From the NCBI GenBank assembly GCA_945874225.1, contig CAMCFT010000005.1, forward strand, positions 76,486 through 140,485: 64,000 nt of DNA, read 5' to 3'. Positions 1-64,000 of the stretch are shown here, one piece after another. Below the pieces are notes generated by a model that was not told where the DNA came from, made no database searches, and saw nothing but the letters and a program-made list of their open reading frames with translations. The position numbers were made by a program, and so were the translations under genes. The DNA is from Flavobacterium psychrophilum (GTDB lineage Bacteria; Bacteroidota; Bacteroidia; Flavobacteriales; Flavobacteriaceae). How positions within the stretch are numbered: the first letter of the stretch is position 1; each line of letters opens with the position of its first letter.

Positions 1-126
1 AAGTTAAAATGTAAGGTTGTGATGAAAAATCAGAACGATGAAGAAGTTTGCTCAGGTACAATTGCAGGAATAATAGTATCCTCACCCCAATCATCTCTAA
101 AGGAGAGGGAGCCAAAACTGGATTAA
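1..126 (+). CDS. 3' end of a flexirubin-cluster gene (partial, hotdog/dehydratase-like?)
   Basis: Frame 1 is open from the first base to a TAA at 124-126, giving 41 residues of a protein whose start lies outside the window. The segment ending GTIAGII reads like the last beta-strand of a hotdog-fold dehydratase or thioesterase, which would suit a place just upstream of a KAS, an ACP and a phosphopantetheinyl transferase in a flexirubin-type cluster. The last 16 or so codons run through a dispersed repeat (80-113), so the natural C-terminus probably ended near residue 25 and was extended by repeat DNA. The frame is clear. The family assignment is only a guess from a short tail. Confidence 0.4.
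   Translation, partial: KLKCKVVMKNQNDEEVCSGTIAGIIVSSPQSSLKEREPKLD
80..113. repeat. Dispersed repeat family E, copy 1 (CACCCCAA...GGAGAGGGAGCC)
   Basis: A 34-base element with the signature CACCCCAA, then AAAGGAGAGGGAGCC. A second copy lies at 30560-30593 ahead of hisG. Here it is read in frame as the tail of the first partial gene. Confidence 0.6.
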
Positions 127-137
127 AATAATGTTGT

Positions 138-163
138 GAGATTGCTTCGTTCCTCGCAATGAC
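138..163. repeat. Short repeat-like element (GAGATTGCTTCG...CGCAATGAC)
   Basis: The stretch has an imperfect inverted layout (GAGATTGCTTCG, then CTCGCAATGAC) and resembles the GAGAAATCTC/GTCATTTCGAC element at 18371-18440. It fills most of the gap before the KAS gene, so no clean promoter is visible there. Confidence 0.4.
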
Positions 164-178
164 AAATAAATACAAAAA

Positions 179-1453
179 ATGAATAAACGTGTTGTAATTA
201 CTGGTCTTGGTGTTATTGCTCCAAACGGAGTGGGGCTTGACGCGTTTACCAATGCCATAAAACAAGGAATCTCGGGGATAAAACACGATGCCGAATTGGA
301 GCGTTTGCAATTTTCTTGTCAAATTGCAGGAAAACCAGAAGTTTCCACCGAATTATCTTTACATTATTTTAGTGAATTAGAATTGCGAAACTTTAATTCA
401 ACTGGTATTTTGTATGGGGTTATTGCAGGAATTGATGCCTGGAAAGATGCGGGATTATCATTGGAAATCAACGATGAACCCGATTGGGATAGCGGAACCA
501 TTTTTGGAACCGGAACTTCCGGAATCGATAAATTTCGAGAAAGTATTTATAAAATTGACGCCTTTCAGACCCGAAGATTGGGAAGTACAGCCGTGGCACA
601 GACTATGAATAGTGGTGTGAGCGCTTATTTGGGTGGAAAATTAGGATTGGGAAATCAAGTGACCACCAATTCATCTGCCTGTACAACAGGAACGGAAGCT
701 ATTTTGATGGCTTTTGAACGCATCAAATCTGGTCAGGCAAAACGGATTTTGGCGGGAAGCACGAGTGATTCCGGTCCTTATATTTGGGGTGGATTTGATG
801 CAATGAAAGTATGCACTTTTAAACACAATGAATTACCAGAACAAGGATCAAGGCCAATGTCAGCAAGTGCTTCTGGTTTTGTTCCGGGAAGTGGGGCAGG
901 AGCATTGGTTTTGGAAGATTTGGAAACGGCTTTGGCAAGAGGAGCAAAGATATATGCAGAAGTTCTTGGCGGTAATCTGAATTCCGGTGGCCAACGTGGT
1001 CAAGGGACAATGACGGCACCAAATCCTGTTGCCGTCCAAAAATGTATTAAAGATGCTTTGAAAAATGCGGGAATTCATCCCAATGAAATTGATGCCATTA
1101 ACGGACATTTGACCGCCACTTCAAAAGACAGTTTAGAAGTGCAAAATTGGAGTGAAGCTTTAAATAGGAGTGGAGCTGATTTTCCTTACATTAACTCTTT
1201 AAAATCAATGGTTGGGCATTGTTTGTCCGGTGCCGGGAGCATTGAAAGTGTGGCTTCGGTATTGCAATTGCATCAGGGATTTGTTTTTCCGAATATCAAT
1301 TGTGATGATTTGCATCCTGAAATTACAGCCATTATAGATACAACCTGTATTCCACAGCAATTGATTGAAAAAGATTTGAGTATTATTGCAAAAGCAAGTT
1401 TTGGTTTTGGTGATGTCAATGGATGTGTGGTATTTAAGAAATATAAAAATTAA
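179..1453 (+). CDS. Beta-ketoacyl-[acyl-carrier-protein] synthase, flexirubin/aryl-polyene type
   Basis: Condensing enzyme of 424 residues, full length for the KAS I/II (FabF) family. It would join an acyl or aryl-polyenoyl starter to malonyl-ACP in the cytoplasm. The nucleophile is Cys168 in SSACTTGTEA. The two catalytic histidines are His311 (NGHLTATS, replacing the usual AHGTGT) and His348 (SMVGHCLSGAG), with Lys343 before the second. The active site therefore looks intact, although the Gly-Thr after His311 is altered. An ACP follows 12 bases downstream and a phosphopantetheinyl transferase follows that, a trio known from flexirubin-type pigment clusters of Flavobacteriaceae. The pigment role is inferred from this context. 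Confidence 0.88.
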   Translation: MNKRVVITGLGVIAPNGVGLDAFTNAIKQGISGIKHDAELERLQFSCQIAGKPEVSTELSLHYFSELELRNFNSTGILYGVIAGIDAWKDAGLSLEINDEPDWDSGTIFGTGTSGIDKFRESIYKIDAFQTRRLGSTAVAQTMNSGVSAYLGGKLGLGNQVTTNSSACTTGTEAILMAFERIKSGQAKRILAGSTSDSGPYIWGGFDAMKVCTFKHNELPEQGSRPMSASASGFVPGSGAGALVLEDLETALARGAKIYAEVLGGNLNSGGQRGQGTMTAPNPVAVQKCIKDALKNAGIHPNEIDAINGHLTATSKDSLEVQNWSEALNRSGADFPYINSLKSMVGHCLSGAGSIESVASVLQLHQGFVFPNINCDDLHPEITAIIDTTCIPQQLIEKDLSIIAKASFGFGDVNGCVVFKKYKN

Positions 1454-1465
1454 AAGATTCAATAT

Positions 1466-1720
1466 ATGAACAAACCCGAAATAATCGAGAAGTTAAAGGT
1501 AATCGTAAAACCGTATATTAAAAATCAGGAAGCGTTTGATACTCTTACCGAAAGCACTGATTTTATTACTGATTTACAGATCAATTCGGCAAATTTAGTA
1601 GATGTAATTTTAGATATTGAAGAAGAATTCAGCATCATAATTGACAATCAATCGATGGAACGAATGCTGGATGTTAAATCAGCAATGGAAATTATTGAAA
1701 CCAAGTTATCTGAAAAATGA
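1466..1720 (+). CDS. Acyl carrier protein, flexirubin-cluster type
   Basis: Small acidic protein of 84 residues with the helix pattern of an acyl carrier protein. The attachment serine is most likely Ser41 in the segment INSANLVDVILDIEEEF. The usual Asp-Ser-Leu triplet is replaced by Asn-Ser-Ala, so the local surface seen by the phosphopantetheinyl transferase differs from that of the fatty-acid ACP. It lies between a KAS and a dedicated phosphopantetheinyl transferase, and its last bases overlap the next start codon (ATGA), so the three are probably co-translated. It would carry the growing aryl-polyene chain. A specialised partner transferase would fit the altered motif. Confidence 0.82.
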   Translation: MNKPEIIEKLKVIVKPYIKNQEAFDTLTESTDFITDLQINSANLVDVILDIEEEFSIIIDNQSMERMLDVKSAMEIIETKLSEK

Positions 1721-2214
1721 TAGGCAACGACATTGTAGATTTGGCTTTAGCCCAAAAAGAAAGTAATTGGAAACGAAAAGGATTTTTAGATAAAATCTTT
1801 ACCAAAAATGAGCAATTACAGATTTCTAATGCCCAGAATTCAGAAGTTATGGTTTGGGATTTATGGAGCAGGAAGGAAGCTGCTTATAAAATTTACAATC
1901 GGCAAACGCAAATTAGGGGTTATTTTCCTTTGCAATTGGAATGTTTTGATTTAAAAATTACCGATGGATTTACTTTTGGAAAAGTAGCAATAAAAGAGAC
2001 TGTTTATTTTACAAAAACTGAAATCACAACTCAATTTATCCATACAATAGCAATGGAGAATAGTAATGATTTTGATTCAATTAAATTGTTGGAAAATCGA
2101 AATAATATTCAAAAAAATATTAGTATACCAAGCTATTTCGAAAATAAAACTTTAGGTTCTAAACCAGTATCTATTAGCCACCACGGTAGATTTGAGCAAA
2201 TTATTTCTATTTAA
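1717..2214 (+). CDS. 4'-phosphopantetheinyl transferase (flexirubin cluster)
   Basis: Protein of 165 residues that would move the phosphopantetheine arm from CoA to the serine of the neighbouring ACP. It begins MIGNDIVDL, the N-terminal metal-binding motif, and has WSRKEAAYK near residue 51, the second core motif of the family. Its ATG overlaps the ACP stop in an ATGA, which indicates translational coupling. The stop codon overlaps that of the convergent exonuclease gene on the other strand, so no terminator fits between them. The C-terminal half is less conserved than the core. The target is inferred from adjacency. Confidence 0.85.
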   Translation: MIGNDIVDLALAQKESNWKRKGFLDKIFTKNEQLQISNAQNSEVMVWDLWSRKEAAYKIYNRQTQIRGYFPLQLECFDLKITDGFTFGKVAIKETVYFTKTEITTQFIHTIAMENSNDFDSIKLLENRNNIQKNISIPSYFENKTLGSKPVSISHHGRFEQIISI

Positions 2215-2807
2215 TTCAATCCAAGCCTCGATTTTAATTTCAGGAAAAGCAGGGCTATTTTATAAGCATCTTCAGAAGAAGAATTTCTATCACTTTTAGG
2301 AATCTTGTAAATCTCAGACAATTCTTCAAGCGAAAATTGTTTGTTGTTGATATCCAGCAGTTTTCGATGCATTATATCAATATCCAATGCTTCATTTTTT
2401 AATCGTCCGCAACCTAATCTTTCTAAAGCGGCATTGATCATTTCTACATCAAAATCAATGTGGTGTCCTACCAATACAGAATTTCCAATAAACTCAATAA
2501 AAGCTTGAATTCCTTCAGATTCTCCAAGTTTTTTCATTTTGCTTTCTACGGTAAATTCGTTTAAAATTCCATTATCGTGAAAGAATTTATATTGAGCAAA
2601 ATAAGCTTCGAAACTATCCCCAATGAGAATACTATTATTGATTACAGAAAAAGAACCTACAGACAAAATCACATCTTTATCTGGGTTTAAACCAGTAGTT
2701 TCAGTGCATAGTACCACAAATCGATTTGATTTTTTATCGAATTTAGAAAGATAATTTTTCCAAAATTCAGGATATTCCTTATTTATATTTTTTATCCAGT
2801 CTAACAT
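2211..2807 (-). CDS. DEDDh 3'-5' exonuclease-like protein (epsilon/RNase T fold) with altered catalytic motifs
   Basis: Protein of 198 residues with the layout of the DnaQ/RNase T exonuclease superfamily: an ExoI-type TETTGL near residue 35, a GHHIDFDVEMI motif II and a RNSSSEDAYKIA motif III. Two expected catalytic residues differ. The Asp that opens motif I is Cys34, and the His five residues before the motif III Asp is Asn. Motif I Glu36 and the motif II and III Asp residues remain. The protein may therefore be weakly active or use another geometry. It lies two bases downstream of the cNMP/CBS/nucleotidyltransferase gene, and such pairs occur together in many bacteria, so a shared signalling or repair role is likely. 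Activity cannot be settled from sequence. Confidence 0.8.
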   Translation of the reverse strand: MLDWIKNINKEYPEFWKNYLSKFDKKSNRFVVLCTETTGLNPDKDVILSVGSFSVINNSILIGDSFEAYFAQYKFFHDNGILNEFTVESKMKKLGESEGIQAFIEFIGNSVLVGHHIDFDVEMINAALERLGCGRLKNEALDIDIMHRKLLDINNKQFSLEELSEIYKIPKSDRNSSSEDAYKIALLFLKLKSRLGLN

Positions 2808-2809
2808 TG

Positions 2810-4726
2810 TTATGAGAATTGGGTAAGTTGAAACTTGTTTTTTATTAATTCCTCTAATTCTCTCATTGGAGCCAAAGCATTCTTTAAATTTTCCTTGTCC
2901 ACTTTTGATAATTCCTGCAAGTTTATAAATTGTCCAGAATTATCATTTTTTAAACCTTCTAAAGTTCTGATTTTTGATAAAGTCAAAAACGCTTCAGAAC
3001 AATTCAGATAAATCTCGGCATTTCTAGGGTCTACAATTGCTAACTGCTTGAATCTCATAAAAGTATTATTGACTCCTTTTAAATTATAGCTTAAACTGAA
3101 TAGTCGGGCTCCATCGATAAGCGGCATTAAAGCACGTGTTTTAATGTCGAATTTATCTTTGTTCGGACCTTCTTCTTCCACTATAAATTTCTTAAAAAAG
3201 CTTAGTGGTGCGTTTTTTCGCAGGGCATCATTTCCAAGGAAATCGAAGAATAAAGTATTATTTTTAACGTTATTAAAAATGACATTCTCAATCGACTCTT
3301 CAATTTTTTGTTCGCCAAAAGCAAGTTCGAAATCAAAGAAAATACTACTTATCTCATTACTATTTTCACCTGGAGTATTCATCCAGTTATTGTATTGTTT
3401 AGTCCAGTCAGTCAATGACTTACACCATATCATATTGCTTCCCATATGTCCGTTTTGACAGAATTCATAACCCACTTTTTCCAGAATAGCTGTAGTTCTT
3501 TTTCCTAATTTCAGGAAATAATCTTTTACATCTCTGTATTTATCTGCCGTTACGTCTTCAAAAATCAATATACTGTCCTGATCCGTGAGGAGTAATTGTT
3601 CTTTTCTCCCTTGACTACCAATGCTTAGCCAAGCAAAACGAGCAGGAGGAGAGCCTAGATCCAAGATTGATAATTCTACAGCTCTTTTTATGATAGCCAA
3701 ATTAATTTCGCTTGCAATATTACTAATATTAGAAATTGAAACGTTTTTATGAATTGATTTTTGGATAAGATTTGTCAATCGATCCCGAATAGATTTTAAA
3801 TCTTTTGGTGATTGGGAACGTTTAATTTCTTTTATCAAAACCCCAGGGTTATTGGCCTGAGCCACAATCAAATCGTGTTCAGAAATAATTCCTTTTATGT
3901 CCGATTTATCAGAACCATCTTTAGTTACACACAAATGAGTCACATTATTTTTTAACATTAACAATTGAGCTTCAGCCAAAGAAATATTCTCAACCACAGT
4001 TACAACAGGTGATGACATAATTTTATCAATAGTTGAAGTGATTGCAAAACGTCCTGTTGCAATTTTAGAACACATATCAGTATTTGTAATGATTCCAATA
4101 GGATAATTGTCTTTAGAGACAATGGCTCCATTAGTCATAGTATCGGTCATTTGTTGTGCTACTTCCTGAATAATACTTGTTATAGGCACTTTTAAGGGAG
4201 TAATATTATAAGATAACAACTGAAAATACTGCATTTCAGACTGTTGATTCGAATAATAGACATTATCAGAAATTAGTTTTCCGCCGATATTTTCCATATC
4301 GTTTGGATTACTTGTATTAGTGGCGAAACTTTGCAAGAGAAAGTCCAAAACTTCAGAATTATTAGCTACAAAAGGACGAAAAACTGCAATTGGAATAGCA
4401 TAAATTATACTTTCTTCACGAGCTTTGGCCGTCATCATATAATTGTTTTTGGCAAAAAATGGACGCAAACCAAAAACATCCCCAGCAACACATTTGTTCA
4501 ATAATGTTTCCTCAGCATCAGCTATTACGGACAAATTTACAACTCCTGAAGCCACAACATAAAAACTATCGTGTAAATTGTCATTTATTTGGAACAAGAT
4601 TTTGTGTTTTTCCAGATTTACCACACGAATACTTGTAGCAATCTCAGACAGTTCCTGAAAAGATAGATTATCAAATGGTGGATATTTCTTTAAGAAATCA
4701 GCAATATGTTCTGCAATTGTGTTCAT
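2810..4726 (-). CDS. cNMP-binding / CBS-pair / DUF294 nucleotidyltransferase-like signalling protein
   Basis: Multidomain cytoplasmic protein of 638 residues. In order it has a cyclic-nucleotide-binding domain (about 18-125), two CBS motifs (about 165-300), a DUF294 putative nucleotidyltransferase core (about 325-460) with GSQGRKEQLLLTDQD, and the DUF294 C-terminal helical domain (about 480-625). The Gly-Ser and TDQD residues that bind nucleotide and metal in this family are present. The architecture suggests a sensor that reads adenine nucleotides or cyclic nucleotides and controls a nucleotidylation step. The exonuclease-like gene follows directly and is probably co-transcribed. The family has no firmly established substrate in Bacteroidota. 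Confidence 0.85.
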   Translation of the reverse strand: MNTIAEHIADFLKKYPPFDNLSFQELSEIATSIRVVNLEKHKILFQINDNLHDSFYVVASGVVNLSVIADAEETLLNKCVAGDVFGLRPFFAKNNYMMTAKAREESIIYAIPIAVFRPFVANNSEVLDFLLQSFATNTSNPNDMENIGGKLISDNVYYSNQQSEMQYFQLLSYNITPLKVPITSIIQEVAQQMTDTMTNGAIVSKDNYPIGIITNTDMCSKIATGRFAITSTIDKIMSSPVVTVVENISLAEAQLLMLKNNVTHLCVTKDGSDKSDIKGIISEHDLIVAQANNPGVLIKEIKRSQSPKDLKSIRDRLTNLIQKSIHKNVSISNISNIASEINLAIIKRAVELSILDLGSPPARFAWLSIGSQGRKEQLLLTDQDSILIFEDVTADKYRDVKDYFLKLGKRTTAILEKVGYEFCQNGHMGSNMIWCKSLTDWTKQYNNWMNTPGENSNEISSIFFDFELAFGEQKIEESIENVIFNNVKNNTLFFDFLGNDALRKNAPLSFFKKFIVEEEGPNKDKFDIKTRALMPLIDGARLFSLSYNLKGVNNTFMRFKQLAIVDPRNAEIYLNCSEAFLTLSKIRTLEGLKNDNSGQFINLQELSKVDKENLKNALAPMRELEELIKNKFQLTQFS

Positions 4727-5179
4727 ATAATAATTAGTATAGTCGAATGTAAAAATAATGAATTATTAAATTATAATACTGTCCTTAGAAGAGTAAAACG
4801 ATTATTTTTTTAATTTATAATTTTCTCTTATAAAAATTAAGTATAATGATAAATTTGATCTAGTTATTATAAATTTATAACTCAAACTAAAACATTATAA
4901 ATCTTGGGATTACAAAAGATTATTTATTTGTTATTCATTGAGTTGGTATCGATAACTTTCGTTACTGGACAGGATAAGCCGGCAAGTCCAGCAGCAGTAG
5001 CTACTGGTAATGAAAACACCAATTGATGCTCTTTCCTCAAATGTAGTTTTCTTGCACTATAATTTATATTATGTAAAATAGAATTTTGTTGTTTATTGTA
5101 GCCTATTGCCTTTTGTATTATTTGTAATATAGAAACGAACAATAAAACCCTTTTGCTCGTTTCATTATAGAAAAAATAA
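4727..5179. other. Intergenic region of 453 bases
   Basis: The gap between two minus-strand genes is very AT-rich except for 4970-5012. That patch reads as a secreted-protein fragment on the plus strand (see the pseudogene entry). No RNA gene or clear terminator was seen. A 72-codon minus-strand frame over the same patch (4924-5142) has no family features and was not accepted. Confidence 0.5.
4910..5026 (+). pseudogene. Remnant of a secreted protein (DUF2911-like N-terminus?) lacking a start codon
   Basis: The plus frame reads a signal-peptide-like stretch (QKIIYLLFIELVSITFVTG) followed by QDKPASPAAVATG and then a stop. The pattern of charged start, hydrophobic core, QDK and a Pro/Ala-rich stretch ending ATG resembles the beginning of DUF2911 secreted proteins of Bacteroidota. 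The codon where ATG is expected (4910-4912) is TTA, and the frame closes after 38 codons. It looks like the stump of a decayed or deleted gene. The family match is from memory of a short segment and may be wrong. Confidence 0.3.
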
Positions 5180-6517
5180 TTAATTTCTTTTTAACCTCTT
5201 AACAGGTTTCTCTGTTGGCTCATTTTTATTTTGCAACAAATAATTAGCCAATAGTTTTTCTACCAATTCATCCTTGGTCAAATGATGAAAGACGGTTTTT
5301 ACTTTAGTTTTTAAATCCAATGAAACTTCGTGATTGGGTTTGGTTTTGAAGATTTGCTTTGCCCACAATAATGTATTGTTTTCTTCAATATTTTCTATAG
5401 TTGGTTTTTGGAACTTGGTGAATTTGATTCCCAATTCCTTTTCGAAATCCGCAATTTCAGTAACTTCTTCCTGTTGCAAAACGGTTAACGAAAATCCTTT
5501 GGCTCCAGCTCTTGCTGTTCTTCCGCTGCGGTGAACATAAACTTCATACACCTCCGGCAAATGATAATTCACCACATAAGAAATTTCCTTTACGTCAATT
5601 CCTCTTGCCGCCAAGTCAGTTGCGACTAATATATTGATATGTCCTTCGCGAAATTGTTCCATAATACGATCTCGGATGCCTTGTGATAAACTTCCGTGTA
5701 ATGCTCCAGAAGAAAATCTGTTGATGGCTAAGTTTTTGGCTAATTTATTAACGGCGGCTTTGGTTTTACAAAAAATAATACCGCGTTCTCCTTCTTTTGA
5801 AGTTAAAAAATGCATCAAAACGTCCAGCTTTTCAATTGGATTTACAACAATGTATTGATTATCAATACCTTGATTTCCTATTGTTTGCATATCAGCACTT
5901 ACCTGAACTACGTTTTTATTCAAGTAGTTCTGAATCAATTGCTTAATAGTTCCGGGCATTGTTGCCGAGAAAAGAAAAGTCTTACGGGTTTTTGGTAATT
6001 CAGCAATGATTTCGTCTAAACCTTCTTTCAAGATTGTAACCATTTCGTCAGCTTCGTCCAAAACTAGAAATTTGGTTTCTTTTAAGTTTATTGCCTTGCG
6101 TTGGATTAAATCAATTAATCTTCCCGGTGTTGCAACAATAATATGCGTCGGATTTGTTAATCGTTCGATTTGAGGTTTTATGGGAATTCCTCCGCAAGTT
6201 GCTGCGATGGAAATTTCAGGAAGGTATTTTGCGAATGCTTCTAAATTGCTAAAAATCTGATGTCCTAATTCCCGTGTTGGAACCAAAATTACCGCTTGTA
6301 TAAATGGGGATTTTGTGTCAATTAATTGTAGTAATGGCAATCCAAAAGCGGCTGTTTTTCCAGTTCCGGTTTTGGCAAGCCCAACAATATCAGTAGTATT
6401 TGATAAAAGCAACGGAATTGTTTTTTGCTGAATTTCTGTTGGCACAACAAATTTTAGTTCAGTTATTGCTTTTAGTAAAGCTTCTGAAATTCCTAAATCG
6501 GCGAATTGTTTTGACAT
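5180..6517 (-). CDS. DEAD-box ATP-dependent RNA helicase
   Basis: RNA helicase of 445 residues with the full DEAD-box motif series: an N-terminal Q motif (about 5-30), motif I AKTGTGKT (48-55), Ia PTREL (80-84), DEAD (154-157), SAT (184-186) and motif VI HRSGRTARAG (329-338). Two RecA-like domains are followed by a short basic tail ending KPVKRLKRN, which probably gives RNA contact. Proteins of this type unwind short duplexes in ribosome assembly or mRNA turnover, often under cold stress. The gene stands alone. A dispersed hairpin element separates it from the upstream helicase gene. Which paralogue (RhlE, DbpA or CsdA type) it is cannot be decided here. Confidence 0.93.
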   Translation of the reverse strand: MSKQFADLGISEALLKAITELKFVVPTEIQQKTIPLLLSNTTDIVGLAKTGTGKTAAFGLPLLQLIDTKSPFIQAVILVPTRELGHQIFSNLEAFAKYLPEISIAATCGGIPIKPQIERLTNPTHIIVATPGRLIDLIQRKAINLKETKFLVLDEADEMVTILKEGLDEIIAELPKTRKTFLFSATMPGTIKQLIQNYLNKNVVQVSADMQTIGNQGIDNQYIVVNPIEKLDVLMHFLTSKEGERGIIFCKTKAAVNKLAKNLAINRFSSGALHGSLSQGIRDRIMEQFREGHINILVATDLAARGIDVKEISYVVNYHLPEVYEVYVHRSGRTARAGAKGFSLTVLQQEEVTEIADFEKELGIKFTKFQKPTIENIEENNTLLWAKQIFKTKPNHEVSLDLKTKVKTVFHHLTKDELVEKLLANYLLQNKNEPTEKPVKRLKRN

Positions 6518-6564
6518 TTTTTAGATTTAATAATTTATAAAATTGTTGTTATGAAAACGAAATT

Positions 6565-6638
6565 CCTAGCCCCGATAAAAGGGAAAATCCTCCCGATTTT
6601 TCATCGGGAGATTGGAATGATAGCGGGAAATAGCTCCT
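6565..6638. repeat. Dispersed repeat family C, copy 1 (CCTAGCCCCG...GGGAAATAGCTCC)
   Basis: A 74-base element with outer signatures CCTAGCCCCG and GGAAATAGCTCCT and an inner hairpin of TCCTCCCGAT and ATCGGGAGA. A second copy in opposite orientation lies at 52945-53015, with a different inner hairpin but the same ends. It follows the stop of the minus-strand helicase at 6644 and could act as its terminator. Confidence 0.75.
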
Positions 6639-6643
6639 GAAAA

Positions 6644-8182
6644 CTAATCTGCTTCGTTCATAATTTTTTCGCGATACTTCTTCCCTATCAATAAAGTCAG
6701 TTTCAGTTTGTAGTCTTCAACCAACCATTCACGGTAGTTTTTGCTGCATTGACTCAAACATTTAGCATAGCGTTTCAGACGACATTCGATATCTGGTTCC
6801 AATTCTTTGCACAATGCTTTTGCATCCCTTAATTCTTCGGAATTGTCGACACACATAGCGGCGTGTTGTTCTAAAGATTTGTCTAAAACTACTTTGGAAC
6901 GCAAATTTTGTGCAATGGCAAGTTTATGTTCTTCATCGATATCAAAAGTCACAACTTCTGTTTTGCTGAATTTAGCACGCAATTCCGGTGGCATTGTATA
7001 TTTAAAATACAATTCAATTTCGGTGTCATCACGCAAGTTCTCCAAATAGAATTCCGGTGATTTGAAGATGTGTTGCCAGTTTACAGGCTCACTCCACAAA
7101 CCAAAACGTGCGGCATTATTTCCTAAATCGATTACGTTAAAGGTATCTTTATGGGGCAATTTTCTAGAACCACGACCAATCATTTGAAAGTACAAAGTCA
7201 ATGATTTCGTAGCTCTGTTTAATATAATTGTTTCTACTGTAGGTTCATCAAAACCTGTGGTAAGAATCCCAACCGATGTTAAAATAGCATCCGGAGTTTT
7301 CTTGAACCACTGCAAAATATCTTTCCGTTCTTCGGTGCTGCTGGTGTTGTCAAGGTGACGAATGACATATCCTGCTTCTCTAAAAGTTTCATATACATAT
7401 AAGGATGTATTGATTCCGTTATTGAAAATCAGGGTTTTCTTTCCTAGAGATTTCTCTGTGTAAGCGTGCAATAATTTTTCCTGCATCGCCATATTCGTGT
7501 ATAAATCATCGGATGATTTTACAGTATAATCGCCATTTATCCCTACTTTCAACGAAGTCAATCCTACATCATAACTATAAGTAACGGCTTTCGCCAAAAA
7601 ACCTTTGTCAATTAGCGAACTGATATTGTCTCCAACAACCAATTCATCATAATTTTCGTGCATTGGCAACTTAATATTCGAACTCAAAGGTGTTGCTGTA
7701 ACTCCCAGAATAAAGGCATTTTTGAAAGAACTCAATAATTTTCGAAAAGAATTGTAATGTGCTTCATCAATAATTACCAAACCAATATTATCAAGATGCA
7801 ATTTTTCGTCATTGATTCGGTTTTTCAAAGTTTCGACCATTGCTACAAAACAAGAATAATCGTTTTGGTCTGGAAGTTCTTTGACTTTGCTGTTGATAAT
7901 TTTATTTTTTACATCAAATCCTTTCAGCATTTTTGAAGTTTGCTTACACAATTCAATTCTATGGGTCAAAACAACTACTTTTTTGTCGTGCTTTGACAAA
8001 TATTGCCGAACAATTTCTGAAAAAACCACAGTTTTACCCCCGCCAGTAGGCAATTGGTATAACAAATGATGATTTGCAGGAGCATTTTCTAATCGCTCAA
8101 AAATGGTTTCAATATCTCCTTTTTGATATGAATAAAGCTCTTTTTTATCTTCTTTTTCTGTTTCTAAAGTGTTTTGAGACAT
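6644..8182 (-). CDS. DEAD/DEAH-box superfamily 2 helicase (type III restriction-subunit-like)
   Basis: Superfamily 2 helicase of 512 residues. Walker A is LPTGGGKT (44-51), motif II is DEAH (139-142), a TATPL motif follows near 165, and the C-terminal helicase domain has QMIGRGSRK. The arrangement resembles ResIII/UvrB-type DNA translocases such as YejH/RadD rather than DEAD-box RNA helicases. No nuclease or methylase domain is present and no restriction genes flank it, so it is more likely a DNA-repair or nucleic-acid remodelling helicase than part of a restriction system. About 100 residues with several cysteines (near 440-480) follow the helicase core and are of unknown role. Confidence 0.88.
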   Translation of the reverse strand: MSQNTLETEKEDKKELYSYQKGDIETIFERLENAPANHHLLYQLPTGGGKTVVFSEIVRQYLSKHDKKVVVLTHRIELCKQTSKMLKGFDVKNKIINSKVKELPDQNDYSCFVAMVETLKNRINDEKLHLDNIGLVIIDEAHYNSFRKLLSSFKNAFILGVTATPLSSNIKLPMHENYDELVVGDNISSLIDKGFLAKAVTYSYDVGLTSLKVGINGDYTVKSSDDLYTNMAMQEKLLHAYTEKSLGKKTLIFNNGINTSLYVYETFREAGYVIRHLDNTSSTEERKDILQWFKKTPDAILTSVGILTTGFDEPTVETIILNRATKSLTLYFQMIGRGSRKLPHKDTFNVIDLGNNAARFGLWSEPVNWQHIFKSPEFYLENLRDDTEIELYFKYTMPPELRAKFSKTEVVTFDIDEEHKLAIAQNLRSKVVLDKSLEQHAAMCVDNSEELRDAKALCKELEPDIECRLKRYAKCLSQCSKNYREWLVEDYKLKLTLLIGKKYREKIMNEAD

Positions 8183-8290
8183 TGCTTTTTGATGGGTTTT
8201 TGCAAAAATACGCCTAAAAAAGAGTTATTCCACTAAATTATTCTGTAAAAAAAGAAGAGTGATTAAATAAAATCGATTATGAACTTTTTT

Positions 8291-8821
8291 CTAATATTCG
8301 AAACGTTCAATAATAGCGTCAAATTCCTGTTTATTATACCAATTTTGGCGCATCGTTTCATCATTTATAGCAATGATTCTAGGTTTAAACTCATTTAGAA
8401 TTCCATTAGCAATCATAAAAATTACGGCCTGTTCAAAAGAATTGAACATACTTTTATAAAATAATTCCTGTTTCACTACTCTTTCAGCTGAAAAAGTTTG
8501 GGCAATTTCAATGGAATAAAGCATAACATCTCCTATTATGAATGGATCTACTCCCAAAAGGATAAAGTGCTTGATGTATTTTTGGGCAACCGAGCGTCGC
8601 ATCTTTGGCTTTCGGGCTTTATTTCCGGAAGTTCTTGGCGGAAAATATTCGTTCGAAATTTTGATTTTGCATTCCTGCAGCAGCGTTTCCTCTTTTGGAT
8701 TAAAAACAAAATCGTAATAGATTTTTACAGCACTAAATTTTTCGTACAACTCGATAATTTGTTCTTCGAGTTGGGTTTTATCGAGTTCTGAAAGGTATTT
8801 TTTTAAATCGCGTTTGCTCAT
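8291..8821 (-). CDS. DUF6155-like conserved protein
   Basis: Protein of 176 residues, charged and mostly helical, starting MSKRDLKKYLSEL. A basic patch (GNKARKPKMRRS, about 66-77) suggests nucleic-acid or protein contact. It has no signal peptide or membrane segment. I associate this start with the DUF6155 family of Bacteroidota, which has no known function. It is upstream of the helicase on the same strand with a gap of about 108 bases, so it may or may not share its transcript. Confidence 0.65.
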   Translation of the reverse strand: MSKRDLKKYLSELDKTQLEEQIIELYEKFSAVKIYYDFVFNPKEETLLQECKIKISNEYFPPRTSGNKARKPKMRRSVAQKYIKHFILLGVDPFIIGDVMLYSIEIAQTFSAERVVKQELFYKSMFNSFEQAVIFMIANGILNEFKPRIIAINDETMRQNWYNKQEFDAIIERFEY

Positions 8822-8928
8822 TACATCTATTTATTGTTGCAAATGTAAATTAGTTTAGGAACGAATACTCTAAAAATCAATGATAATACTTAATTTTGCC
8901 ACAATAAATTTTAAAATATCATTATTAA

Positions 8929-9213
8929 ATGCTCAAATCGTTCAAAATTATAGCAATCCTGGAAGGAATCTCTTATTTGGTTTTATTTGCCAATATGCTT
9001 CTAATAAAGCCTTCAAATATCGAACTTTATAAAAGTTTGTTATATCCTATCGGAATGACTCACGGAATATTATTTATAGTATACGTTTTGCTGGCGGGTT
9101 TACTTAAAAATTCTCAGGAATGGAATTTGAAAACATCGTCAATAGTACTTATCGCATCACTTTTGCCTTTTGCAACTTTTTACGTTGAAAAAAAATATTT
9201 AAGAAATGCATAA
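8929..9213 (+). CDS. DUF3817 small integral membrane protein
   Basis: Membrane protein of 94 residues with three hydrophobic segments (about 5-25, 42-62 and 70-86). The pattern of a Glu-Gly pair in helix one (ILEGISYLVLF) and a GMTHGILFIVYV second helix fits DUF3817, a family also found at the ends of some transporters. A TAATTTTG at 8891-8898 could be the -7 box. The 3' end overlaps the mechanosensitive channel start by 8 bases, so the two are probably translated together. Function unknown. Confidence 0.75.
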   Translation: MLKSFKIIAILEGISYLVLFANMLLIKPSNIELYKSLLYPIGMTHGILFIVYVLLAGLLKNSQEWNLKTSSIVLIASLLPFATFYVEKKYLRNA

Positions 9214-10462
9214 TTTACTCGAAAAAATCTTTGGTTGGTGCTATCCTTTATTTCGAAAATTAGGATTCGAATATACGATTGCATCTTACCTAAGTTTGCT
9301 TATAAATATCGCCATAATGTGTGTTTTGGCCTATGTGATTTTTATAGTATTTCGGTTTATTTTGGATAAAAGCGTTCGGTCACTTGTTAAAAAGACAAAA
9401 AACACATTTGATGATTTTATAATAGAAAAGATAACAGGCCAATATCTGTTCTATTTATTTCCATTATTATTTATATACAAATCGGTTCCAATTCTCTTAG
9501 AAAAATATGATTATTGGGAATTCCTTTTTGGAAAAATCGTTGGTATTTTTATTATCGTCCTGATAATAATGATTATCCGTACTGCTTTTAATATCTTAAG
9601 ATATTATCTAAAGTTAATCCCCAGATACAGCGACAAACCTATAGATAGCTTCATTCAGGTTATCAATATTGTGTTGTGGATGTTCGGGATTACCATAATT
9701 ATTTCAAGATTATTTGAAATAAACCAAAAAGATCTCCTTACCATTTTAGGAGCTATTTCGGCATTGATAATCTTGATTTTCAGAGATACTATTTTAGGTT
9801 TTGTTGCCAGTGTACAGGTAGCCATTAATGATATGGTTCGAATTGGAGACTGGGTTACAATGGAAAAGTTTGGTGTTGATGGAGATGTAATCGAAATCAA
9901 TCTTGCTACGGTTAAAGTTCGAAATTTTGACAATACCACAACAACAATTCCCACTTATAGTTTAATATCGGATTCGTTCCAAAATTGGCGTGGAATGATT
10001 GATTCTGATGGACGACGAATCAAAAGACATATTCTTATAAAAGCCAGCAGCATTCATTTTTTAGATGAATCAGAATTAGTTGATTTGAAAAAAATTCAGC
10101 TTATCAGTACTTATATAGATACCAGAAAAACCGAAATTGATAAGTACAATACCAATAATAATATTGATAAATCAATTGCTATCAATGGTCGAAATTTGAC
10201 AAATCTGGGTCTCTTTCGCAAATATATCACACAATATCTCCATAATTATCCGGGATTAAACAAAGATTTAATTATGGTTTGTCGCCAATTGCAATCTACA
10301 TCGTATGGCGTTCCTCTTGAAGTTTATGCTTTTTCGAAGGATAAAAAATTTGAAAATTACGAATACATTATGGCAGACATATTTGACCATATTATTGCTT
10401 CGGTTCCCTTTTTTGATTTAGAAATTTCTGAAATACCAACAGAAAAAGGAATTTCGAAATAA
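9206..10462 (+). CDS. Mechanosensitive ion channel, MscS family (YbdG/MscM-like)
   Basis: Inner-membrane channel of 418 residues that would open on membrane tension and release solutes during hypo-osmotic shock. Four to five hydrophobic segments lie between about 20 and 200. The pore-lining helix and beta domain follow (about 190-270), with the typical GxVxEIxLxxVxVRxxD pattern seen as GDVIEINLATVKVRNFD. The C-terminal cytoplasmic domain is larger than in short MscS and resembles the YbdG/mini-conductance group. The gene overlaps the DUF3817 gene by 8 bases. The membrane count is by eye. Confidence 0.88.
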   Translation: MHNLLEKIFGWCYPLFRKLGFEYTIASYLSLLINIAIMCVLAYVIFIVFRFILDKSVRSLVKKTKNTFDDFIIEKITGQYLFYLFPLLFIYKSVPILLEKYDYWEFLFGKIVGIFIIVLIIMIIRTAFNILRYYLKLIPRYSDKPIDSFIQVINIVLWMFGITIIISRLFEINQKDLLTILGAISALIILIFRDTILGFVASVQVAINDMVRIGDWVTMEKFGVDGDVIEINLATVKVRNFDNTTTTIPTYSLISDSFQNWRGMIDSDGRRIKRHILIKASSIHFLDESELVDLKKIQLISTYIDTRKTEIDKYNTNNNIDKSIAINGRNLTNLGLFRKYITQYLHNYPGLNKDLIMVCRQLQSTSYGVPLEVYAFSKDKKFENYEYIMADIFDHIIASVPFFDLEISEIPTEKGISK

Positions 10463-10466
10463 AATA

Positions 10467-10856
10467 CTAGTCTTCCAAGCGGTCTTTTATATATTCAATT
10501 TCCGTTTTACCGTGTGCTTTTGGCTTGCCATCATTACCTAAACTTACCATTGTGGTGCTGTCAATTGAAATAATGGTTTCGCGTGTCATCATATTTCGTG
10601 CTTCACACTTTAATGTAATCGAAGTATTTCCAAATTTGACCACATCAATACCAATTTCGATGATATCCCCTTGTTTTGCTGAACTTCTGAAATTAATTTC
10701 CGACATATGCTTGGTCACAATTCTGGAATTTTCCAATTGAATAATGGTGTATAGAGCCAATTCTTCATCTAACCAAGCCAACAATTTCCCACCAAATAAT
10801 GTTCCGTTTGGATTTAAATCTTCGGGTTTTACCCATTTTCTAGTATGAAATCGCAT
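10467..10856 (-). CDS. Acyl-CoA thioesterase, hotdog fold (YciA/BFIT-like)
   Basis: Hotdog-domain protein of 129 residues that would hydrolyse acyl-CoA to free acid and CoA in the cytoplasm. The key segment is NPNGTLFGGKLLAWLDEE (about 15-32), where the Asn-Gly-x-x-x-Gly-Gly and the acidic residues of the central helix match YciA/acyl-CoA hydrolase proteins. Later strands carry VVKFGNTSITLKCEARN. The gene is convergent with the MscS gene only 4 bases away and divergent from the next one. A possible -7 box TAATTTTG lies at 10875-10882 on the minus strand. Substrate chain length cannot be judged. Confidence 0.87.
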   Translation of the reverse strand: MRFHTRKWVKPEDLNPNGTLFGGKLLAWLDEELALYTIIQLENSRIVTKHMSEINFRSSAKQGDIIEIGIDVVKFGNTSITLKCEARNMMTRETIISIDSTTMVSLGNDGKPKAHGKTEIEYIKDRLED

Positions 10857-10925
10857 ATTATTTTTTTATAAATACAAAATTAAAGTATTCTTATCTCAAT
10901 TTTTTTTATTTTTAAAGAAAAAATA

Positions 10926-11312
10926 ATGAATCAAAGAGATGTTTTCTTAAAAGAATTTCGTGGAGAAACAATTGGTATTGTAAACACTCAATCATCATTG
11001 GACGAACTGTTTCAAAATGAAGTGCTTCGGCCTATTTTGAAGTTACAAAACGATTTGTTTGTCGCTTCCTTTATTAATCATGTGACGAAAAACAAAATAG
11101 ATTTCAATGCCTATTCAATAGAAAAAAAAATGGCTATGATTGAAAATGCTGTTCAAAAAGACATCAAGTTCAGAAATGCTTTGAAGGGAATGATTATAGG
11201 ATTATTTACTGCCGATGAATATTCGCAATACATAAAAAACTCTTCGAGCCTCAACAAAAGAATGATGGGTATGCTTATCGAAAGGTTAAAAAGTCAAGTG
11301 CAGTTATTTTAA
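10926..11312 (+). CDS. Conserved hypothetical protein (128 aa)
   Basis: Soluble helical protein of 128 residues without signal peptide, membrane segment or recognisable active site. Features seen are a stretch of hydrophobic and acidic residues (about 15-50) and the conserved-looking GMIIGLFTADEYSQY near residue 85. I do not recognise a characterised family. It stands immediately before the esterase that opens the amidoligase island, with a 110-base gap, so a link is possible but not shown. Confidence 0.65.
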   Translation: MNQRDVFLKEFRGETIGIVNTQSSLDELFQNEVLRPILKLQNDLFVASFINHVTKNKIDFNAYSIEKKMAMIENAVQKDIKFRNALKGMIIGLFTADEYSQYIKNSSSLNKRMMGMLIERLKSQVQLF

Positions 11313-11422
11313 TCTATTTCATTTAATTATTCGTATATTTTTTATTAAAAAAAATCGATTTTTCCGGAGCTATTTATGTGTTTCGTTTGAATATTTTCAT
11401 TATAATTGTTAAAAATAAATGT

Positions 11423-12136
11423 ATGAAAGAAGAATATTTCAAGTGGTACTCCCCTAACCTGAGTAGAGATATAGAAATGCTCGTTTTCGGTCATTCCGGA
11501 TACCCCGTAATTTTATTTCCTACTTCTATGGGAAGCTTTCATGAAAACAAGGATATGGGCTTGATTGAATCGGCAAAATGGTTTATAGAACAAGGTTTAA
11601 TCCAAATATTTTGCCCTGCAAGTATTGACAAAGACAGCTTTTACAATAAAAATATACATCCCGTTCACCGAATAGAAAATCATACTTGGTACGACAAAAT
11701 GATTTGCCATGAAATCGTCGAAAAAGTAAAAAACAATACTCCTTCCGGAAAAGTTGCCGTTGCCGGTTGCAGTTTTGGAGGTTATCATGCTGCCAATTTT
11801 GCGTTTCGTCATCCTGGTTATGTGAGTCACGTTTTCTCGATGGGCGGAGCTTTTAACATCAAAAGTTTTATGGATGGTTTTCATAATGATGACGTGTTCT
11901 ATAACAATCCTGAAGATTATTTATACGGATTGAATGATTCCGAAATTTGGAATATGGACATTTGTTTAGGAACTTCTAACTGGGATATTTGCTATGATGC
12001 GAATCTAAAATTAAGCCGGGTTTTAAGCGAACGCAATATCCACTATTGGCTTGATATTCGTCAGGATAGAGAACACGATTGGCCGGTTTGGAAAGAAATG
12101 TTTCCGCATTATTTATCAAGAATCAAGTTTTTCTAA
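11423..12136 (+). CDS. Alpha/beta-hydrolase esterase opening the amidoligase cluster
   Basis: Serine hydrolase of 237 residues. The nucleophile elbow is GCSFGGYHAANF, and the likely catalytic His is in EHDWPVW near the end, as in the esterase D/EstA group. No signal peptide is visible from the chosen ATG (11423). The frame also extends 15 codons upstream to a GTG at 11378, but those residues look untranslated. It is followed after 68 bases by an ATP-grasp ligase, then a GCS2 ligase, a glutamine amidotransferase and a second ATP-grasp, all on the same strand. A role in releasing or trimming an ester or amide made by these ligases is inferred from position only. Confidence 0.82.
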   Translation: MKEEYFKWYSPNLSRDIEMLVFGHSGYPVILFPTSMGSFHENKDMGLIESAKWFIEQGLIQIFCPASIDKDSFYNKNIHPVHRIENHTWYDKMICHEIVEKVKNNTPSGKVAVAGCSFGGYHAANFAFRHPGYVSHVFSMGGAFNIKSFMDGFHNDDVFYNNPEDYLYGLNDSEIWNMDICLGTSNWDICYDANLKLSRVLSERNIHYWLDIRQDREHDWPVWKEMFPHYLSRIKFF

Positions 12137-12204
12137 AAGTATTAAGACTAAAAAATAATAAGTTGAAATCGTAGATTCACAAAAACCAAATAAACAATAT
12201 AAAA

Positions 12205-13155
12205 ATGAGTAAAAAAATTGGAATATTATTCGGAATGGAAGACACTTTTCCGCAAGCATTTATAGACAGAGTAAATTCAAAAAACGAAAAAGGAATCATT
12301 GCTGAAGCCGTTTCTATTGATAAAGTAGTTCAAAATAAAGACAGTGAATATGCCGTGATTATTGATAGAATTTCACAAGATGTGCCGTTTTACAGAGCTT
12401 ACTTAAAAAACGCTGCTTTGACGGGAACAAATGTCATCAACAACCCATTTTGGTGGAGTGCTGACGATAAATTTTTCAACAATGCATTGGCAGATACTTT
12501 AGGAGTTCCGTTACCCAACACGGTGATTCTTCCCTCGGCAGAACATCCAACAGATACCACTGGAAAATCTTTCCGTAACTTAAAATATCCAATGGATTGG
12601 CAAGGAATTTTTGATTACATCGGTTTTCCTGCTTATATGAAACCGTATGCAGGTGGCGGTTGGAAAAATGTTTACCGATTAGAAAACAAGGAAGAATTCT
12701 GGGAAAAACATCAGGAAACAGGGCAATTAGTGATGATGTTACAGGAAGAAATTGTTTTTACAGAGTATTTTCGAGTGTATTGTTTGGGTTGTAAAGATGT
12801 TCGAATTATGCAATATGAACCTAGAAATCCGCATCATTTGCGCTACGTGATTGACGGACCTGCGGTTGATAAAAAATTATTGGCCACCGTAAAAGACTAT
12901 ACTTTGAGACTTTGCAAAGGTTTGGGTTATGATTTTAACACCGTTGAATTTGCTGTTCGAGATGGAATTCCTTATGCGATTGATTTTGGCAATCCTGCTC
13001 CAGATGCAGAGTTGACTTCCGTTGGAGCAGAAAATTTTGAATGGGTTGTAGAACATGCTGCAAAAATGGCAATCTCAGCTGCCAAAAAGCAGAAACCTGG
13101 AAAAATGAATTTAACTTGGGGAACATTTATAAAAGATGCCGTTTCTGTTAAATAA
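12205..13155 (+). CDS. ATP-grasp carboxylate-amine ligase (cluster ligase 1)
   Basis: ATP-grasp enzyme of 316 residues, expected to activate a carboxylate as acyl phosphate and join it to an amine. A Rossmann-like N-terminal part (1-110) precedes the ATP-grasp domain. ATP-binding residues are seen in AYMKPYAGGGWKNVY (Lys near 147), an adenine-contact strand (VMMLQEEIVF), and the metal-binding end FNTVEFAVRDGIPYAIDFGNP, where Glu and Asp-Phe-x-Asn match the usual DxN pattern. The next gene, a GCS2-type ligase, starts 14 bases downstream, so the two are co-transcribed. Substrates are unknown. The neighbours suggest stepwise assembly of a small peptide-like product. Confidence 0.85.
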   Translation: MSKKIGILFGMEDTFPQAFIDRVNSKNEKGIIAEAVSIDKVVQNKDSEYAVIIDRISQDVPFYRAYLKNAALTGTNVINNPFWWSADDKFFNNALADTLGVPLPNTVILPSAEHPTDTTGKSFRNLKYPMDWQGIFDYIGFPAYMKPYAGGGWKNVYRLENKEEFWEKHQETGQLVMMLQEEIVFTEYFRVYCLGCKDVRIMQYEPRNPHHLRYVIDGPAVDKKLLATVKDYTLRLCKGLGYDFNTVEFAVRDGIPYAIDFGNPAPDAELTSVGAENFEWVVEHAAKMAISAAKKQKPGKMNLTWGTFIKDAVSVK

Positions 13156-13169
13156 TAATTATAATTATT

Positions 13170-14276
13170 ATGAAAAAATTACCTGTTTTTACACTTGGTG
13201 TTGAAGAAGAATATCAAATTATTGATCCAGTAACTAGAGATTTACGCTCGCATTTATCCAAAATTGTTGATGGAGCCAAAACAATATTAAACGAGCAGGT
13301 CAAAGCCGAAATGCACCAATCTGTGGTTGAAGTTGGAACTAATATTTGTAAAAATGTCCAGGAAGCTGAGGCCGAAATCAAATCTTTAAGAGGTCATATC
13401 GTTGATTTAGCCGATAAACAAGGACTAATTGTAGGTGGTGCGGGAACACATCCTTTTTCAAAATGGCAAGATCAGCCCATCACCGATGATCCTCGTTATC
13501 ACAACATTGTCAACGAGTTGCAAGATGCTGCGCGTTCTAATTTAATTTTCGGAATGCATTGTCACGTTGGAATTGAAAACCGTGAAATTGGCTTGCAAAT
13601 AATGAATCAAGCCTGTTATTTTTTGCCCCATATCTTTGCAATTTCTACTAATTCTCCTTTTTGGGAAGGAAGACAAACTGGTTATAAATCCTTTAGAACC
13701 AAAGTTTTCGATAAGTTTCCCAGAACTGGATTACCAGAATATTTTGATTCAGTTTCTTCCTATGATAATTTTCTGGAAACTTTGGTAAAAACCAATTGTA
13801 TCGATAATCCAAAGAAAATTTGGTGGGATTTGCGCTTACATCCGTTTTATGACACCATTGAATTTCGTATTTGCGATATGTGTTTAACCGTTGATGAAAC
13901 GATGTGTATTGTAGCCATTATTCAAGCAATCGTGGCCAAATTGTATAAATTATCCTTGCACAATATGAGTTTCAATGTCTACAGATTAGCGTTGATAAAA
14001 GAAAATAAATTCCGTGCTGCACGTTATGGAATTGAAGGCCACATGATTGATTTTGGTCTTCAAAAAGAAGTAGAAACTAAGATGCTCATCATCGAATTGC
14101 TTGAATTTGTTGATGATGTTGTGGATGAATTGGGAAGTCGGGAACAAATCAATTACGTTTATGAAATTATGAAAAACGGTACCGGAGCTGACAAACAATT
14201 GGCTGTTTTTGAAAATACAAATGACCTAACCAAGGTTGTTGATTTTATTACTGGAGAATTTACGAAGGGGCTTTAG
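13170..14276 (+). CDS. GCS2-type carboxylate-amine ligase (YbdK/COG2170 family)
   Basis: Ligase of 368 residues in the glutamate-cysteine ligase type 2 family. The family makes amide bonds on glutamate-like substrates using ATP, and E. coli YbdK is a weak gamma-glutamyl-cysteine ligase. Seen motifs are TLGVEEEYQIID at the start (metal- and ATP-binding glutamates), GGAGTHPFSKW, FGMHCHVGI and RLHPFYDTIEFRICD. The length is usual for COG2170. It is between an ATP-grasp and a class I amidotransferase. The true amine acceptor is unknown. The setting argues for a dedicated metabolite rather than glutathione, since no glutathione synthetase of standard type is adjacent. Confidence 0.88.
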   Translation: MKKLPVFTLGVEEEYQIIDPVTRDLRSHLSKIVDGAKTILNEQVKAEMHQSVVEVGTNICKNVQEAEAEIKSLRGHIVDLADKQGLIVGGAGTHPFSKWQDQPITDDPRYHNIVNELQDAARSNLIFGMHCHVGIENREIGLQIMNQACYFLPHIFAISTNSPFWEGRQTGYKSFRTKVFDKFPRTGLPEYFDSVSSYDNFLETLVKTNCIDNPKKIWWDLRLHPFYDTIEFRICDMCLTVDETMCIVAIIQAIVAKLYKLSLHNMSFNVYRLALIKENKFRAARYGIEGHMIDFGLQKEVETKMLIIELLEFVDDVVDELGSREQINYVYEIMKNGTGADKQLAVFENTNDLTKVVDFITGEFTKGL

Positions 14277-14300
14277 ATTTTGGATTGAAGAGTAACGATT

Positions 14301-14332
14301 TTTGATTTCAGATTTTAAAATCAATACCTTTG
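14301..14332 (+). promoter_or_regulatory. Bacteroidota-type promoter for the amidotransferase gene
   Basis: TTTG at 14301-14304 and TACCTTTG at 14325-14332 are separated by 20 bases, a close match to the TTTG/TAnnTTTG consensus of Bacteroidota. The amidotransferase ATG follows 23 bases later, so the second half of the cluster can be expressed on its own. Confidence 0.65.
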
Positions 14333-14355
14333 CAAATTAATTATTAACACCAATA

Positions 14356-15186
14356 ATGAATAATAATACCATAAAAATTGCGGTTTTAGATATGTACAAT
14401 GGCGAACCTAATCAGGGAATGCGCTGTATCATTGATATTATCAACCGTTTCAATCAAATTGTCACCTTTCAAATTTTTGACGTCAGAGGTAAATCAGAAA
14501 TGCCGGATATTAAAAAATTCGATATTTATATCTCGACAGGCGGTCCTGGAAATCCATTGATTGGCGATGGAAATTGGGATACAAAATACTACAATTTCAT
14601 TGACGAATTGACCAAATGGAATACAGAAAACACTGTAAAAAAACATGTTTTATTCATTTGTCATTCGTTTCAAATGGCTTGCAAACACTTTGGCTTAGCC
14701 GAAATCACCAAGCGACACGATACCTCTTTTGGAGTTATGACCATTCACAAAACTAAAGAAGGTCTTGAAGATCCTCTTTTTGACGGTCTTGGAGATCCAT
14801 TTTATGCTATTGATTCCAGAGATTATCAGGTGGTACAGCCAAAATTGAGTGTTTTTAAGAAAAAAGGTGCTAAAATTATTTCTTTGGAAAAAATCAGGGA
14901 TTATGTTCAATATGAAAGAGCGATTATGGCGGTTCGTTTTTCAGACTATTTTGTGGGAACTCAATTTCATCCAGAAGCTGACCCAATCAGTTTTATTTCC
15001 AATTTGAGAAATATAGAATCCAAAGAAAAAATCAAAAAAATGAAGGGCAATACCAAATTCCGGAATATGCTCGAAGATTTATTGGACGATGATAAAATTT
15101 ACAGAACCAATGAAACTTTGATTCCTAATTTCCTTCGAATTGCCATCAACGATTTGATGAAAACCAAGAAAACGCTGTCGAATTAA
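14356..15186 (+). CDS. Class I glutamine amidotransferase (GMP-synthase-like domain)
   Basis: Single-domain type 1 glutamine amidotransferase of 276 residues, expected to release ammonia from glutamine and pass it to a partner ligase. The triad is complete: Cys102 in FICHSFQMAC (replacing the usual GICLGHQ) and His205 and Glu207 in GTQFHPEAD. An oxyanion-type GGPGNP segment is at 62-67. About 65 residues beyond the triad are specific to this type. No synthase domain is fused, so ammonia must go to a separate protein, most simply one of the neighbouring ATP-grasp or GCS2 enzymes. It has its own promoter at 14301-14332. Confidence 0.87.
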   Translation: MNNNTIKIAVLDMYNGEPNQGMRCIIDIINRFNQIVTFQIFDVRGKSEMPDIKKFDIYISTGGPGNPLIGDGNWDTKYYNFIDELTKWNTENTVKKHVLFICHSFQMACKHFGLAEITKRHDTSFGVMTIHKTKEGLEDPLFDGLGDPFYAIDSRDYQVVQPKLSVFKKKGAKIISLEKIRDYVQYERAIMAVRFSDYFVGTQFHPEADPISFISNLRNIESKEKIKKMKGNTKFRNMLEDLLDDDKIYRTNETLIPNFLRIAINDLMKTKKTLSN

Positions 15187-15210
15187 AAGGTATTTAGAAT
15201 TATATAAATG

Positions 15211-15343
15211 TCCGCTAAGAGGACTTCATTTTAGAACTCAAACCTTTATAAAATTTTGCCACGAATTACACGAATTGTCACTAATTTTTTAAAAATTAAA
15301 ACAGGAATTCGTGGAAATTCGTGTAATTCGTGGCTGAAAAATT
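15211..15343. repeat. Dispersed palindromic repeat family A, copy 1
   Basis: The core arms are GCCACGAATTACACGAATT at 15258-15276 and AATTCGTGTAATTCGTGGC ending at 15334. About 45 bases upstream (from GCTAAGAGGACTTCATTTT) are shared with copy 3 at 46431-46564. Copy 2 is at 21211-21285. It sits between two cluster genes read in the same direction. Confidence 0.85.
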
Positions 15344-15441
15344 AATTAGTATTAGTAAAGAATAGTTTTTTAGAATTAAGTATCAAGAAACACTTGAATT
15401 CAACACACTATTCTTAATACTTTTATCTTAATATATTTAAA

Positions 15442-16632
15442 ATGATTGAAAAATACAGACAACTTTTTAATTCCCAATTTACTGACAAAAAGTATCAGGA
15501 ATTCAAGGACGATATTGCTTCTGATTTTGATTATGCACCCACTTTTCGAATTGGAGAAACTCCTTTTTTTATCTCCAATGAGTTAAAAGCACAAATGCTG
15601 GAAGGTTGCGCTGACATCATAAAATTGATTCAACAGAAAGACTTTAAAAAGCTTACAAATAAATCATTAGAACTCAATCATAATGTTCCCAACGAAGACG
15701 AACACACCACTTTCTTAGCCATTGATTTTGGAATTTGCGAAGAAAATGGAGCAGTTGTTCCCAAATTAATTGAAGTTCAAGGATTTCCTTCTTTGTATAA
15801 TTACCAGATTAATTTATACGAAAAATTCAAGAATCATTATCCGTTTCTGAAGGATTTGACGCCATTTATCAATGACATAACACCTAAGGAATATCTCGAA
15901 ACACTGGAAGATGTAATTTGCAACAATCATCCAAAAGAAAATGTAATTCTGTTGGAAATTGAGCCCGAAAATCAAAATACTAAAATCGATTTTTATTATT
16001 GTCGAAGAGACCTTGGCATACCGATAGTTTGTGTCACCGATATAATAAAAAAAGGCAAGCAACTTTTCTACAAAAATGAAAACGGCCAAGAAATACGTGT
16101 CAAACGAATCTATAATCGGGTGATTTTTGACGAATTGGATTTGCGAACCGATTTGAAACTGAATTTCCATTTCTCAGAAGATCTTGACGTGGAATGGGCC
16201 GGACATCCTAACTGGTTTTTCAGAATCAGCAAGTTTATTTTGCCTTTTTTGAAAGGGAAGTATTTTATAGAAACTACTTTGTTAAGCGACTTAAAACAAA
16301 TTCCAGAAGATTTAGAAAATTATGTATTGAAACCTTTGTTTTCTTTCTCAGGTTCCGGCGTAATATTTCACGTAAAAAAGGAAGATATTGAAGCTGTGGT
16401 CGAAAAAGAACTATACATTCTCCAGAAAAAGGTAAATTATATTCCCATCGTGCAATCTCCCGACGGAAAAGTAAAAGCCGAAGTTCGTGTACTTTGTGTC
16501 TGGAAAAAAGAAGATGCCGCTCCTACTCTACTCTGCAACTTGGTGCGATTGAGCCGTGGCGAAATGATTGGCGTGAAATTCAATAAAGATAAAGATTGGG
16601 TTGGTGGAACTTTGGGTTTGTTTGAGAGATAG
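15442..16632 (+). CDS. ATP-grasp-like ligase of unusual type (cluster ligase 2)
   Basis: Soluble protein of 396 residues with features of an ATP-grasp fold late in the chain: YVLKPLFSFSGSGVIF (about 292-307) for phosphate binding, AEVRVLCVW, then LLCNLVRLSRG as the acidic/Asn end. The N-terminal half has AIDFGICEENGAVVPKLIEVQGFPS (about 90-115) in place of a normal pre-ATP-grasp domain, which could point to a permuted glutathionylspermidine-synthase-like layout. It closes the plus-strand cluster and abuts the convergent M1 peptidase gene. A second ligase beside ligase 1 suggests two successive couplings. The assignment to ATP-grasp is by motif only. Confidence 0.68.
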   Translation: MIEKYRQLFNSQFTDKKYQEFKDDIASDFDYAPTFRIGETPFFISNELKAQMLEGCADIIKLIQQKDFKKLTNKSLELNHNVPNEDEHTTFLAIDFGICEENGAVVPKLIEVQGFPSLYNYQINLYEKFKNHYPFLKDLTPFINDITPKEYLETLEDVICNNHPKENVILLEIEPENQNTKIDFYYCRRDLGIPIVCVTDIIKKGKQLFYKNENGQEIRVKRIYNRVIFDELDLRTDLKLNFHFSEDLDVEWAGHPNWFFRISKFILPFLKGKYFIETTLLSDLKQIPEDLENYVLKPLFSFSGSGVIFHVKKEDIEAVVEKELYILQKKVNYIPIVQSPDGKVKAEVRVLCVWKKEDAAPTLLCNLVRLSRGEMIGVKFNKDKDWVGGTLGLFER

Positions 16633-16648
16633 AAATCTCTAATTATAA

Positions 16649-18301
16649 TCACTTACCCTTCAATACATTCACATAAAAATTCTTATCCACTTCCACTTTC
16701 AAATCTTTCGCAGTTTGTGGCAAAATAGTCCATTCTGCTTGAGGTTTCAGCCATTGTTCTTTTCCGTTCAAAGTTACTTTTACAGGAATATTGAAACCGG
16801 GAACACAATTGTTCCATCGATATGAAAGGATATTATCTTTGAATTTATATTCAAAAGTCGGGATTCTGATATCTCTCAAATATTGGTCAAAAAACGGAGC
16901 TAAATCGAGTCCAACGTTTTTGCTTAAATAATCCTCGATTTGTTTTGTCGTAACGGTTTGGTGGTAAAATGTGCTGTTCAATCCTCTTAAAATTGTTCTC
17001 CATTTTTCGTCGTCATTCAAGATTTGGCGCAGCGTATGCAACATATTTCCGCCTTTATTGTACATATCGCCAGAACCTTCGTTGTTTACATCGTAATGTC
17101 CAATAATTGGTTTGTCATTTTCGATACTATTTCTTAAACCCCTAACATATTCAGCACCAGCTTCTTTTCCATAGTAATATTCTACAAAAAGACTTTCAGA
17201 ATAGTTGGTAAAACTCTCGTGAATCCACATATCGGCAATGTCTTTATAGGTGATATTATTGGCAAACCATTCGTGCCCCGATTCATGGATAATGATAAAA
17301 TCGAATTTTAATCCCCAACCCGTTCCACTTAAATCTGTTCCTCGATAACCGTTTTTGAAACCATTTCCATAAGTAACACTGCTTTGATGTTCCATTCCTA
17401 AATATGGAGCTTCAACAAGCTTGTAACTGTCTTCATAAAAAGGATATGGACCAAACCAATGTTCGAAAGCTTTCAGCATTCGTGACGCATCCTTGAATTG
17501 GATTTTGGCTTTTTCCAAATTATCTCTCAACACATAATATTCGCAATCTAAATCGCCTTTTTCTCCAGAGAAAACTTCGGAAAAAGAAACATAATCGCCT
17601 ATGTTTATATTTACGCCATAATTATTGATGGGATTTGAAACATACCAATTGAATGTTCTAGTTCCATCTTTCATATCAATAACACTTTGCAAACGGCCAT
17701 TGGAAACATCCGTCAAATTTTTGGGAACATTCACACTGATGAGCATATCGTCCACTTCGTCATACATATGATCTTTGTTGGGCCACCAAACACTTGCGCC
17801 CAATCCTTGACAGGTCGAAGCGATAAACGGTTTTCCATTAGTGTCTTTGCTCCAGGTAATTCCTCCATCCCAAGGCGGACGAACGGCGATTTTAGGTTTA
17901 CCACCATAAAAAACAGTGAGTTCTTTTATTTCATTAACATTTTGCGGTGCAACCAAATCAATATAAAAGACATTGCCGTCTCTTTGATATTTTAATTCCT
18001 TGCCATCTTGCGTTACTTTGCTAATTTTTAAAGGTTCTTGAAGATCAATTTGCATTCGGTTATAAGAATTCAAAACCTTGTATCGAATGGTATTCGAACC
18101 CGAAATTGTGCTATCACTGGGATTTACCTTGATGTCAAGATGGTAATATTTCACGTCCCACCAAGCTCTTTCCTTAGTAATGCTTCCTCGCAAAGTATCC
18201 TGATGTGTGAAAACCGTTTCTGATTTGCCCATAAGTCCCTGAGCATTTGTAGTATTAGTGATAAGAAATGCAATAAAAACAATGCTTACATATTTGTTCA
18301 T
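16649..18301 (-). CDS. M1-family zinc aminopeptidase, exported
   Basis: Metallo-aminopeptidase of 550 residues. The zinc site is HESGHEWFANN (HExxH), with a downstream Glu in DMWIHESFTNY, and the substrate-anchoring GAMEN motif appears as LGMEHQSSVTYGN. The chosen ATG at 18301 gives a signal peptide (MNKYVSIVFIAFLITNTTNA). The frame extends 10 codons further but those residues precede the signal. It is shorter than E. coli PepN, as usual for periplasmic M1 enzymes of Bacteroidota. It would trim N-terminal residues from imported peptides. It is convergent with the amidoligase cluster and lies beside another ATP-grasp and an M17 peptidase. Confidence 0.9.
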   Translation of the reverse strand: MNKYVSIVFIAFLITNTTNAQGLMGKSETVFTHQDTLRGSITKERAWWDVKYYHLDIKVNPSDSTISGSNTIRYKVLNSYNRMQIDLQEPLKISKVTQDGKELKYQRDGNVFYIDLVAPQNVNEIKELTVFYGGKPKIAVRPPWDGGITWSKDTNGKPFIASTCQGLGASVWWPNKDHMYDEVDDMLISVNVPKNLTDVSNGRLQSVIDMKDGTRTFNWYVSNPINNYGVNINIGDYVSFSEVFSGEKGDLDCEYYVLRDNLEKAKIQFKDASRMLKAFEHWFGPYPFYEDSYKLVEAPYLGMEHQSSVTYGNGFKNGYRGTDLSGTGWGLKFDFIIIHESGHEWFANNITYKDIADMWIHESFTNYSESLFVEYYYGKEAGAEYVRGLRNSIENDKPIIGHYDVNNEGSGDMYNKGGNMLHTLRQILNDDEKWRTILRGLNSTFYHQTVTTKQIEDYLSKNVGLDLAPFFDQYLRDIRIPTFEYKFKDNILSYRWNNCVPGFNIPVKVTLNGKEQWLKPQAEWTILPQTAKDLKVEVDKNFYVNVLKGK

Positions 18302-18370
18302 GGATTTAAAATAAAAAGTTATTTTTAGCAAGTAGATAAAATTTAATTATAATTTTTTTGTCTGAAATTT

Positions 18371-18440
18371 GTCATTTCGACGAAGGAGAAATCTCATTTG
18401 TTGCTCTCTTTATGTGATTTCTCCTGTTGGTCGAAATGAC
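18371..18440. repeat. Dispersed inverted repeat family D (GTCATTTCGAC...)
   Basis: The arms GTCATTTCGACGAAGGAGAA and TTCTCCTGTTGGTCGAAATGAC flank a short spacer and form a long imperfect hairpin in the gap between the M1 peptidase and ATP-grasp genes. A shorter relative may be at 138-163. Confidence 0.75.
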
Positions 18441-18453
18441 AAAACACAACCTA

Positions 18454-19668
18454 TTAATGCAACTTCTCGACTTTTTTTTGTTCAACAACGGCAGCAAAAT
18501 CAGCAGTTAAGCGATTGGCATAATCGTTCAATAATTCTAAAACGCGTTCTCTCGAATCCGATTTTACAATCAGTCCGGCGTGATAATCCAAAGGAACCCT
18601 GAAACAAACTTCCGGATCCGAAAATGAAGACAAATCAGGATGTTGAAACTTTGACAAAGTCAATACAATTCCGGCATATTTTTTTTTACCTTTTGGCAAA
18701 GTGTATTTAGTTCCTTTTACCAATGCATCTTCAATTGCTGCCCATTCTTTCCAAAGGTTGATGTTCGAAGCTTCGGCAACCATTTCAGCGAGATGTGCTC
18801 CACCCACTCGGGAAGAAGTTTCCAGAAAATAGATTTTTCCATCATCCTTACATTTAATATATTCTGAATGTGCTGCTCCGTGTTTCAATCCAAATCCTTT
18901 TATAACCTGTTCATTTACGGCTTTAATTGCTTTGTCATCATCCGAATCATACTCGATATTGGCACTTCTGAAAATACCGCCACCTTGCGAAATTTCCATT
19001 GGAGTCGTCAGATATTTAGAGGTAATGCTAAAGAGTATTTTACTATTTAAAACCAAACTATCGCAATGGTACACATCGCCGGGGCGAAATTGTTCCAATA
19101 AATATTTGAAGCGATTATTCCCCATTTCGTTGATGTGAATCCACAAACTTTCCTTATCAAACACTTTTATAATCCCAGAAGCAGAAGCCTCAGATCGTGG
19201 TTTCAAAACCCAAGGAGCAGAAATTGTGTCAGCAAACGTATTGATGTCGTGATCATTAAATAACGAGCAGAAATTAGGATTTGAAATTCCGCAACTTTTG
19301 GCTCTCATTCGCATTGCCAATTTATCCCTGAAATAACGACCTGTTGTTTGTCCCATTCCGTCAATCCGAAGATTTTCGCGCAGATAGGTTGCTTTTTCCA
19401 CATCATAATCGTCTAATGATACGATGGCATCAATTTTATTGGATTTCATCAAATTGCCAACGCCCAGCAACAAATGCTCTAAATTCCAATCTATATCTTG
19501 ACCCGCCATATAGAAAACTTCGTCTATGTGGTCAAAAGGCCAAGGTTTATCTCTCAATTTTTCGCTAGTTATCAGATAGACTTTGTTGCCCAAATTTTTT
19601 AAATGGATTAAAAAATCAGCGCCTTTGAAATAATTTGAGATACAAATGAAAGTTTTAGAGTTTTCCAT
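18454..19668 (-). CDS. ATP-grasp ligase, carbamoyl-phosphate-synthase/biotin-carboxylase-like
   Basis: Third ATP-grasp protein of the region, 404 residues. A Rossmann-like N-domain (1-110, opening KTFICISNYFKGADFLIHL) precedes ATP-binding motifs WVLKPRSEASASGIIKV (about 152-168) and YFLETSSRVGGAHLAEM (about 277-293), the latter matching the E-x-x-x-R-x-G-G end seen in amino-acid ligases of the BacD/carnosine-synthase type. A C-terminal domain (about 310-404) follows. It probably joins a carboxylate to an amino acid or amine. Being between two aminopeptidases and opposite the amidoligase cluster makes a shared peptide pathway plausible but unproven. Confidence 0.82.
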   Translation of the reverse strand: MENSKTFICISNYFKGADFLIHLKNLGNKVYLITSEKLRDKPWPFDHIDEVFYMAGQDIDWNLEHLLLGVGNLMKSNKIDAIVSLDDYDVEKATYLRENLRIDGMGQTTGRYFRDKLAMRMRAKSCGISNPNFCSLFNDHDINTFADTISAPWVLKPRSEASASGIIKVFDKESLWIHINEMGNNRFKYLLEQFRPGDVYHCDSLVLNSKILFSITSKYLTTPMEISQGGGIFRSANIEYDSDDDKAIKAVNEQVIKGFGLKHGAAHSEYIKCKDDGKIYFLETSSRVGGAHLAEMVAEASNINLWKEWAAIEDALVKGTKYTLPKGKKKYAGIVLTLSKFQHPDLSSFSDPEVCFRVPLDYHAGLIVKSDSRERVLELLNDYANRLTADFAAVVEQKKVEKLH

Positions 19669-19700
19669 AAAATATATTTTTAACGTTCTTTAATTCCCGT

Positions 19701-21143
19701 TTAGGGGTTAGTGGTTAAATTTTCAATGAATTTAGTCAATAAATGAACACCATACGCCGTTGCGTGTTTGCTTTTAGCAAATTCATCATCACCAAAAGCA
19801 ACTCCAGCAATATCAAGATGCGCCCAAGCTTTGTGTTCTTCGGTGAAATATTCCAAGAATTTAGCTGCTGAAATGGCTCCGGCAACTGGTTTTCCGCTGT
19901 AATTTTTCACGTCGGCAATATCGCTTTCTATGTCTTGCTTGTAGCAATCCCAAAGTGGCAATTGCCATAATCGTTCTCCAATGGCATCACCTGACTGTTG
20001 CAATTTCTTCGAAATAGCTTCATTGTTGGTAAATAATGCAGCACAATCGTATCCAAAAGTCCCCACGGCACTTCCTGTCAATGTTGCAATATCAACAATA
20101 AATTCGGGTTTGAAATTCTTGATTAAATAGGACAAACCATCGGCCAAAATCAATCTTCCTTCGGCATCAGTGTCAATAATTTCTATGGAATGTCCGCTAT
20201 AGCTTTGGATAACATCACTAGGATAAAACGATTTTGCATCTACCGAATTTTCGGCGCAAGGCACAATCGCAGTCACTTTTACAGGCAATTTTAAATCCGC
20301 AATCAGCTGCATTGCTCCAAAAACTGCAGCGCCACCCGCCATATCACATTTCATATGCAACATTCCGGAAGTTTTTATATTCAATCCGCCTGTGTCAAAA
20401 GTGATTCCTTTACCCACCAAACCTACATGCTTTGTTTTAGCATTCGCATTTTCGGGAACATATTTCATAATGACAAATTGAGGCTCTTCGTCGCTTCCTT
20501 TTCCAACAGATAAAAAAGCTTCTAATCCTGCTTTTTTAGAAGCTTCGAAACCTAAAGTCTCCACCTCAAAACCGAATTTTTCCCCGCTTTCGTTAGCCCA
20601 ATTGGACAAGTATTTAGGTGTGACCACATTTGGAGGTAAATCGACTAAATGTAGTATTTCGAGTTGAGCTTTGGCAATTTTTATTGCTTTAGAAACTGTT
20701 TCAGAAGTGTCTGTTTTGGAGATAAGAGATAGTTCAAAATCATCATTCAAAAACGGATGTTTCTCCGTTTTCTTGAAATGACCCAAATCGTAAGTTCCTA
20801 AATATAGTCCAGAAATAGAAGCTTCAACTTGTTCTGAAGTAAATTGTTCCGGTATAACCAATGCCACATTCGAACTAAATGATTCTTTTTGTTTTGATGC
20901 AATTCTTCGGAAAGTAGTTTTCAATGATTTATAATCGATGTCTTTTCCTAACCCAATAAAAATATGGGTGCAATCGTATTTTTCGACCAAATAATGTGTG
21001 TCTTTTTTTCCATAAAACACTTTTGAATGAACAGAAACTCCGTGGAATTCAATTGGAACCAGACTTTTAACATAAGTTTCGAAAACAGGAATTAATAATG
21101 TTCCTGAAAATCCTTCTAGATTTTGAATTGTATTTGTTTTCAT
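19701..21143 (-). CDS. pepA: Leucyl aminopeptidase, M17 family
   Basis: Cytosolic aminopeptidase of 480 residues from the chosen ATG at 21143, which is the usual length. Metal-binding and catalytic segments are GKGITFDTGGLNIKTSG and the family signature NTDAEGRLILADGLSY. It would cleave N-terminal residues from di- and oligopeptides as a hexamer using two metal ions. The frame extends 24 codons upstream into repeat A2, and those residues are not credible. The upstream region between this start and the esterase stop holds the repeat. Confidence 0.93.
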   Translation of the reverse strand: MKTNTIQNLEGFSGTLLIPVFETYVKSLVPIEFHGVSVHSKVFYGKKDTHYLVEKYDCTHIFIGLGKDIDYKSLKTTFRRIASKQKESFSSNVALVIPEQFTSEQVEASISGLYLGTYDLGHFKKTEKHPFLNDDFELSLISKTDTSETVSKAIKIAKAQLEILHLVDLPPNVVTPKYLSNWANESGEKFGFEVETLGFEASKKAGLEAFLSVGKGSDEEPQFVIMKYVPENANAKTKHVGLVGKGITFDTGGLNIKTSGMLHMKCDMAGGAAVFGAMQLIADLKLPVKVTAIVPCAENSVDAKSFYPSDVIQSYSGHSIEIIDTDAEGRLILADGLSYLIKNFKPEFIVDIATLTGSAVGTFGYDCAALFTNNEAISKKLQQSGDAIGERLWQLPLWDCYKQDIESDIADVKNYSGKPVAGAISAAKFLEYFTEEHKAWAHLDIAGVAFGDDEFAKSKHATAYGVHLLTKFIENLTTNP

Positions 21144-21210
21144 TATTACTTTTATAATTTTTAGTTTTACCTCGAATCTATTGGGCAAATTAGTTTTAAT
21201 AAAAAAATAA

Positions 21211-21285
21211 GCCACGAATTACACGAATTGCCACAAATTTCTAAATTATTAAAAATAATTCGTGAAAATTCGTGCAATTCGTGGC
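21211..21285. repeat. Dispersed palindromic repeat family A, copy 2
   Basis: The arms GCCACGAATTACACGAATT and AATTCGTGCAATTCGTGGC enclose an AT-rich centre. This is the short form, without the upstream flank seen in copies 1 and 3. It lies in the gap upstream of pepA. Confidence 0.85.
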
Positions 21286-21331
21286 TAAAAAATTGTGTTA
21301 ACCATAATTTTAGACGCGATAAATTTTGTCT

Positions 21332-22468
21332 TTACTGATTTGTGTTAAAAAAAAGCCATTCTATTGCCTTTGGAAATTCATCACTCCAATAGGTTTCATT
21401 GTGCTTTCCTTTCATATTGATACTTAAATTAATATTCATTTTGTCTTTCACAAATTCGCTAGCAATTATATTTTTCTTAAAAAGCTGCACGTGTTCAATC
21501 ATTGTTTCACTTTCATCTCCTCCTGCATATAAATAAATCTTGGTGTCATCTGAAGTTGGTGAATCTGATTCAATTTTTAGCTTTGGAACAACCCATAAAG
21601 AAGGCGAAAAAATCATTAATTTTCCATACACTTCCGGATTGCGCAATCCGCTAAAAATACTGACTAATCCACCCATCGAACTTCCTCCTATTCCCGTGAA
21701 TTCACGTTCTGTTTTGGTTCTGAAATTGCTATCTACGAAAGGCTTCAAAGTTTCGGTTACAAAGCGAATGTATTTTTTGCCTTGCCCTTTTCCAAGCACC
21801 GTTTTGCCCACATTGTATTCCTTTATTCTGTCTTTTTCGGCGTGTTCTATGGCAATAATTATAATTTTTCCAATTTTATATTCTGACATTACAGCCAGTT
21901 TTTTATCAATTTCCCAATTGCCGTATTCCGCCTCTTCATTGAATAAATTCTGCGCATCCTGCAAATACATTACCGGATATCTTTCGTTCGTGGAATCATA
22001 ATCGTGTGGCAGCAATGCCCATACTTTTCTGGTTTTATTGAGCTGTGGAATTTCAAATTCATCCGAAATCAATAATACTTGAGGCAAAAAAGATTGCTTG
22101 AACGGCAACCAATTTCTTCTCCATCGTGCTACATATTCATTTTGAATTCCGCTGTTCTTTTTGGTCGAACGGTTTTCAGTACGGTTTCCGTTAGCGTCAA
22201 TTTCAACTTCGCTCCAATCTCCTTTGGTGAATTTATATAAAAGCTCTTCTGGGTAATCAAAATCGTTTGGAAATTCATATTGGTACAAATTATTTCCGAT
22301 TCTTTCCATCAAAAAGTCTTTGTCCTGTGTTTTCCAATTGTTGAAATTACCAGAAATATAGACTGGTCGAGCATCATCTTCATCTGTTTTCAAAAGGATT
22401 TGGAATCCTTTTTTTATTGTATTTAATTCTTGCGTAATCATAGTATTCTCTGAATTCATCTCTTGCAT
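21332..22468 (-). CDS. Esterase with N-terminal carbohydrate-binding-like domain
   Basis: Protein of 378 residues with two parts. Residues about 15-110 look like an early-set/CBM48-type beta domain (VYISGNFNNWKTQDKDF). Residues about 140-378 form an esterase D/enterochelin-esterase-like alpha/beta hydrolase with the nucleophile in GIGGSSMGGLVSI and a likely catalytic His in KGKHNETYW near the end. No signal peptide is seen. The ATG at 22459 (fourth residue) is an alternative start. Such enzymes cleave esters of peptidic siderophores or sugars. Its place beside the peptidases and ligases suggests it serves the same pathway, which is an inference. Confidence 0.82.
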   Translation of the reverse strand: MQEMNSENTMITQELNTIKKGFQILLKTDEDDARPVYISGNFNNWKTQDKDFLMERIGNNLYQYEFPNDFDYPEELLYKFTKGDWSEVEIDANGNRTENRSTKKNSGIQNEYVARWRRNWLPFKQSFLPQVLLISDEFEIPQLNKTRKVWALLPHDYDSTNERYPVMYLQDAQNLFNEEAEYGNWEIDKKLAVMSEYKIGKIIIIAIEHAEKDRIKEYNVGKTVLGKGQGKKYIRFVTETLKPFVDSNFRTKTEREFTGIGGSSMGGLVSIFSGLRNPEVYGKLMIFSPSLWVVPKLKIESDSPTSDDTKIYLYAGGDESETMIEHVQLFKKNIIASEFVKDKMNINLSINMKGKHNETYWSDEFPKAIEWLFFNTNQ

Positions 22469-22535
22469 TGTGGTAATGTAATTTGTAATAAAAAGTAAAT
22501 ATAGTGGATTGCTATTGGATATAAAAGAAAAAAAG

Positions 22536-22571
22536 AAAACCCAATAGTAAATGAATAAACTATTGGGTTTT
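22536..22571 (-). terminator. Intrinsic terminator of the his operon
   Basis: On the minus strand AAAACCCAATAGTT and ACTATTGGGTTTT form a stem just after the hisIE stop, followed by a T-rich run. Confidence 0.85.
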
Positions 22572-22601
22572 ATGTATGAAAATTAATTAGGATTGGCTCT
22601 G

Positions 22602-23201
22602 CTATTTCTGGCGACCTTTTAATATATTGACAACGTCATTCAATTGAAATCCTTTGGCTTGTAATAAAATTAGGTAGTGAAAAAGCAAATCAGCACTTTC
22701 GTTTAAAAATAAATCATCGTTATCGTCTTTAGCTTCAATAACTACTTCTATTGCCTCCTCACCCACTTTTTGAGCAATTTTATTGATGCCTTTTTCGAAT
22801 AATGAAGCTACATAACTTTTCTCAGAATCTGCATTTTCTCTTCGAAGCGTGATTGTTTTTTCTAATTTAGAAATGAACCCATACTCTTGATTGTTAGATT
22901 CTTGCCAGCACGTATCTGAACCTGTATGACAAGTAGGTCCTTCTGGTTTTACTTGTATCAAAAGTGTGTCATTATCACAGTCATTTTTGATGTCTACCAA
23001 ATTTAAAAAGTTGCCACTTTCCTCTCCTTTTGTCCAAAGTCTTTGTTTGGAACGGCTGAAAAAAGTTACTTTTTTGGTGTCCAATGTTTTTTGGTAGGAT
23101 TCTGCGTTCATATAACCAAGCATCAAAACACTTTTGGTTTCGCTGTCCTGAATAATCGCCGGAATCAATCCGTGTGCGCTTTTTGAAAAATCTATGTTCA
23201 T
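22602..23201 (-). CDS. hisIE: Bifunctional phosphoribosyl-AMP cyclohydrolase / phosphoribosyl-ATP diphosphatase
   Basis: Fusion protein of 199 residues carrying out steps 2 and 3 of histidine synthesis. The HisI part (1-105) has the zinc and active-site region NDCDNDTLLIQVKPEGPTCH and SDTCW. The HisE part (about 112-199) is a MazG-like helical pyrophosphatase with GEEAIEVVIEAKDDN. The fused form is usual in Bacteroidota. It is the last gene of the operon and is followed by a strong terminator at 22536-22571. A 77-base gap with a tandem repeat separates it from hisF. Confidence 0.95.
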   Translation of the reverse strand: MNIDFSKSAHGLIPAIIQDSETKSVLMLGYMNAESYQKTLDTKKVTFFSRSKQRLWTKGEESGNFLNLVDIKNDCDNDTLLIQVKPEGPTCHTGSDTCWQESNNQEYGFISKLEKTITLRRENADSEKSYVASLFEKGINKIAQKVGEEAIEVVIEAKDDNDDLFLNESADLLFHYLILLQAKGFQLNDVVNILKGRQK

Positions 23202-23210
23202 TTTATTAAT

Positions 23211-23244
23211 TTAAAGATTGAAAAATTCAAAGATTGAAAAATTG
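23211..23244. repeat. Tandem 16-base repeat between hisIE and hisF (family K)
   Basis: AAAGATTGAAAAATTC at 23213-23228 is followed at once by AAAGATTGAAAAATTG. Related AAAGATT/ATTGAAAGATT strings occur at 29608-29642 between hisD and hisG and, inverted, at 53051-53087 ahead of dnaX. Confidence 0.6.
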
Positions 23245-23278
23245 TTTTCACAACTTTCATTTTTCTTTGTTCTATTAT

Positions 23279-24034
23279 CTATATTCTTACTTCTATATTA
23301 TTATTTTTTAATTCTTTTTTTAATGTCTTGATTTCAATTTCCTTGAAATGAAATACGCTTGCCGCCAATGCTGCATCTGCTTTTCCTTCGACAAAGGTAT
23401 CGACAAAATGTTGGATATTTCCTGCTCCACCCGAAGCAATTATGGGAATATTTACTATTTCCGACAATGTCGCCAAAGCTTCGTTAGCAAAACCATTTTT
23501 CGTTCCGTCGTGATTCATTGAGGTAAAAAGAATTTCTCCAGCGCCACGTTGCTCCACTTCTTTTGCCCAATCAAATAGTCGAATTTCTGTTGGAACCTTT
23601 CCTCCTACCAAATGTACCATCCATTCTCCATCAATTTGCTTAGCATCAATTGCCACAACCACACATTGGCTACCGAATTTTTGTGCCAAATCATTAATCA
23701 ACTGCGGATTTTTTACTGCCGATGAATTAATTGAAACCTTATCGGCACCATTTTGCAACAAAGCTTCAACATCAGAAACTGATGAAATTCCACCTCCAAC
23801 AGTAAACGGTATATTAATGGTTGCCGCGACCTTTCGAACCAAATCAATCAAGGTTTTTCTGCGTTCTTCCGTTGCCGAAATATCTAGGAAAACCAATTCG
23901 TCAGCACCTTCATCCGAATAGATTTTCGCCAATTCCACAGGATCGCCAGCATCTCGCAAATCTACGAAATTGACACCTTTCACGGTTCGTCCGTTTTTGA
24001 TGTCGAGGCAAGGGATTATTCTTTTTGTTAACAT
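23279..24034 (-). CDS. hisF: Imidazole glycerol phosphate synthase, cyclase subunit
   Basis: TIM-barrel cyclase of 251 residues that uses ammonia from HisH to form IGP and AICAR. It begins [20 protein letters not shown], with the catalytic Asp in CLDIKNG and the second in VVAIDAKQ. Phosphate loops GGGI and ASGGAG are present. It is read with hisA upstream and hisIE downstream. The 56-base gap to hisA is filled by a palindromic repeat. Length is standard. Confidence 0.96.
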
Positions 24035-24053
24035 TATTTTTTTTATTTTTTAT

Positions 24054-24094
24054 GTAGAGACGCACCGTAGAGACGCACTGCAGTGCGTCTCTAC
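24054..24094. repeat. Palindromic repeat family G at the hisA/hisF junction
   Basis: Positions 24067-24094 form a perfect 28-base palindrome with arms GTAGAGACGCACTG and CAGTGCGTCTCTAC, preceded by a direct copy of GTAGAGACGCAC. The outer CTA of the right end supplies the TAG stop of hisA. Confidence 0.85.
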
Positions 24095-24876
24095 ATTGTT
24101 AAAATATATTGTTCCAATTGCTTTAACGAAATTCTTCCTTCGTAAATTGCTTTGCCAATTATCGTTCCTTCGCAACCCAATTCAGCTAATTTAGGCAATT
24201 CGTCAAATGTGGAAATTCCTCCAGAAGCAATTAATTTGATTCCTTTGGCTTCTGCAAACTTCTCGACTCTCGACTGCGCTCGAGGTGACACGCCCGAAGT
24301 GACAGAACATTTATTGATGATTTTTTTATATAAATCAAAACTTGGGCCTTCTAGCATTCCGTCTTTTGCAATATCAGTACAAATTACGTACTGTATTCCT
24401 TTGTTTTGATAATCTTGTATAAATGGAACCAAATCTTCATTAGAATCTTCTAACCAACCTGAAACGGCTACTTTTTCATTATTAGCATCAGCACCTAAAA
24501 TAATTTTATCAGAACCATATTCAGCAATCCATTTTTCGAAAATGGCTCTGTTTTTCACGGCAATACTTCCTCCTGTGATTTGGTTTGCACCACTTTCGAA
24601 AGCTATTTTCAAATCAGAATCAGCTTTTAATCCTCCTCCAAAATCAATTTTTAATTTGGTTTGTGAGGCAATTTGTTCCAATATTTTATAATTGACAATT
24701 TTGCTGGATTTTGCTCCATCCAAATCCACCAAATGCAAATATTCAATTCCGTGGGCTTCGAATGATTTCGCTACTTCCAGCGGGTTTTCGTTGTAAATGA
24801 TTTTAGTATTGTAATCACCTTTTGACAAGCGAACACATTTTCCTTCGATGATGTCTATTGCAGGTATTATTCTCAT
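24091..24876 (-). CDS. hisA: ProFAR isomerase (HisA) with an in-frame repeat insertion
   Basis: TIM-barrel isomerase of 261 residues, step 4 of histidine synthesis. The catalytic pair is Asp8 ([12 protein letters not shown]) and the Asp in [11 protein letters not shown]. The protein is about 15-20 residues longer than usual. The extra length falls between helix 6 and strand 7, where [20 protein letters not shown] precedes the normal [10 protein letters not shown]. The DNA for it (24262-24305) has the CTCGACTGCGCTCGAGGTGAC pattern of a dispersed repeat, apparently inserted in frame into a surface loop. The stop codon also comes from another repeat at 24067-24094. Barrel motifs are otherwise complete, so activity is likely kept. 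Confidence 0.93.
24262..24305. repeat. Repeat-like element inside hisA (family I)
   Basis: This GC-richer stretch in an AT-rich gene has the imperfect palindrome CTCGACTGCGCTCGAG followed by GTGACACGCCCGAAGTGAC. It encodes the extra loop of HisA. Its TGAC ends recall repeat family D. Confidence 0.6.
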
Positions 24877-24928
24877 TTTAATTAGTCTTAAAGTTTGAAA
24901 GTCAAAAGTCCTAAAGACTCAACTTAAT

Positions 24929-25510
24929 TTATAATTTTAGAAAATTCTCAAGAATTTTCTCTCCAACATCGCCGCTCTTTTCAGGATGAAATTGGGTTCC
25001 ATAGAAATTATCATTTTCCAATGCCGAGGAATATTCCAGTTCATAATTAGTTGTGGCAATCGTTTCAGCACAAAGAGGAGCGTAATAACTGTGCACTAAA
25101 TACATATATTCATTTTCGGCAATTCCTTTGAATAAATCCGATTTTAGATTGTAAATGGTGTTCCATCCCATTTGGGGCACTTTTACTTTGGAAGAAAATT
25201 TTACAACATCCACGTTAAAAATTCCCAATCCTTTAGTGTCTCCTTCCTCAGAATAGTTACACATCAATTGCATTCCCAGACAAATTCCAAAAACTGGTTG
25301 TTTTAGTGTTGGAATCAAAGTGTCTAACCCGCTTTCCTGAAGCATTTTCATTGCATAACTTGCTTCTCCCACTCCTGGGAAAATTACTTTGTCGGCTGCT
25401 TTAATTTCGTCAGGATTGTTGCTCAAAACGGCTTTGTATCCCAATCTTTCAATGGCAAACATAATGCTTTGAATGTTTCCTGCTCCGTAATTTATGATTA
25501 CTATTTTCAT
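24929..25510 (-). CDS. hisH: Imidazole glycerol phosphate synthase, glutamine amidotransferase subunit
   Basis: Glutaminase subunit of 193 residues that feeds ammonia to HisF. The triad is complete: Cys in FGICLGMQLM near residue 78, and His and Glu in GTQFHPEKSG near 174-176. It begins MKIVIINYGAGNIQS, as expected. It lies directly upstream of hisA and downstream of hisB, with repeat-filled gaps of 52 and 66 bases. A weak AGTCTT...AAGACT element occupies the gap to hisA (24884-24919). Confidence 0.96.
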   Translation of the reverse strand: MKIVIINYGAGNIQSIMFAIERLGYKAVLSNNPDEIKAADKVIFPGVGEASYAMKMLQESGLDTLIPTLKQPVFGICLGMQLMCNYSEEGDTKGLGIFNVDVVKFSSKVKVPQMGWNTIYNLKSDLFKGIAENEYMYLVHSYYAPLCAETIATTNYELEYSSALENDNFYGTQFHPEKSGDVGEKILENFLKL

Positions 25511-25576
25511 TTAATTAGTTGTTGGTTGTTGGTTGTTGGTTGATAGCTAACAACTATCAACCAACAACTATCAACT
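25511..25576. repeat. Inverted/tandem repeat family H between hisB and hisH
   Basis: Four GTTGTTG-type units (GTTGTTGGTTGTTGGTTG) and the inverted copies CTATCAACCAACAACTATC surround a short loop. The element fills the whole gap between the hisB stop and the hisH start. Confidence 0.75.
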
Positions 25577-26713
25577 TTAAAGCATCCCTTTCGTGCTTGG
25601 CAAAATCATTTTTTCCGTGTCGCGTTTTACAGCCACTTTTATAGCTTTGGCGAAAGCCTTGAAAATTGCTTCGATTTTGTGGTGTTCATTCGTTCCTTCG
25701 GCTTTGATGTTGATGTTGGCTTTTGCTCCATCTGAAAAGGATTTGAAAAAATGATAGAACATTTCTGTTGGCATTTTACCCACCATTTCGCGTTTGAATT
25801 CGGTTTCCCAAACCAACCAGTTTCTACCTCCAAAATCAATCGCCACTTGTGACAAACAATCGTCCATTGGCAAACAAAAACCGTATCTTTCTATTCCTAG
25901 TTTATTGCCTAATGCTTTGGCAAAAACTTCTCCCAAGGCAATCGCCGTATCTTCGATCGTGTGGTGCTCATCGACTTCTAAATCGCCTTTTACAATCACT
26001 TCCAGGTCCATTTGTCCGTGACGCGCGATTTGGTCCAGCATATGGTCGAAAAAAGCGATTCCTGTTTCGATTTTACTTTTTCCTGTTCCGTCCAAATTTA
26101 GATTGATATAAATATCAGTTTCATTCGTTTTTCTAGAAATAGTTGCCGACCGTTCCTCTAATTTTAAAAACTCATAAATGGTTTTCCATTCAGTTGTTTG
26201 CAAAGCAATAACAGGGTCTAATTCGTGTCTTTTAGAGGCAATCTCATCACTTCCCAACTCTTCGTCCGTGCTTATGAAAATAGCTTTTGAGCCGAGATTT
26301 TTAGCCAATTCCACGTCGGTTATTCTGTCTCCAATTACAAATGAATTTTCTAAATCATATTCGGGATTGTTGATGTATTTTGTCAATAAACCTATAGCAG
26401 GCTTGCGTGTTGGCGCATTTTCATGTGGAAATGTTTTGTCAATCAGAACATCACTAAATACAACTCCTTCATTTTCGAAAGCCTTCATAACCAAATTATG
26501 CACTGGCCAAAAGTTGGCTTCTGGATGTGAATCCGTTCCCAATCCATCTTGATTAGTCACCATAACCAATTCGAAATCCAATTCGGCAGCAATTTTTCCT
26601 AGATATTGAAAAGCTTTTGGATAAAATTCTAATTTTTCGAAACTGTCCAATTGATAATCGTTTGGTTCTAAAACCATTGTTCCGTCGCGATCTATAAAAA
26701 GTATTTTTTTCAT
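25577..26713 (-). CDS. hisB: Bifunctional histidinol-phosphatase / imidazoleglycerol-phosphate dehydratase
   Basis: Two-domain enzyme of 378 residues. Residues 1-165 are a HAD phosphatase with DRDGT near the start and [14 protein letters not shown] near 140. Residues about 185-378 are the IGP dehydratase, with [13 protein letters not shown] and the manganese-binding [15 protein letters not shown]. It catalyses steps 6 and 8 of the pathway. The fused form is shared with enterobacteria and many Bacteroidota. It lies between hisH and the DUF2846 gene. Confidence 0.96.
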
Positions 26714-26734
26714 TTTATTTGTTTATTAACTAAG

Positions 26735-27169
26735 CTAAAAGCATTTAATTTCTTCTTTCATTTTTTTCATTTTCTTTTCAGCGGAATCTTTTGTGATTTC
26801 TTCGCCATAAATTCTGAAACTTAATAATCCATTATCTAAAAAAAACTGAACGTAAGTTATTCTATCTGACTGAACCTCAATTTTACATTTTTCAGCCTTC
26901 TCATTAATTTTTAATCCTCCATATTGAACATAACATTCGTGTTTTCCAACAAGAACTTCGTGTGTAGAATATTTTTTATTATTTAATTCGCAGACAAGTT
27001 CACCATCAATATATGTTTTGAATGCTGAACATGAGCCCGAAAGCCCTGTTGAGCGTAGAAAACATATTTTTCCTACTTCTTTTTTTTCAGTTTCTTGTGC
27101 ATTTACTGAAAGAGAAAAACTGAATGTTATAATTAATAACAAGATTATTTTTTTTACTACTTCATTCAT
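26735..27169 (-). CDS. Exported DUF2846-like protein inserted in the his operon
   Basis: Secreted protein of 144 residues with a signal peptide ending near SLSVNAQ. The mature part has ICFLRSTGLSGS, FKTYIDGELVCELNN and a conserved GKHECYV, the spacing typical of DUF2846 beta-sandwich proteins, and four to six cysteines. The family has no known enzyme role. It separates hisB from hisC on the same strand with gaps of about 20 bases, so it must be transcribed with the operon. A role in histidine synthesis is improbable for an exported protein. Insertion into the operon is the simpler view. Confidence 0.75.
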   Translation of the reverse strand: MNEVVKKIILLLIITFSFSLSVNAQETEKKEVGKICFLRSTGLSGSCSAFKTYIDGELVCELNNKKYSTHEVLVGKHECYVQYGGLKINEKAEKCKIEVQSDRITYVQFFLDNGLLSFRIYGEEITKDSAEKKMKKMKEEIKCF

Positions 27170-27187
27170 TTTTTAAAATATATAAGG

Positions 27188-28234
27188 TTAGTTCATTAAT
27201 AACAAAGTTTCTATCAACTTCTTATTCTCCTCACTCGTTCCAATAGTCAAACGCAAAGTGTTTTCACATAAAGGTTGGGTTGTTCTGTTTCGAATCACAA
27301 TTCCTTTTGCAATCAATTCGGCGTATCTTTTATTGGCATCATCCACTTTTATCAAGATAAAATTAGCTTCTGTTGGGTAAATTTTTTCGACAAATTTTAC
27401 ATCAACTAATACTTTAAGTAATTCATCTCTTTGCTCAATAATAGAAACTATTTCAGATTTTATTTTTTCTGGATCACTCAATCTTTCCAAAGCTCTTAAT
27501 TGAGTCAATTCATTCACGTTATAAGGTGGTTTTATCTTGTTTAAAACCGAAATTATCGCAGCCGAAGCATAACAGATTCCCAATCGAATTCCTGCCAAAC
27601 CATAGGCTTTTGAAAGCGTTTGTGTGATAACAAGATTTGGATATTCATCCAATTCGTTCATCCAACTTTGCTTTTTTGAGAAATCAATATAGGCTTCATC
27701 GATTACAACCAATCCGTTGAAATTTTTCAATAAATACGCTACACTTTCATCAGAAAATGAATTGGCGGTCGGATTATTTGGCGAACACAAAAAGAGGATT
27801 TTTGTATTTTTATCAACAGCATTAAGAATCTTTTCGACTTGTGGCTGAAATTCATTTGAAAGCAACACTTCTCTATTTTCAACAGCATTGATATTTGCCA
27901 AAACACCGTACATTCCGTAAGTTGGAGGTAAAGTGATTACATTGTCGATTTTAGGTTCACAAAAAGCCCTGAAAATTAAATCCAGTACTTCGTCGCTTCC
28001 GTTTCCTAATAAAATTTGATTGGTTTGAACCTTTTTTAGTTTCGCCAAAACCTTTTTCACATTAATTTGTTGTGGATCAGGATACCGATTTACGCCATTT
28101 TCGAATGGATTTTCATTGGCATCCAAAAAAATCATATCAGCTGTATCGAAATCCTCAAATTCGTCACGTGCCGAAGAATAAGGCTTCATCAGCTTTACGT
28201 TTTCTCGAACTAAATTATTTATATTGAAATTCAT
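27188..28234 (-). CDS. hisC: Histidinol-phosphate aminotransferase
   Basis: PLP-dependent aminotransferase of 348 residues, step 7 of histidine synthesis. The PLP lysine lies in TQTLSKAYGLAGIRLG, with the usual CSPNNPTANSF and VIDEAYIDFS motifs before it and an Arg for substrate binding in the C-terminal RLTIGTSEEN. It is downstream of hisD and upstream of the DUF2846 gene. Length is usual. Confidence 0.96.
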   Translation of the reverse strand: MNFNINNLVRENVKLMKPYSSARDEFEDFDTADMIFLDANENPFENGVNRYPDPQQINVKKVLAKLKKVQTNQILLGNGSDEVLDLIFRAFCEPKIDNVITLPPTYGMYGVLANINAVENREVLLSNEFQPQVEKILNAVDKNTKILFLCSPNNPTANSFSDESVAYLLKNFNGLVVIDEAYIDFSKKQSWMNELDEYPNLVITQTLSKAYGLAGIRLGICYASAAIISVLNKIKPPYNVNELTQLRALERLSDPEKIKSEIVSIIEQRDELLKVLVDVKFVEKIYPTEANFILIKVDDANKRYAELIAKGIVIRNRTTQPLCENTLRLTIGTSEENKKLIETLLLMN

Positions 28235-28248
28235 TTTTATTCAATTTT

Positions 28249-28322
28249 ACACCTGCAAGGTTTTCAAAACCTTATAGGTGTGATTATTATAAATACCTAC
28301 AAGTTTTTAGAAACCTTGCAGG
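28249..28322. repeat. Inverted repeat family F between hisC and hisD
   Basis: Two related hairpins are seen: ACACCTGCAAGGTTTT with AAAACCTTATAGGTGT, and CCTACAAGTTTTTAG with AACCTTGCAGG. The second runs into hisD and supplies its last codons and stop. Confidence 0.75.
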
Positions 28323-29595
28323 ATTCTAATCTCAAAGTGACTGCATTTTTATGAGCTTGCAATCCTTCGGCTTCAGCCATAATTTCAATGGCTTTTCCAA
28401 TATTTTGAATTCCTTTTTCAGAAATTTTCTGAAAAGTCATCGATTTAGTAAAGCTATCTAAATTCACACCACTATAATTCTTGGCATATCCGTTGGTTGG
28501 CAAAGTATGATTGGTTCCAGAAGCGTAATCTCCCGCACTTTCTGGTGTATAATTCCCAATGAAAACCGAACCTGCATTTCCAATATTATCTACAAAATAA
28601 TCTTCGTTTTTGCAACAAATTATAAAGTGTTCCGGGCCGTATTCGTTGATTAATTCCAAAGCAATAGTGTCATTTTCGACATAAATTAATTTGGAATTGG
28701 CAATCGCTTTTTCGGCAATGTTTTTTCGAGGTAAATCCGCAATTTGAGATTGAATTTCTGTTTCCACTTTATCAATTAATGCTTTAGAAGTAGAAACTAA
28801 AATTACTTGACTATCCGTTCCGTGTTCTGCTTGCGACAACAAATCGGAAGCGATGAAAGCGGGAACAGCAGAATCATCAGCCACAATCAACAATTCAGAA
28901 GGTCCAGCCGGCATATCTATTGCCACGCCATATTGGGTTGCCAATTGTTTTGCCACAGTCACAAACTGATTTCCTGGTCCAAAAATCTTATATACTTTTG
29001 GAATAGTTTTCGTTCCGAAAGTCATTGCTGCAATCGCTTGGATTCCTCCTACTTTCAAAATTTTTGTAACCCCGCACAAATTGGCAGCATATAAAATAGC
29101 CGGATTTATATTTCCGTTTTTATCAGGTGGCGAACACAGCACAATTTCGTTACAGCATGCTATATTTGCTGGAACAGCTAGCATCAAAACCGTTGAAAAT
29201 AATGGTGCTGTTCCTCCGGGAATGTATAAACCAATCTTTTGAATTGGTCTTTTTTCCTGCCAGCAATTGACTCCTTTGGTAGTTTCTACAAGAATTTTTG
29301 GTGTTTTTTGAGCGAAATGAAATTTTTCTATATTTGATTTTGCCAATTGAATTGCGCTTTTTAGCTCTTCAGAAATAGACGCAATTGCTTGATCTATTTC
29401 GGATTTAGAAACTTCTATATTTTCAAATTTGACACCGTCAAATAGTGAAGTGTATTTTGAAACGGCAACATCACCTTTCTTTTGAACTTCCTTGAAAATT
29501 TCCTTTACGGTAGCTTCAATGTCGTCAATAGTTTTTGTTGGTCTTTTTAAAATAGCAGACCAAGTTTCTGGTTTTGGATTGAATATTTTGTTCAT
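28297..29595 (-). CDS. hisD: Histidinol dehydrogenase
   Basis: NAD-dependent zinc dehydrogenase of 432 residues for the last two oxidations to histidine. Typical segments are YIPGGTAPLFSTVLMLAVPA, the NEYGPEH region that carries the catalytic Glu-His pair, and a C-terminal GLQAHKNAVTLRLES. The native end is probably near that LES. The final CKVSKNL residues and TAG are read from a dispersed repeat (28297-28322). It is second in the operon after hisG. Confidence 0.95.
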   Translation of the reverse strand: MNKIFNPKPETWSAILKRPTKTIDDIEATVKEIFKEVQKKGDVAVSKYTSLFDGVKFENIEVSKSEIDQAIASISEELKSAIQLAKSNIEKFHFAQKTPKILVETTKGVNCWQEKRPIQKIGLYIPGGTAPLFSTVLMLAVPANIACCNEIVLCSPPDKNGNINPAILYAANLCGVTKILKVGGIQAIAAMTFGTKTIPKVYKIFGPGNQFVTVAKQLATQYGVAIDMPAGPSELLIVADDSAVPAFIASDLLSQAEHGTDSQVILVSTSKALIDKVETEIQSQIADLPRKNIAEKAIANSKLIYVENDTIALELINEYGPEHFIICCKNEDYFVDNIGNAGSVFIGNYTPESAGDYASGTNHTLPTNGYAKNYSGVNLDSFTKSMTFQKISEKGIQNIGKAIEIMAEAEGLQAHKNAVTLRLESCKVSKNL

Positions 29596-29607
29596 TTATA
29601 TTTTAAT

Positions 29608-29642
29608 TTAAAGATTTAATGATTCAAAAATTGAAAGATTTC
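29608..29642. repeat. AT-rich repeat between hisD and hisG (family K relative)
   Basis: TTTAAAGATTTAATGATTC followed by AAAAATTGAAAGATTTCG resembles the AAAGATTGAAAAATT tandem at 23213-23244. Confidence 0.45.
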
Positions 29643-29683
29643 GGTATTAATAAGCTCGAATCTTTAACTTTTTAAATCGTACT

Positions 29684-30541
29684 TTATAAAACCATTTTTT
29701 CGATTGGACAAACTAGAATACCTTCGGCACCGGCTTCTTTTAATTGGTCAATAACATCCCAAAAACTGTCTTTGTCAATTACAGAGTGAACGCTGCTCCA
29801 TCCCTCTTCTGCCAAAGGCATTACGGTAAGGCTCTTTAAAACCGGCAATATTTTACCAATAGCTTCAATTTTATCATTGGGAACGTTCATCAAAATGTAT
29901 TTTGATTTTCGGGCTCTTAAAACGGATTCTATTCGGAATCGAAGTGTATCGATAATGGATTGCACTTCTGGAGTCACTTTTGGTGAAACAGCTAAAACAG
30001 CTTCACTTTTGAAAATCACTTCTACTTCTTTCAGATTATTTTTGAATAGAGTACTTCCACTGGAAACAATATCCACGATAGCATCGGCAAGGCCTATGTT
30101 TGGTGCAATTTCAACTGAGCCGGAAATTTGGTGAATGTCAACCGTCATTCCAAAGGAAGCAAAATACTCGATAACAGTATTGGGATAGGATGTTGCAATA
30201 CGCAATCCGCTTAAATCCTGAATGGATTTGTACTCGAAAGCTTTTGGAACAGCAACAGAAACTTTACATTTAGAAAAGCCTAATTTCTGGATTACTTTGA
30301 TGTTTTTCCCTTTTTCGACCAAAAGATTATCGCCAACAATGGCAATATCGACCACTCCATCGATTAAATATTGAGGAATATCTGAATTTCTCAGGTACAA
30401 AACTTCCAAAGGAAAATTTGATGCTGAAGCTTTGAGTTGGTCGTTTCCATTATCGATAGAAATTCCGCAGTCTTTTAGAATTTGGATACTGTCTTCGTTT
30501 AAACGTCCTGATTTTTGAATTGCAATTTTTAAAGTACTCAT
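29684..30541 (-). CDS. hisG: ATP phosphoribosyltransferase, long form
   Basis: First enzyme of histidine synthesis, 285 residues from the ATG at 30541 (MSTLKIAIQKSGRL). The length and a C-terminal regulatory part after about residue 210 (KSLTVMPLAEEGWSSVHSV) identify the long, histidine-inhibited HisG-L form that needs no HisZ. The PRPP-binding segment is seen as DIVSSGSTLFKNNL. An upstream extension of eight codons is part of the leader and not credible. It is the first structural gene behind the leader peptide and attenuator. Confidence 0.95.
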   Translation of the reverse strand: MSTLKIAIQKSGRLNEDSIQILKDCGISIDNGNDQLKASASNFPLEVLYLRNSDIPQYLIDGVVDIAIVGDNLLVEKGKNIKVIQKLGFSKCKVSVAVPKAFEYKSIQDLSGLRIATSYPNTVIEYFASFGMTVDIHQISGSVEIAPNIGLADAIVDIVSSGSTLFKNNLKEVEVIFKSEAVLAVSPKVTPEVQSIIDTLRFRIESVLRARKSKYILMNVPNDKIEAIGKILPVLKSLTVMPLAEEGWSSVHSVIDKDSFWDVIDQLKEAGAEGILVCPIEKMVL

Positions 30542-30559
30542 TTTTGTTTTGTTGTTTTT

Positions 30560-30593
30560 CCCCACCCCAACCCTCCCCGAAGGGGAGGGAGCC
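30560..30593. repeat. Dispersed repeat family E, copy 2
   Basis: CCACCCCAACCCTCCCC and GGGGAGGGAGCC form a GC-rich imperfect hairpin between the attenuator and hisG, matching the element at 80-113. Confidence 0.7.
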
Positions 30594-30665
30594 GAGTCCT
30601 GCTCAGTTTGGTGAATTATTGTTTATAATTAATTGTTTTGTTTGAGTACGACAGATTTGAAATAA

Positions 30666-30696
30666 AAAACCCGTTTGATGTACTCAAACGGGTTTT
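30666..30696 (-). terminator. his operon attenuator (intrinsic terminator in the leader)
   Basis: On the minus strand AAAACCCGTTTGA and TCAAACGGGTTTT pair around GTACA, followed by TTTTTT. It lies 28 bases after the stop of the histidine-rich leader peptide and about 125 bases before hisG, the position expected of a transcription attenuator. Confidence 0.88.
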
Positions 30697-30723
30697 AAAA
30701 TATGATGATTTACACACATATCA

Positions 30724-30783
30724 TTAACACATCGCTTGAGAGCAATAATGAAAATGATGATGATGTAGTTGAATTGATAACAT
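30724..30783 (-). CDS. hisL: his operon leader peptide
   Basis: A 19-codon frame starts at 30783 and ends TAA at 30724-30726. It reads MLSIQLHHHHFHYCSQAMC, with five histidines within six codons. A promoter lies just upstream and a terminator hairpin just downstream, followed by the complete his operon. This is the classical layout for attenuation in which ribosome stalling at histidine codons blocks the terminator. Translation of the peptide is inferred. The histidine run, position and hairpin together make it convincing. The symbol hisL is used by analogy with enterobacteria. Confidence 0.9.
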   Translation of the reverse strand: MLSIQLHHHHFHYCSQAMC

Positions 30784-30816
30784 AATTTTTAATTTGATAA
30801 TCCTTTTATTCGATTG

Positions 30817-30844
30817 CAAATATACGAGATAATTTAATTACAAC
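30817..30844 (-). promoter_or_regulatory. his operon promoter
   Basis: On the minus strand GTTG (30844-30841) and TATATTTG (30824-30817) are spaced by 16 bases, close to the Bacteroidota consensus although the spacer is a little short. The leader peptide ATG follows 33 bases further on. Confidence 0.65.
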
Positions 30845-30904
30845 GCACTTTTTAATTTAACTAATCAAAAATAAATTGTTAAAAAAAATGATTTTAAAAT
30901 TAAA

Positions 30905-30946
30905 CATCTGTAACTAATACTTTTTGAATACCAGCTACAGATGTTT
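30905..30946 (-). terminator. Terminator hairpin of pckA
   Basis: On the minus strand AACATCTGTAGCTGGTATTC and GTATTAGTTACAGATGTT form a long imperfect stem shortly after the pckA stop, followed by TAATTTT. Confidence 0.7.
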
Positions 30947-30967
30947 AAATAACTTATAATTCTGAAT

Positions 30968-32602
30968 CTAGTTTAAAACCGATTCTATTGAAGGTCCAGC
31001 AGCAACTAAACGTTTTCCTTCTTCATTACCAGTATATTGCTCAAAATATTTGATGTAACGTGAAGCTAAATCTTTCGCTTTTGCATCCCATTCCGCTTTG
31101 TCAACATAAGTGTCTCTTGGGTCTAGAATTCCTTCGCTTACATTTGGTAATGCAGTTGGGAAAGTTAAATTCAAGAAAGGAATAGTTTTAGTTTCCGCTT
31201 TGTTGATGTCTCCATTAATGATGGCATCAATGATGGCTCTGGTGTTTTTTAATGAAATTCTTTTTCCTGTTCCATTCCATCCTGTGTTTACCAAATAGGC
31301 TGTAGCTTTGTGTTCTTTCATTTTTCCAATTAATGTTTTAGAATACATTGTTGGGTGTAATGTTAAGAAAGCTTCACCAAAAGCTGGAGAGAATGATGGT
31401 TCTGGTGCAGTAATTCCTCTTTCGGTTCCTGCTAATTTAGAGGTATATCCACAAAGGAAGTGGTAAGCCGCTTGATCATCAGTAAGAATAGAAACTGGAG
31501 GCAAAACTCCAAATGCATCAGCAGAAAGATAGATTATTTTACTAGCGTGTCCTGCTTTTGAAGGCAAAACAATTTTGCTAATATGGTGAATTGGGTAAGA
31601 AACTCTTGAATTTTCAGTGATTGAATGATCGTAATAATCGATTTCTCCATATTCATCAACAATCACGTTTTCTAATAAAGCGTCTCTTTTGATTGCTCTC
31701 CAGATGTCCGGTTCGTTGTTTTCGCTAAGGTCAATTACTTTTGCATAACATCCACCTTCGTAGTTAAATACTCCGTTATCATCCCATCCGTGTTCGTCAT
31801 CACCTATCAAATATCTTTTTGGGTCAGCAGATAAAGTTGTTTTTCCTGTTCCTGAAAGACCAAAGAAGACAGCAACATCACCTTCTGAGCCAACATTGGC
31901 AGAACAGTGCATTGAAGCCATCCCTTTTAGAGGAAGATAATAATTCATCATCGCGAACATTCCTTTTTTCATTTCTCCACCGTACCAAGTTCCACCAATA
32001 ATTTGGACTCTTTCAGTAAGATTAAATAAAACAAAGTTTTCAGAATTTAATCCGTGAGCTTTCCAGTTTGGATTAGTCGCTTTTGAAGCGTTCATTACAA
32101 CGAAATCTGGTTCACCGAAGTTTTCCAGTTCATATATTGAAGGTCTAATGAACATATTGGTCACAAAGTGAGCTTGCCAAGCCACTTCCATTACGAAACG
32201 AACTTTAAGTCTTGTATCAACGTTTGTTCCACAAAAAGCATCAACAACATATAATTTTGGAGAAGTAGAGAGTTGCTCTAAAGTAAGTGCTTTTAAATCG
32301 TCCCAAACTTCTTTTGTTGTTGGATAGTTCGGAGTGCTGATTCCTGATTCTTTATCCCAACAAATAGTATCTTTAGAAACATCATCTTTTACTATATATC
32401 TATCTTTAGGAGAACGACCTGTAAAAACGCCTGTTTTTACAGCCACACATCCTGTATCTGTTATTGCGCCTTTTTCAAAACCTTTTCTTTTGTGCGATAC
32501 CTCTGCTTGATACAATTCTTCATAAGAAGAGTTATAAGCTACTTCATGATACCCGGTAATTCCTAAATTGTGTAATTCTTGAATAATTTTAATGTTTTTC
32601 AT
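30968..32602 (-). CDS. pckA: Phosphoenolpyruvate carboxykinase (ATP)
   Basis: Gluconeogenic enzyme of 544 residues that converts oxaloacetate and ATP to PEP, CO2 and ADP. The kinase loop is [16 protein letters not shown], the metal site includes GDDEHGWDD, and the substrate arginine lies in [12 protein letters not shown], all as in the ATP-type family. The usual length is about 540. It has its own hairpin terminator and lies divergent from a YidE-type transporter, sharing an upstream region with two identical 12-base palindromes. That layout suggests joint control by a carbon-responsive regulator, which is an inference. Confidence 0.96.
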
Positions 32603-32674
32603 AATACAATTTTTTATATATATTCTTGTCGTTTTAATTCATTTCAAAATTAAGAAATTCAAATCTAAAAAACC

Positions 32675-32759
32675 TGATAATTATCATAAAATAAATAAAT
32701 CTACGAAAACGATTTCTTTGTTTTCAAGGGTTCGCGAGGGTTATTTATGATAATTATCA
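32675..32759. promoter_or_regulatory. Twin palindromic operators in the pckA/transporter gap
   Basis: The perfect palindrome TGATAATTATCA occurs at 32675-32686 and again at 32748-32759. The centres are 73 bases apart, close to seven helical turns. The 311-base gap (32603-32913) holds no gene. The sites lie between two divergent starts, so one regulator could act on both. The string loosely resembles Fur-family boxes, but the regulator is unknown. Confidence 0.55.
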
Positions 32760-32913
32760 TATTAAACGAATAATAAATCACTAATTTTGACACTGAAAGA
32801 TATCACTACATTTAGTGTTATATTTTAATGTATTGATCAAAAAATTATTTAAAAGAAACACCTAAAATGTTGCTTTTTTTATTTCTGTAATCTAATTATT
32901 AAATTTATATATT

Positions 32914-34614
32914 ATGTTTGAATGGTTTAGAATATTGTTTACTCCGACCGATGAGCCAGAAATGACACAGTCATTGATTGTATTGTTCATGGCTATAAGT
33001 GTCGGTTTTTTTGTTGGAAAAGTCAAATTTGGAAGCATCTCATTAGGGGTATCCGCTGTAATGTTTGTTGGTCTTTTCTTAGGGCATTTAGGCTTTACTA
33101 TGAATGCTGAATTAATTCAATTTGTTCGTGAGTTTGGTTTAATTCTATTTGTTTATGGAATTGGTATTCAAGTAGGTCCTACTTTCTTTTCTTCCTTTAA
33201 AAAAGAAGGACTGATTTTTAATGCTTTGGGAGTTGGAACTGTTTTTCTAGGAGGTATTATCACTTATCTTATTCACTTATTAGCTAATATTAAAATCGAA
33301 AATGCTGTTGGATTGATGTCGGGTTCGGTTACCAATACTCCTGGATTAGGAGCTGCAAAATCAACTCTTATTGAAATTCAAAAACAATTGAATCTTCCTG
33401 CTGATCACTTTTCGGATCCAGCGATTGCCTACGCTATCACCTATCCTATAGGAGTTTTTGGAATTATCATACTTATTATCTTATCTAAAAACTTTTTAAA
33501 AATTGATTTAGCCAAAGAAGAAGTTTTACTTCAGGAGAAAAATAAAGACTCTGAGAATAAAATCGTTCGTCAAAAATGTCGAGTTACTAAACCTGAAGTT
33601 TTTGGAAAAACAATAAAACAAGTATTGAAAGAATTCAATATTAAAGATGTAATTATTTCAAGACAGAAACATAGTGGAACAACTGTTGTTTATTTGCCAT
33701 CATTAGATACAATAATAAATAAAAAAGACGTTTTGATGGTTGTTGCAAAACAAAAAGATATTACTGCTTTTATTGATTGTGTTGGTAAAGTTTCGACAGA
33801 TTTATTTATCGAATCAGAAGATGATCTTACAACTAAAATTATCAGTGTTACTCAAAAAACAGCTACTCACAAAACATTGGCTCAATTGGATTTATATAAC
33901 CAATATGATGTCAAAGTTACCCGTGTAATTCGTTCTGGATTAGAAATTTTAGCCCAGCCTTCTTTAGAATTATTTTACGGAGATACATTAATGATTTTTG
34001 GTAACAGGCAAGCTATTGCAGAGGTTGAAAAAATTGTTGGTAATTCTAAAAAAATACTTTTAGAACCCGATTTTCTTTCTCTTTTTGGTGGGTTAATTTT
34101 TGGAGTTATTATTGGGTCTATTCCTATAATGATTCCTTCTTTGCCAGTTCCACTAAAATTAGGATTGGCAGCAGGACCACTTATGGCAGCTTTATTTATC
34201 AGTAGATACGGAGGTGTTGGAGTAATTCACTCGTATATCAATAACGGTGCGATTCATTTTATGAAAGATTTTGGTATTTGTTTGTTCTTTGCTGCTGTAG
34301 GGATAAAAGCGGGTCATGGCTTCTATGACAGCTTTGTAGAAAATAATGGCTGGATGTGGATTTATTATGGCTGTTATATCACTTTTATACCATTAACGCT
34401 ATTAGTATTAATTAGTCGATTTGTCTTTAAGCTAAATTTTTATCAAATGGTAGGTATTATGAGTGGTTCATATACTGATCCTGCTGCCTTGTCTTTTAGT
34501 ACCAAATATTTAGATTCTGACATTCCTAATCAATCTTATGCTACAGTGTATCCTTTGGTAACTATCAGCAGAATTTTGGTTGCACAACTGCTTATATTGT
34601 TATTCACGAGTTAG
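32914..34614 (+). CDS. AspT/YidE-type putative transporter with RCK_C domains
   Basis: Integral membrane protein of 566 residues of the aspartate:alanine exchanger (AAE) family. About five hydrophobic segments (15-190) are followed by two cytosolic TrkA-C/RCK_C domains (about 205-385) and five to six more segments (390-565). Repeat motifs MSGSVTNTPGLGAAKSTL and MSGSYTDPAALSFSTKYL, one in each half, mark the inverted transport repeats. The substrate is unknown for the YidE branch. It is divergent from pckA. Dicarboxylate or amino-acid exchange would fit a place next to pckA, but this is speculation. Confidence 0.88.
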   Translation: MFEWFRILFTPTDEPEMTQSLIVLFMAISVGFFVGKVKFGSISLGVSAVMFVGLFLGHLGFTMNAELIQFVREFGLILFVYGIGIQVGPTFFSSFKKEGLIFNALGVGTVFLGGIITYLIHLLANIKIENAVGLMSGSVTNTPGLGAAKSTLIEIQKQLNLPADHFSDPAIAYAITYPIGVFGIIILIILSKNFLKIDLAKEEVLLQEKNKDSENKIVRQKCRVTKPEVFGKTIKQVLKEFNIKDVIISRQKHSGTTVVYLPSLDTIINKKDVLMVVAKQKDITAFIDCVGKVSTDLFIESEDDLTTKIISVTQKTATHKTLAQLDLYNQYDVKVTRVIRSGLEILAQPSLELFYGDTLMIFGNRQAIAEVEKIVGNSKKILLEPDFLSLFGGLIFGVIIGSIPIMIPSLPVPLKLGLAAGPLMAALFISRYGGVGVIHSYINNGAIHFMKDFGICLFFAAVGIKAGHGFYDSFVENNGWMWIYYGCYITFIPLTLLVLISRFVFKLNFYQMVGIMSGSYTDPAALSFSTKYLDSDIPNQSYATVYPLVTISRILVAQLLILLFTS

Positions 34615-34653
34615 TCAAAAACTTAAATATATATACTAATTTTTATTCAAAAG

Positions 34654-35169
34654 CTACAAATAACGCTCTTGAATTATTCTTAAATGATGAGTTTGATGCC
34701 CTGAAATCACAAAACCTATAGCACGAACAGAAATTACATGATCAGAAGCAGTTCCCAAATAAAGTAGTCGTTCGTCAGAAAAATTATTAAACAAGCATAA
34801 AGTTGACTTTCTAACCAACTGAAATTCTTCCAATAAACTTTCTGATGTACGGCTATTGGCTACCGCGTTAGGAACATAATCATTTTCCTCAAAGCCAGCC
34901 AAAGGAGTTGTATCGCCTCTGCCAATTCGCAAAGCACGATATGCAAAAATACGTTCGGCATCGATTAGATGCAATACTATATCTTTGATTGTCCATTTAT
35001 TATCCGCGTAGCGGTATTCCAATTTTTCGTCCGGAATTGCTGAAATAAAAGAAACCATTTGGTTCAACCCATTTTCCAATCCTTCGATTAGACTGACCTC
35101 TTCTAATGCATTAATATAAGTGGCGTTGAAAGAAGAATATTCCTGTTTTGCTAATTCGCTGGGTAGCAT
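34654..35169 (-). CDS. DinB-family metalloprotein (putative thiol transferase)
   Basis: Four-helix-bundle protein of 171 residues from the ATG at 35169 (MLPSELAKQEYSSF). The metal-binding histidines typical of DinB/YfiT proteins are seen in IKDIVLHLIDAERIFAYR and GHQTHHLRIIQERYL. The frame can also begin at 35214, which would overlap the end of ppc by 35 bases. The internal ATG, 10 bases after the ppc stop, is preferred. The family includes bacillithiol and mycothiol transferases, but the substrate here is unknown. It is in an operon with ppc. Confidence 0.84.
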   Translation of the reverse strand: MLPSELAKQEYSSFNATYINALEEVSLIEGLENGLNQMVSFISAIPDEKLEYRYADNKWTIKDIVLHLIDAERIFAYRALRIGRGDTTPLAGFEENDYVPNAVANSRTSESLLEEFQLVRKSTLCLFNNFSDERLLYLGTASDHVISVRAIGFVISGHQTHHLRIIQERYL

Positions 35170-35179
35170 AAATTCTTTT

Positions 35180-37765
35180 TTAAGCCGAGTTTCTACTGGC
35201 GTTAGTATTTCCAAAAAGAGAACGGGTCACAATTTTTTCGTACGTTTTTATCAAATCCAAGTTTGGGTTTTCTTCTTTGTTTAGCTCACTAATTTTCAAT
35301 AAAGCATATTGTTGTATTGTCAACAATGGCAAAACGATACGTTCTCTTATATCAATTGAAGCTTTTCCGTCAGGATAGTTCTCCATTAATTCTTTGTGTC
35401 CTGCAATTTTTAATAACAAACGTTTTGTTTCTAAAAATTCATCATAAATAATTTGCCAAAAAGGACCAAATTCAGGGTCTTTTTTCATATAAGCTGTCAA
35501 AGGAAAAAATGATTTTGCCAATGACATCATACTATTTTCTAACAACGTTCTAAAGAATAATGAGTTGTTGTATAAATTCTGAACTTTATCCCATTGATCA
35601 TTATCCTCAAAGTGTTTTAATGCAGAACCTACACCAAAAAATCCAGGAACGTTTTGCTTCAACTGGCTCCAAGAACCAACAAATGGTATAGCTCGTAAAT
35701 CGGCAAAATCTAAAGTTGCAGATTTACTTCTTTTAGACGGACGGCTTCCTATGTTTGTTTTGGCATAATACTTCAAAGTACTCATTTGTTCCAAATAGGG
35801 AATAAATTTTGGGTGATTCTTAAAATTCAAATATTTTTGATACCCCAATTCAGCCAATTGGTCTAAAATATCTTTTTCTTTTTCAGACAATTCATTTTTG
35901 ACTTTATTGAAAACCTGATTTGTAGCTCCTGCGCTTAATAAATTTTCCAAATTATAGCGACAAGAATCTAAAGTTCCAAAATTGGAGCTTATTGTTTGTC
36001 CTTGTACAGTAACCTGAATCTCATTATTTTCGATTTTTGGACCTAAAGAGGCATAAAATTTATGTGTTTTCCCTCCACCACGTGCCGGTGGACCGCCGCG
36101 TCCATCAAAGAAAATAGCTTTAATTCCGTATTTTCTTGACATTGCTGTCAATTCCTCTTTAGCTTTATAAATACTCCAATTCGCCATCAAATAACCACCG
36201 TCTTTTGTTCCGTCAGAGAAACCAAGCATAATGGTTTGTTTTTTGTTCCTATTCGTTAAATGTTCCGCATAAGCAGGATTAGTATATAATTTTTCCATAA
36301 TTAAATGGGCACTTTGCAAATCGTCAACTGATTCGAAAAGCGGAATTATATCAACCGAAAGAGTCTCCCAATTATTTAATTTAAAAAGCGCATAAGTTTC
36401 CATCACATTTAATGCACTTTCATTATTACTGATAATGTATCGGTTTGAACCAAATTCTCCATTATTTTCCTGAATTTGTTTAATTGCTTGTATAGACTCA
36501 ATAGTCGATTTTGTTATTTCATTTTCAAAAACATTCGGATCAAGATTACCTTTTAAATTTGACAGTATTTCAAATTTTTCGTTTTCTGATAATTCAAAAT
36601 AATTCTTTGGAAAAACATCAGAATTTGAGTTTAAATAAAACGATACAACATCCTCAAAAACAGCATCGTGTATTTTACTATTTTGACGAATGTCTAAGGA
36701 TGCAAAATGGAAACCAAATAAATTGACTTTTATAAGAAGTGCTTCTAATTCATCTAAGTACAAGGATTGATTTCGCTCAATGAGGATTGTTTTAATTTTG
36801 TTTAATTGCGACTTAAACTCGTCTAAAGTGATGTAAATTTCTCCTTGTGAATAGTAAACAGATCGATATAATTTGTTTTCAAGTTCAGCTACTAATACAT
36901 CTACTTCAAAGAATGTTAACTTTCTTTTTAAATTTCGCATTTCGAGATAGTAACATTTTAATATTGAATTTCTCAATCTGTCAGCTACTTTAAGCGTAAT
37001 TTCGGTTGTCACGAAAGGGTTTCCATCGCGATCTCCACCAGGCCAAAATCCTAATTTTATTAATTGATTTTGAATTGAACCCCCACGAAATACATTCTTT
37101 TGGAGGTAATGTACTATTTCGCCAGAAGTTTCATAAAATACATTCTCGAGATACCATATCAAACTAACTGCTTCATCAAAAGGGTTGGGTTTTTCGGTTT
37201 GTATGAATGGTGTTTTTCCTAATTGAGCCAATAATTGTTTAATCTCCAATAAATTATTTTTACGAATGGCGTCCGTCAAATCGTTAATAATTCCAAGAAC
37301 CGGTCCAGGATAAAACTGTGTTGGGTGAGCCGTTAAAACTGGTCTAACATTAAAGTTTTCCAAGAAATCTATTAACTCCACTTCCCTATCTTTAGCTCCA
37401 GCTTTTTCTTTGATATCGCGCAATGAACCTCTTCCTTCCATATTGTTTACAATTGAGAAGGCCGCGTCTTCAATAGCATCAAAAAGAACTATTTGGCGTT
37501 CAATATATTGAATAAAACGGAACATTAAATCTATTTTTTCTGTTTCGGAAGCTCCCTGCATGTATTTTTGGGTGAAAAAATTGACAATTTCTTTAGGAGT
37601 TTCTTGTTTTTTGAAACCACTTTCGCAACCATCAGTAAATAAAGGAAGCAAAACGCCCGTATTATCTATGGAATCAAATGGTAATGTAATAAATACACTG
37701 TTGTATATATGATATTTAGAAAGAACTTCCTCGTTGAACCTTTCAATTTTTGGATGCGTATACAT
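35180..37765 (-). CDS. ppc: Phosphoenolpyruvate carboxylase
   Basis: Anaplerotic enzyme of 861 residues that carboxylates PEP to oxaloacetate. Catalytic His is in VLTAHPTQFYPG near residue 145, the signature WPGGDRDGNPFVT near 240, the mobile loop FFDGRGGPPARGGGK near 555, and GFSDGTKDGGYL before it. The C-terminus is close to the usual 880-residue length but slightly shortened and ends NTNASRNSA, resembling the family NTG end. Together with pckA in the same region it covers both directions of the PEP-oxaloacetate step. A DinB gene follows. Confidence 0.95.
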   Translation of the reverse strand: MYTHPKIERFNEEVLSKYHIYNSVFITLPFDSIDNTGVLLPLFTDGCESGFKKQETPKEIVNFFTQKYMQGASETEKIDLMFRFIQYIERQIVLFDAIEDAAFSIVNNMEGRGSLRDIKEKAGAKDREVELIDFLENFNVRPVLTAHPTQFYPGPVLGIINDLTDAIRKNNLLEIKQLLAQLGKTPFIQTEKPNPFDEAVSLIWYLENVFYETSGEIVHYLQKNVFRGGSIQNQLIKLGFWPGGDRDGNPFVTTEITLKVADRLRNSILKCYYLEMRNLKRKLTFFEVDVLVAELENKLYRSVYYSQGEIYITLDEFKSQLNKIKTILIERNQSLYLDELEALLIKVNLFGFHFASLDIRQNSKIHDAVFEDVVSFYLNSNSDVFPKNYFELSENEKFEILSNLKGNLDPNVFENEITKSTIESIQAIKQIQENNGEFGSNRYIISNNESALNVMETYALFKLNNWETLSVDIIPLFESVDDLQSAHLIMEKLYTNPAYAEHLTNRNKKQTIMLGFSDGTKDGGYLMANWSIYKAKEELTAMSRKYGIKAIFFDGRGGPPARGGGKTHKFYASLGPKIENNEIQVTVQGQTISSNFGTLDSCRYNLENLLSAGATNQVFNKVKNELSEKEKDILDQLAELGYQKYLNFKNHPKFIPYLEQMSTLKYYAKTNIGSRPSKRSKSATLDFADLRAIPFVGSWSQLKQNVPGFFGVGSALKHFEDNDQWDKVQNLYNNSLFFRTLLENSMMSLAKSFFPLTAYMKKDPEFGPFWQIIYDEFLETKRLLLKIAGHKELMENYPDGKASIDIRERIVLPLLTIQQYALLKISELNKEENPNLDLIKTYEKIVTRSLFGNTNASRNSA

Positions 37766-37802
37766 ATTTGGTCAAATTAGTTAGGATTGGCAATAGTTAA
37801 TC

Positions 37803-37834
37803 AAAAAAAAAACCTCAAGAATTCACTTGAGGTT
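37803..37834 (-). terminator. Intrinsic terminator of the Lrp-family gene
   Basis: On the minus strand AACCTCAAG and CTTGAGGTT pair around a six-base loop, followed by an unbroken T run. It lies 27 bases after the stop. Confidence 0.88.
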
Positions 37835-37860
37835 ATATTATAAAATAGATTTCAAATGAA

Positions 37861-38340
37861 TTATATATCTTTAAAAATAGTGTGCATTAAACGTTTTTTG
37901 TCATTTATACTTTCTTCTAACGAAATCATCGTTTCGGTTCTGTAAACACCTTCGATATCATCTATCATAAAAATCACATCTTTTGCATGCTTAGTATCTT
38001 TTGCTCTGATTTTACAAAAAATATTGAATTTTCCTGTAGTTACAGAAGCAACTGTCACAAAAGGAATTTCATTAATTCGCTGTAAAACAAATTTAGTTTG
38101 TGATGTATTATTAAGAAAAACACCAACGTAAGCTATAAAAGAATATCCTAGTTTATCATAATCAAGTACTAATGAAGAACCCATTATAATTCCCGCATCT
38201 TCCATCTTCTTAACTCTTACGTGAACAGTTCCTGCAGAAATCAATAATTTCTTAGCAATATCTGTAAAAGGAATCCTTGTGTTGTCAATCAACATGTCCA
38301 AAATCTGGTGGTCTACTTCATCTAAACGAAACTTGCTCAT
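37861..38340 (-). CDS. Lrp/AsnC-family transcriptional regulator
   Basis: DNA-binding protein of 159 residues. Residues 1-60 form a winged helix-turn-helix (LDEVDHQILDMLIDNTRIPFTDIAKKL), and residues about 67-150 form the RAM/AsnC effector domain (VASVTTGKFNIFCKIRAKD). Such proteins sense amino acids or their breakdown products as octamers. The next gene upstream on the same strand is an M14 carboxypeptidase, 39 bases away. A TTTACATTTACAAA string lies just before its start (38364-38377). The effector is unknown. Confidence 0.92.
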   Translation of the reverse strand: MSKFRLDEVDHQILDMLIDNTRIPFTDIAKKLLISAGTVHVRVKKMEDAGIIMGSSLVLDYDKLGYSFIAYVGVFLNNTSQTKFVLQRINEIPFVTVASVTTGKFNIFCKIRAKDTKHAKDVIFMIDDIEGVYRTETMISLEESINDKKRLMHTIFKDI

Positions 38341-38379
38341 AATTCAATAAATTAATGTTATTATTTACATTTACAAAGT

Positions 38380-39534
38380 TTAGTTTTTAATTAAACCATT
38401 AACAAACTTGACATTGTTGTCTAAATAAAAGTCTGCTTTTTGATCTAATTTCGGAAAATTATCATATTCATCCTGATAAAGAGCTCCTTTAGCATCATAT
38501 TCAAAATGTCCAAAATAATCATCCAAATCACTAATACGAACAAAATAAGCATTAAAATAAATCTTACCTTCTATTAGTTCTTCTTTGTATTGTGCTGCAA
38601 AATTCGTGATTATTTCAATACCATCATAATTTATTTTGATATTTTTATACATTAAATCATAAAAAACTACTTTATTTTGAGAAATACTCAAATAATTATC
38701 AAGTTTATTGATAACTATATCGTTTTCGCTTAGTATATTGAAACTTGAAACTAAAGCTATAAAAACATATTTTCGAGTTTCCTCTCTTAAATAATCATTA
38801 GGAAAATGTCCAGCTTCAAACAAAACGGTTGGAACTCCTAATGACTGAAAAGTATCTCCAATGCAATTAATATTAAAAGAATCATCAAAACGACCAAGCT
38901 GACCCGGAATATATTGCTGTAAGACCTCATTCATACTTGCAATGAGGTTGATTGCTTTTAATCGAGAATCGTTTATTTCCCGTGCTTCATTATATGAGGG
39001 CGCTAAAAAGGACAAGGTTGCCGGCTTGCCTGTGCTTCCTACTCCAAATATAGTGCGCTGATCGTGAAGATTATAGCAGTAATCTGGTTTGAATTTCTCG
39101 AAAATTTCTCTTAAAACCCTACTTTCGGGTTGGGACAGGTTTTGTGAATCCCGATTTAAGTCCACTTTATTAGCATTTTCGCGAGTATATAATTTTGCTC
39201 CATCAGGATTTAACATCGGAATGCAACAAAAAGTAAATGTGTTAAGCAGTTTTTTTGCCAATTCTGAATCTCCATTCAAGACATTTATAAAATCAAAAAG
39301 GGCTTTTGTCGTTGTGCTTTCATTTCCATGCATTTGAGACCAGAGCAGAATCTTAATTTTTCCAGTTCCAATTTGGTACTTATATATAGGATTTTCAAGA
39401 ACTGATTTTCCAATAATTTCTACCTGATGATTCGTGTTAATTTTATTTAATAAAGGTAGAATTGAGTCTAAAGTTATATAACGTCCCTCAATAGATTGTT
39501 CTTTATATTGACTGAATAATTGTTCTAAATCCAT
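38380..39534 (-). CDS. M14-family zinc carboxypeptidase / deacylase-like protein
   Basis: Soluble metallopeptidase-like protein of 384 residues. The zinc ligands His and Glu are in SQMHGNESTTTKA (about 88-92), the third His in CYNLHDQRTIFG, and the general-base Glu in VLFEAGHFPND. NVDLNRDSQ carries the substrate arginine. No signal peptide is seen, so it probably acts inside the cell on peptides or acyl-amino acids, as succinylglutamate desuccinylase relatives do. Two TTTAC-N4-GTAAA operator-like sites lie within 60 bases upstream of the ATG. Confidence 0.87.
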   Translation of the reverse strand: MDLEQLFSQYKEQSIEGRYITLDSILPLLNKINTNHQVEIIGKSVLENPIYKYQIGTGKIKILLWSQMHGNESTTTKALFDFINVLNGDSELAKKLLNTFTFCCIPMLNPDGAKLYTRENANKVDLNRDSQNLSQPESRVLREIFEKFKPDYCYNLHDQRTIFGVGSTGKPATLSFLAPSYNEAREINDSRLKAINLIASMNEVLQQYIPGQLGRFDDSFNINCIGDTFQSLGVPTVLFEAGHFPNDYLREETRKYVFIALVSSFNILSENDIVINKLDNYLSISQNKVVFYDLMYKNIKINYDGIEIITNFAAQYKEELIEGKIYFNAYFVRISDLDDYFGHFEYDAKGALYQDEYDNFPKLDQKADFYLDNNVKFVNGLIKN

Positions 39535-39548
39535 AGGTATAATTTTGT

Positions 39549-39853
39549 TTTACAAAAGTAAACATCTTTATATTTACATTTGTAAACTATGAAAAATTAG
39601 TTTTATTCAAATTTGTAAACAGTAATTTTACTTTATCCACACTCTATTTCGAATGCATTGTTAACATCTGTATTCATAATAACATACTGTATCTATAATA
39701 TTATTTATCAGTTAATTAATATATGTTACTTTATGTTTTAATTCTGTATAATTCATAATTTTTAAATGATTTACATCTGTAATTTTGGTGGTTTCATTGT
39801 TAATGGTTACATTTGTAAATATTATTATTTAAAATATAATTTACAATGGTAAA
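39549..39853. promoter_or_regulatory. Array of TTTAC-N4-GTAAA operators between the M14 and Cro/C1-type genes
   Basis: Exact sites are at 39549-39562, 39573-39586 and 39840-39853, with one-mismatch sites at 39770-39783 and 39806-39819. The last exact site covers the ATG of the regulator gene at 39846. The first two are 24 bases apart, just upstream of the M14 gene. The rest of this 311-base gap is AT-rich with no gene. Autoregulation by the adjacent HTH protein is the simplest reading. Confidence 0.75.
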
Positions 39854-40325
39854 CACGGAAAGTTTTATAAAAAGATTAGAAATTATACTGGACTATTACA
39901 GTCTAAACGCTTCTTCATTTGCCGATAAAATAGGTGTGCAACGTTCCAGTTTGTCTCATCTCCTTTCTGGCAGAAACAAGCCAAGCTTGGATTTTATTCT
40001 TAAAATTTCAGCTGTTTTTCCCGATGTCGATTTGTATTGGATCTTAAATGGGAAGGGAAATTTTCCAAAGTCGGAATTAAATAGTGAACCTAACATTGTT
40101 TCCCCTACTCCAATTTATACTACTCCAATTGCAGCAACTAAAATTGAAACTCCACCCGATTTGTTTTCAGAGAAAATTTCAAATTCAAAAAATCGTACAG
40201 AAGAAAATTTTTCAAATAATTTTGTCAATACGCCAATCTCATCACATCCAAAAAAAGGAGGTGAAATTGACCAAATTGTAATTTTCTATAAAAATGGAAC
40301 TTTTACTACTTATTCTCCTGAATGA
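39846..40325 (+). CDS. Cro/C1-type helix-turn-helix transcriptional regulator
   Basis: Protein of 159 residues with an N-terminal XRE-type helix-turn-helix (about 5-62: ASSFADKIGVQRSSLSHLLSG). A Ser/Pro/Asn-rich linker (about 75-135) follows, then a short conserved-looking end, GGEIDQIVIFYKNGTFTTYSP. This layout is common for Flavobacterium single-domain repressors with a structured tail. Its start codon lies inside a TTTAC-N4-GTAAA palindrome and four more sites lie upstream, which argues for tight self-repression and control of the divergent M14 gene. It is convergent with the acyltransferase gene (3-base gap). No phage genes are nearby. Confidence 0.87.
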   Translation: MVNTESFIKRLEIILDYYSLNASSFADKIGVQRSSLSHLLSGRNKPSLDFILKISAVFPDVDLYWILNGKGNFPKSELNSEPNIVSPTPIYTTPIAATKIETPPDLFSEKISNSKNRTEENFSNNFVNTPISSHPKKGGEIDQIVIFYKNGTFTTYSPE

Positions 40326-40328
40326 AGA

Positions 40329-40883
40329 TTATTTAAAGGTATAAGTGTTTTGAGGGATTTTTCCAATAACTCCCTCAAAATGGTTGAGGAGAATTTTCAA
40401 ATCGGCTTCGTAGTTTGAAGTCGGTTGAAAAGGTTTGCCTATGTTAACTGTTTTCCTTCCAAAATCAAATGCCACAGGAATTATGGGAACATTTGCTTTC
40501 AATGCAATATAATAAAATCCAGATTTTAGTTCATTGACTTTTTTTCTGGTTCCTTCAGGAGAGATGGCCAGTCTGAACTCATCGTGTTTATCAAATATTT
40601 TTGCAATGGCATCTACCTTATTCAAACTTCCAATCCTGTCTATCGGTGCTCCGCCCATCCAACTGAAATAAAAGCTGAATGGAAAACGAAACAACTCTTT
40701 TTTGGCAATAAAATTCATTTCAATACCGGTAATTCCTCTCGTAAACATTCCCAGAAAAAAATCATGCCAACTCGTGTGAGGCAAAACCATCAGCACACAT
40801 TTCTTGATACTTTCATCAATGGTGCCTTCAATCTTCCAACCCAATAGTTTAAAGAAAATAAATTTGTAGATGCTTTTTTTCAT
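40329..40883 (-). CDS. PlsC-like 1-acyl-glycerol-3-phosphate acyltransferase family protein
   Basis: Acyltransferase of 184 residues from the ATG at 40883 (MKKSIYKFIFFKLLGWK). The catalytic motif is PHTSWHDFF (HxxxxD), and the acyl-acceptor motif is SPEGTRKK. A hydrophobic N-terminal helix would anchor it to the inner membrane. The family transfers an acyl chain to a lysophospholipid or similar acceptor. It is shorter than PlsC and closer to single-domain lysophospholipid acyltransferases. The frame extends 10 codons upstream and overlaps the divergent gene. The internal start removes that overlap. Confidence 0.86.
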   Translation of the reverse strand: MKKSIYKFIFFKLLGWKIEGTIDESIKKCVLMVLPHTSWHDFFLGMFTRGITGIEMNFIAKKELFRFPFSFYFSWMGGAPIDRIGSLNKVDAIAKIFDKHDEFRLAISPEGTRKKVNELKSGFYYIALKANVPIIPVAFDFGRKTVNIGKPFQPTSNYEADLKILLNHFEGVIGKIPQNTYTFK

Positions 40884-40944
40884 TTGGAACCTAGTTTTTC
40901 GTAAAATTAGCATTATTCCCGTATTTTTGGTAAAAATAATTCTA

Positions 40945-41610
40945 ATGTTTAAAAAACTATTCAGTTATCTTCTTCCAATCACTATTTTCAAGCAAAAATC
41001 CACCATTAGTCAAACCTTAGAAGTAACCTGGACTGACGGAAAATTAGTTTTGGACAGTAAGAACACCAATTACTCATATGGAAGTCTGCAGCGTATTCTG
41101 AGAAAAGGATTGAAGATAATTGGTTTCGAAAGAATTGAGACTATGAATTCTATTCTCGTTTTGGGAGTTGCCGGAGGCAGTGTTATCAGAACTCTCGTTG
41201 ACGAAATTAATTTTAAAGGAGAAATTACGGGCGTCGACATTGACCAAGCGGTAATTGAAATTGCCAATGCTTATTTTAAACTCAACGAGATTCCAAATCT
41301 GGAAATCATAATAGATGATGCCGCTGAGTTTGTCCAAAAAACTAAAAACAAATATGATCTGATTATAATTGACATTTTTCAGGATACTAAAATGCCTGAT
41401 TTTTTGTTTGAAACCCATTTTATAGACAGAATTTGCTTTTTATTAAATCCCAAAGGTTTTGTGCTTTTTAATACTATGCTACTAAATGCTCAACAAAAAC
41501 AGCTTCATTTAGATTATGTGAAAAATTTTGACACTAACAAATATAAAGTAGCAAAATTCAATAAATTAGAAGAAACCAATGAGTTGATACTTATTGAAAG
41601 CAAATTATAA
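40945..41610 (+). CDS. Spermidine-synthase-like methyltransferase-fold protein
   Basis: Rossmann-fold protein of 221 residues resembling the catalytic core of spermidine synthases. It has ILVLGVAGGSVIRTLVD (glycine-rich loop, about 67-83), an acidic GVDIDQAVIEIAN strand and IIIDDAAEFVQ, followed by DLIIIDIFQD in place of the usual DxxD/DSTDP. The tetramerisation N-domain is short. True polyamine synthesis is therefore uncertain, and the protein may be a methyltransferase. The chosen ATG at 40945 follows a TATTTTTG box at 40922-40929. The frame also extends 25 codons further upstream. Confidence 0.8.
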   Translation: MFKKLFSYLLPITIFKQKSTISQTLEVTWTDGKLVLDSKNTNYSYGSLQRILRKGLKIIGFERIETMNSILVLGVAGGSVIRTLVDEINFKGEITGVDIDQAVIEIANAYFKLNEIPNLEIIIDDAAEFVQKTKNKYDLIIIDIFQDTKMPDFLFETHFIDRICFLLNPKGFVLFNTMLLNAQQKQLHLDYVKNFDTNKYKVAKFNKLEETNELILIESKL

Positions 41611-41676
41611 TCTATGTCTTATAAAAAGTTACACAATTATTTCGTAAATTAGAGGTCGTATTCCAATCCTATAATT

Positions 41677-42387
41677 ATGAAAGCAATTCTAAAAAAACTC
41701 TTGTTAGGAAATGTTTCAAGGATTCCAAAACCCGAATATAATCCTGTTGAAAAACGCATTCAGAACATTAAAGCAATTTGGAATAATGACCATCAGGATG
41801 ATAATGGAATTGAAAAAATAGTACGGTTGTTTCTTTCGTCTTCACAATTACTTTTCCCGGGAGTTTACATAAAATATTTAGCTACTTTAAAAGGATATGA
41901 ATATCGAGATTTAGCCTTGGATTTCTATGTTTTACTCAAAGTTGCCTTCCCTCTGTTGATTTTAATTTATCAGTGGCAAAGTTATCCTTTTGTGATTTGG
42001 ATAATGGTTTATGTATTACTGGAGACTGTTTTATACATTCCAACGTTGATTTTTGCTTCAGATTTATTTTCAAAACCGCGTTCCTATAAAAGATCCATGC
42101 TTTTGCTTTTCCTTAATTATATCGAAATTATATTTGCTTTTGGTGTCTTATATTCTTGTGACAATTACTTGAACAAACCTCTTGTAAATTGGTTCGACGC
42201 CATTTATTTCAGCACAATTACTTCTTCGTCAATAGGATATGGAGATTTTTATCCTGTAACAACCATTGGAAAACTATTAGTAAGTGCACAAGCCATATTA
42301 TTTCTGTTTTTTGTAGTGTTGTTTTTGAATTTTTTCTCTACCAAAATAAAAGTCAAAGGCTATTTTGATCTTGATAACAATTCCTAA
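41677..42387 (+). CDS. Two-TM potassium-channel-like membrane protein
   Basis: Protein of 236 residues with about five hydrophobic segments. The pore loop is ITSSSIGYGDFYPVTT (about 184-199), whose IGYGD matches the K+ selectivity filter TVGYGD with a Thr-Val to Ser-Ile change. The last segment (about 205-225) would be the inner pore helix. A soluble N-terminus of about 75 residues and two segments near 80-130 precede the pore. No regulatory RCK domain is attached. It is convergent with kdsB, whose stop is adjacent. Ion selectivity is inferred from the filter. Confidence 0.83.
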   Translation: MKAILKKLLLGNVSRIPKPEYNPVEKRIQNIKAIWNNDHQDDNGIEKIVRLFLSSSQLLFPGVYIKYLATLKGYEYRDLALDFYVLLKVAFPLLILIYQWQSYPFVIWIMVYVLLETVLYIPTLIFASDLFSKPRSYKRSMLLLFLNYIEIIFAFGVLYSCDNYLNKPLVNWFDAIYFSTITSSSIGYGDFYPVTTIGKLLVSAQAILFLFFVVLFLNFFSTKIKVKGYFDLDNNS

Positions 42388-43113
42388 TTACAACATTCTC
42401 CTTGCCTTTTCCAAATCTTCCGGCGTGTCAATGCCAATACTCTTATCAGCGGTTTCGACCATTTTTATACGTTTTCCAAATTCTAAATAGCGCAATTGTT
42501 CCAGTTTTTCGGAGGCTTCCAAGGATTTCATTGGCAAACTGTAGAAATCCAAAAGTGCCTGTTTTCTAAAAGCATAAATCCCGATGTGCTGCATATAGCG
42601 AACGCCCACGTTTTTCTCTCTTGGATACGGAATCACAGAACGGGAAAAGTACAAAGCAAAACCGTTTTGGTCTACCACGACTTTTACATTATTGGGATTG
42701 TTGATTTCGTCTTCCTCTGTTATTTCAAACATTAGGGAAGCCAAATCTACTTTATTTTCGGTATCGTTTTTATACACTTCAATCAGTTTTTCTAAAGCAA
42801 CGGTATTGATAAAAGGTTCGTCGCCTTGCACATTCACAACAATATCCACCTCGAGATTTTCGACCGCTTCGGCAATTCTATCGCTTCCTGATTCGTGTTC
42901 CTTGATGCTCTTGATGGCTTTGCCTCCATTGGAAACTATTTCGTCAAAAATTAAATCCGAATCCGTAACCACAAAAACATCGTCAAAAAGATGGGATTGT
43001 TGCGCCGCTTCATAGGTTCTTAAAATCACGGTTTTTCCTCCCAAATCCTGCATCAGTTTGGCTGGAAATCTAGTTGAGGCATAACGTGCGGGAATGACTG
43101 CTATTATTTTCAT
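42388..43113 (-). CDS. kdsB: 3-deoxy-manno-octulosonate cytidylyltransferase
   Basis: CMP-Kdo synthetase of 241 residues, activating Kdo for lipopolysaccharide synthesis. It begins [20 protein letters not shown], the nucleotide-binding signature, with [10 protein letters not shown] and [17 protein letters not shown] further on. Length is standard. The start codon overlaps the stop of the upstream RhuM gene by one base (TAATG). A near-copy of its first 30 bases exists about 1 kb upstream at 44139-44171, so RhuM appears to have been inserted exactly at the 5' end of kdsB, leaving the old start region behind. Confidence 0.95.
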
Positions 43114-44117
43114 TACTTTTTTATATTTTTAATTTCTTTATCAAAATCTGAAATGAATTTTTGGTCTTGGATAATTCTAAATTTTTGATATTCAGTTTCA
43201 GCTTTCGACATTGCTTGATTATGGGAGATACTCCCCGAATTATTTAGCAATTCGTAGCGGTTCAATTTTAAGAAAGAATCCAAAATTTCAACCCATTCTT
43301 TCATTTTTGTTGGAATGTTCCTTTCGGCTTGGAGTTCGGCAAAGTTCAAATACAATTCGACTAATCTATTCAATTCTCGAATTTCTTTCTCGGATAAATA
43401 ATTTTTGGCAATTTCAGCATCCGACTTTAAAATTTTCCCGTCAGGCGAATTTTTCCAAGTTGTTAAACCCATATTTGGTTTTGCAACATCGGCTCTTTTA
43501 TCAATTATTTCTGCTGCTGTATTTCCTGTAATTGCCCAATGCAATTTGTTTTGAACCGTTTTGTAAAAATTTGTTGTCAATTCTGATTTTGGATCATAAT
43601 CAACGCTACATTGCGAAAATATATCAGTTATTTTTTGATAGAATCGTCTTTCCGATGCTCGGATTTCCCTGATTCTTTCCAGTAATTCTTCAAAATAATC
43701 CTTCCCAAAAACCTGACCACCTTGCTTTAATCGTTTATCATCTATAGTAAAACCTTTTATAATAAACTCCTGTAAAGTTTTGGTTGCCCAAATTCTGAAT
43801 TGGGTGGCTTGTTTTGAGTTTACGCGATAACCAACAGAAATAATAACATCCAGATTATAGAATTTTGTTTGATATGATTTACCATCTTCGGCAGTATGTT
43901 CCAAAATGGAACTAACTGAATTTTCGACTAGTTCTCCTGATAAGAAAATATTACCCAAATGTTTAGTAATCGCAGGTCTTTGAACACCAAAAAGTTCACC
44001 GATTGCTTTTTGGGTCAACCAAACGGTTTCGTCATTTACAAAAACATCAACACGAACTTCTCCATCAGGAGCCGTATAAAGGATAAAATCTGAATTATTA
44101 GACTGTAATTGTTTCAT
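43113..44117 (-). CDS. rhuM: RhuM-family virulence-associated protein
   Basis: Cytoplasmic protein of 334 residues of the RhuM family. It has the typical start [46 protein letters not shown], an N-terminal DNA-binding-like domain, followed by [15 protein letters not shown] and [16 protein letters not shown]. The family was named from a Salmonella pathogenicity island and is common on mobile and accessory regions, often near toxin-antitoxin or restriction genes. Its biochemical role is unknown. It is bounded on both sides by kdsB 5' sequence (43082-43113 and 44139-44171), which marks it as an inserted module. Confidence 0.9.
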
Positions 44118-44138
44118 AAATGTTAATTAGAAAAAACT

Positions 44139-44171
44139 TAACGTGCGGGAATGACTACTATTATTTTTATT
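44139..44171 (-). pseudogene. Duplicated 5' end of kdsB (remnant)
   Basis: The plus strand reads TAACGTGCGGGAATGACT, then CTATTATTTTTAT, matching the first 30 bases of kdsB (43082-43113) with two differences, one of which destroys the start codon (ATG to ATA). It begins just upstream of the RhuM start. The stop of the orphan membrane protein gene lies within it. Confidence 0.85.
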
Positions 44172-44889
44172 TTGTATATTCTTTAAATTCATCTGCTGTT
44201 GCAGTCATATCAATTTTCTTTGGCTTTTGTTTTGGGTCAAATAAATAGATTCCCCAAATTTCCTTTTCTAAATCAAGTTTTATAGTGGTGATACTTTTAT
44301 CTGCCAAAATAAATTTCAAAACTTTGTCATTTTTTGTCATCACTATCTTCATTTTCTGTGATTCTAAATACTTATATGAATCATTAAGGTAAAATAAATA
44401 GTCATCAGCTGCAATGTAAAAATCTTCTTCTCCAACTTCTTTTTTGAGTTTATTAATTCTTTCATCAGTTGGCTCATATATAATTGCACTTCTATTTTCA
44501 ATAACTAAAGTATCATTTTTTACTTTTTGCAAGGTTTTTTTTTCAGACAATTTTTCATTATATGTTGTGAATATTTTTCCATTCCAAGGGTAATCACTAC
44601 CTCTACCAATTGTGAATGCTTTAATAGTTAAAAGTGTTGACAATATAAGAATAAACGAAATTATTCGTGATATTAAAATACTGAAATTTGATGTTTTAAA
44701 TATTAATATTACAAGAAAAACAACCAAAATAGTTAGCCAAAGAATTTGAATATAAAAGTAAAATAAGTCCCCAAGCCCCCAACCAAATGTCAAAACATTC
44801 CGCAGCATAAGAGTTAGCACTGTTACAAAGAAAAAAATCGTTGAAATTAAAATTATTTTAAGCGTTTTTCCCATTTTATTTTTAAACAT
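44167..44889 (-). CDS. Orphan membrane protein in the accessory region
   Basis: Protein of 240 residues from the ATG at 44889, with three hydrophobic segments in the first 100 residues (about 6-26, 38-60 and 65-85) and a soluble C-terminal domain of about 140 residues rich in Lys and acidic residues. I do not recognise the family. It sits between a kdsB 5' remnant and a ygiD 3' remnant, so it belongs to the same stack of inserted modules. It has no clear partner gene. The frame extends ten codons upstream, but the second ATG is followed by a better membrane anchor. Confidence 0.65.
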   Translation of the reverse strand: MFKNKMGKTLKIILISTIFFFVTVLTLMLRNVLTFGWGLGDLFYFYIQILWLTILVVFLVILIFKTSNFSILISRIISFILILSTLLTIKAFTIGRGSDYPWNGKIFTTYNEKLSEKKTLQKVKNDTLVIENRSAIIYEPTDERINKLKKEVGEEDFYIAADDYLFYLNDSYKYLESQKMKIVMTKNDKVLKFILADKSITTIKLDLEKEIWGIYLFDPKQKPKKIDMTATADEFKEYTK

Positions 44890-44927
44890 AATTAATTCCC
44901 AAATATACCATTTTCCCACAAAATCAA

Positions 44928-44996
44928 CCTACATAATCTTCACCGAAGTCATACTTAAGAAACCCACCACTAATTTGTCATTGAACAAACTCAGAT
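44928..44996 (-). pseudogene. Duplicated 3' end of a ygiD homologue (remnant)
   Basis: This stretch matches the 3' end of ygiD (45568-45637) over about 69 bases with roughly ten differences. On the minus strand it encodes SLFNDKLVVGFLSMTSVKIM and a stop, against SLFNDKLVAGSLSMTSVKIV in the current gene. The divergence suggests it came from a different allele or is old. Confidence 0.85.
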
Positions 44997-45002
44997 ATAA
45001 AA

Positions 45003-45031
45003 CAAAACCCCACTAAATTTTATGAGTGAGG
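45003..45031 (-). terminator. Terminator of the toxin-antitoxin pair
   Basis: On the minus strand CCTCACT and AGTGGGG pair (one G-U) around a ten-base loop, followed by TTTTGTTTT, just after the toxin stop. Confidence 0.65.
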
Positions 45032-45038
45032 TTCAATT

Positions 45039-45314
45039 TTAAATTTCTAAATTGGTGTAATGTCCTTTCAAGCTATGTATCAATAAAACACCTTCGTCTG
45101 GAATTTCATAAACAATACGATGTTCTTCGTTAATTTTTCTAGACCAAGTTCCTTGTAAAGTATGTTTTAATGCCTCGGGTTTTCCAATCCCTTCAAATGG
45201 ATTTTTCATTATGTCTTCAATCAGAAGCTGAATTTTCTTTTGAATCGCTTTATTTCCTGATTTTTTCCAAAACCCAAAATGTTCCAATGCTTTTTTGGTT
45301 AATTTTATTTCCAT
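45039..45314 (-). CDS. Txe/YoeB-family mRNA interferase toxin
   Basis: RelE-superfamily toxin of 91 residues, expected to cleave mRNA on the ribosome. The segments NPFEGIGKPEALKH, WSRKINEEHRIVYEI and the C-terminal KGHYTNLEI closely follow E. coli YoeB, including the Glu, Arg and final His-Tyr of the active site. The ATG at 45314 lies inside the end of the antitoxin gene (10-base overlap). The frame extends nine codons upstream but the internal start is supported by the conserved MEIKLTKKALEHF beginning. The pair has its own terminator and is flanked by duplicated ygiD ends. Confidence 0.92.
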   Translation of the reverse strand: MEIKLTKKALEHFGFWKKSGNKAIQKKIQLLIEDIMKNPFEGIGKPEALKHTLQGTWSRKINEEHRIVYEIPDEGVLLIHSLKGHYTNLEI

Positions 45315-45514
45315 AAATCCTTGGTAGACATAGTAGTACATTCACCGCGTTTATATTCGGCTCTACCTTCTTGAATTGAATTTACAAAATCAGGATCATA
45401 AGGACTGTTTCCCTCATTTATAGTCACATTTCTAACTCCTTTTAGATGTTCCAAAAGTGTTTTTACAAACGAAATGTGTTTTTCATCGACTTCAATAGTT
45501 ATTGTACTCATCAT
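45305..45514 (-). CDS. Antitoxin partner of the YoeB-like toxin (DUF2683-like)
   Basis: Protein of 69 residues, MMSTITIEVDEKHISFVKTL at the start, with an N-terminal beta-strand and helix suited to DNA binding and dimerisation and a charged C-terminal tail that would wrap the toxin. It overlaps the toxin start by 10 bases, the usual antitoxin-first order. It is not a standard YefM/Phd sequence. I associate it with DUF2683-type antitoxins of Bacteroidota. Function as antitoxin is inferred from gene order and size. Confidence 0.85.
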   Translation of the reverse strand: MMSTITIEVDEKHISFVKTLLEHLKGVRNVTINEGNSPYDPDFVNSIQEGRAEYKRGECTTMSTKDLWK

Positions 45515-45569
45515 AAATGATTTTATTTTTACAAATATAACAAAAAAATATTTTTCTTAAATAACTTCC

Positions 45570-46399
45570 CTACACTATCTTCACCGATGTCATACTCAAC
45601 GAACCCGCCACTAATTTGTCATTAAATAAACTCAAATCTTCGGTTTTGTCTTTTAGACCCAAAGTGTAAATCAAGGGCAAATAATGGTCTGGCGTTGGAA
45701 TCGCTATTTGTAAAGCCTTGCTTTGTTTTTCGTAATCGATAAGCGGTTGGAAATTGCCATCCAATAAATACTTGTTGACGGTTTCTCTGGCTTCAATTGC
45801 CCAATCATAGCCATAATTGTCTTTGTCAAAATTAGGATAATCAACCAATCTCAAATTATGCACGATATTGCCGCTGCCAATAATCAGGATTCCTTTTTGA
45901 CGCAAATCGCTTAATTTCTTGGCCAATTCAAAATGATATTGTGTTGGTTTTGTATAATCAATACTCAACTGGATTACAGGAACATTGGCTTCTGGATACA
46001 AATGCTTGACCACACTCCAAGTACCATGGTCCAAACCCCAATGTTCATCGAGTTCTACTTCAATAGGTTTTAACAATTCCTTAGTTTCTATAGCTAATTC
46101 CGGACTTCCTTTCGCCGGATATTGCACCTCGAACAATTCTTGCGGAAAACCACCAAAATCGTGAATTGTTCTGGGCATTTCCATCGCAGTAACTTTAGTA
46201 CCATTGGTAAACCAATGTGCTGAAATACACAAAATAGCGTTGGGTTTTGGCAAAGTTTTGGCCACTTTCGAAAACCAGTTACAAACTCATTTTCCTCAAT
46301 GGCATTCATTGGACTTCCGTGTCCCAGAAATAAAACCGGCATTTTTTCGGTGTTTGAAAAAGTGATTGAAATTTTATGTAAATCATTTAAAGTAATCAT
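45570..46399 (-). pseudogene. ygiD: 4,5-DOPA dioxygenase extradiol family protein (YgiD), frameshifted
   Basis: Two overlapping frames together make one class III extradiol dioxygenase of about 275 residues. The first (from 46399) gives MPVLFLGHGSPMNAIEENEFVTGFRK, with the metal His in GHGSP. The second (to 45570) gives VAKTLPKPNAILCISAHWF, DHGTWSVVKHLYP and the rest. The join lies at the short A run near 46265-46268, where one base appears missing, since CGAAAAGTGGCC would restore the frame. Either the gene is inactivated or this is a sequencing error. It would otherwise open a catechol-like ring. The 3' end is duplicated at 44928-44996, downstream of the toxin-antitoxin module. Confidence 0.87.
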
Positions 46400-46430
46400 T
46401 TTAATTTTTGTTTAATATAATATGGCTGTC

Positions 46431-46564
46431 AGCTAAGCGGACTAAATTTTCAGGACACAAACGCTTTATGAAAATTTTGCCACGAATTACACGAATTTGC
46501 ACAAATTTTTTTAAAATTAAAACAAGAATTCGTGCCAATTCGTGTAATTCGTGTAATTCGTGGC
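46431..46564. repeat. Dispersed palindromic repeat family A, copy 3
   Basis: This copy shares the GCTAAGCGGACT flank with copy 1 (15211-15343) and has the arms GCCACGAATTACACGAATT and AATTCGTGTAATTCGTGGC, with one extra GTGTAATTC unit in the right arm. It lies between the amylase and ygiD genes. Confidence 0.85.
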
Positions 46565-46619
46565 TAAAATAATCTAATGGTATAACTAACGGATAGTCAT
46601 ATAATATAAAATATCCTTC

Positions 46620-47990
46620 CTACTTTTTCAAAATCAAATATTGATAGGAAGTCAACGCCAGATTTCCTGACAGAGAAACGGTAGCATTAGTCAAAGCATT
46701 CGTCCAATTTCCTTGCAATTCGGTAGGAACGGCCAAGCTTTGTGCGCTCGAACGTGCATTTACAATTACCAACACATTCTCTAATGTGTTACTTTTCTTG
46801 AAAACAGCAATGTTTGGATTCGCATAAGTGGTCAATGTTCCTTTTCGGGCTGCATTTGAGGAATTGTAAAAACTCAACAAATTTTGATACGCCAAAAGCA
46901 TATCGCCATTAGCATTCCAATCAATGGTATTGCTTCCATTATACGTGCTGGTGCTGCTCACTCCTACTTCCTGTCCACAATACAATAATGGAACTCCTTG
47001 CAAATAAACGGCAATTACTGAAGCAGCCAATGCTCCGTTTTTGCCTCCATAAATTGTTATTGGTGTTGCTTGGTTGGATTCGTCGTGGTTTGTAGTAAAA
47101 CGCAGTTTTTGTTTACCCGTTGGAACCACGGAATATTCATTTGTATTTGTAGTAAACAAATTGGCCACACTGGCTTGACTTCCGCCAAACACGTTCTTTT
47201 CGGCACCCAAATAATCCCAGGCAAAATTCATTTGAAAACCTGCTGAAAGATGATCGGCGCGGCTTCCTTCGGCAAGAAGAATTAAGTGCTTATTGGGAAT
47301 GGCATTCAATGCTGTATTGGCTTGAACCCAAAAATCAACCGGAACAAAATCAGCCGCATCACAGCGATACCCATCAATATTAGCTTCGGTCACCCAATAT
47401 TTCATAGCTTCAATCATTGCCAACCGCATTGAAGCATTGTTGAAATTCAAATCGGCAACATCATTCCAATTCGTTCCTGCCGGGCTGATGATTTGTCCGC
47501 TTCCGTCTTGAGTGTACCAATTTCGATTAGTTGTTATCCAGGCATTATCCCAAGACGTATGATTAGCAACCCAATCAAAAATTACGGCAATTCCTTTTTG
47601 GTGTGCAGTACTCACGAGGGTTTTTAAATCCTGCAGTGTTCCATAACTCGGGTTGATGCCTTTGTAATCTTTGACACAATAAAATGAGCCAAACGAATTC
47701 AAAACTCCAACCGTATAAATAGGCATTATCCAAATGGTATTTACGCCCAAAGCTTTTATATTGTCTAATCTGTTGGTTATTCCCTGAAAGTTTTTGGTTG
47801 CACTAAACGCTTTTGGATTAATTTCATACATCACGATATCTTCTGTTGCTGCAGGTTGAAAACTGTCCGTTGGTGTTGGTGTTGGCACAATTGTATCTTC
47901 ACTTTTGCTGCAACTTTGCAATATAAAAAATAAGCAAACTATTATAAGTCTTGCAATCATCGATTTTGTATTGATATTTATTTCTTTCAT
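46620..47990 (-). CDS. GH13 alpha-amylase-family lipoprotein
   Basis: Glycoside hydrolase of 456 residues on the cell envelope. The lipobox is FFILQSCSKS, so Cys27 would be acylated, and a short Pro/Thr linker follows. Catalytic regions are complete: DWVANHT (region I), GYRCDAAD with the nucleophile Asp (region II), LLAEGS with the acid Glu (region III) and FTTNHDES (region IV). A C-terminal beta domain (about 365-456) ends the chain. It would cleave alpha-1,4-glucans. No SusC/SusD pair is adjacent. The ATG at residue 11 is an alternative start. Confidence 0.92.
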   Translation of the reverse strand: MKEININTKSMIARLIIVCLFFILQSCSKSEDTIVPTPTPTDSFQPAATEDIVMYEINPKAFSATKNFQGITNRLDNIKALGVNTIWIMPIYTVGVLNSFGSFYCVKDYKGINPSYGTLQDLKTLVSTAHQKGIAVIFDWVANHTSWDNAWITTNRNWYTQDGSGQIISPAGTNWNDVADLNFNNASMRLAMIEAMKYWVTEANIDGYRCDAADFVPVDFWVQANTALNAIPNKHLILLAEGSRADHLSAGFQMNFAWDYLGAEKNVFGGSQASVANLFTTNTNEYSVVPTGKQKLRFTTNHDESNQATPITIYGGKNGALAASVIAVYLQGVPLLYCGQEVGVSSTSTYNGSNTIDWNANGDMLLAYQNLLSFYNSSNAARKGTLTTYANPNIAVFKKSNTLENVLVIVNARSSAQSLAVPTELQGNWTNALTNATVSLSGNLALTSYQYLILKK

Positions 47991-48013
47991 TTTTTATTAT
48001 TCAATTTTTAAAA

Positions 48014-49435
48014 TTATTCCACAAAATTTTCGTCTTTAAAACCTATCAAATATAATTTATTTTTAGCTCTTGTCATAGCCGTGTATAACCACCGAATGTA
48101 ATCTCTGTTGATTCCGTCAGGCAAATAGGGTTGCTCGATAAAAACGGTATTCCATTGACCTCCTTGTGATTTATGACAGGTTATCGCGTACGAAAACTTG
48201 ACTTGCAGGCCATTGAAATACTCATTGGCTTTAACTTTTTGGAATTTTTGAAACTTGGTTTCCCCTTCATAATCTTTCAAGACTTCCTGATACAATCGGT
48301 TGGATTCATCGTAAGTCAAGGACGGCGATTCGCTTTTTATGGTATCCAATAGTAGAACTGTTTCAAATGGTTTTTGATTGGGATAATCAATCATTCTAAT
48401 TTTTACATTGGCAAATTTAAAACCGTATAATTCCTTGATATTGAATATTTCCAACACTTCGATAATATCGCCATTGGCAATAAAACCAGCTTCGTCAGAA
48501 TCTTTTAACCAAAAATAATTATTTTTCACGACCATCAAAAAATCTCCGGTAGACAATTCATTTTCTTTGTCTAAAATCTTTGAGCGAATTTGCTCATTGT
48601 ATTGATTGGCACGTTTATTCGACCGAACGATAAAAGCCGTGTCCTCAATACTATAATTACTATAGGACGAATTGATAGCGTCCTGAATGTCATATCCATC
48701 CGTCAAACGAACAATATCCTTGAATTTCTTGAGGTCAAATTTGAATTCGTCAATAAAAGAATCCTTTAATAACTCCCGCAATTCCGTGGCGTTATACAAA
48801 ATTCCAGAGTTTTCTTCCTGACGCATTACTTCGTCTAATTCTATATGTTCGACTTCTTTATTGTAATTCATTCCCAAAGTTTGAATATCCAAAGCCGGAC
48901 TTATATCCAAATTCACAGGAGGTAATTGGGCAGTATCACCCAACAAAATCATCTTACAATTGGTTCCAGAATACACATAGGAAATCAAATCATCGAGCAA
49001 AGAACTGTTTTCATACAACTTAGAATCTGAATTCGTATCGGAAATCATCGAGGCTTCATCAACAATAAAAATCGTGTTCGTGTGTTTGTTTTGTTGCAAA
49101 GTAAAGGAAACTCCACCGCCCGAGGATTTCTTGGGAAAGTAGATTTTCTTGTGAATTGTAAAAGCAGGCTTGTTCGAATAATTGGCAATTACTTTGGCTG
49201 CGCGACCCGTTGGAGCCAGCAAAACATATTTCTTATTGATGTCTAATAAATTATTGACAATGGTCGAAATCACAGTCGTTTTTCCTGTTCCTGCATATCC
49301 TTTCAAGACAAAAATCGTGTTGTTATCATTTTCAGTTAAGAAAATAGCGATTTTCTGAAAAAAAATATCCTGTTTATAAGTTGGTGTAAACGGGAATTTT
49401 TTCTGTAAAAGACTATAAAACAAGGAGGAATTCAT
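48014..49435 (-). CDS. RecD-like superfamily 1 DNA helicase / AAA ATPase
   Basis: Helicase of 473 residues. Walker A is KGYAGTGKTTVIST (about 44-57), Walker B is IFIVDEASMISD (about 124-135), a motif III GDTAQLPPV follows, and the UvrD-like C-terminal part has SYAITCHKSQGGQWNTVFI and WLYTAMTRAKNKLYLIG. This matches stand-alone RecD2/Dda-like 5'-3' helicases of Bacteroidota rather than the RecBCD subunit. No nuclease domain is seen. It could serve repair or replication restart. The gene is divergent from the DUF3822 gene across a repeat-rich gap. Confidence 0.9.
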   Translation of the reverse strand: MNSSLFYSLLQKKFPFTPTYKQDIFFQKIAIFLTENDNNTIFVLKGYAGTGKTTVISTIVNNLLDINKKYVLLAPTGRAAKVIANYSNKPAFTIHKKIYFPKKSSGGGVSFTLQQNKHTNTIFIVDEASMISDTNSDSKLYENSSLLDDLISYVYSGTNCKMILLGDTAQLPPVNLDISPALDIQTLGMNYNKEVEHIELDEVMRQEENSGILYNATELRELLKDSFIDEFKFDLKKFKDIVRLTDGYDIQDAINSSYSNYSIEDTAFIVRSNKRANQYNEQIRSKILDKENELSTGDFLMVVKNNYFWLKDSDEAGFIANGDIIEVLEIFNIKELYGFKFANVKIRMIDYPNQKPFETVLLLDTIKSESPSLTYDESNRLYQEVLKDYEGETKFQKFQKVKANEYFNGLQVKFSYAITCHKSQGGQWNTVFIEQPYLPDGINRDYIRWLYTAMTRAKNKLYLIGFKDENFVE

Positions 49436-49470
49436 TAGTGTAATTTTAGTGCAAAGTAAGGAATGTTTTT

Positions 49471-49656
49471 CAATTGATAATTGATAATTAACAATGGATA
49501 ATGAGAATCAAGGATTCAATTTATAACTTTTTGAGGTTCAATCCAATCATTATAGATTTTAAAACCTATGAGATCTAAACCTAAGAAATTCAATATTCTA
49601 TTTCAACCATAATTTACATTGTTAATTATCAATTGTTAATTATCAATTGTTAATTC
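49471..49656. repeat. Inverted repeat flanking the helicase/DUF3822 gap (family J)
   Basis: CAATTGATAATTGATAATTAACAATG (26 bases, 49471-49496; first 20 are CAATTGATAATTGATAATTA) is answered near 49617-49656 by the inverted units TTGTTAATTATCAATTG, repeated in tandem. The right copy contributes the upstream part of the DUF3822 promoter. Confidence 0.6.
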
Positions 49657-49677
49657 TTTTAAAAATTTGTAAGTTTG
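49647..49677 (+). promoter_or_regulatory. Promoter of the DUF3822 gene
   Basis: TTG at 49647-49649 and TAAGTTTG at 49670-49677 with a 20-base spacer match the Bacteroidota consensus. The ATG comes only five bases after the -7 box, so the transcript may be leaderless. Confidence 0.65.
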
Positions 49678-49682
49678 CAACT

Positions 49683-50501
49683 ATGTCGATTAACACTACC
49701 ATTACCGATAAAAAATACAAAAAACTATCTCTTCAAGTTTCCTTGACTGGGCTTTCTTTTTGTGTTTTTGATACTTTGAATCACAAGATCCTTTCTGTGA
49801 AGGAAGTTCATTTTGACACCTTTCATAAATCCACAAAAATCGAAGCTTTGTTTGCCGATGCATTCAATGACCATTCAGAATTAAAGGATTCTTATGATGA
49901 AATACTGGTGATTCACAACAATAATCTTTCGACCTTTGTTCCGGAACCGCTTTTTGACGAGAATTTCTTGGGAAGTTATTTACAATATAATACGAAGGTT
50001 TTTGATACCGATTTTTTTGCTTTCGACGAAATTCAGAACTACCAAATGAATGCGGTTTACATTCCGTATGTGAATATCAATAATTTCTTTATTGACCAAT
50101 TTGGTTCTTTTGATTACAAACACGCCAACAGCATCTTAGTTACCAAACTTTTGGATGCATCCAAAAATAATGACGACAAAAAGATGATTGTGAATTTCAA
50201 TCCCGGTCATTTTGAAATTATTGTGGTCCAAAATCAAAAATTACATTTGTTTAATTCATTCGATTATCAAACGCCGGAAGATTTTCTTTACTATTTGCTT
50301 TTCACTGCCGAACAATTGAATATGAATCCCGAGAATTTCAAATTGGAATTATTGGGAACCATTGCCGAGGAAGACGATTTTTATAAAATAGCTTTCAAAT
50401 ACATTCGAAATGTATCCTTATTTGATGTTTCCGATTTGCAAAAAAACAATTCCTTTTCAACTGCCCAGAATCAGAAACATTTTATTTTATTCCAATCGTG
50501 A
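49683..50501 (+). CDS. DUF3822-family protein
   Basis: Soluble protein of 272 residues from the ATG at 49683 (MSINTTITDKKYKKLSLQVS). It has an alternation of strands and helices over the whole length, with the conserved-looking IVNFNPGHFEIIVVQNQKLHLFNSF near 180, but no recognisable catalytic motif. It belongs to the DUF3822 family of Bacteroidota, usually found just upstream of rsmD as here. The stop overlaps the rsmD start (GTGA), so it is co-translated with the rRNA methyltransferase. Function unknown. The GTG-coupled layout suggests a link to ribosome assembly or only shared transcription. Confidence 0.8.
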   Translation: MSINTTITDKKYKKLSLQVSLTGLSFCVFDTLNHKILSVKEVHFDTFHKSTKIEALFADAFNDHSELKDSYDEILVIHNNNLSTFVPEPLFDENFLGSYLQYNTKVFDTDFFAFDEIQNYQMNAVYIPYVNINNFFIDQFGSFDYKHANSILVTKLLDASKNNDDKKMIVNFNPGHFEIIVVQNQKLHLFNSFDYQTPEDFLYYLLFTAEQLNMNPENFKLELLGTIAEEDDFYKIAFKYIRNVSLFDVSDLQKNNSFSTAQNQKHFILFQS

Positions 50502-51094
50502 GAATCATATCAGGTAAATATAAAGGAAGACGCATTTTTCCGCCCAAAGGACTTCCCGTTCGTCCCACAACCGATATGAGTAAAGAAGCATTATTTAATG
50601 TTTTGAACAATCATTTTAGTTTTGAAGGTTTGAAAATTTTGGATTTATTCGCAGGAACCGGAAATATAAGTTTCGAATTTGCTTCTCGTGGCAGCACACC
50701 AATCACGTCTGTTGATGCGGATTTTGGTTGTGTGAAATTTATCAAGCAAGTCGCTGCGGAATATGACTTTAATATTGCAGCCACCAAAAGTGATGTTTTT
50801 CAATTCTTGGAAAGAAACAAAGCTACTTACGACATTATTTTTGCCGATCCTCCTTATGCATTGGACCAAAAAACCTTCGATAAAATTGTCTTGCTGGTTT
50901 TCGAAAAAAACACGCTCCAAGAAGATGGAATGATGATAATTGAACATTCCAAGTACACGAAACTCGACCATTTGATTCACTTTTCCTTCAAGAAAAGTTA
51001 CGGTGGTTCGATTTTTAGTTTCTTTGAGATTGGAAAATCAACTGACGAAGAAGCAGAAGATGAAGAGTTGTTTTCGGAATCGGAAGAAGAGTAG
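50498..51094 (+). CDS. rsmD: 16S rRNA (guanine(966)-N2)-methyltransferase
   Basis: S-adenosylmethionine-dependent methyltransferase of 198 residues. It opens MRIISGKYKGRRIFPPKGLPVRP from a GTG that overlaps the previous stop. The SAM-binding LDLFAGTGNISFEFASRG and the catalytic DPPY (FADPPYALD) are typical of RsmD, which modifies G966 of 16S rRNA in the small subunit. The acidic tail (DEEAEDEELFSESEEE) is an extension of about 16 residues not needed for the core fold. A palindromic repeat follows the stop. Confidence 0.93.
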   Translation: MRIISGKYKGRRIFPPKGLPVRPTTDMSKEALFNVLNNHFSFEGLKILDLFAGTGNISFEFASRGSTPITSVDADFGCVKFIKQVAAEYDFNIAATKSDVFQFLERNKATYDIIFADPPYALDQKTFDKIVLLVFEKNTLQEDGMMIIEHSKYTKLDHLIHFSFKKSYGGSIFSFFEIGKSTDEEAEDEELFSESEEE

Positions 51095-51123
51095 ATTTCA
51101 ATAATTATATCTGAAAAAAAATC

Positions 51124-51177
51124 AACCGCAGATTCGCAGATTTTCAAATTAATTTAAAAATCTGCGAATCTGCGGTT
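51124..51177. repeat. Dispersed palindromic repeat family B, copy 1 (likely bidirectional terminator)
   Basis: AACCGCAGATTCGCAGATTT and AAATCTGCGAATCTGCGGTT form a near-perfect stem of about 20 pairs between convergent rsmD and an outer-membrane gene. Copy 2 at 54965-55025 has the same placement between convergent genes. Confidence 0.85.
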
Positions 51178-51227
51178 AATCAATTTTTAGAAGTAACTTG
51201 AATATAGATTCATAGCATTTTCATAAT

Positions 51228-51914
51228 TTACAAAGGATCTGGAGTTTTATATTTTATTGGTTTTGATGATTTTCTAAAACTAAAATAATAATTTACACCT
51301 GCACCTAAAACGCCGTTTGAATTAAATTTATAATCTGAACTGTGCTCCAAATTATTAATTACTTTTCCAAGATTTACACCATTATAATATATAATTAAAC
51401 AAATTGAATTCGAATTATCGCCAGACAAAGGAATATCTAATCCGATTCCTAAACCCACAGAATGTTGGGTGCTTTTTTCAAATTCATAATTATTTTTTGA
51501 AGTACCATTTTCATTAAATTCTACGAAATTGCCTTTAGCTTCTATTTTAGAAATAGTATATCGAGGCAAAATTACCAAATAGTTTGCGCCGTCTCTTTTA
51601 TTTCCGATGCAAATTTTGGGACAAAAACTAAAATTCAAGGAAGAAACCGATCGAATGTACAACTCAGTTTGTATTATGGGTGTTCCAAATTTATACTTTG
51701 TAGCATCTTCAATACCTCCAAAAAAATAACTACATTCTAATTCAGGCATGAAATAAGGCTTGATTTTAAATACGGCACCTGCATTTGCTCCGGCATAAGA
51801 AGATTTTTCAAAATCCCATTGTAGGTAGGCAGAACCTCCAATAAAAGGTCTTACTATTTGAGCTTTTGCACTGCAAGAAAAAGCTAGTAAAATAAATAAA
51901 ATTATGTTTTTCAA
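51228..51914 (-). CDS. Predicted outer-membrane beta-barrel protein
   Basis: Exported protein of 228 residues with signal peptide MKNIILFILLAFSCSAKAQ. The mature part alternates hydrophobic and polar residues in strands and has aromatic ends, as in eight-stranded porin-like barrels. The last strand is GVLGAGVNYYFSFRKSSKP, after which a short tail follows. No ligand can be proposed. It is downstream of a similar protein on the same strand, 6 bases away, so the two form an envelope operon. Confidence 0.75.
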   Translation of the reverse strand: MKNIILFILLAFSCSAKAQIVRPFIGGSAYLQWDFEKSSYAGANAGAVFKIKPYFMPELECSYFFGGIEDATKYKFGTPIIQTELYIRSVSSLNFSFCPKICIGNKRDGANYLVILPRYTISKIEAKGNFVEFNENGTSKNNYEFEKSTQHSVGLGIGLDIPLSGDNSNSICLIIYYNGVNLGKVINNLEHSSDYKFNSNGVLGAGVNYYFSFRKSSKPIKYKTPDPL

Positions 51915-51920
51915 AATAAA

Positions 51921-52454
51921 TTATTTGCCAATTACCCAACCTAATGTGAAATTTAAAACGGGTACAAACTCACTATCATTTTTTGAAAAACCATAACCTG
52001 CTCCCATATTCAAATCTAAATTAAATTTATGTTTATATGTTCTTTGAAAACCCCATACTGGAGCAATAACAACCGATGAATTTGATGATGAATAGGAATC
52101 ATTAGTAGTGATAGATTTAAAATTATAATAAGCCGCTATCGCCACAAAATTTCCAGAATTATGGGACGTTACTTTTCCTTTAACTGTTCTTTTTTCTAAG
52201 TTATAATAATGACGAAATTGTTCTTGAATATAAGGATAAAAACTCCAGTTCTCGCCAAAGCCACTACTACTATAACCAAAACCTGCCGATAATTCCGAAT
52301 AGAGCGTATTTTTATTGTTTATACCATATTCGTAAACAAATCCAGGAAGCAATACATTTATTTTAAATTGATTTTTTTCAACCGAAGGAACATTTTGGGC
52401 TTGAACAAAAGAAGAAAGAAGTAATAAAAAGACAATTGATTTAGGAAATTTCAT
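51921..52454 (-). CDS. Exported hypothetical protein, beta-barrel-like
   Basis: Exported protein of 177 residues with signal peptide MKFPKSIVFLLLLSSFVQAQ. Strand-like alternation, tyrosine- and glycine-rich stretches (GYSSSGFGENWSFYP, GAGYGFSK) and an end in FTLGWVIG suggest a small outer-membrane barrel. It leads a two-gene operon with the protein at 51228-51914. I do not recognise a named family. Confidence 0.7.
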   Translation of the reverse strand: MKFPKSIVFLLLLSSFVQAQNVPSVEKNQFKINVLLPGFVYEYGINNKNTLYSELSAGFGYSSSGFGENWSFYPYIQEQFRHYYNLEKRTVKGKVTSHNSGNFVAIAAYYNFKSITTNDSYSSSNSSVVIAPVWGFQRTYKHKFNLDLNMGAGYGFSKNDSEFVPVLNFTLGWVIGK

Positions 52455-52551
52455 AAATGTTTAGATATATATTGTTGCCAAATTTAAAATAAATTTAACA
52501 AGAATTTACAAATAATTATTATTTATTTTAATTCCTATTTAAGTTAAAAAA

Positions 52552-52866
52552 AAAGCAGACCTATAAGCCGGGTTCTGTCCACGCCGGGGCGTGGCCTTAT
52601 CATTTATCTAGTCTCGTTGTTACCAACGAGATCCATCTTTCTACCCTTCGACAACGGGCGAGAACCCTTAAATGCCGATATACTTGAAATTTCACCGCAT
52701 AGAGTTTACCTGGTTTCACTACAGCATTACCTGTACATACTTTCTGTTGCACTTGTCCTATCACGCTTTTGGGCGTGACGACGGGTGTTACCCGCTATGC
52801 TTCTCTGTGGTGTCCGGACTTTCCTCCACGCTTTTGGGCGTGGCGATAAGGCGGTCTGCGGTGCAA
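52552..52866 (-). ncRNA. rnpB: RNase P RNA (bacterial type A)
   Basis: The minus strand contains the conserved core of RNase P RNA: GGAGGAAAGTCCGGACACC near the 5' end, a CATAGCGGGTAACACCCG region, and ACAGAACCCGGCTTATAGGT near the 3' end. The 5' end (CCGCAGACCGCC) pairs with the terminal GGTCTGC to form helix P1. A run of nine T follows, giving a terminator. The length of about 315 bases is usual. Two CACGCCCAAAAGCGTG-type stem-loops are internal. A TACTTTTG box (52864-52871) lies immediately before the 5' end. The RNA is the catalytic part of the tRNA 5'-processing enzyme. Confidence 0.96.
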
Positions 52867-52944
52867 AAGTAAGGATTTTAGATTGAAGATTAGCGATTGA
52901 AGATTTTTGATTTTAAAATTGAAGTTGTCATTACAATTTTTTTT

Positions 52945-53015
52945 AGGAGCTATTTCCTGCTTTCGCCTTTATCCACGCAAAAAAGCGTGGGATATCAGCT
53001 CAATCAGGGCTAGGG
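52945..53015. repeat. Dispersed repeat family C, copy 2
   Basis: The ends AGGAGCTATTTCC and CAGGGCTAGGG match copy 1 (6565-6638, reverse orientation). The inner hairpin here is CCACGCAAAAAAGCGTGG. It lies between rnpB and dnaX. Confidence 0.75.
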
Positions 53016-53070
53016 CATTCCGTTATTAACAACGTATTGATAAATAATAAAATCTTTCAATCCTTAAATT

Positions 53071-53100
53071 TTTCAATCTTTGAATTAAAAACTATATTTG
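53071..53100 (+). promoter_or_regulatory. Promoter of dnaX
   Basis: TATATTTG at 53093-53100 is a perfect -7 box, 18 bases before the ATG at 53119. The -33 element is weak (TTTC at 53071-53074). The box supports 53119 over the earlier TTG at 53098 as start. Confidence 0.5.
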
Positions 53101-53118
53101 CTTTCGAAGAAAAATTAT

Positions 53119-54204
53119 ATGGAACAATTTGTAGTATCGGCTCGTAAATATCGTCCTCAAACCTTTAATGATGTTGTGGGACAAAAGGCGATTACCAATA
53201 CTTTATTGCACGCCATAGAGAGCAATCATCTTGCTTCTGCCCTATTGTTTACAGGCCCTCGTGGTGTTGGAAAAACAACTTGCGCTCGAATTCTTGCCCG
53301 AAAAATCAACCAACCCGGTTATGATGACCCAAATGAAGATTTTGCTTTCAATGTTTTCGAATTGGATGCTGCTTCTAATAATTCTGTAGATGATATTAGA
53401 AATCTGATTGACCAAGTTCGGATTCCGCCACAAACCGGAAAATACAAGGTTTATATTATTGACGAGGTGCATATGTTGTCTTCGGCCGCTTTTAATGCTT
53501 TCCTAAAAACATTGGAAGAACCGCCAAAGCACGCCATTTTTATATTGGCCACGACCGAAAAACACAAAATCATACCGACGATACTTTCTCGTTGCCAGAT
53601 ATTTGATTTCAAAAGAATCACCGTAAAAGATGCTAAAGAACATCTTGCCGAAGTCGCTTTTAGCCAAGGCGTAACTTGCGAAGACGATGCTTTGCATATT
53701 ATAGCTCAAAAAGCTGATGGAGCGATGCGTGATGCTTTGTCGATTTTTGATCGAGTGGTTTCGTTTTGCGGCAACAATCTGACCCGTCAGGCTGTTACTG
53801 AAAATTTGAATGTGCTGGATTATGAAACTTATATCACGGTAACCGACTTGATTTTGGAAAACAAAATACCGGAATTACTGATTTCTTTCAACGATATTCT
53901 TGCCAAAGGTTTTGATGCGCATCATTTTGTATCCGGTTTGGCAACACATTTCAGAGATTTATTGGTTTCGAAAACTCCATCTACTTTATCCTTATTGGAA
54001 GTTGGAGAACAAGCTCAAAAATTGTATGCCATTCAATCCCAAAAAGCATCCCAGGACTTTTTGCTAAAAGGAATTGAAATTGCCAATGATTGTGATTTGA
54101 AATACAAAGTGAGTCAAAACCAGCGACTGCTTGTTGAACTTTGCTTGATGCAACTAGCCTCCATCACCTTTGATGGAGAAAAAAAAAAGTTGACAAATTT
54201 ATAA
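53119..54204 (+). CDS. dnaX: DNA polymerase III subunit gamma (0-frame product of dnaX)
   Basis: Clamp-loader ATPase of 361 residues. Walker A is GPRGVGKTTCAR near residue 45, Walker B is IIDEVHML near 117, and the sensor/Arg-finger motif is PTILSRCQIFDF. The usual four-cysteine zinc module after Walker A is absent, replaced by an acidic loop (YDDPNEDFAFNVFELDAASNNS). Domain III (about 220-355) follows. The 0 frame ends five codons after a run of ten A at 54179-54188. The rest of the tau subunit lies in the -1 frame (next entry). So this reads as a short gamma-like form, with the longer tau made by slippage, or as a full gene broken by an A-run error. Confidence 0.9.
   Translation: MEQFVVSARKYRPQTFNDVVGQKAITNTLLHAIESNHLASALLFTGPRGVGKTTCARILARKINQPGYDDPNEDFAFNVFELDAASNNSVDDIRNLIDQVRIPPQTGKYKVYIIDEVHMLSSAAFNAFLKTLEEPPKHAIFILATTEKHKIIPTILSRCQIFDFKRITVKDAKEHLAEVAFSQGVTCEDDALHIIAQKADGAMRDALSIFDRVVSFCGNNLTRQAVTENLNVLDYETYITVTDLILENKIPELLISFNDILAKGFDAHHFVSGLATHFRDLLVSKTPSTLSLLEVGEQAQKLYAIQSQKASQDFLLKGIEIANDCDLKYKVSQNQRLLVELCLMQLASITFDGEKKKLTNL
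54179..54189 (+). promoter_or_regulatory. Slippery A10-G run in dnaX (putative programmed frameshift site)
   Basis: Codons GAA AAA AAA AAG give the heptamer A AAA AAG, the same slippery string used by E. coli dnaX. A -1 shift continues directly into the tau frame. A GGAG lies just upstream at 54175-54178. Confidence 0.7.
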
Positions 54205-54926
54205 TTTCCCCTACTTATTTTAGAAGAACTGATTATTCGATAGTTGAAGTTAATTATATTTCAGATAGCAGAACGCAGATTTCAGATAGCAGAACGCAGA
54301 TGGCAGATAGCAGTTTGCAGACTGCAGAAGTAAAAGCAGAAGTTGAAGAACCAAAAGTTGAAATTAATACTTCAGATTTAATTGTTTCAACCGAAACCCA
54401 AATGGAGAGCAACGCTCGAACAGACGAAGCAAACCCAAAACCCGTAACCCAAGACCTTTCAAGAGAACCCAAAGTTTCTGCATTTTCCATTTCAAGTATT
54501 CGCGCCAAAAGAGAATTACAGGAAAGTACAAAAGGATTTGTAAAAGAGGAAGTTCATCTTCCGACAGAAGCATTTACTGAAACCGAAATGTTGTTGCAAT
54601 GGAGCAAATATGCTCAACGGTTAAGCGACAAAGGACACAAAATAATGGAATCGCTTTTATTGATAAGCGACCCAAAATTAGAAGGCACAACCATTACACA
54701 CGAACTTCCTAATGATGGTTCTAGGATTGATTTTGAAACTGAAAAAATTGAACTTTTGGGTTATTTAAGAGGTAAACTTCACAACCACGATATTGTAATT
54801 GAAGTTGTGGTAAACGAAAAAGTGGAGAATAAATTTGCTTTTACACCTCAAGATAAATACAATAGATTGAACGAAATAAACCCTAATTTGGAGTTATTGA
54901 AAAAGACTTTCGATTTGGATATTTAA
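54189..54926 (+). CDS. dnaX: DNA polymerase III tau C-terminal region (-1 frame of dnaX)
   Basis: From the A run the -1 frame reads VDKFIISPTYFRRTDYSIVE and stays open to 54926, about 245 codons. It holds a low-complexity linker with three 7-residue tandem units (SDSRTQI, SDSRTQM, ADSSLQT), a Glu/Val-rich stretch, and a compact C-terminal domain (about 120-245) with ALTETEMLLQWSKYAQRLSD-like helices and NRLNEINPNLELLKKTFDLDI at the end, as in tau subunits of Flavobacteriaceae. A separate ATG at 54300 exists but is inside the linker. The continuity of the family sequence through the shift shows that it is one gene. Confidence 0.85.
   Translation, partial: VDKFIISPTYFRRTDYSIVEVNYISDSRTQISDSRTQMADSSLQTAEVKAEVEEPKVEINTSDLIVSTETQMESNARTDEANPKPVTQDLSREPKVSAFSISSIRAKRELQESTKGFVKEEVHLPTEAFTETEMLLQWSKYAQRLSDKGHKIMESLLLISDPKLEGTTITHELPNDGSRIDFETEKIELLGYLRGKLHNHDIVIEVVVNEKVENKFAFTPQDKYNRLNEINPNLELLKKTFDLDI
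54261..54323 (+). repeat. 21-base tandem repeat in the dnaX linker
   Basis: Three copies: TCAGATAGCAGAACGCAGAT plus T, the same plus G, and a diverged GCAGATAGCAGTTTGCAGAC plus T. They keep the frame and encode the SDSRTQ repeats. Confidence 0.85.
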
Positions 54927-54964
54927 TCTCTGTATTTATTCCTACTACTTTTATTTAAAAAAAA

Positions 54965-55025
54965 TACCGCAGATTCGCAGATTTTTTTAGTTAATTCTTT
55001 AAAAAAAATCTGCGAATCTGCGGTA
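54965..55025. repeat. Dispersed palindromic repeat family B, copy 2 (likely bidirectional terminator)
   Basis: TACCGCAGATTCGCAGATTT and AAATCTGCGAATCTGCGGTA form a long stem with T/A-rich ends between convergent dnaX and ppx. Confidence 0.85.
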
Positions 55026-55062
55026 TAATTATTTAATACTTTCAGAGTTATTATCTACTAGA

Positions 55063-55953
55063 CTAAATCTTCCCATAATACATTGCCTTCACAATTCCAT
55101 CAGAAAGTCCTATTTTTGGAACATAAATATTTCTGGCACCGCTCCATTTCATTGCGTTAAGATAGATTCTGATTGCCGGAATGATAACGTCGGCACGGTC
55201 TGGATTCAGTCCTAATTCCGATATTCTTTGTTCGTAAGTAAGAGAATTCAGGAAAGCATATTGGGAATTCAGATAAATATAGGACAAAGGTTTTTCTAAT
55301 GCTTTACCAGACATTTTGAATAATTTATTGATGTTTCCACCGGAACCTATAAGTGTAACTTCATCATAATACTGAGTGTTTGTCTTAATCCATTGTTCCA
55401 TTTCTTTCCAAACGACCTCGCTTACCATTTCATTCAAAAAACGAACAGTTCCCGCTTTAAATGATTTAGAAGTGACAATTTTACCATTAGAAAAAAGAGA
55501 AAACTCTGAGCTTCCACCTCCAACATCCACATAAAGATAGGTTTTATCTGTTTTTAGAAGATGGTGTAAATCTGTAGAAGCAATGATTGTGGCTTCTTTT
55601 TTACCGTCAATAATTTCTATTTTTATATCGGATTCTTTATTGACAATATCTACTACTTCGAAGGCATTATTCGCTTCTCGCATCGCTGATGTGGCAAAAG
55701 CCAGGTACTTTTCGACTTTATGTACTTTCATCAAAAGACGGAATGCTTTCATAGCATCAATCATTCTAGCTATACTTTCCTCTGAAATTTCACCAACAGT
55801 AAAGGAATCCTGTCCTAAACGAATAGGAACACGCACTAAGGAGTTTTTGTTAAATTGCGATTCTTTTCCATCCTGTTCGACAATATTCGTAATTAAAAGT
55901 CGCATTGCATTTGAACCAATATCAATCGCAGCGTATTTTTTAATTCTAAACAT
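55063..55953 (-). CDS. ppx: Exopolyphosphatase / pppGpp phosphohydrolase (Ppx/GppA)
   Basis: ASKHA-fold phosphatase of 296 residues from the ATG at 55953 (MFRIKKYAAIDIGSNAMRLL). It has the phosphate-1 motif AIDIGSNAMRL, the YLYVDVGGGSSEFSLF phosphate-2 motif and LIGSGGNINKLF. It would remove terminal phosphates from polyphosphate or pppGpp. It contains only the catalytic N-terminal domains, as in short Ppx proteins. Longer starts exist at 55992 and 56019. It follows ppk1 on the same strand, so synthesis and breakdown of polyphosphate are encoded together. Confidence 0.92.
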   Translation of the reverse strand: MFRIKKYAAIDIGSNAMRLLITNIVEQDGKESQFNKNSLVRVPIRLGQDSFTVGEISEESIARMIDAMKAFRLLMKVHKVEKYLAFATSAMREANNAFEVVDIVNKESDIKIEIIDGKKEATIIASTDLHHLLKTDKTYLYVDVGGGSSEFSLFSNGKIVTSKSFKAGTVRFLNEMVSEVVWKEMEQWIKTNTQYYDEVTLIGSGGNINKLFKMSGKALEKPLSYIYLNSQYAFLNSLTYEQRISELGLNPDRADVIIPAIRIYLNAMKWSGARNIYVPKIGLSDGIVKAMYYGKI

Positions 55954-56029
55954 TTTCTCGTTGGTTTGTTTAATCGTTAATGGGTCATTCATTAATTCTA
56001 AATTTTCTTTATTTTGCAACTACTTCCGA

Positions 56030-58102
56030 TTAAACAATTTCGGCAACTACTTCAACTTTTCTTTGATAATAGTTATAGGTTTCTAATTGAGCTCTAAAAA
56101 TAAGTTCATTTTCCTCGCGGATTTTATACTTATTATCTAATTTTTCTGAATGGTAGCGTGCTTTTACATTGCCTTTCCATCCCAAATCAAAAATATCAAT
56201 GAGTTCCTTTTTAATTTCAGGATCATAAATAGGGCAAGTAACTTCTACTCTGCCGTCGAGGTTTCTGGTCATAAAATCAGCTGATGAAATGTAAACTTCG
56301 GTATCTCCAGCATTACCAAAAATATAGATTCTGGAATGTTCGAGATAATTATCAACGATACTTATGGCTTCAATATTGTCACTCATTCCACGAACACCGG
56401 GAATTAAAGAGCAAATACCTCTTATTTCGAGCTGTATTTTTACACCTGCATTACTGGCTTCATATAATTTATCAATCATATCGAAATCAGATAAGCTATT
56501 CATTTTTAGCTTCATATAGGTTTTCTTACCTTCTAAAGCGTGAGCAATTTCTCTATCTATTAATTTATTGAGTCGTGATCTTGTGTAATGAGGAGAAACG
56601 ATCAAATGTTTGTATCTGTATAAACGATAATTGATTTCGAAAAACTCAAAAATTTTGGAAACATCTTTTAATATTTGCTGATGACTTGTAAAAAGTGTAA
56701 CATCCGTATATACTTTTGCCGTTTGTTCGTTAAAATTTCCGGTTGAAATAAAACCATATCGTTTCGTTTTTTCATTTTCGATTCTTTCGATAACGCATAC
56801 TTTGCTGTGTACTTTTAGACCTTTTATTCCAAAAATTAGGTCGATACCTTCGGTTTGCATTTGTTCTGCATAAGAAATATTTGAAGCTTCATCGAAACGA
56901 GCCTGTAATTCGATTTGGACAATTACTTTTTTTCCGTTTTTGGCGGCATTAATTAAGGAGCTTATAATTTGGGAATTTTGGGCTAATCGATATAAGGTAA
57001 TTTTAATAGAAGTTACTTTTGGATCCAAAGCAGCTTCACGCAAAAACTTTGTGAGATACGAAAATGACTGGTATGGAGCGTGTAATAAATAATCTTTCTT
57101 ACTTATTTTTTCCAATAAACTGCCTTCGAGACTTAGTCCGGGAATGGGTAAAGGATTATTTGTTTTATATAGCAAATCAAATCTTCCAAGATTCGGAAAT
57201 TTCATATAATCCCTTCTATTATGGTACTTTCCGCCAGGAATAATACTATCTGTAGAGACAATATGCATTTTGTCCAGAAAAAATTGGAGTGTGTCTTTTT
57301 CTATTTTCTGATCATAAATAAACCGGACAGGTTCGCCTATTCTTCGGTCTTTAACACTAGTTGCGATTTTTTCGAGCATACTTTTACTCAAATCACTATC
57401 AATTTCCAATTGAGCATCCCGAGTGATTTTTATCATATGAGCCGAAACACTTTCGTAATCAAAAATATTGAAAATGCTGCTCAAATTATGTCTAATCACA
57501 TCGTCGAGCAGAATAACATATTGTTTTTTATCCTTAGATGGTAAAACTACAAATCGGTTAATTGTATTGGGAATTTCAATCATTGCGTAATGAACTTCTG
57601 CATTATGTTTCATTACCAATTTTATGGCTAAATAACCCACAGTATCTTTCAATATAGGGAATTCGGCCAAATCGTTTAATATTATAGTAATCAATTCAGG
57701 ACTCAGTTTTTGAATAAAGAAGTCTTTCAAAAATATTTCCTGTTCCACTGAAATATGATTTTCATCGATAATGAAAACATTTTCAGTTTCGAGTTTGCCT
57801 TCAATATTATTTAAAATTCGTAAACTTTCGGATTGTTGCTGAATTACAATTTCGGTAATATCTTTCAATAATTGTTGGGATGAGATTCCGCCAAGCACTT
57901 TTTCGCCAGATATGCCAGACAAACTCAATCTTCTGATTGCAGCAAATCGAACCCTAAAAAACTCATCTAAATTATTGGAGAAAATACCCAAAAAACGGAG
58001 CCTTTCTAATAATGGTACTGAATTATCTGCAGCTTCTTGTAGCACTCGTGCATTAAAGGTTAACCAACTTTTTTCTCTTTCTATATATTTATATTTATGC
58101 AC
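56030..58102 (-). CDS. ppk1: Polyphosphate kinase 1
   Basis: Membrane-associated kinase of 690 residues from a GTG at 58102, forming polyphosphate from ATP. N-terminal IEREKSWLTFNARVLQEAAD and LGIFSNNLDEFFRVRFAAIRR are typical. The two catalytic-domain histidine regions are VHSKVCVIER (phospho-His) and LEHSRIYIF, with the phosphate motif NFNEQTAKVYTD. The GTG overlaps the sixA stop (TAGTG). A longer frame starts at 58168 but would overlap sixA by 67 bases with a lysine-rich, unlikely N-terminus. Middle gene of sixA-ppk1-ppx. Confidence 0.93.
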   Translation of the reverse strand: MHKYKYIEREKSWLTFNARVLQEAADNSVPLLERLRFLGIFSNNLDEFFRVRFAAIRRLSLSGISGEKVLGGISSQQLLKDITEIVIQQQSESLRILNNIEGKLETENVFIIDENHISVEQEIFLKDFFIQKLSPELITIILNDLAEFPILKDTVGYLAIKLVMKHNAEVHYAMIEIPNTINRFVVLPSKDKKQYVILLDDVIRHNLSSIFNIFDYESVSAHMIKITRDAQLEIDSDLSKSMLEKIATSVKDRRIGEPVRFIYDQKIEKDTLQFFLDKMHIVSTDSIIPGGKYHNRRDYMKFPNLGRFDLLYKTNNPLPIPGLSLEGSLLEKISKKDYLLHAPYQSFSYLTKFLREAALDPKVTSIKITLYRLAQNSQIISSLINAAKNGKKVIVQIELQARFDEASNISYAEQMQTEGIDLIFGIKGLKVHSKVCVIERIENEKTKRYGFISTGNFNEQTAKVYTDVTLFTSHQQILKDVSKIFEFFEINYRLYRYKHLIVSPHYTRSRLNKLIDREIAHALEGKKTYMKLKMNSLSDFDMIDKLYEASNAGVKIQLEIRGICSLIPGVRGMSDNIEAISIVDNYLEHSRIYIFGNAGDTEVYISSADFMTRNLDGRVEVTCPIYDPEIKKELIDIFDLGWKGNVKARYHSEKLDNKYKIREENELIFRAQLETYNYYQRKVEVVAEIV

Positions 58103-58593
58103 TATACTTTTTTTAATTTTTTTGGGAATATTATTTTTTTTGTTTCGCCTTTCTTTATTTTTCCCCAACTATTGGTATCAAATTGCAATGATACAAATCC
58201 CGCCGTAGGAACATTGTCAATAAAAACATCACCAAATTTATTAACAAAATTTGTAATTGCCTCGTTATGACCAAAAAGAATTAGATTATCAAAAACATCA
58301 CTACACGATTTGATCACTTTTTCCAATTGGATTTCATCAAAAGTATAAAGTTCTTCTTTAAAAACGATACTTTCGATAGGATATAAATTATTTTGTGCAA
58401 AAATCATTGCCGTTTCTGAAGCTCTTTTTGCGGGGCTACTCCAAATAATATAGAAAGAAGGAACAAATTTTTTACAATCAGCAGCAACAAGATGTGCATC
58501 ATTAATACCTCTCTGAATTAATGGCCTATCTATATCTTTAAGAGGCGCTTCCCAACTTGATTTTGCGTGTCGAATTAGTATTAGGTTTTTCAT
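58102..58593 (-). CDS. sixA: SixA-type phosphohistidine phosphatase
   Basis: Histidine-phosphatase superfamily protein of 163 residues. The catalytic His is in LIRHAKSSW near the start, with the second His in ILFGHNEAITNFVNKFGD. It removes phosphate from phosphohistidine proteins in the cytoplasm. The family is compact and this matches in length. It is the first gene of the polyphosphate operon, with its TAG overlapping the ppk1 GTG. Which phosphohistidine it acts on is unknown, and the PPK1 phospho-His makes an attractive but untested target. Confidence 0.9.
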   Translation of the reverse strand: MKNLILIRHAKSSWEAPLKDIDRPLIQRGINDAHLVAADCKKFVPSFYIIWSSPAKRASETAMIFAQNNLYPIESIVFKEELYTFDEIQLEKVIKSCSDVFDNLILFGHNEAITNFVNKFGDVFIDNVPTAGFVSLQFDTNSWGKIKKGETKKIIFPKKLKKV

Positions 58594-59183
58594 ATCTGGG
58601 GATATTTAATTGTTACTTATTTATATTACAAGTCTACAAATTACAAAAAAAAAATGAAACGAGACGTTAATTTTGTTATAACTCTTTATACTCATTAGAA
58701 ATAGCATTATTTATTCATTCTAAATCAATGCCATTATAGTCTTTTTGTATTTTAACTTTCAAATCAATCTAAATATATTAATAATTTGTAGTATTATACT
58801 TCTAAATACCTATATCTGTGTACTTAAACAGTCTTTTTTTGTATTTAATCGATGTTTTTTGTTGAAGCAAAGAAATTAAAAACTATATTTGAATATTAAA
58901 AAGTAATTTTCAAGATTATGATATCTAATTATAGCTTTTAGTATAGGGTTAAATTTAATAAGTAAAGTACTGATAATTTAATTTATTTTACTGAATAATT
59001 TATAAAAAAAAGATTACAAAAAAAGAATGCAAATGACACTAAAAGCCACTTTCAACGAGTATTTAGGTTGATGGTAGAAAAATTAATACAATTCCAAACT
59101 ATGTGGTTAGCTTCGCAGACTGAATTTAAAGACAATATTTAAAATAATAGATTAAAATAAAAAAAACTAATACGTTTTACATT
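58594..59183. other. Intergenic region of 590 bases upstream of the T9SS cargo operon
   Basis: A very AT-rich gap between divergent operons. A promoter-like pair is at 58858-58891. A 14-codon frame (59032-59076) was seen but has no support. No RNA gene or repeat was recognised. The long untranslated leader (about 285 bases) before the first gene is unusual in this window. Confidence 0.5.
58858..58891 (+). promoter_or_regulatory. Candidate promoter of the T9SS cargo operon
   Basis: TTTG at 58858-58861 and TATATTTG at 58884-58891 with a 22-base spacer. The first gene starts about 290 bases downstream, so a long leader would result. Confidence 0.4.
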
Positions 59184-59768
59184 ATGCAAAAAACCACCCC
59201 AAAACAAGTTGTTAACCTACAAAACTTTTTTTATTCTCTTCAAAAACCTCTCTTTTCAATTTTAAAAGGAGTTATGATTGTTGCCGTATTTATTTCTTTT
59301 TGTTCGACAATTTACGCTCAAAATTCAATTTCTAGTACTCCAGTTTTAGAAGTGAAATCATATATGTCATCATTAAGAACATTAGAGCAGAATTCGAAAT
59401 CTTCTTATTCCAATGCCCAGAATCTAGAGGATTTACTTTTTAAAGTACAGCCCTCTATTTATTTCTTTTCTGGAGATATCAAGTCTTATGGTGAAAAGCC
59501 AAAAAATCTTTACACTGGAATTAGTTCTTTAAATGGAATTTCCAATGCCAATTTATCGAAAAACAATATTGAAATTGTGATTATCAAAATTGACTCCAAT
59601 AACGACTTAAATTCGACAATTGATTTGAATGTTTTTTCAAATTTTTACAAATTAAAATACATCTACATTTTATCTAGTATTTCCATCACGGAACAAGACA
59701 TCTCCAAAATGATTTTAAACTACGATGAACAATACACCATCTTTTATAAAATAGATAAAGGAGAATAA
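59184..59768 (+). CDS. Exported hypothetical protein of the T9SS cargo operon
   Basis: Protein of 194 residues with a long N-terminal leader whose hydrophobic core (ILKGVMIVAVFISFCSTIYA) ends near residue 45. The mature part is Ser/Asn-rich with IEIVIIKIDSNNDLNS and a FYKLKYIYILSSISI stretch. I recognise no family. It is 32 bases upstream of the giant type IX cargo gene and probably co-transcribed with it and the PorP/SprF gene. Similar small proteins precede gliding-motility-associated cargo genes in Flavobacterium, so an accessory role in cargo assembly or attachment is possible. Confidence 0.7.
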   Translation: MQKTTPKQVVNLQNFFYSLQKPLFSILKGVMIVAVFISFCSTIYAQNSISSTPVLEVKSYMSSLRTLEQNSKSSYSNAQNLEDLLFKVQPSIYFFSGDIKSYGEKPKNLYTGISSLNGISNANLSKNNIEIVIIKIDSNNDLNSTIDLNVFSNFYKLKYIYILSSISITEQDISKMILNYDEQYTIFYKIDKGE

Positions 59769-59800
59769 TCAATACTATTGATAAAATAACACCAAATTAT

Positions 59801-62800
59801 ATGAAGAATATCTACTTTAATACCATAAAAAACAACGCACATTATTTATTAATATTAATTGCACTTCTAGTTGGAAATGTATTTACTATAGATGCGCAGG
59901 TTAAAAAAACATTAACTCAAAGAACCTCAAGTTATACTCCCACAAAGAAAATATATAACATCAAAGGGGATTTTACAATGTTAGGAAATACCAACTTAAC
60001 ACCGCAAAATTATAGCCCAACTACTAACAACAATGGGTCAACTATGCAGTATGTTGATATTGATGGCGATTCCAATACTTTTAATTCCTCTTCCTCAACA
60101 TTAGATTTATCTACAGAAAATGGTGCCTTGCCTTCTTGTTCTAAGATTATTTATGCGGGTTTGTATTGGACCGGAAAATCATCTGCAAATTCTACTTTTA
60201 CGGTTAATAAAACTGTCCCAAGTAGCCCACATAATATTGACAATAATTATTTTGTTTCACATAATAATAATATAACTAACTCAAACTATTCGCTTTCAAT
60301 TTCTAGAGGAGGTAGTAAAAACTCAAGATTTCCTATTTATGAATTTACAGATGGTAATGATACATACTTTTTTAGCTACACTAACACCTCTGGATCAAGC
60401 AATGTTACACTCTCAATAAATGGAACCTCGGTTAATATTCCTGTAACAATAATTACAGTTGGTTCTACAGCAACAGCAACATTTACTACACCATATATTA
60501 TCAATGATGGAACAGTAAATGTAACTATTAAACAATTAATTAGAGATACTTCAATAAATGATGGAGATTATCAAGGCAGTCCAAATGCAGCTTCAGTTAA
60601 TGTTTCTGGAACTATTTCAACGGCTATTGTAACAAAAACTTTCGACAAAAGAAAAATTTCATTAAAAGGACCTCAATCGAGTTCTTATACCGAATTTTCT
60701 GCTGGAGCGAATGATATTTATTATCCTTCAGGTACTGATGACAATATTTATTCTGCTTATGTAGAAGTTACTGACTATGTAAAAACTAATGGTGTTGGAG
60801 CCTATTTTGCTGCCGATATTGCTTTATTAGAAGGCAATCCAGGAGGAACTGGTTATTCTGGCGGGTGGGGTATGATTGTAGTATATGAAAACTCTAAAAT
60901 GAAATATCGTGACGTAACTATTTTTGATGGTTATGCTTACGTACAAGCCAGTAATACTAGTGGTTTCACATTACCCGTTACCGGTTTTAATACCATTCAG
61001 TCCGGTACTGTTAATATGAAATTGGGGTTAATGGCGAGTGAAGGAGATGTCGATTTTACTGGTGATTATTTTCAAATTCAGAAAGTTAGCGATGCCAGTT
61101 ATATGGACTTGAGTCATTCCGGTAATGATACAGCAAATTTCTTTAATTCTTCAATTTTAGCAGGAGGAACAAGAAATCCAAGTTTAGTTAACAATACCGG
61201 TATTGACATTAGTATGTTTAATGTTCTAAATACCAATAATACCGTAATTACTAATAATCAATCAGCAACTAATTTTAAATATGGTACATCTGGCGACACT
61301 TATTCCATTTTTGCAATTGCAATGGCCGTTGATGCCTATACTCCTGTAGTTGACGCTGTAATTGCTGCAAAATCTGTAAACAATGTTCCTGTAAGTGGTT
61401 CCATAACTTCCGTTTTGCCAGGAGATATAATAGAAGCTAAAATCAACATTTATAACAAAGGAACTGAAGCTGTAAATAGCACAAAATATATCATTGCAAT
61501 ACCATACACATTGGATTATGTAGGCAGTTTAACAAATCACGTTAATTTTTCTCCACTTCCTTCCCCAAACAATTATTATTTTGATCCTCTTTTAGGTCCA
61601 AAAGGTTCGATTGTATTTGATTTAGGAACATTGCCTTTACCAGCTGACCCAAATACTATTCTTGCTGATTTTTCTTTTAAAGTTAAAGTAACTGAAGATT
61701 GTGCCATACTTACTAATTCTATCTGTAATCAAAATGTGGAAATTTCAGGGTTTATTAGTGGAACCGGAGCTACAACAGGAATAAATTTTAGTAATAAACC
61801 TTTGTACGTTGGCTATAATTCTACTGGAACTTGTACTGATGAGCCCATATTAAATCCACTTTCATTCAGTCTTAATTCAGCAGCTTATGTTGCGGCTCAT
61901 TGCCAAGACACTCCAAATGTTAGAGAATTTGTTTTTTGCACACCAGATCCAACCATTTCTGTTGATAAAATAAACAGCGGATTTCCTCTTGGATACTTGT
62001 TTTACAATCAGTTTCCAGTAACTAATGACACAGAACAATATGACATTTCAAATCCATTTCCAGCAACCTTAGGATCTGTAAATTATTATGCAGTTCCACC
62101 AGGTGCCAGTGGCTCGTGTAACTTTCCATTTACCATCAAGGTAACTAATGTTACAACAATGCCTGAAACAGCAACTTCTATTGAGTATTGTCAAGGAGCT
62201 ACTGCTTTGCCATTGACTGCAACAGTATCTAATCCTGCCTATACATTATACTATTTTACCTCTCTTACTGGTGGAATAGCCCAAACATCATTGGAACCAT
62301 CAACAACAACTGCAGGATCCACAACTTATTATGTAGCTGAAGCTGCTTCATCATCTTGTATTGGACCTAGAAAAGCAATTGTTGTTACAGTTAATGCAAA
62401 ACCTGCTGAACCAGTTCACGAAAACTGTTGGGATACTTATTCTTTCACGGATTGTGCTTGGGTAAATAACAACACACCTAAACCTACTGAACCAGTTCAC
62501 GAAAACTGTTGGGATACTTACTCTTTCACGGATTGTGCTTGGGTAAATAACAACACACCTAAACCTACTGAACCAGTTCACGAAAACTGTTGGGATACTT
62601 ATTCTTTCAACACAACAACTTGTGTTTGGGATGTTACTGGAACGCAACCGGTGAAACCAGCATTGGCTAATTATGAAACTGCAACTTGGAATCCAGAAAC
62701 TTGTATTTGGGATATAACTGGGAATCCTCCTATTATAATAGCTCAAGATGATACCATCGCTGGCGGAAATGGAACAACTGGAAACACCAATGTGGGTAAT

Positions 62801-63727
62801 GTTTTAAACAATAATGGAAACGGAAACGACACTTTAAATGATGTTAATGTTACTTTAGATCAAGTAAATCTTACCATAACAACTCCTGCAACTCCTATTG
62901 GTGGTGCCCCGGTTCCTGTTATCAGTACAACAACCGGGCAAATTAGTGTACCTATTGGAACTCCTGCTGGAACCTATACATTAACATATTCAATTTGTGA
63001 TAAATTAAATCCAACAAATTGTGATTCTGCAACTGTTACTATAACAGTAACTGCACTAGCAATTGTTGCCAAAGATGACAAGTTTATTGACTTAGATGGA
63101 GCAAATGGAAATTCTAATGCTGGTAATGTTCTAAACAATAATGGAAACGGTAACGATACTCTTAATGGTATTAATGTCACTATAGATCTAGTAAATCTTA
63201 CAGTAACAATTCCAGCTGTTTCTATTGGTGGTGCTCCTGTTCCTGTAATAGATACTACTACTGGACAAGTTAACGTGCCTGTTGGAACTCCTGCTGGAAC
63301 CTACACTATTGTATATTCAATTTGTGAGAAATCAAATTCAACAAATTGTGATTCTGCAACTGTTATATTAGAAGTAGCTGTTGTATTTGGAGTTGGATGT
63401 GACGCTATAATAGTTCATAAAGCCCTTACTCCTAATTTTGATGATATAAATGATATTCTTATTATTGATGGTGTTGAAGATAGTACTTGTTATCCTTCTG
63501 GTGTTAATATTGAAATATACAACCGTTGGGGAGTATTAGTTTTCGAAACTAGTAAATACAGCAACACATCTAATTATTTCGATGGTTATTCAAGAGGAAG
63601 AACAACTGTAAGTAAATCTGATGGTTTGCCAACAGGAACCTATTTTTACATATTGAATTACGAATCTGTTGAAACTGGAAATATTCAAATGAATAAAAAA
63701 GACGGGTTTATATACCTTTCAAGATAA
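59801..63727 (+). CDS. T9SS type B sorting-domain (gliding-motility-associated C-terminal) surface protein
   Basis: Giant exported protein of 1308 residues. A signal peptide ends near FTIDAQ at residue 32. Then come Ser/Thr/Asn-rich beta-sandwich repeats, a DUF11-like segment (about 520-650: VVDAVIAAKSVNNVPVSG), an Ig-like SPRF/HYR-type stretch, three near-identical 27-residue Cys/Trp-rich units (about 870-945), two long bacterial-Ig-like units (about 980-1195), and a C-terminal domain. The end has IVHKALTPNFDDINDILII, IEIYNRWGVLVFE and GLPTGTYFYILNYE, the type B CTD recognised by the T9SS. It would be secreted to the surface via the PorP/SprF protein encoded just after it, like SprB with SprF, and probably acts as an adhesin. 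Confidence 0.92.
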   Translation: MKNIYFNTIKNNAHYLLILIALLVGNVFTIDAQVKKTLTQRTSSYTPTKKIYNIKGDFTMLGNTNLTPQNYSPTTNNNGSTMQYVDIDGDSNTFNSSSSTLDLSTENGALPSCSKIIYAGLYWTGKSSANSTFTVNKTVPSSPHNIDNNYFVSHNNNITNSNYSLSISRGGSKNSRFPIYEFTDGNDTYFFSYTNTSGSSNVTLSINGTSVNIPVTIITVGSTATATFTTPYIINDGTVNVTIKQLIRDTSINDGDYQGSPNAASVNVSGTISTAIVTKTFDKRKISLKGPQSSSYTEFSAGANDIYYPSGTDDNIYSAYVEVTDYVKTNGVGAYFAADIALLEGNPGGTGYSGGWGMIVVYENSKMKYRDVTIFDGYAYVQASNTSGFTLPVTGFNTIQSGTVNMKLGLMASEGDVDFTGDYFQIQKVSDASYMDLSHSGNDTANFFNSSILAGGTRNPSLVNNTGIDISMFNVLNTNNTVITNNQSATNFKYGTSGDTYSIFAIAMAVDAYTPVVDAVIAAKSVNNVPVSGSITSVLPGDIIEAKINIYNKGTEAVNSTKYIIAIPYTLDYVGSLTNHVNFSPLPSPNNYYFDPLLGPKGSIVFDLGTLPLPADPNTILADFSFKVKVTEDCAILTNSICNQNVEISGFISGTGATTGINFSNKPLYVGYNSTGTCTDEPILNPLSFSLNSAAYVAAHCQDTPNVREFVFCTPDPTISVDKINSGFPLGYLFYNQFPVTNDTEQYDISNPFPATLGSVNYYAVPPGASGSCNFPFTIKVTNVTTMPETATSIEYCQGATALPLTATVSNPAYTLYYFTSLTGGIAQTSLEPSTTTAGSTTYYVAEAASSSCIGPRKAIVVTVNAKPAEPVHENCWDTYSFTDCAWVNNNTPKPTEPVHENCWDTYSFTDCAWVNNNTPKPTEPVHENCWDTYSFNTTTCVWDVTGTQPVKPALANYETATWNPETCIWDITGNPPIIIAQDDTIAGGNGTTGNTNVGNVLNNNGNGNDTLNDVNVTLDQVNLTITTPATPIGGAPVPVISTTTGQISVPIGTPAGTYTLTYSICDKLNPTNCDSATVTITVTALAIVAKDDKFIDLDGANGNSNAGNVLNNNGNGNDTLNGINVTIDLVNLTVTIPAVSIGGAPVPVIDTTTGQVNVPVGTPAGTYTIVYSICEKSNSTNCDSATVILEVAVVFGVGCDAIIVHKALTPNFDDINDILIIDGVEDSTCYPSGVNIEIYNRWGVLVFETSKYSNTSNYFDGYSRGRTTVSKSDGLPTGTYFYILNYESVETGNIQMNKKDGFIYLSR
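62408..62630 (+). repeat. 81-base near-identical tandem repeats in the cargo gene
   Basis: Copies start at 62408, 62489 and 62570. The first two are almost identical at DNA level and encode EPVHENCWDTYSFTDCAWV plus a NNNTPKPT linker. The third diverges after about 45 bases. High DNA identity suggests recent expansion. Confidence 0.9.
62743..63385 (+). repeat. Two long Ig-like repeat units in the cargo gene
   Basis: Unit 1 (about 62743-63060) and unit 2 (about 63067-63385) share NVLNNNGNGNDTLN, IGGAPVPVI, TTTGQ and GTPAGTYT. They form a direct repeat of about 105 residues. Confidence 0.85.
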
Positions 63728-63746
63728 ATTTAACTCAAATCTAACT

Positions 63747-63769
63747 CCCGGGAAGTAACGCCTCCCGGG
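63747..63769 (+). terminator. Small hairpin between the cargo and porP/sprF genes
   Basis: CCCGGGA and TCCCGGG pair around nine bases and are followed by TTTAAAT. The T run is weak, so it may be a partial terminator or mRNA-stability element that sets the ratio of cargo to partner. Confidence 0.5.
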
Positions 63770-63785
63770 TTTAAATACAAACTAA

Positions 63786-64000
63786 ATGAAGACAAGATTA
63801 CTATTATTCGCTTTGATGTTTACTGGAGTGGTAAGTTATGCTCAACAAGACGCACAATTTACACAATACATGTACAACACAATCAATGTCAATCCTGCCT
63901 ATGCTGGATCGAGAGGAGCCTTGAGTATGTTTGCCCTGCATCGTACGCAATGGGTTGGTTTAGACGGAGCACCCGTTACCAATACCGTGTCTGTTAATAC
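63786..64000 (+). CDS. PorP/SprF-family type IX secretion membrane protein (5' part)
   Basis: The frame from the ATG at 63786 stays open to the window end. It gives a signal peptide (MKTRLLLFALMFTGVVSYAQ) and then QDAQFTQYMYNTINVNPAYA, followed by GSRGALSMFALHRTQWVGLDGAP. This is the typical start of PorP/SprF outer-membrane proteins, which act with the T9SS in secretion and surface attachment of type B cargo. It directly follows such a cargo gene. Only 71 codons are inside the window. Confidence 0.92.
   Translation, partial: MKTRLLLFALMFTGVVSYAQQDAQFTQYMYNTINVNPAYAGSRGALSMFALHRTQWVGLDGAPVTNTVSVN

Follow-up and report, generated by a model that had tools for sequence, protein, structure and literature searches.

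A conserved multi-amidoligase gene cluster of Bacteroidota that may serve to build a gamma-glutamyl-type peptide

What would a Flavobacterium build with three ATP-grasp enzymes, a relative of the gamma-glutamyl ligases and a free-standing amidotransferase, set next to aminopeptidases and esterases? Such a group lies within positions 11423..22468 of the window, the whole 64,000-nucleotide stretch of DNA analysed here, and an earlier note on this sequence had listed nine enzyme ORFs there, all of which are found where it placed them. The plus strand carries estA (11423..12136), a small alpha/beta hydrolase/esterase with a weak alpha/beta hydrolase/Esterase match; graspA (12205..13155), an ATP-grasp ligase of predicted RimK/LysX fold with no Pfam match; gcs2 (13170..14276), by family score a YbdK-type carboxylate-amine (gamma-glutamyl) ligase; gat (14356..15186), a stand-alone protein of class I glutamine amidotransferase (GAT) fold; and graspB (15442..16632), an ATP-grasp enzyme predicted to have the fold shared by glutathione synthetase, glutathionylspermidine synthetase and YgiC. 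On the minus strand are M1 (start ~18301), a PF01433 match by Pfam; graspC (18454..19668), an ATP-grasp_4 ligase weakly resembling D-Ala-D-Ala ligase and BacD; M17 (19701..21143), a leucyl-aminopeptidase-type peptidase (PF00883); and estB (21332..22468), an esterase (PF00756). ATG starts at 11423 (estA), 21143 (M17) and ~18301 (M1) seem preferable to the longer GTG/TTG ORFs. With a probability of roughly one half, we read the island as a dedicated pathway for a ribosome-independent gamma-glutamyl-type oligopeptide (or peptide-amine conjugate), to which turnover is added when the genes are clustered. The earlier note had proposed a ribosome-independent peptide or amide pathway; the support found for it comes from family and fold, not from chemistry.

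Is the arrangement kept in other genomes? Named genomes were scanned by alignment to graspA, and the best 80 of 568 loci were kept; these are the top graspA matches and hence weighted to close relatives. The conserved order across Bacteroidota that the earlier note had suggested looking for is there: by tblastn with 14 window proteins, estA-graspA-gcs2-gat-graspB was found in the same order and strand in 75 of these best 80 of 568 loci. Bacteroidota names stand on 78 of the same 80, the others being L018 (labelled Bifidobacterium) and L078 (labelled Chlorobiota), and the genera with the cluster include Flavobacterium, Belliella, Algoriphagus, Indibacter, Aquiflexum, Dyadobacter, Pedobacter, Roseivirga, Gelidibacter and Polaribacter. 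Five loci do not show the full set: L004, L065 and L075 run off the contig, estA and gcs2 were not found in L053, and estA and gat were not found in L078. An extra gene sits between estA and graspA in L063 and L073, and another between gat and graspB in L063. The order is held in the distant loci L049-L080 despite identities of only 41-53% for gat and 45-51% for graspB. Could this be general synteny? The upstream neighbours mscS (24/167 loci) and acot (21/167) are restricted to Flavobacterium-like loci, which makes them a built-in control for the conservation of the core. The wider locus comparison covers 171 sequences (170 loci plus the window), which come from fewer genomes: for the most part L153-L170 and L196 add a second region, around graspB, from a genome that was already included, L195 comes from the genome of L052, and L081-L110 were omitted as short copies. 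Its ORFs, of at least 80 residues, were called mechanically (longest non-overlapping), and the denominator of 167 leaves aside L121, L125, L144 and L159, which show no core despite a search match there. Of the 171 sequences, 86 have all five genes directly next to one another, with 85 distinct graspA proteins among them, and the genes are closely packed in relatives (median gaps of 32, 27, 41.5 and 11 bases). No plasmid copies of graspA or graspB were found by tblastn. L018 (CALPIE020000163.1, labelled Bifidobacterium breve) and L004 (JAEMQE010000194.1, labelled as a Lentimicrobium MAG) hold Flavobacterium-like clusters with graspA identities of 94% and 98%, and both contigs are probably mis-binned.

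Do the minus-strand genes belong with this core? Adjacency had been the basis for linking the two halves, and the link gains support from two loci (L171 and L172) in which estB-M17-graspC-estA-graspA-gcs2-gat-graspB run on one strand with no space for another gene. The gene for graspC also stands beside the core, on the core's strand, in L075, L076, L137, L139 and L140; only 22/167 loci have it within two genes of the core. M1, which had been counted as a member, drops out, as an M1-like gene occurs in only 9/167 loci as far as the fetched regions extend, seven of the nine being Flavobacterium-like. A variant one-strand set in L137, L139 and L140 consists of graspA, a circularly permuted ATP-grasp (PF14403), gat, an esterase (PF00756) and graspC (Pfam assignments from L140). 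A protein of ~450 residues is encoded directly before gat, in the position of gcs2, in these three loci and in L142, L143, L146, L147 and L148; it is this circularly permuted ATP-grasp (PF14403 for the L140 copy). Profile comparison of graspB with the CP_ATPgrasp_2 protein of the variant clusters gave no usable match (probability 3%, E 0.015). As for the esterases, S117, D188, D211 and H218 of estA are invariant in 23/23 aligned members, and 23 loci have another esterase in divergent orientation beside estA (PF00756 by Pfam for the L059 copy).

We also surveyed 198 Bacteroidota genomes, drawn evenly and separately from the loci above, for graspA, graspB, gcs2, gat and graspC. Weak matches were dropped before counting (1 of 73 for graspA, 8 of 68 for graspB, 1 of 51 for gat, 3 of 46 for graspC, and 2 of 62 for gcs2, in genomes G014 and G177, with E 5e-64 and 2e-82 at 32% and 39% identity), leaving real matches to graspA in 72 genomes, graspB in 60, gcs2 in 60, gat in 50 and graspC in 43. 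graspA and graspB occur together in 58 genomes, graspB and gcs2 in 56, and graspA is found in all 43 graspC genomes. All of graspA, graspB and gcs2 are present in 54 genomes, 32 of which have them in neighbouring steps, graspA-gcs2 and gcs2-graspB, of less than 6 kb and 15 of which have none of these steps, 'not close' meaning a distance above 6 kb or a place on a different contig of a draft assembly. Five of the 15 not-close genomes have graspA and gcs2 on a single contig, separated by 10-26 kb. That the genes are retained jointly even when not closely linked points to a shared function, in counts that ignore phylogeny. Which genes are essential to it? gat is absent from 20/54 three-ligase genomes, including 15/15 of the not-close ones, and present in 34/39 of the others; graspC is absent from 25/54. 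Because of these absences, the indispensable part would seem to consist of graspA, graspB and gcs2, with gat, graspC and the hydrolases as additions that usually accompany clustering; for the same reason neither turnover by gat nor a fourth ligase would be obligatory.

What could the ligases do? The clearest case is gcs2, which scores 200.7 bits with PF04107 and exceeds the curated cut-offs of NF010039 (519.7 bits against 371) and TIGR02050 (289.3 against 176.4); judged by these scores it is a member of the YbdK/carboxylate-amine ligase family. YbdK-type ligases are reported to have only weak gamma-glutamyl-cysteine activity. graspA is 85-88% identical to its Belliella/Aquiflexum relatives, its closest named relatives among the matches listed being Flavobacterium, and with 28.1 bits against rimK_fam (cut-off 143.4) it stays below the curated cut-off of the RimK family (TIGR00768). 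Weak matches to PF18299 (R2K) in 14/30 graspA members, the window protein not among them, prompted the R2K clade as a candidate. That clade is recognised by two conserved lysines of the RAGNYA domain, the second replacing the linker lysine. K146 is present in 30/30 aligned members and position 154 is K in 25 and R in 5, which would fit, but K89, which we take to sit at the place of the linker lysine, is also invariant (30/30), and the assignment was not adopted. Several graspA proteins from outside Flavobacterium (L049, L050, L055, L177 and others) carry Lys/Ala-rich tails of up to ~150 residues, which the window protein does not have; 2/30 match a histone-like HC2 model and 1/30 (L055) ends in a helix-hairpin-helix motif.

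graspB had been described as an unusual ATP-grasp enzyme whose structure should be predicted. The prediction gives it a familiar fold and so no orphan status: although the window protein has no Pfam match at E 0.001, the model shows a glutathionylspermidine-synthetase fold across the full length, with amino-acid-adding glutathione synthetases scoring almost equally. Against Pfam GSP_synth (PF03738) it reaches 13.5 bits (cut-off 29.3); 15/36 graspB members match that family at E <=0.05 (best 5.2e-5), and identity to E. coli YgiC/YjfC and glutathionylspermidine synthetase is 12-13%. For this reason graspB is not classed as a GSP_synth/YgiC member; by its predicted fold it may work like one, and unlike E. 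coli YgiC/YjfC it is clustered with gcs2 and a RimK-fold ligase. graspC reaches 27.4 bits with ATP-grasp_4, just above the cut-off of 27. Searches of solved structures with single sequences gave nothing useful for graspA, graspB, estA or gat. An anti-phage defence system was also considered and rejected, with 0 PADLOC matches at E 1e-4 for nine proteins (the eight parts plus a 128-residue upstream protein).

And what is the function of gat? It scores 34.3 bits with PF00117 (cut-off 22.8), and its triad C102, H205 and E207 is invariant in 24/24 aligned members; on this sequence evidence it is a class I glutamine amidotransferase. Proteins of this fold may make ammonia or instead, like MetA, to which gat has weak matches, transfer acyl groups. 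In L130 and L179 an M29 peptidase (by Pfam in L130, by clustering in L179) lies between gcs2 and graspB in the slot of gat, and their genomes (G065 and G103) gave no gat match. Since a peptidase fills this slot, we infer that gat is less likely an ammonia-maker than a hydrolase of gamma-glutamyl bonds. The gene may also have its own promoter, as the earlier note had suggested for position 14301. On the plus strand at 14301..14332, in the gcs2-gat gap, the sequence matches the Bacteroidota-type pattern TTTG-N20-TANNTTTG exactly. The pattern is not above chance in the window (8 matches against a mean of 5.01 expected, with at least 8 in 16/100 shuffles). The TANNTTTG box, at -7, is kept in closer relatives: at -60..+8 of gat it is found in 28/32 loci whose gat is at least 70% identical, 18/21 at 55-70% and 11/60 below 55%, against 0/116 for gcs2, 11/146 for graspA, 11/102 for estA and 5/128 for graspB in the same span. 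Inside the gcs2-gat gap proper the counts for the three identity classes are 28/32, 19/21 and 7/60. The full pattern with the -33 TTTG precedes gat in only 6/114 loci (0 in one shuffle). The promoter is thus supported by conservation of its -7 box, though its -33 element is not conserved.

How might these parts work together? In the proposed pathway, gcs2 would join the gamma-carboxyl of glutamate (or a similar acid) to an amine, and graspB would attach another amino acid or amine at the carboxyl end, in the manner of glutathione, glutathionylspermidine and YgiC-type ligases. graspA, with graspC where present, would append more residues. The GAT-fold protein would cleave the gamma-glutamyl bond, M17 (M29 in two loci) would break down the remaining peptide, and the esterases might strip acyl or (thio)ester adducts. 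The proposal is built on gene content, gene order, joint presence, invariant candidate catalytic residues, the predicted folds of graspA and graspB and the -7 box; the substrates throughout, the sequence of reactions, the hydrolase function of the GAT and the task of the esterases are inferred. Counting against it are the three-ligase genomes without gat or graspC, the 15/54 in which the three ligase genes are not close, the weak gamma-glutamyl-cysteine activity of YbdK-type ligases, the other activities that a class I GAT fold may have, the score of graspB below the GSP_synth cut-off and the small number of loci with graspC near the core.

Several other readings have to be weighed against this one. 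Could graspB couple the gamma-glutamyl peptide to homospermidine (or spermidine), as in glutathionylspermidine? A PF01916 (homospermidine-synthase-family) gene or nspC is found in 59/60 graspB genomes against 107/138 of the others (p 5e-5, ancestry ignored), and PMC8570120 gives homospermidine as the predominant polyamine of two type strains of Flavobacterium, which it finds consistent with the genus. A polyamine partner for the graspB product is plausible, but amino-acid-adding glutathione synthetases nearly match the fold scores, and such a conjugate is a doubtful though serious candidate. The carboxyspermidine route is rejected as rare (nspC above cut-off in 8/198 genomes). More improbable is that graspA, with its RimK-like fold, extends a protein and the peptidases trim this tag: gcs2 scores as YbdK-type, the window graspA matches no R2K model, and none of the 45 largest neighbour clusters suggests itself as a conserved carrier gene, though a Pup-sized substrate would escape a set of ORFs of at least 80 residues. 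An amidated metabolite, the alternative of the earlier note, in which the GAT frees ammonia from glutamine and one ligase makes a carboxamide, would agree with the invariant Cys-His-Glu triad and the PF00117 match of gat; the metallopeptidase in the gat slot of two gat-free genomes counts against it, the loss of gat from 20/54 three-ligase genomes weakens an obligatory role for it, and we hold this reading to be as improbable as a tag.

Are the genes, finally, unrelated housekeeping enzymes thrown together by chance? The earlier note had reasoned that scattering in related genomes would point that way. In most lineages sampled the genes are not scattered; the exceptions are 15 of the 54 three-ligase genomes, all gat-free, where the ligase genes are not close, and it is this minority that speaks for chance. 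The order kept in the distant loci, the joint occurrence even when not close and the eight-gene single-strand run in two genomes speak against it and make chance by far the least probable reading.

Is the gamma-glutamyl-type pathway a variant of something familiar? The gamma-glutamyl peptidase GGP1 is built on a class I GAT fold, and S-formylglutathione hydrolase belongs to the PF00756 esterases. Cytosolic glutathione synthesis and turnover in plants draws on the same families or folds as the cluster in four steps (GCS2, glutathione-synthetase fold, class I GAT fold and M17) and also has an esterase. A plant M17 aminopeptidase acts as a Cys-Gly dipeptidase (PMC7852106) and the gamma-glutamyl peptidases GGP1/GGP3 take part in glutathione degradation (PMC10243980). 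Unlike the plant system, the clustered form here is one bacterial operon with one or two extra ATP-grasp ligases, and bshC of bacillithiol synthesis is also present: PF10079 is over its cut-off in 196/198 genomes, the two others being G119 (with graspA) and G166 (without). Because bshC is so widespread, the compound would not be a replacement for bacillithiol as the main thiol. A glutamyl ligase is paired with a GAT-like hydrolase also in the ergothioneine (EgtA/EgtC) and Puu (PuuA/PuuD) pathways, none of whose other enzymes is among the nine genes here. Iyer et al. 2009 (Mol BioSyst 5:1636) reportedly catalogued multi-amidoligase neighbourhoods in which ATP-grasp and glutamine-synthetase-like ligases are linked with peptidases. 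The ligase-peptidase linkage is the general theme in common; that catalogue may include this cluster, and we do not claim that it is unpublished. A description of the cluster was not found in titles or abstract starts among the papers listed from the open-licence part of PMC, nor in passages of PMC4431377, PMC2922099, PMC2588565, PMC11036162 and PMC11237479. The cluster would be a multi-amidoligase metabolite pathway, a kind already known.

A wider and more tentative idea, to which we give less weight than to the pathway itself, is that a low-molecular-weight gamma-glutamyl peptide, widespread yet uncharted and perhaps joined to homospermidine, is produced across many environmental Bacteroidota. 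Three or four linked amidoligases would build it, and a dedicated peptidase and GAT-fold enzyme would recycle it where the genes are clustered; it would be a second 'glutathione-like' metabolite beside bacillithiol. If so, much of a major environmental phylum (graspA in 72/198 sampled genomes) would carry a small-molecule pathway without an assigned product, and a function would be gained for two ATP-grasp families that have no Pfam match in their window members. The ligases, being of different folds, could be assayed singly for order and substrates, and metabolomics of single-gene deletions would be a direct test.

Two features of the surrounding DNA can be added. Upstream of estA, at 10926-11312, the window encodes a 128-residue protein without a Pfam match; its relatives fall in a 28-sequence cluster which, judging by the tables, is drawn from Flavobacterium-like loci throughout. 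The gat-graspB gap (15259-15333) holds a dispersed palindromic word (CCACGAATTACACGAATT and its reverse complement) that recurs at 46480-46563 and of which one arm alone lies between M17 and estB (21212-21229); it looks like a small repetitive palindrome.
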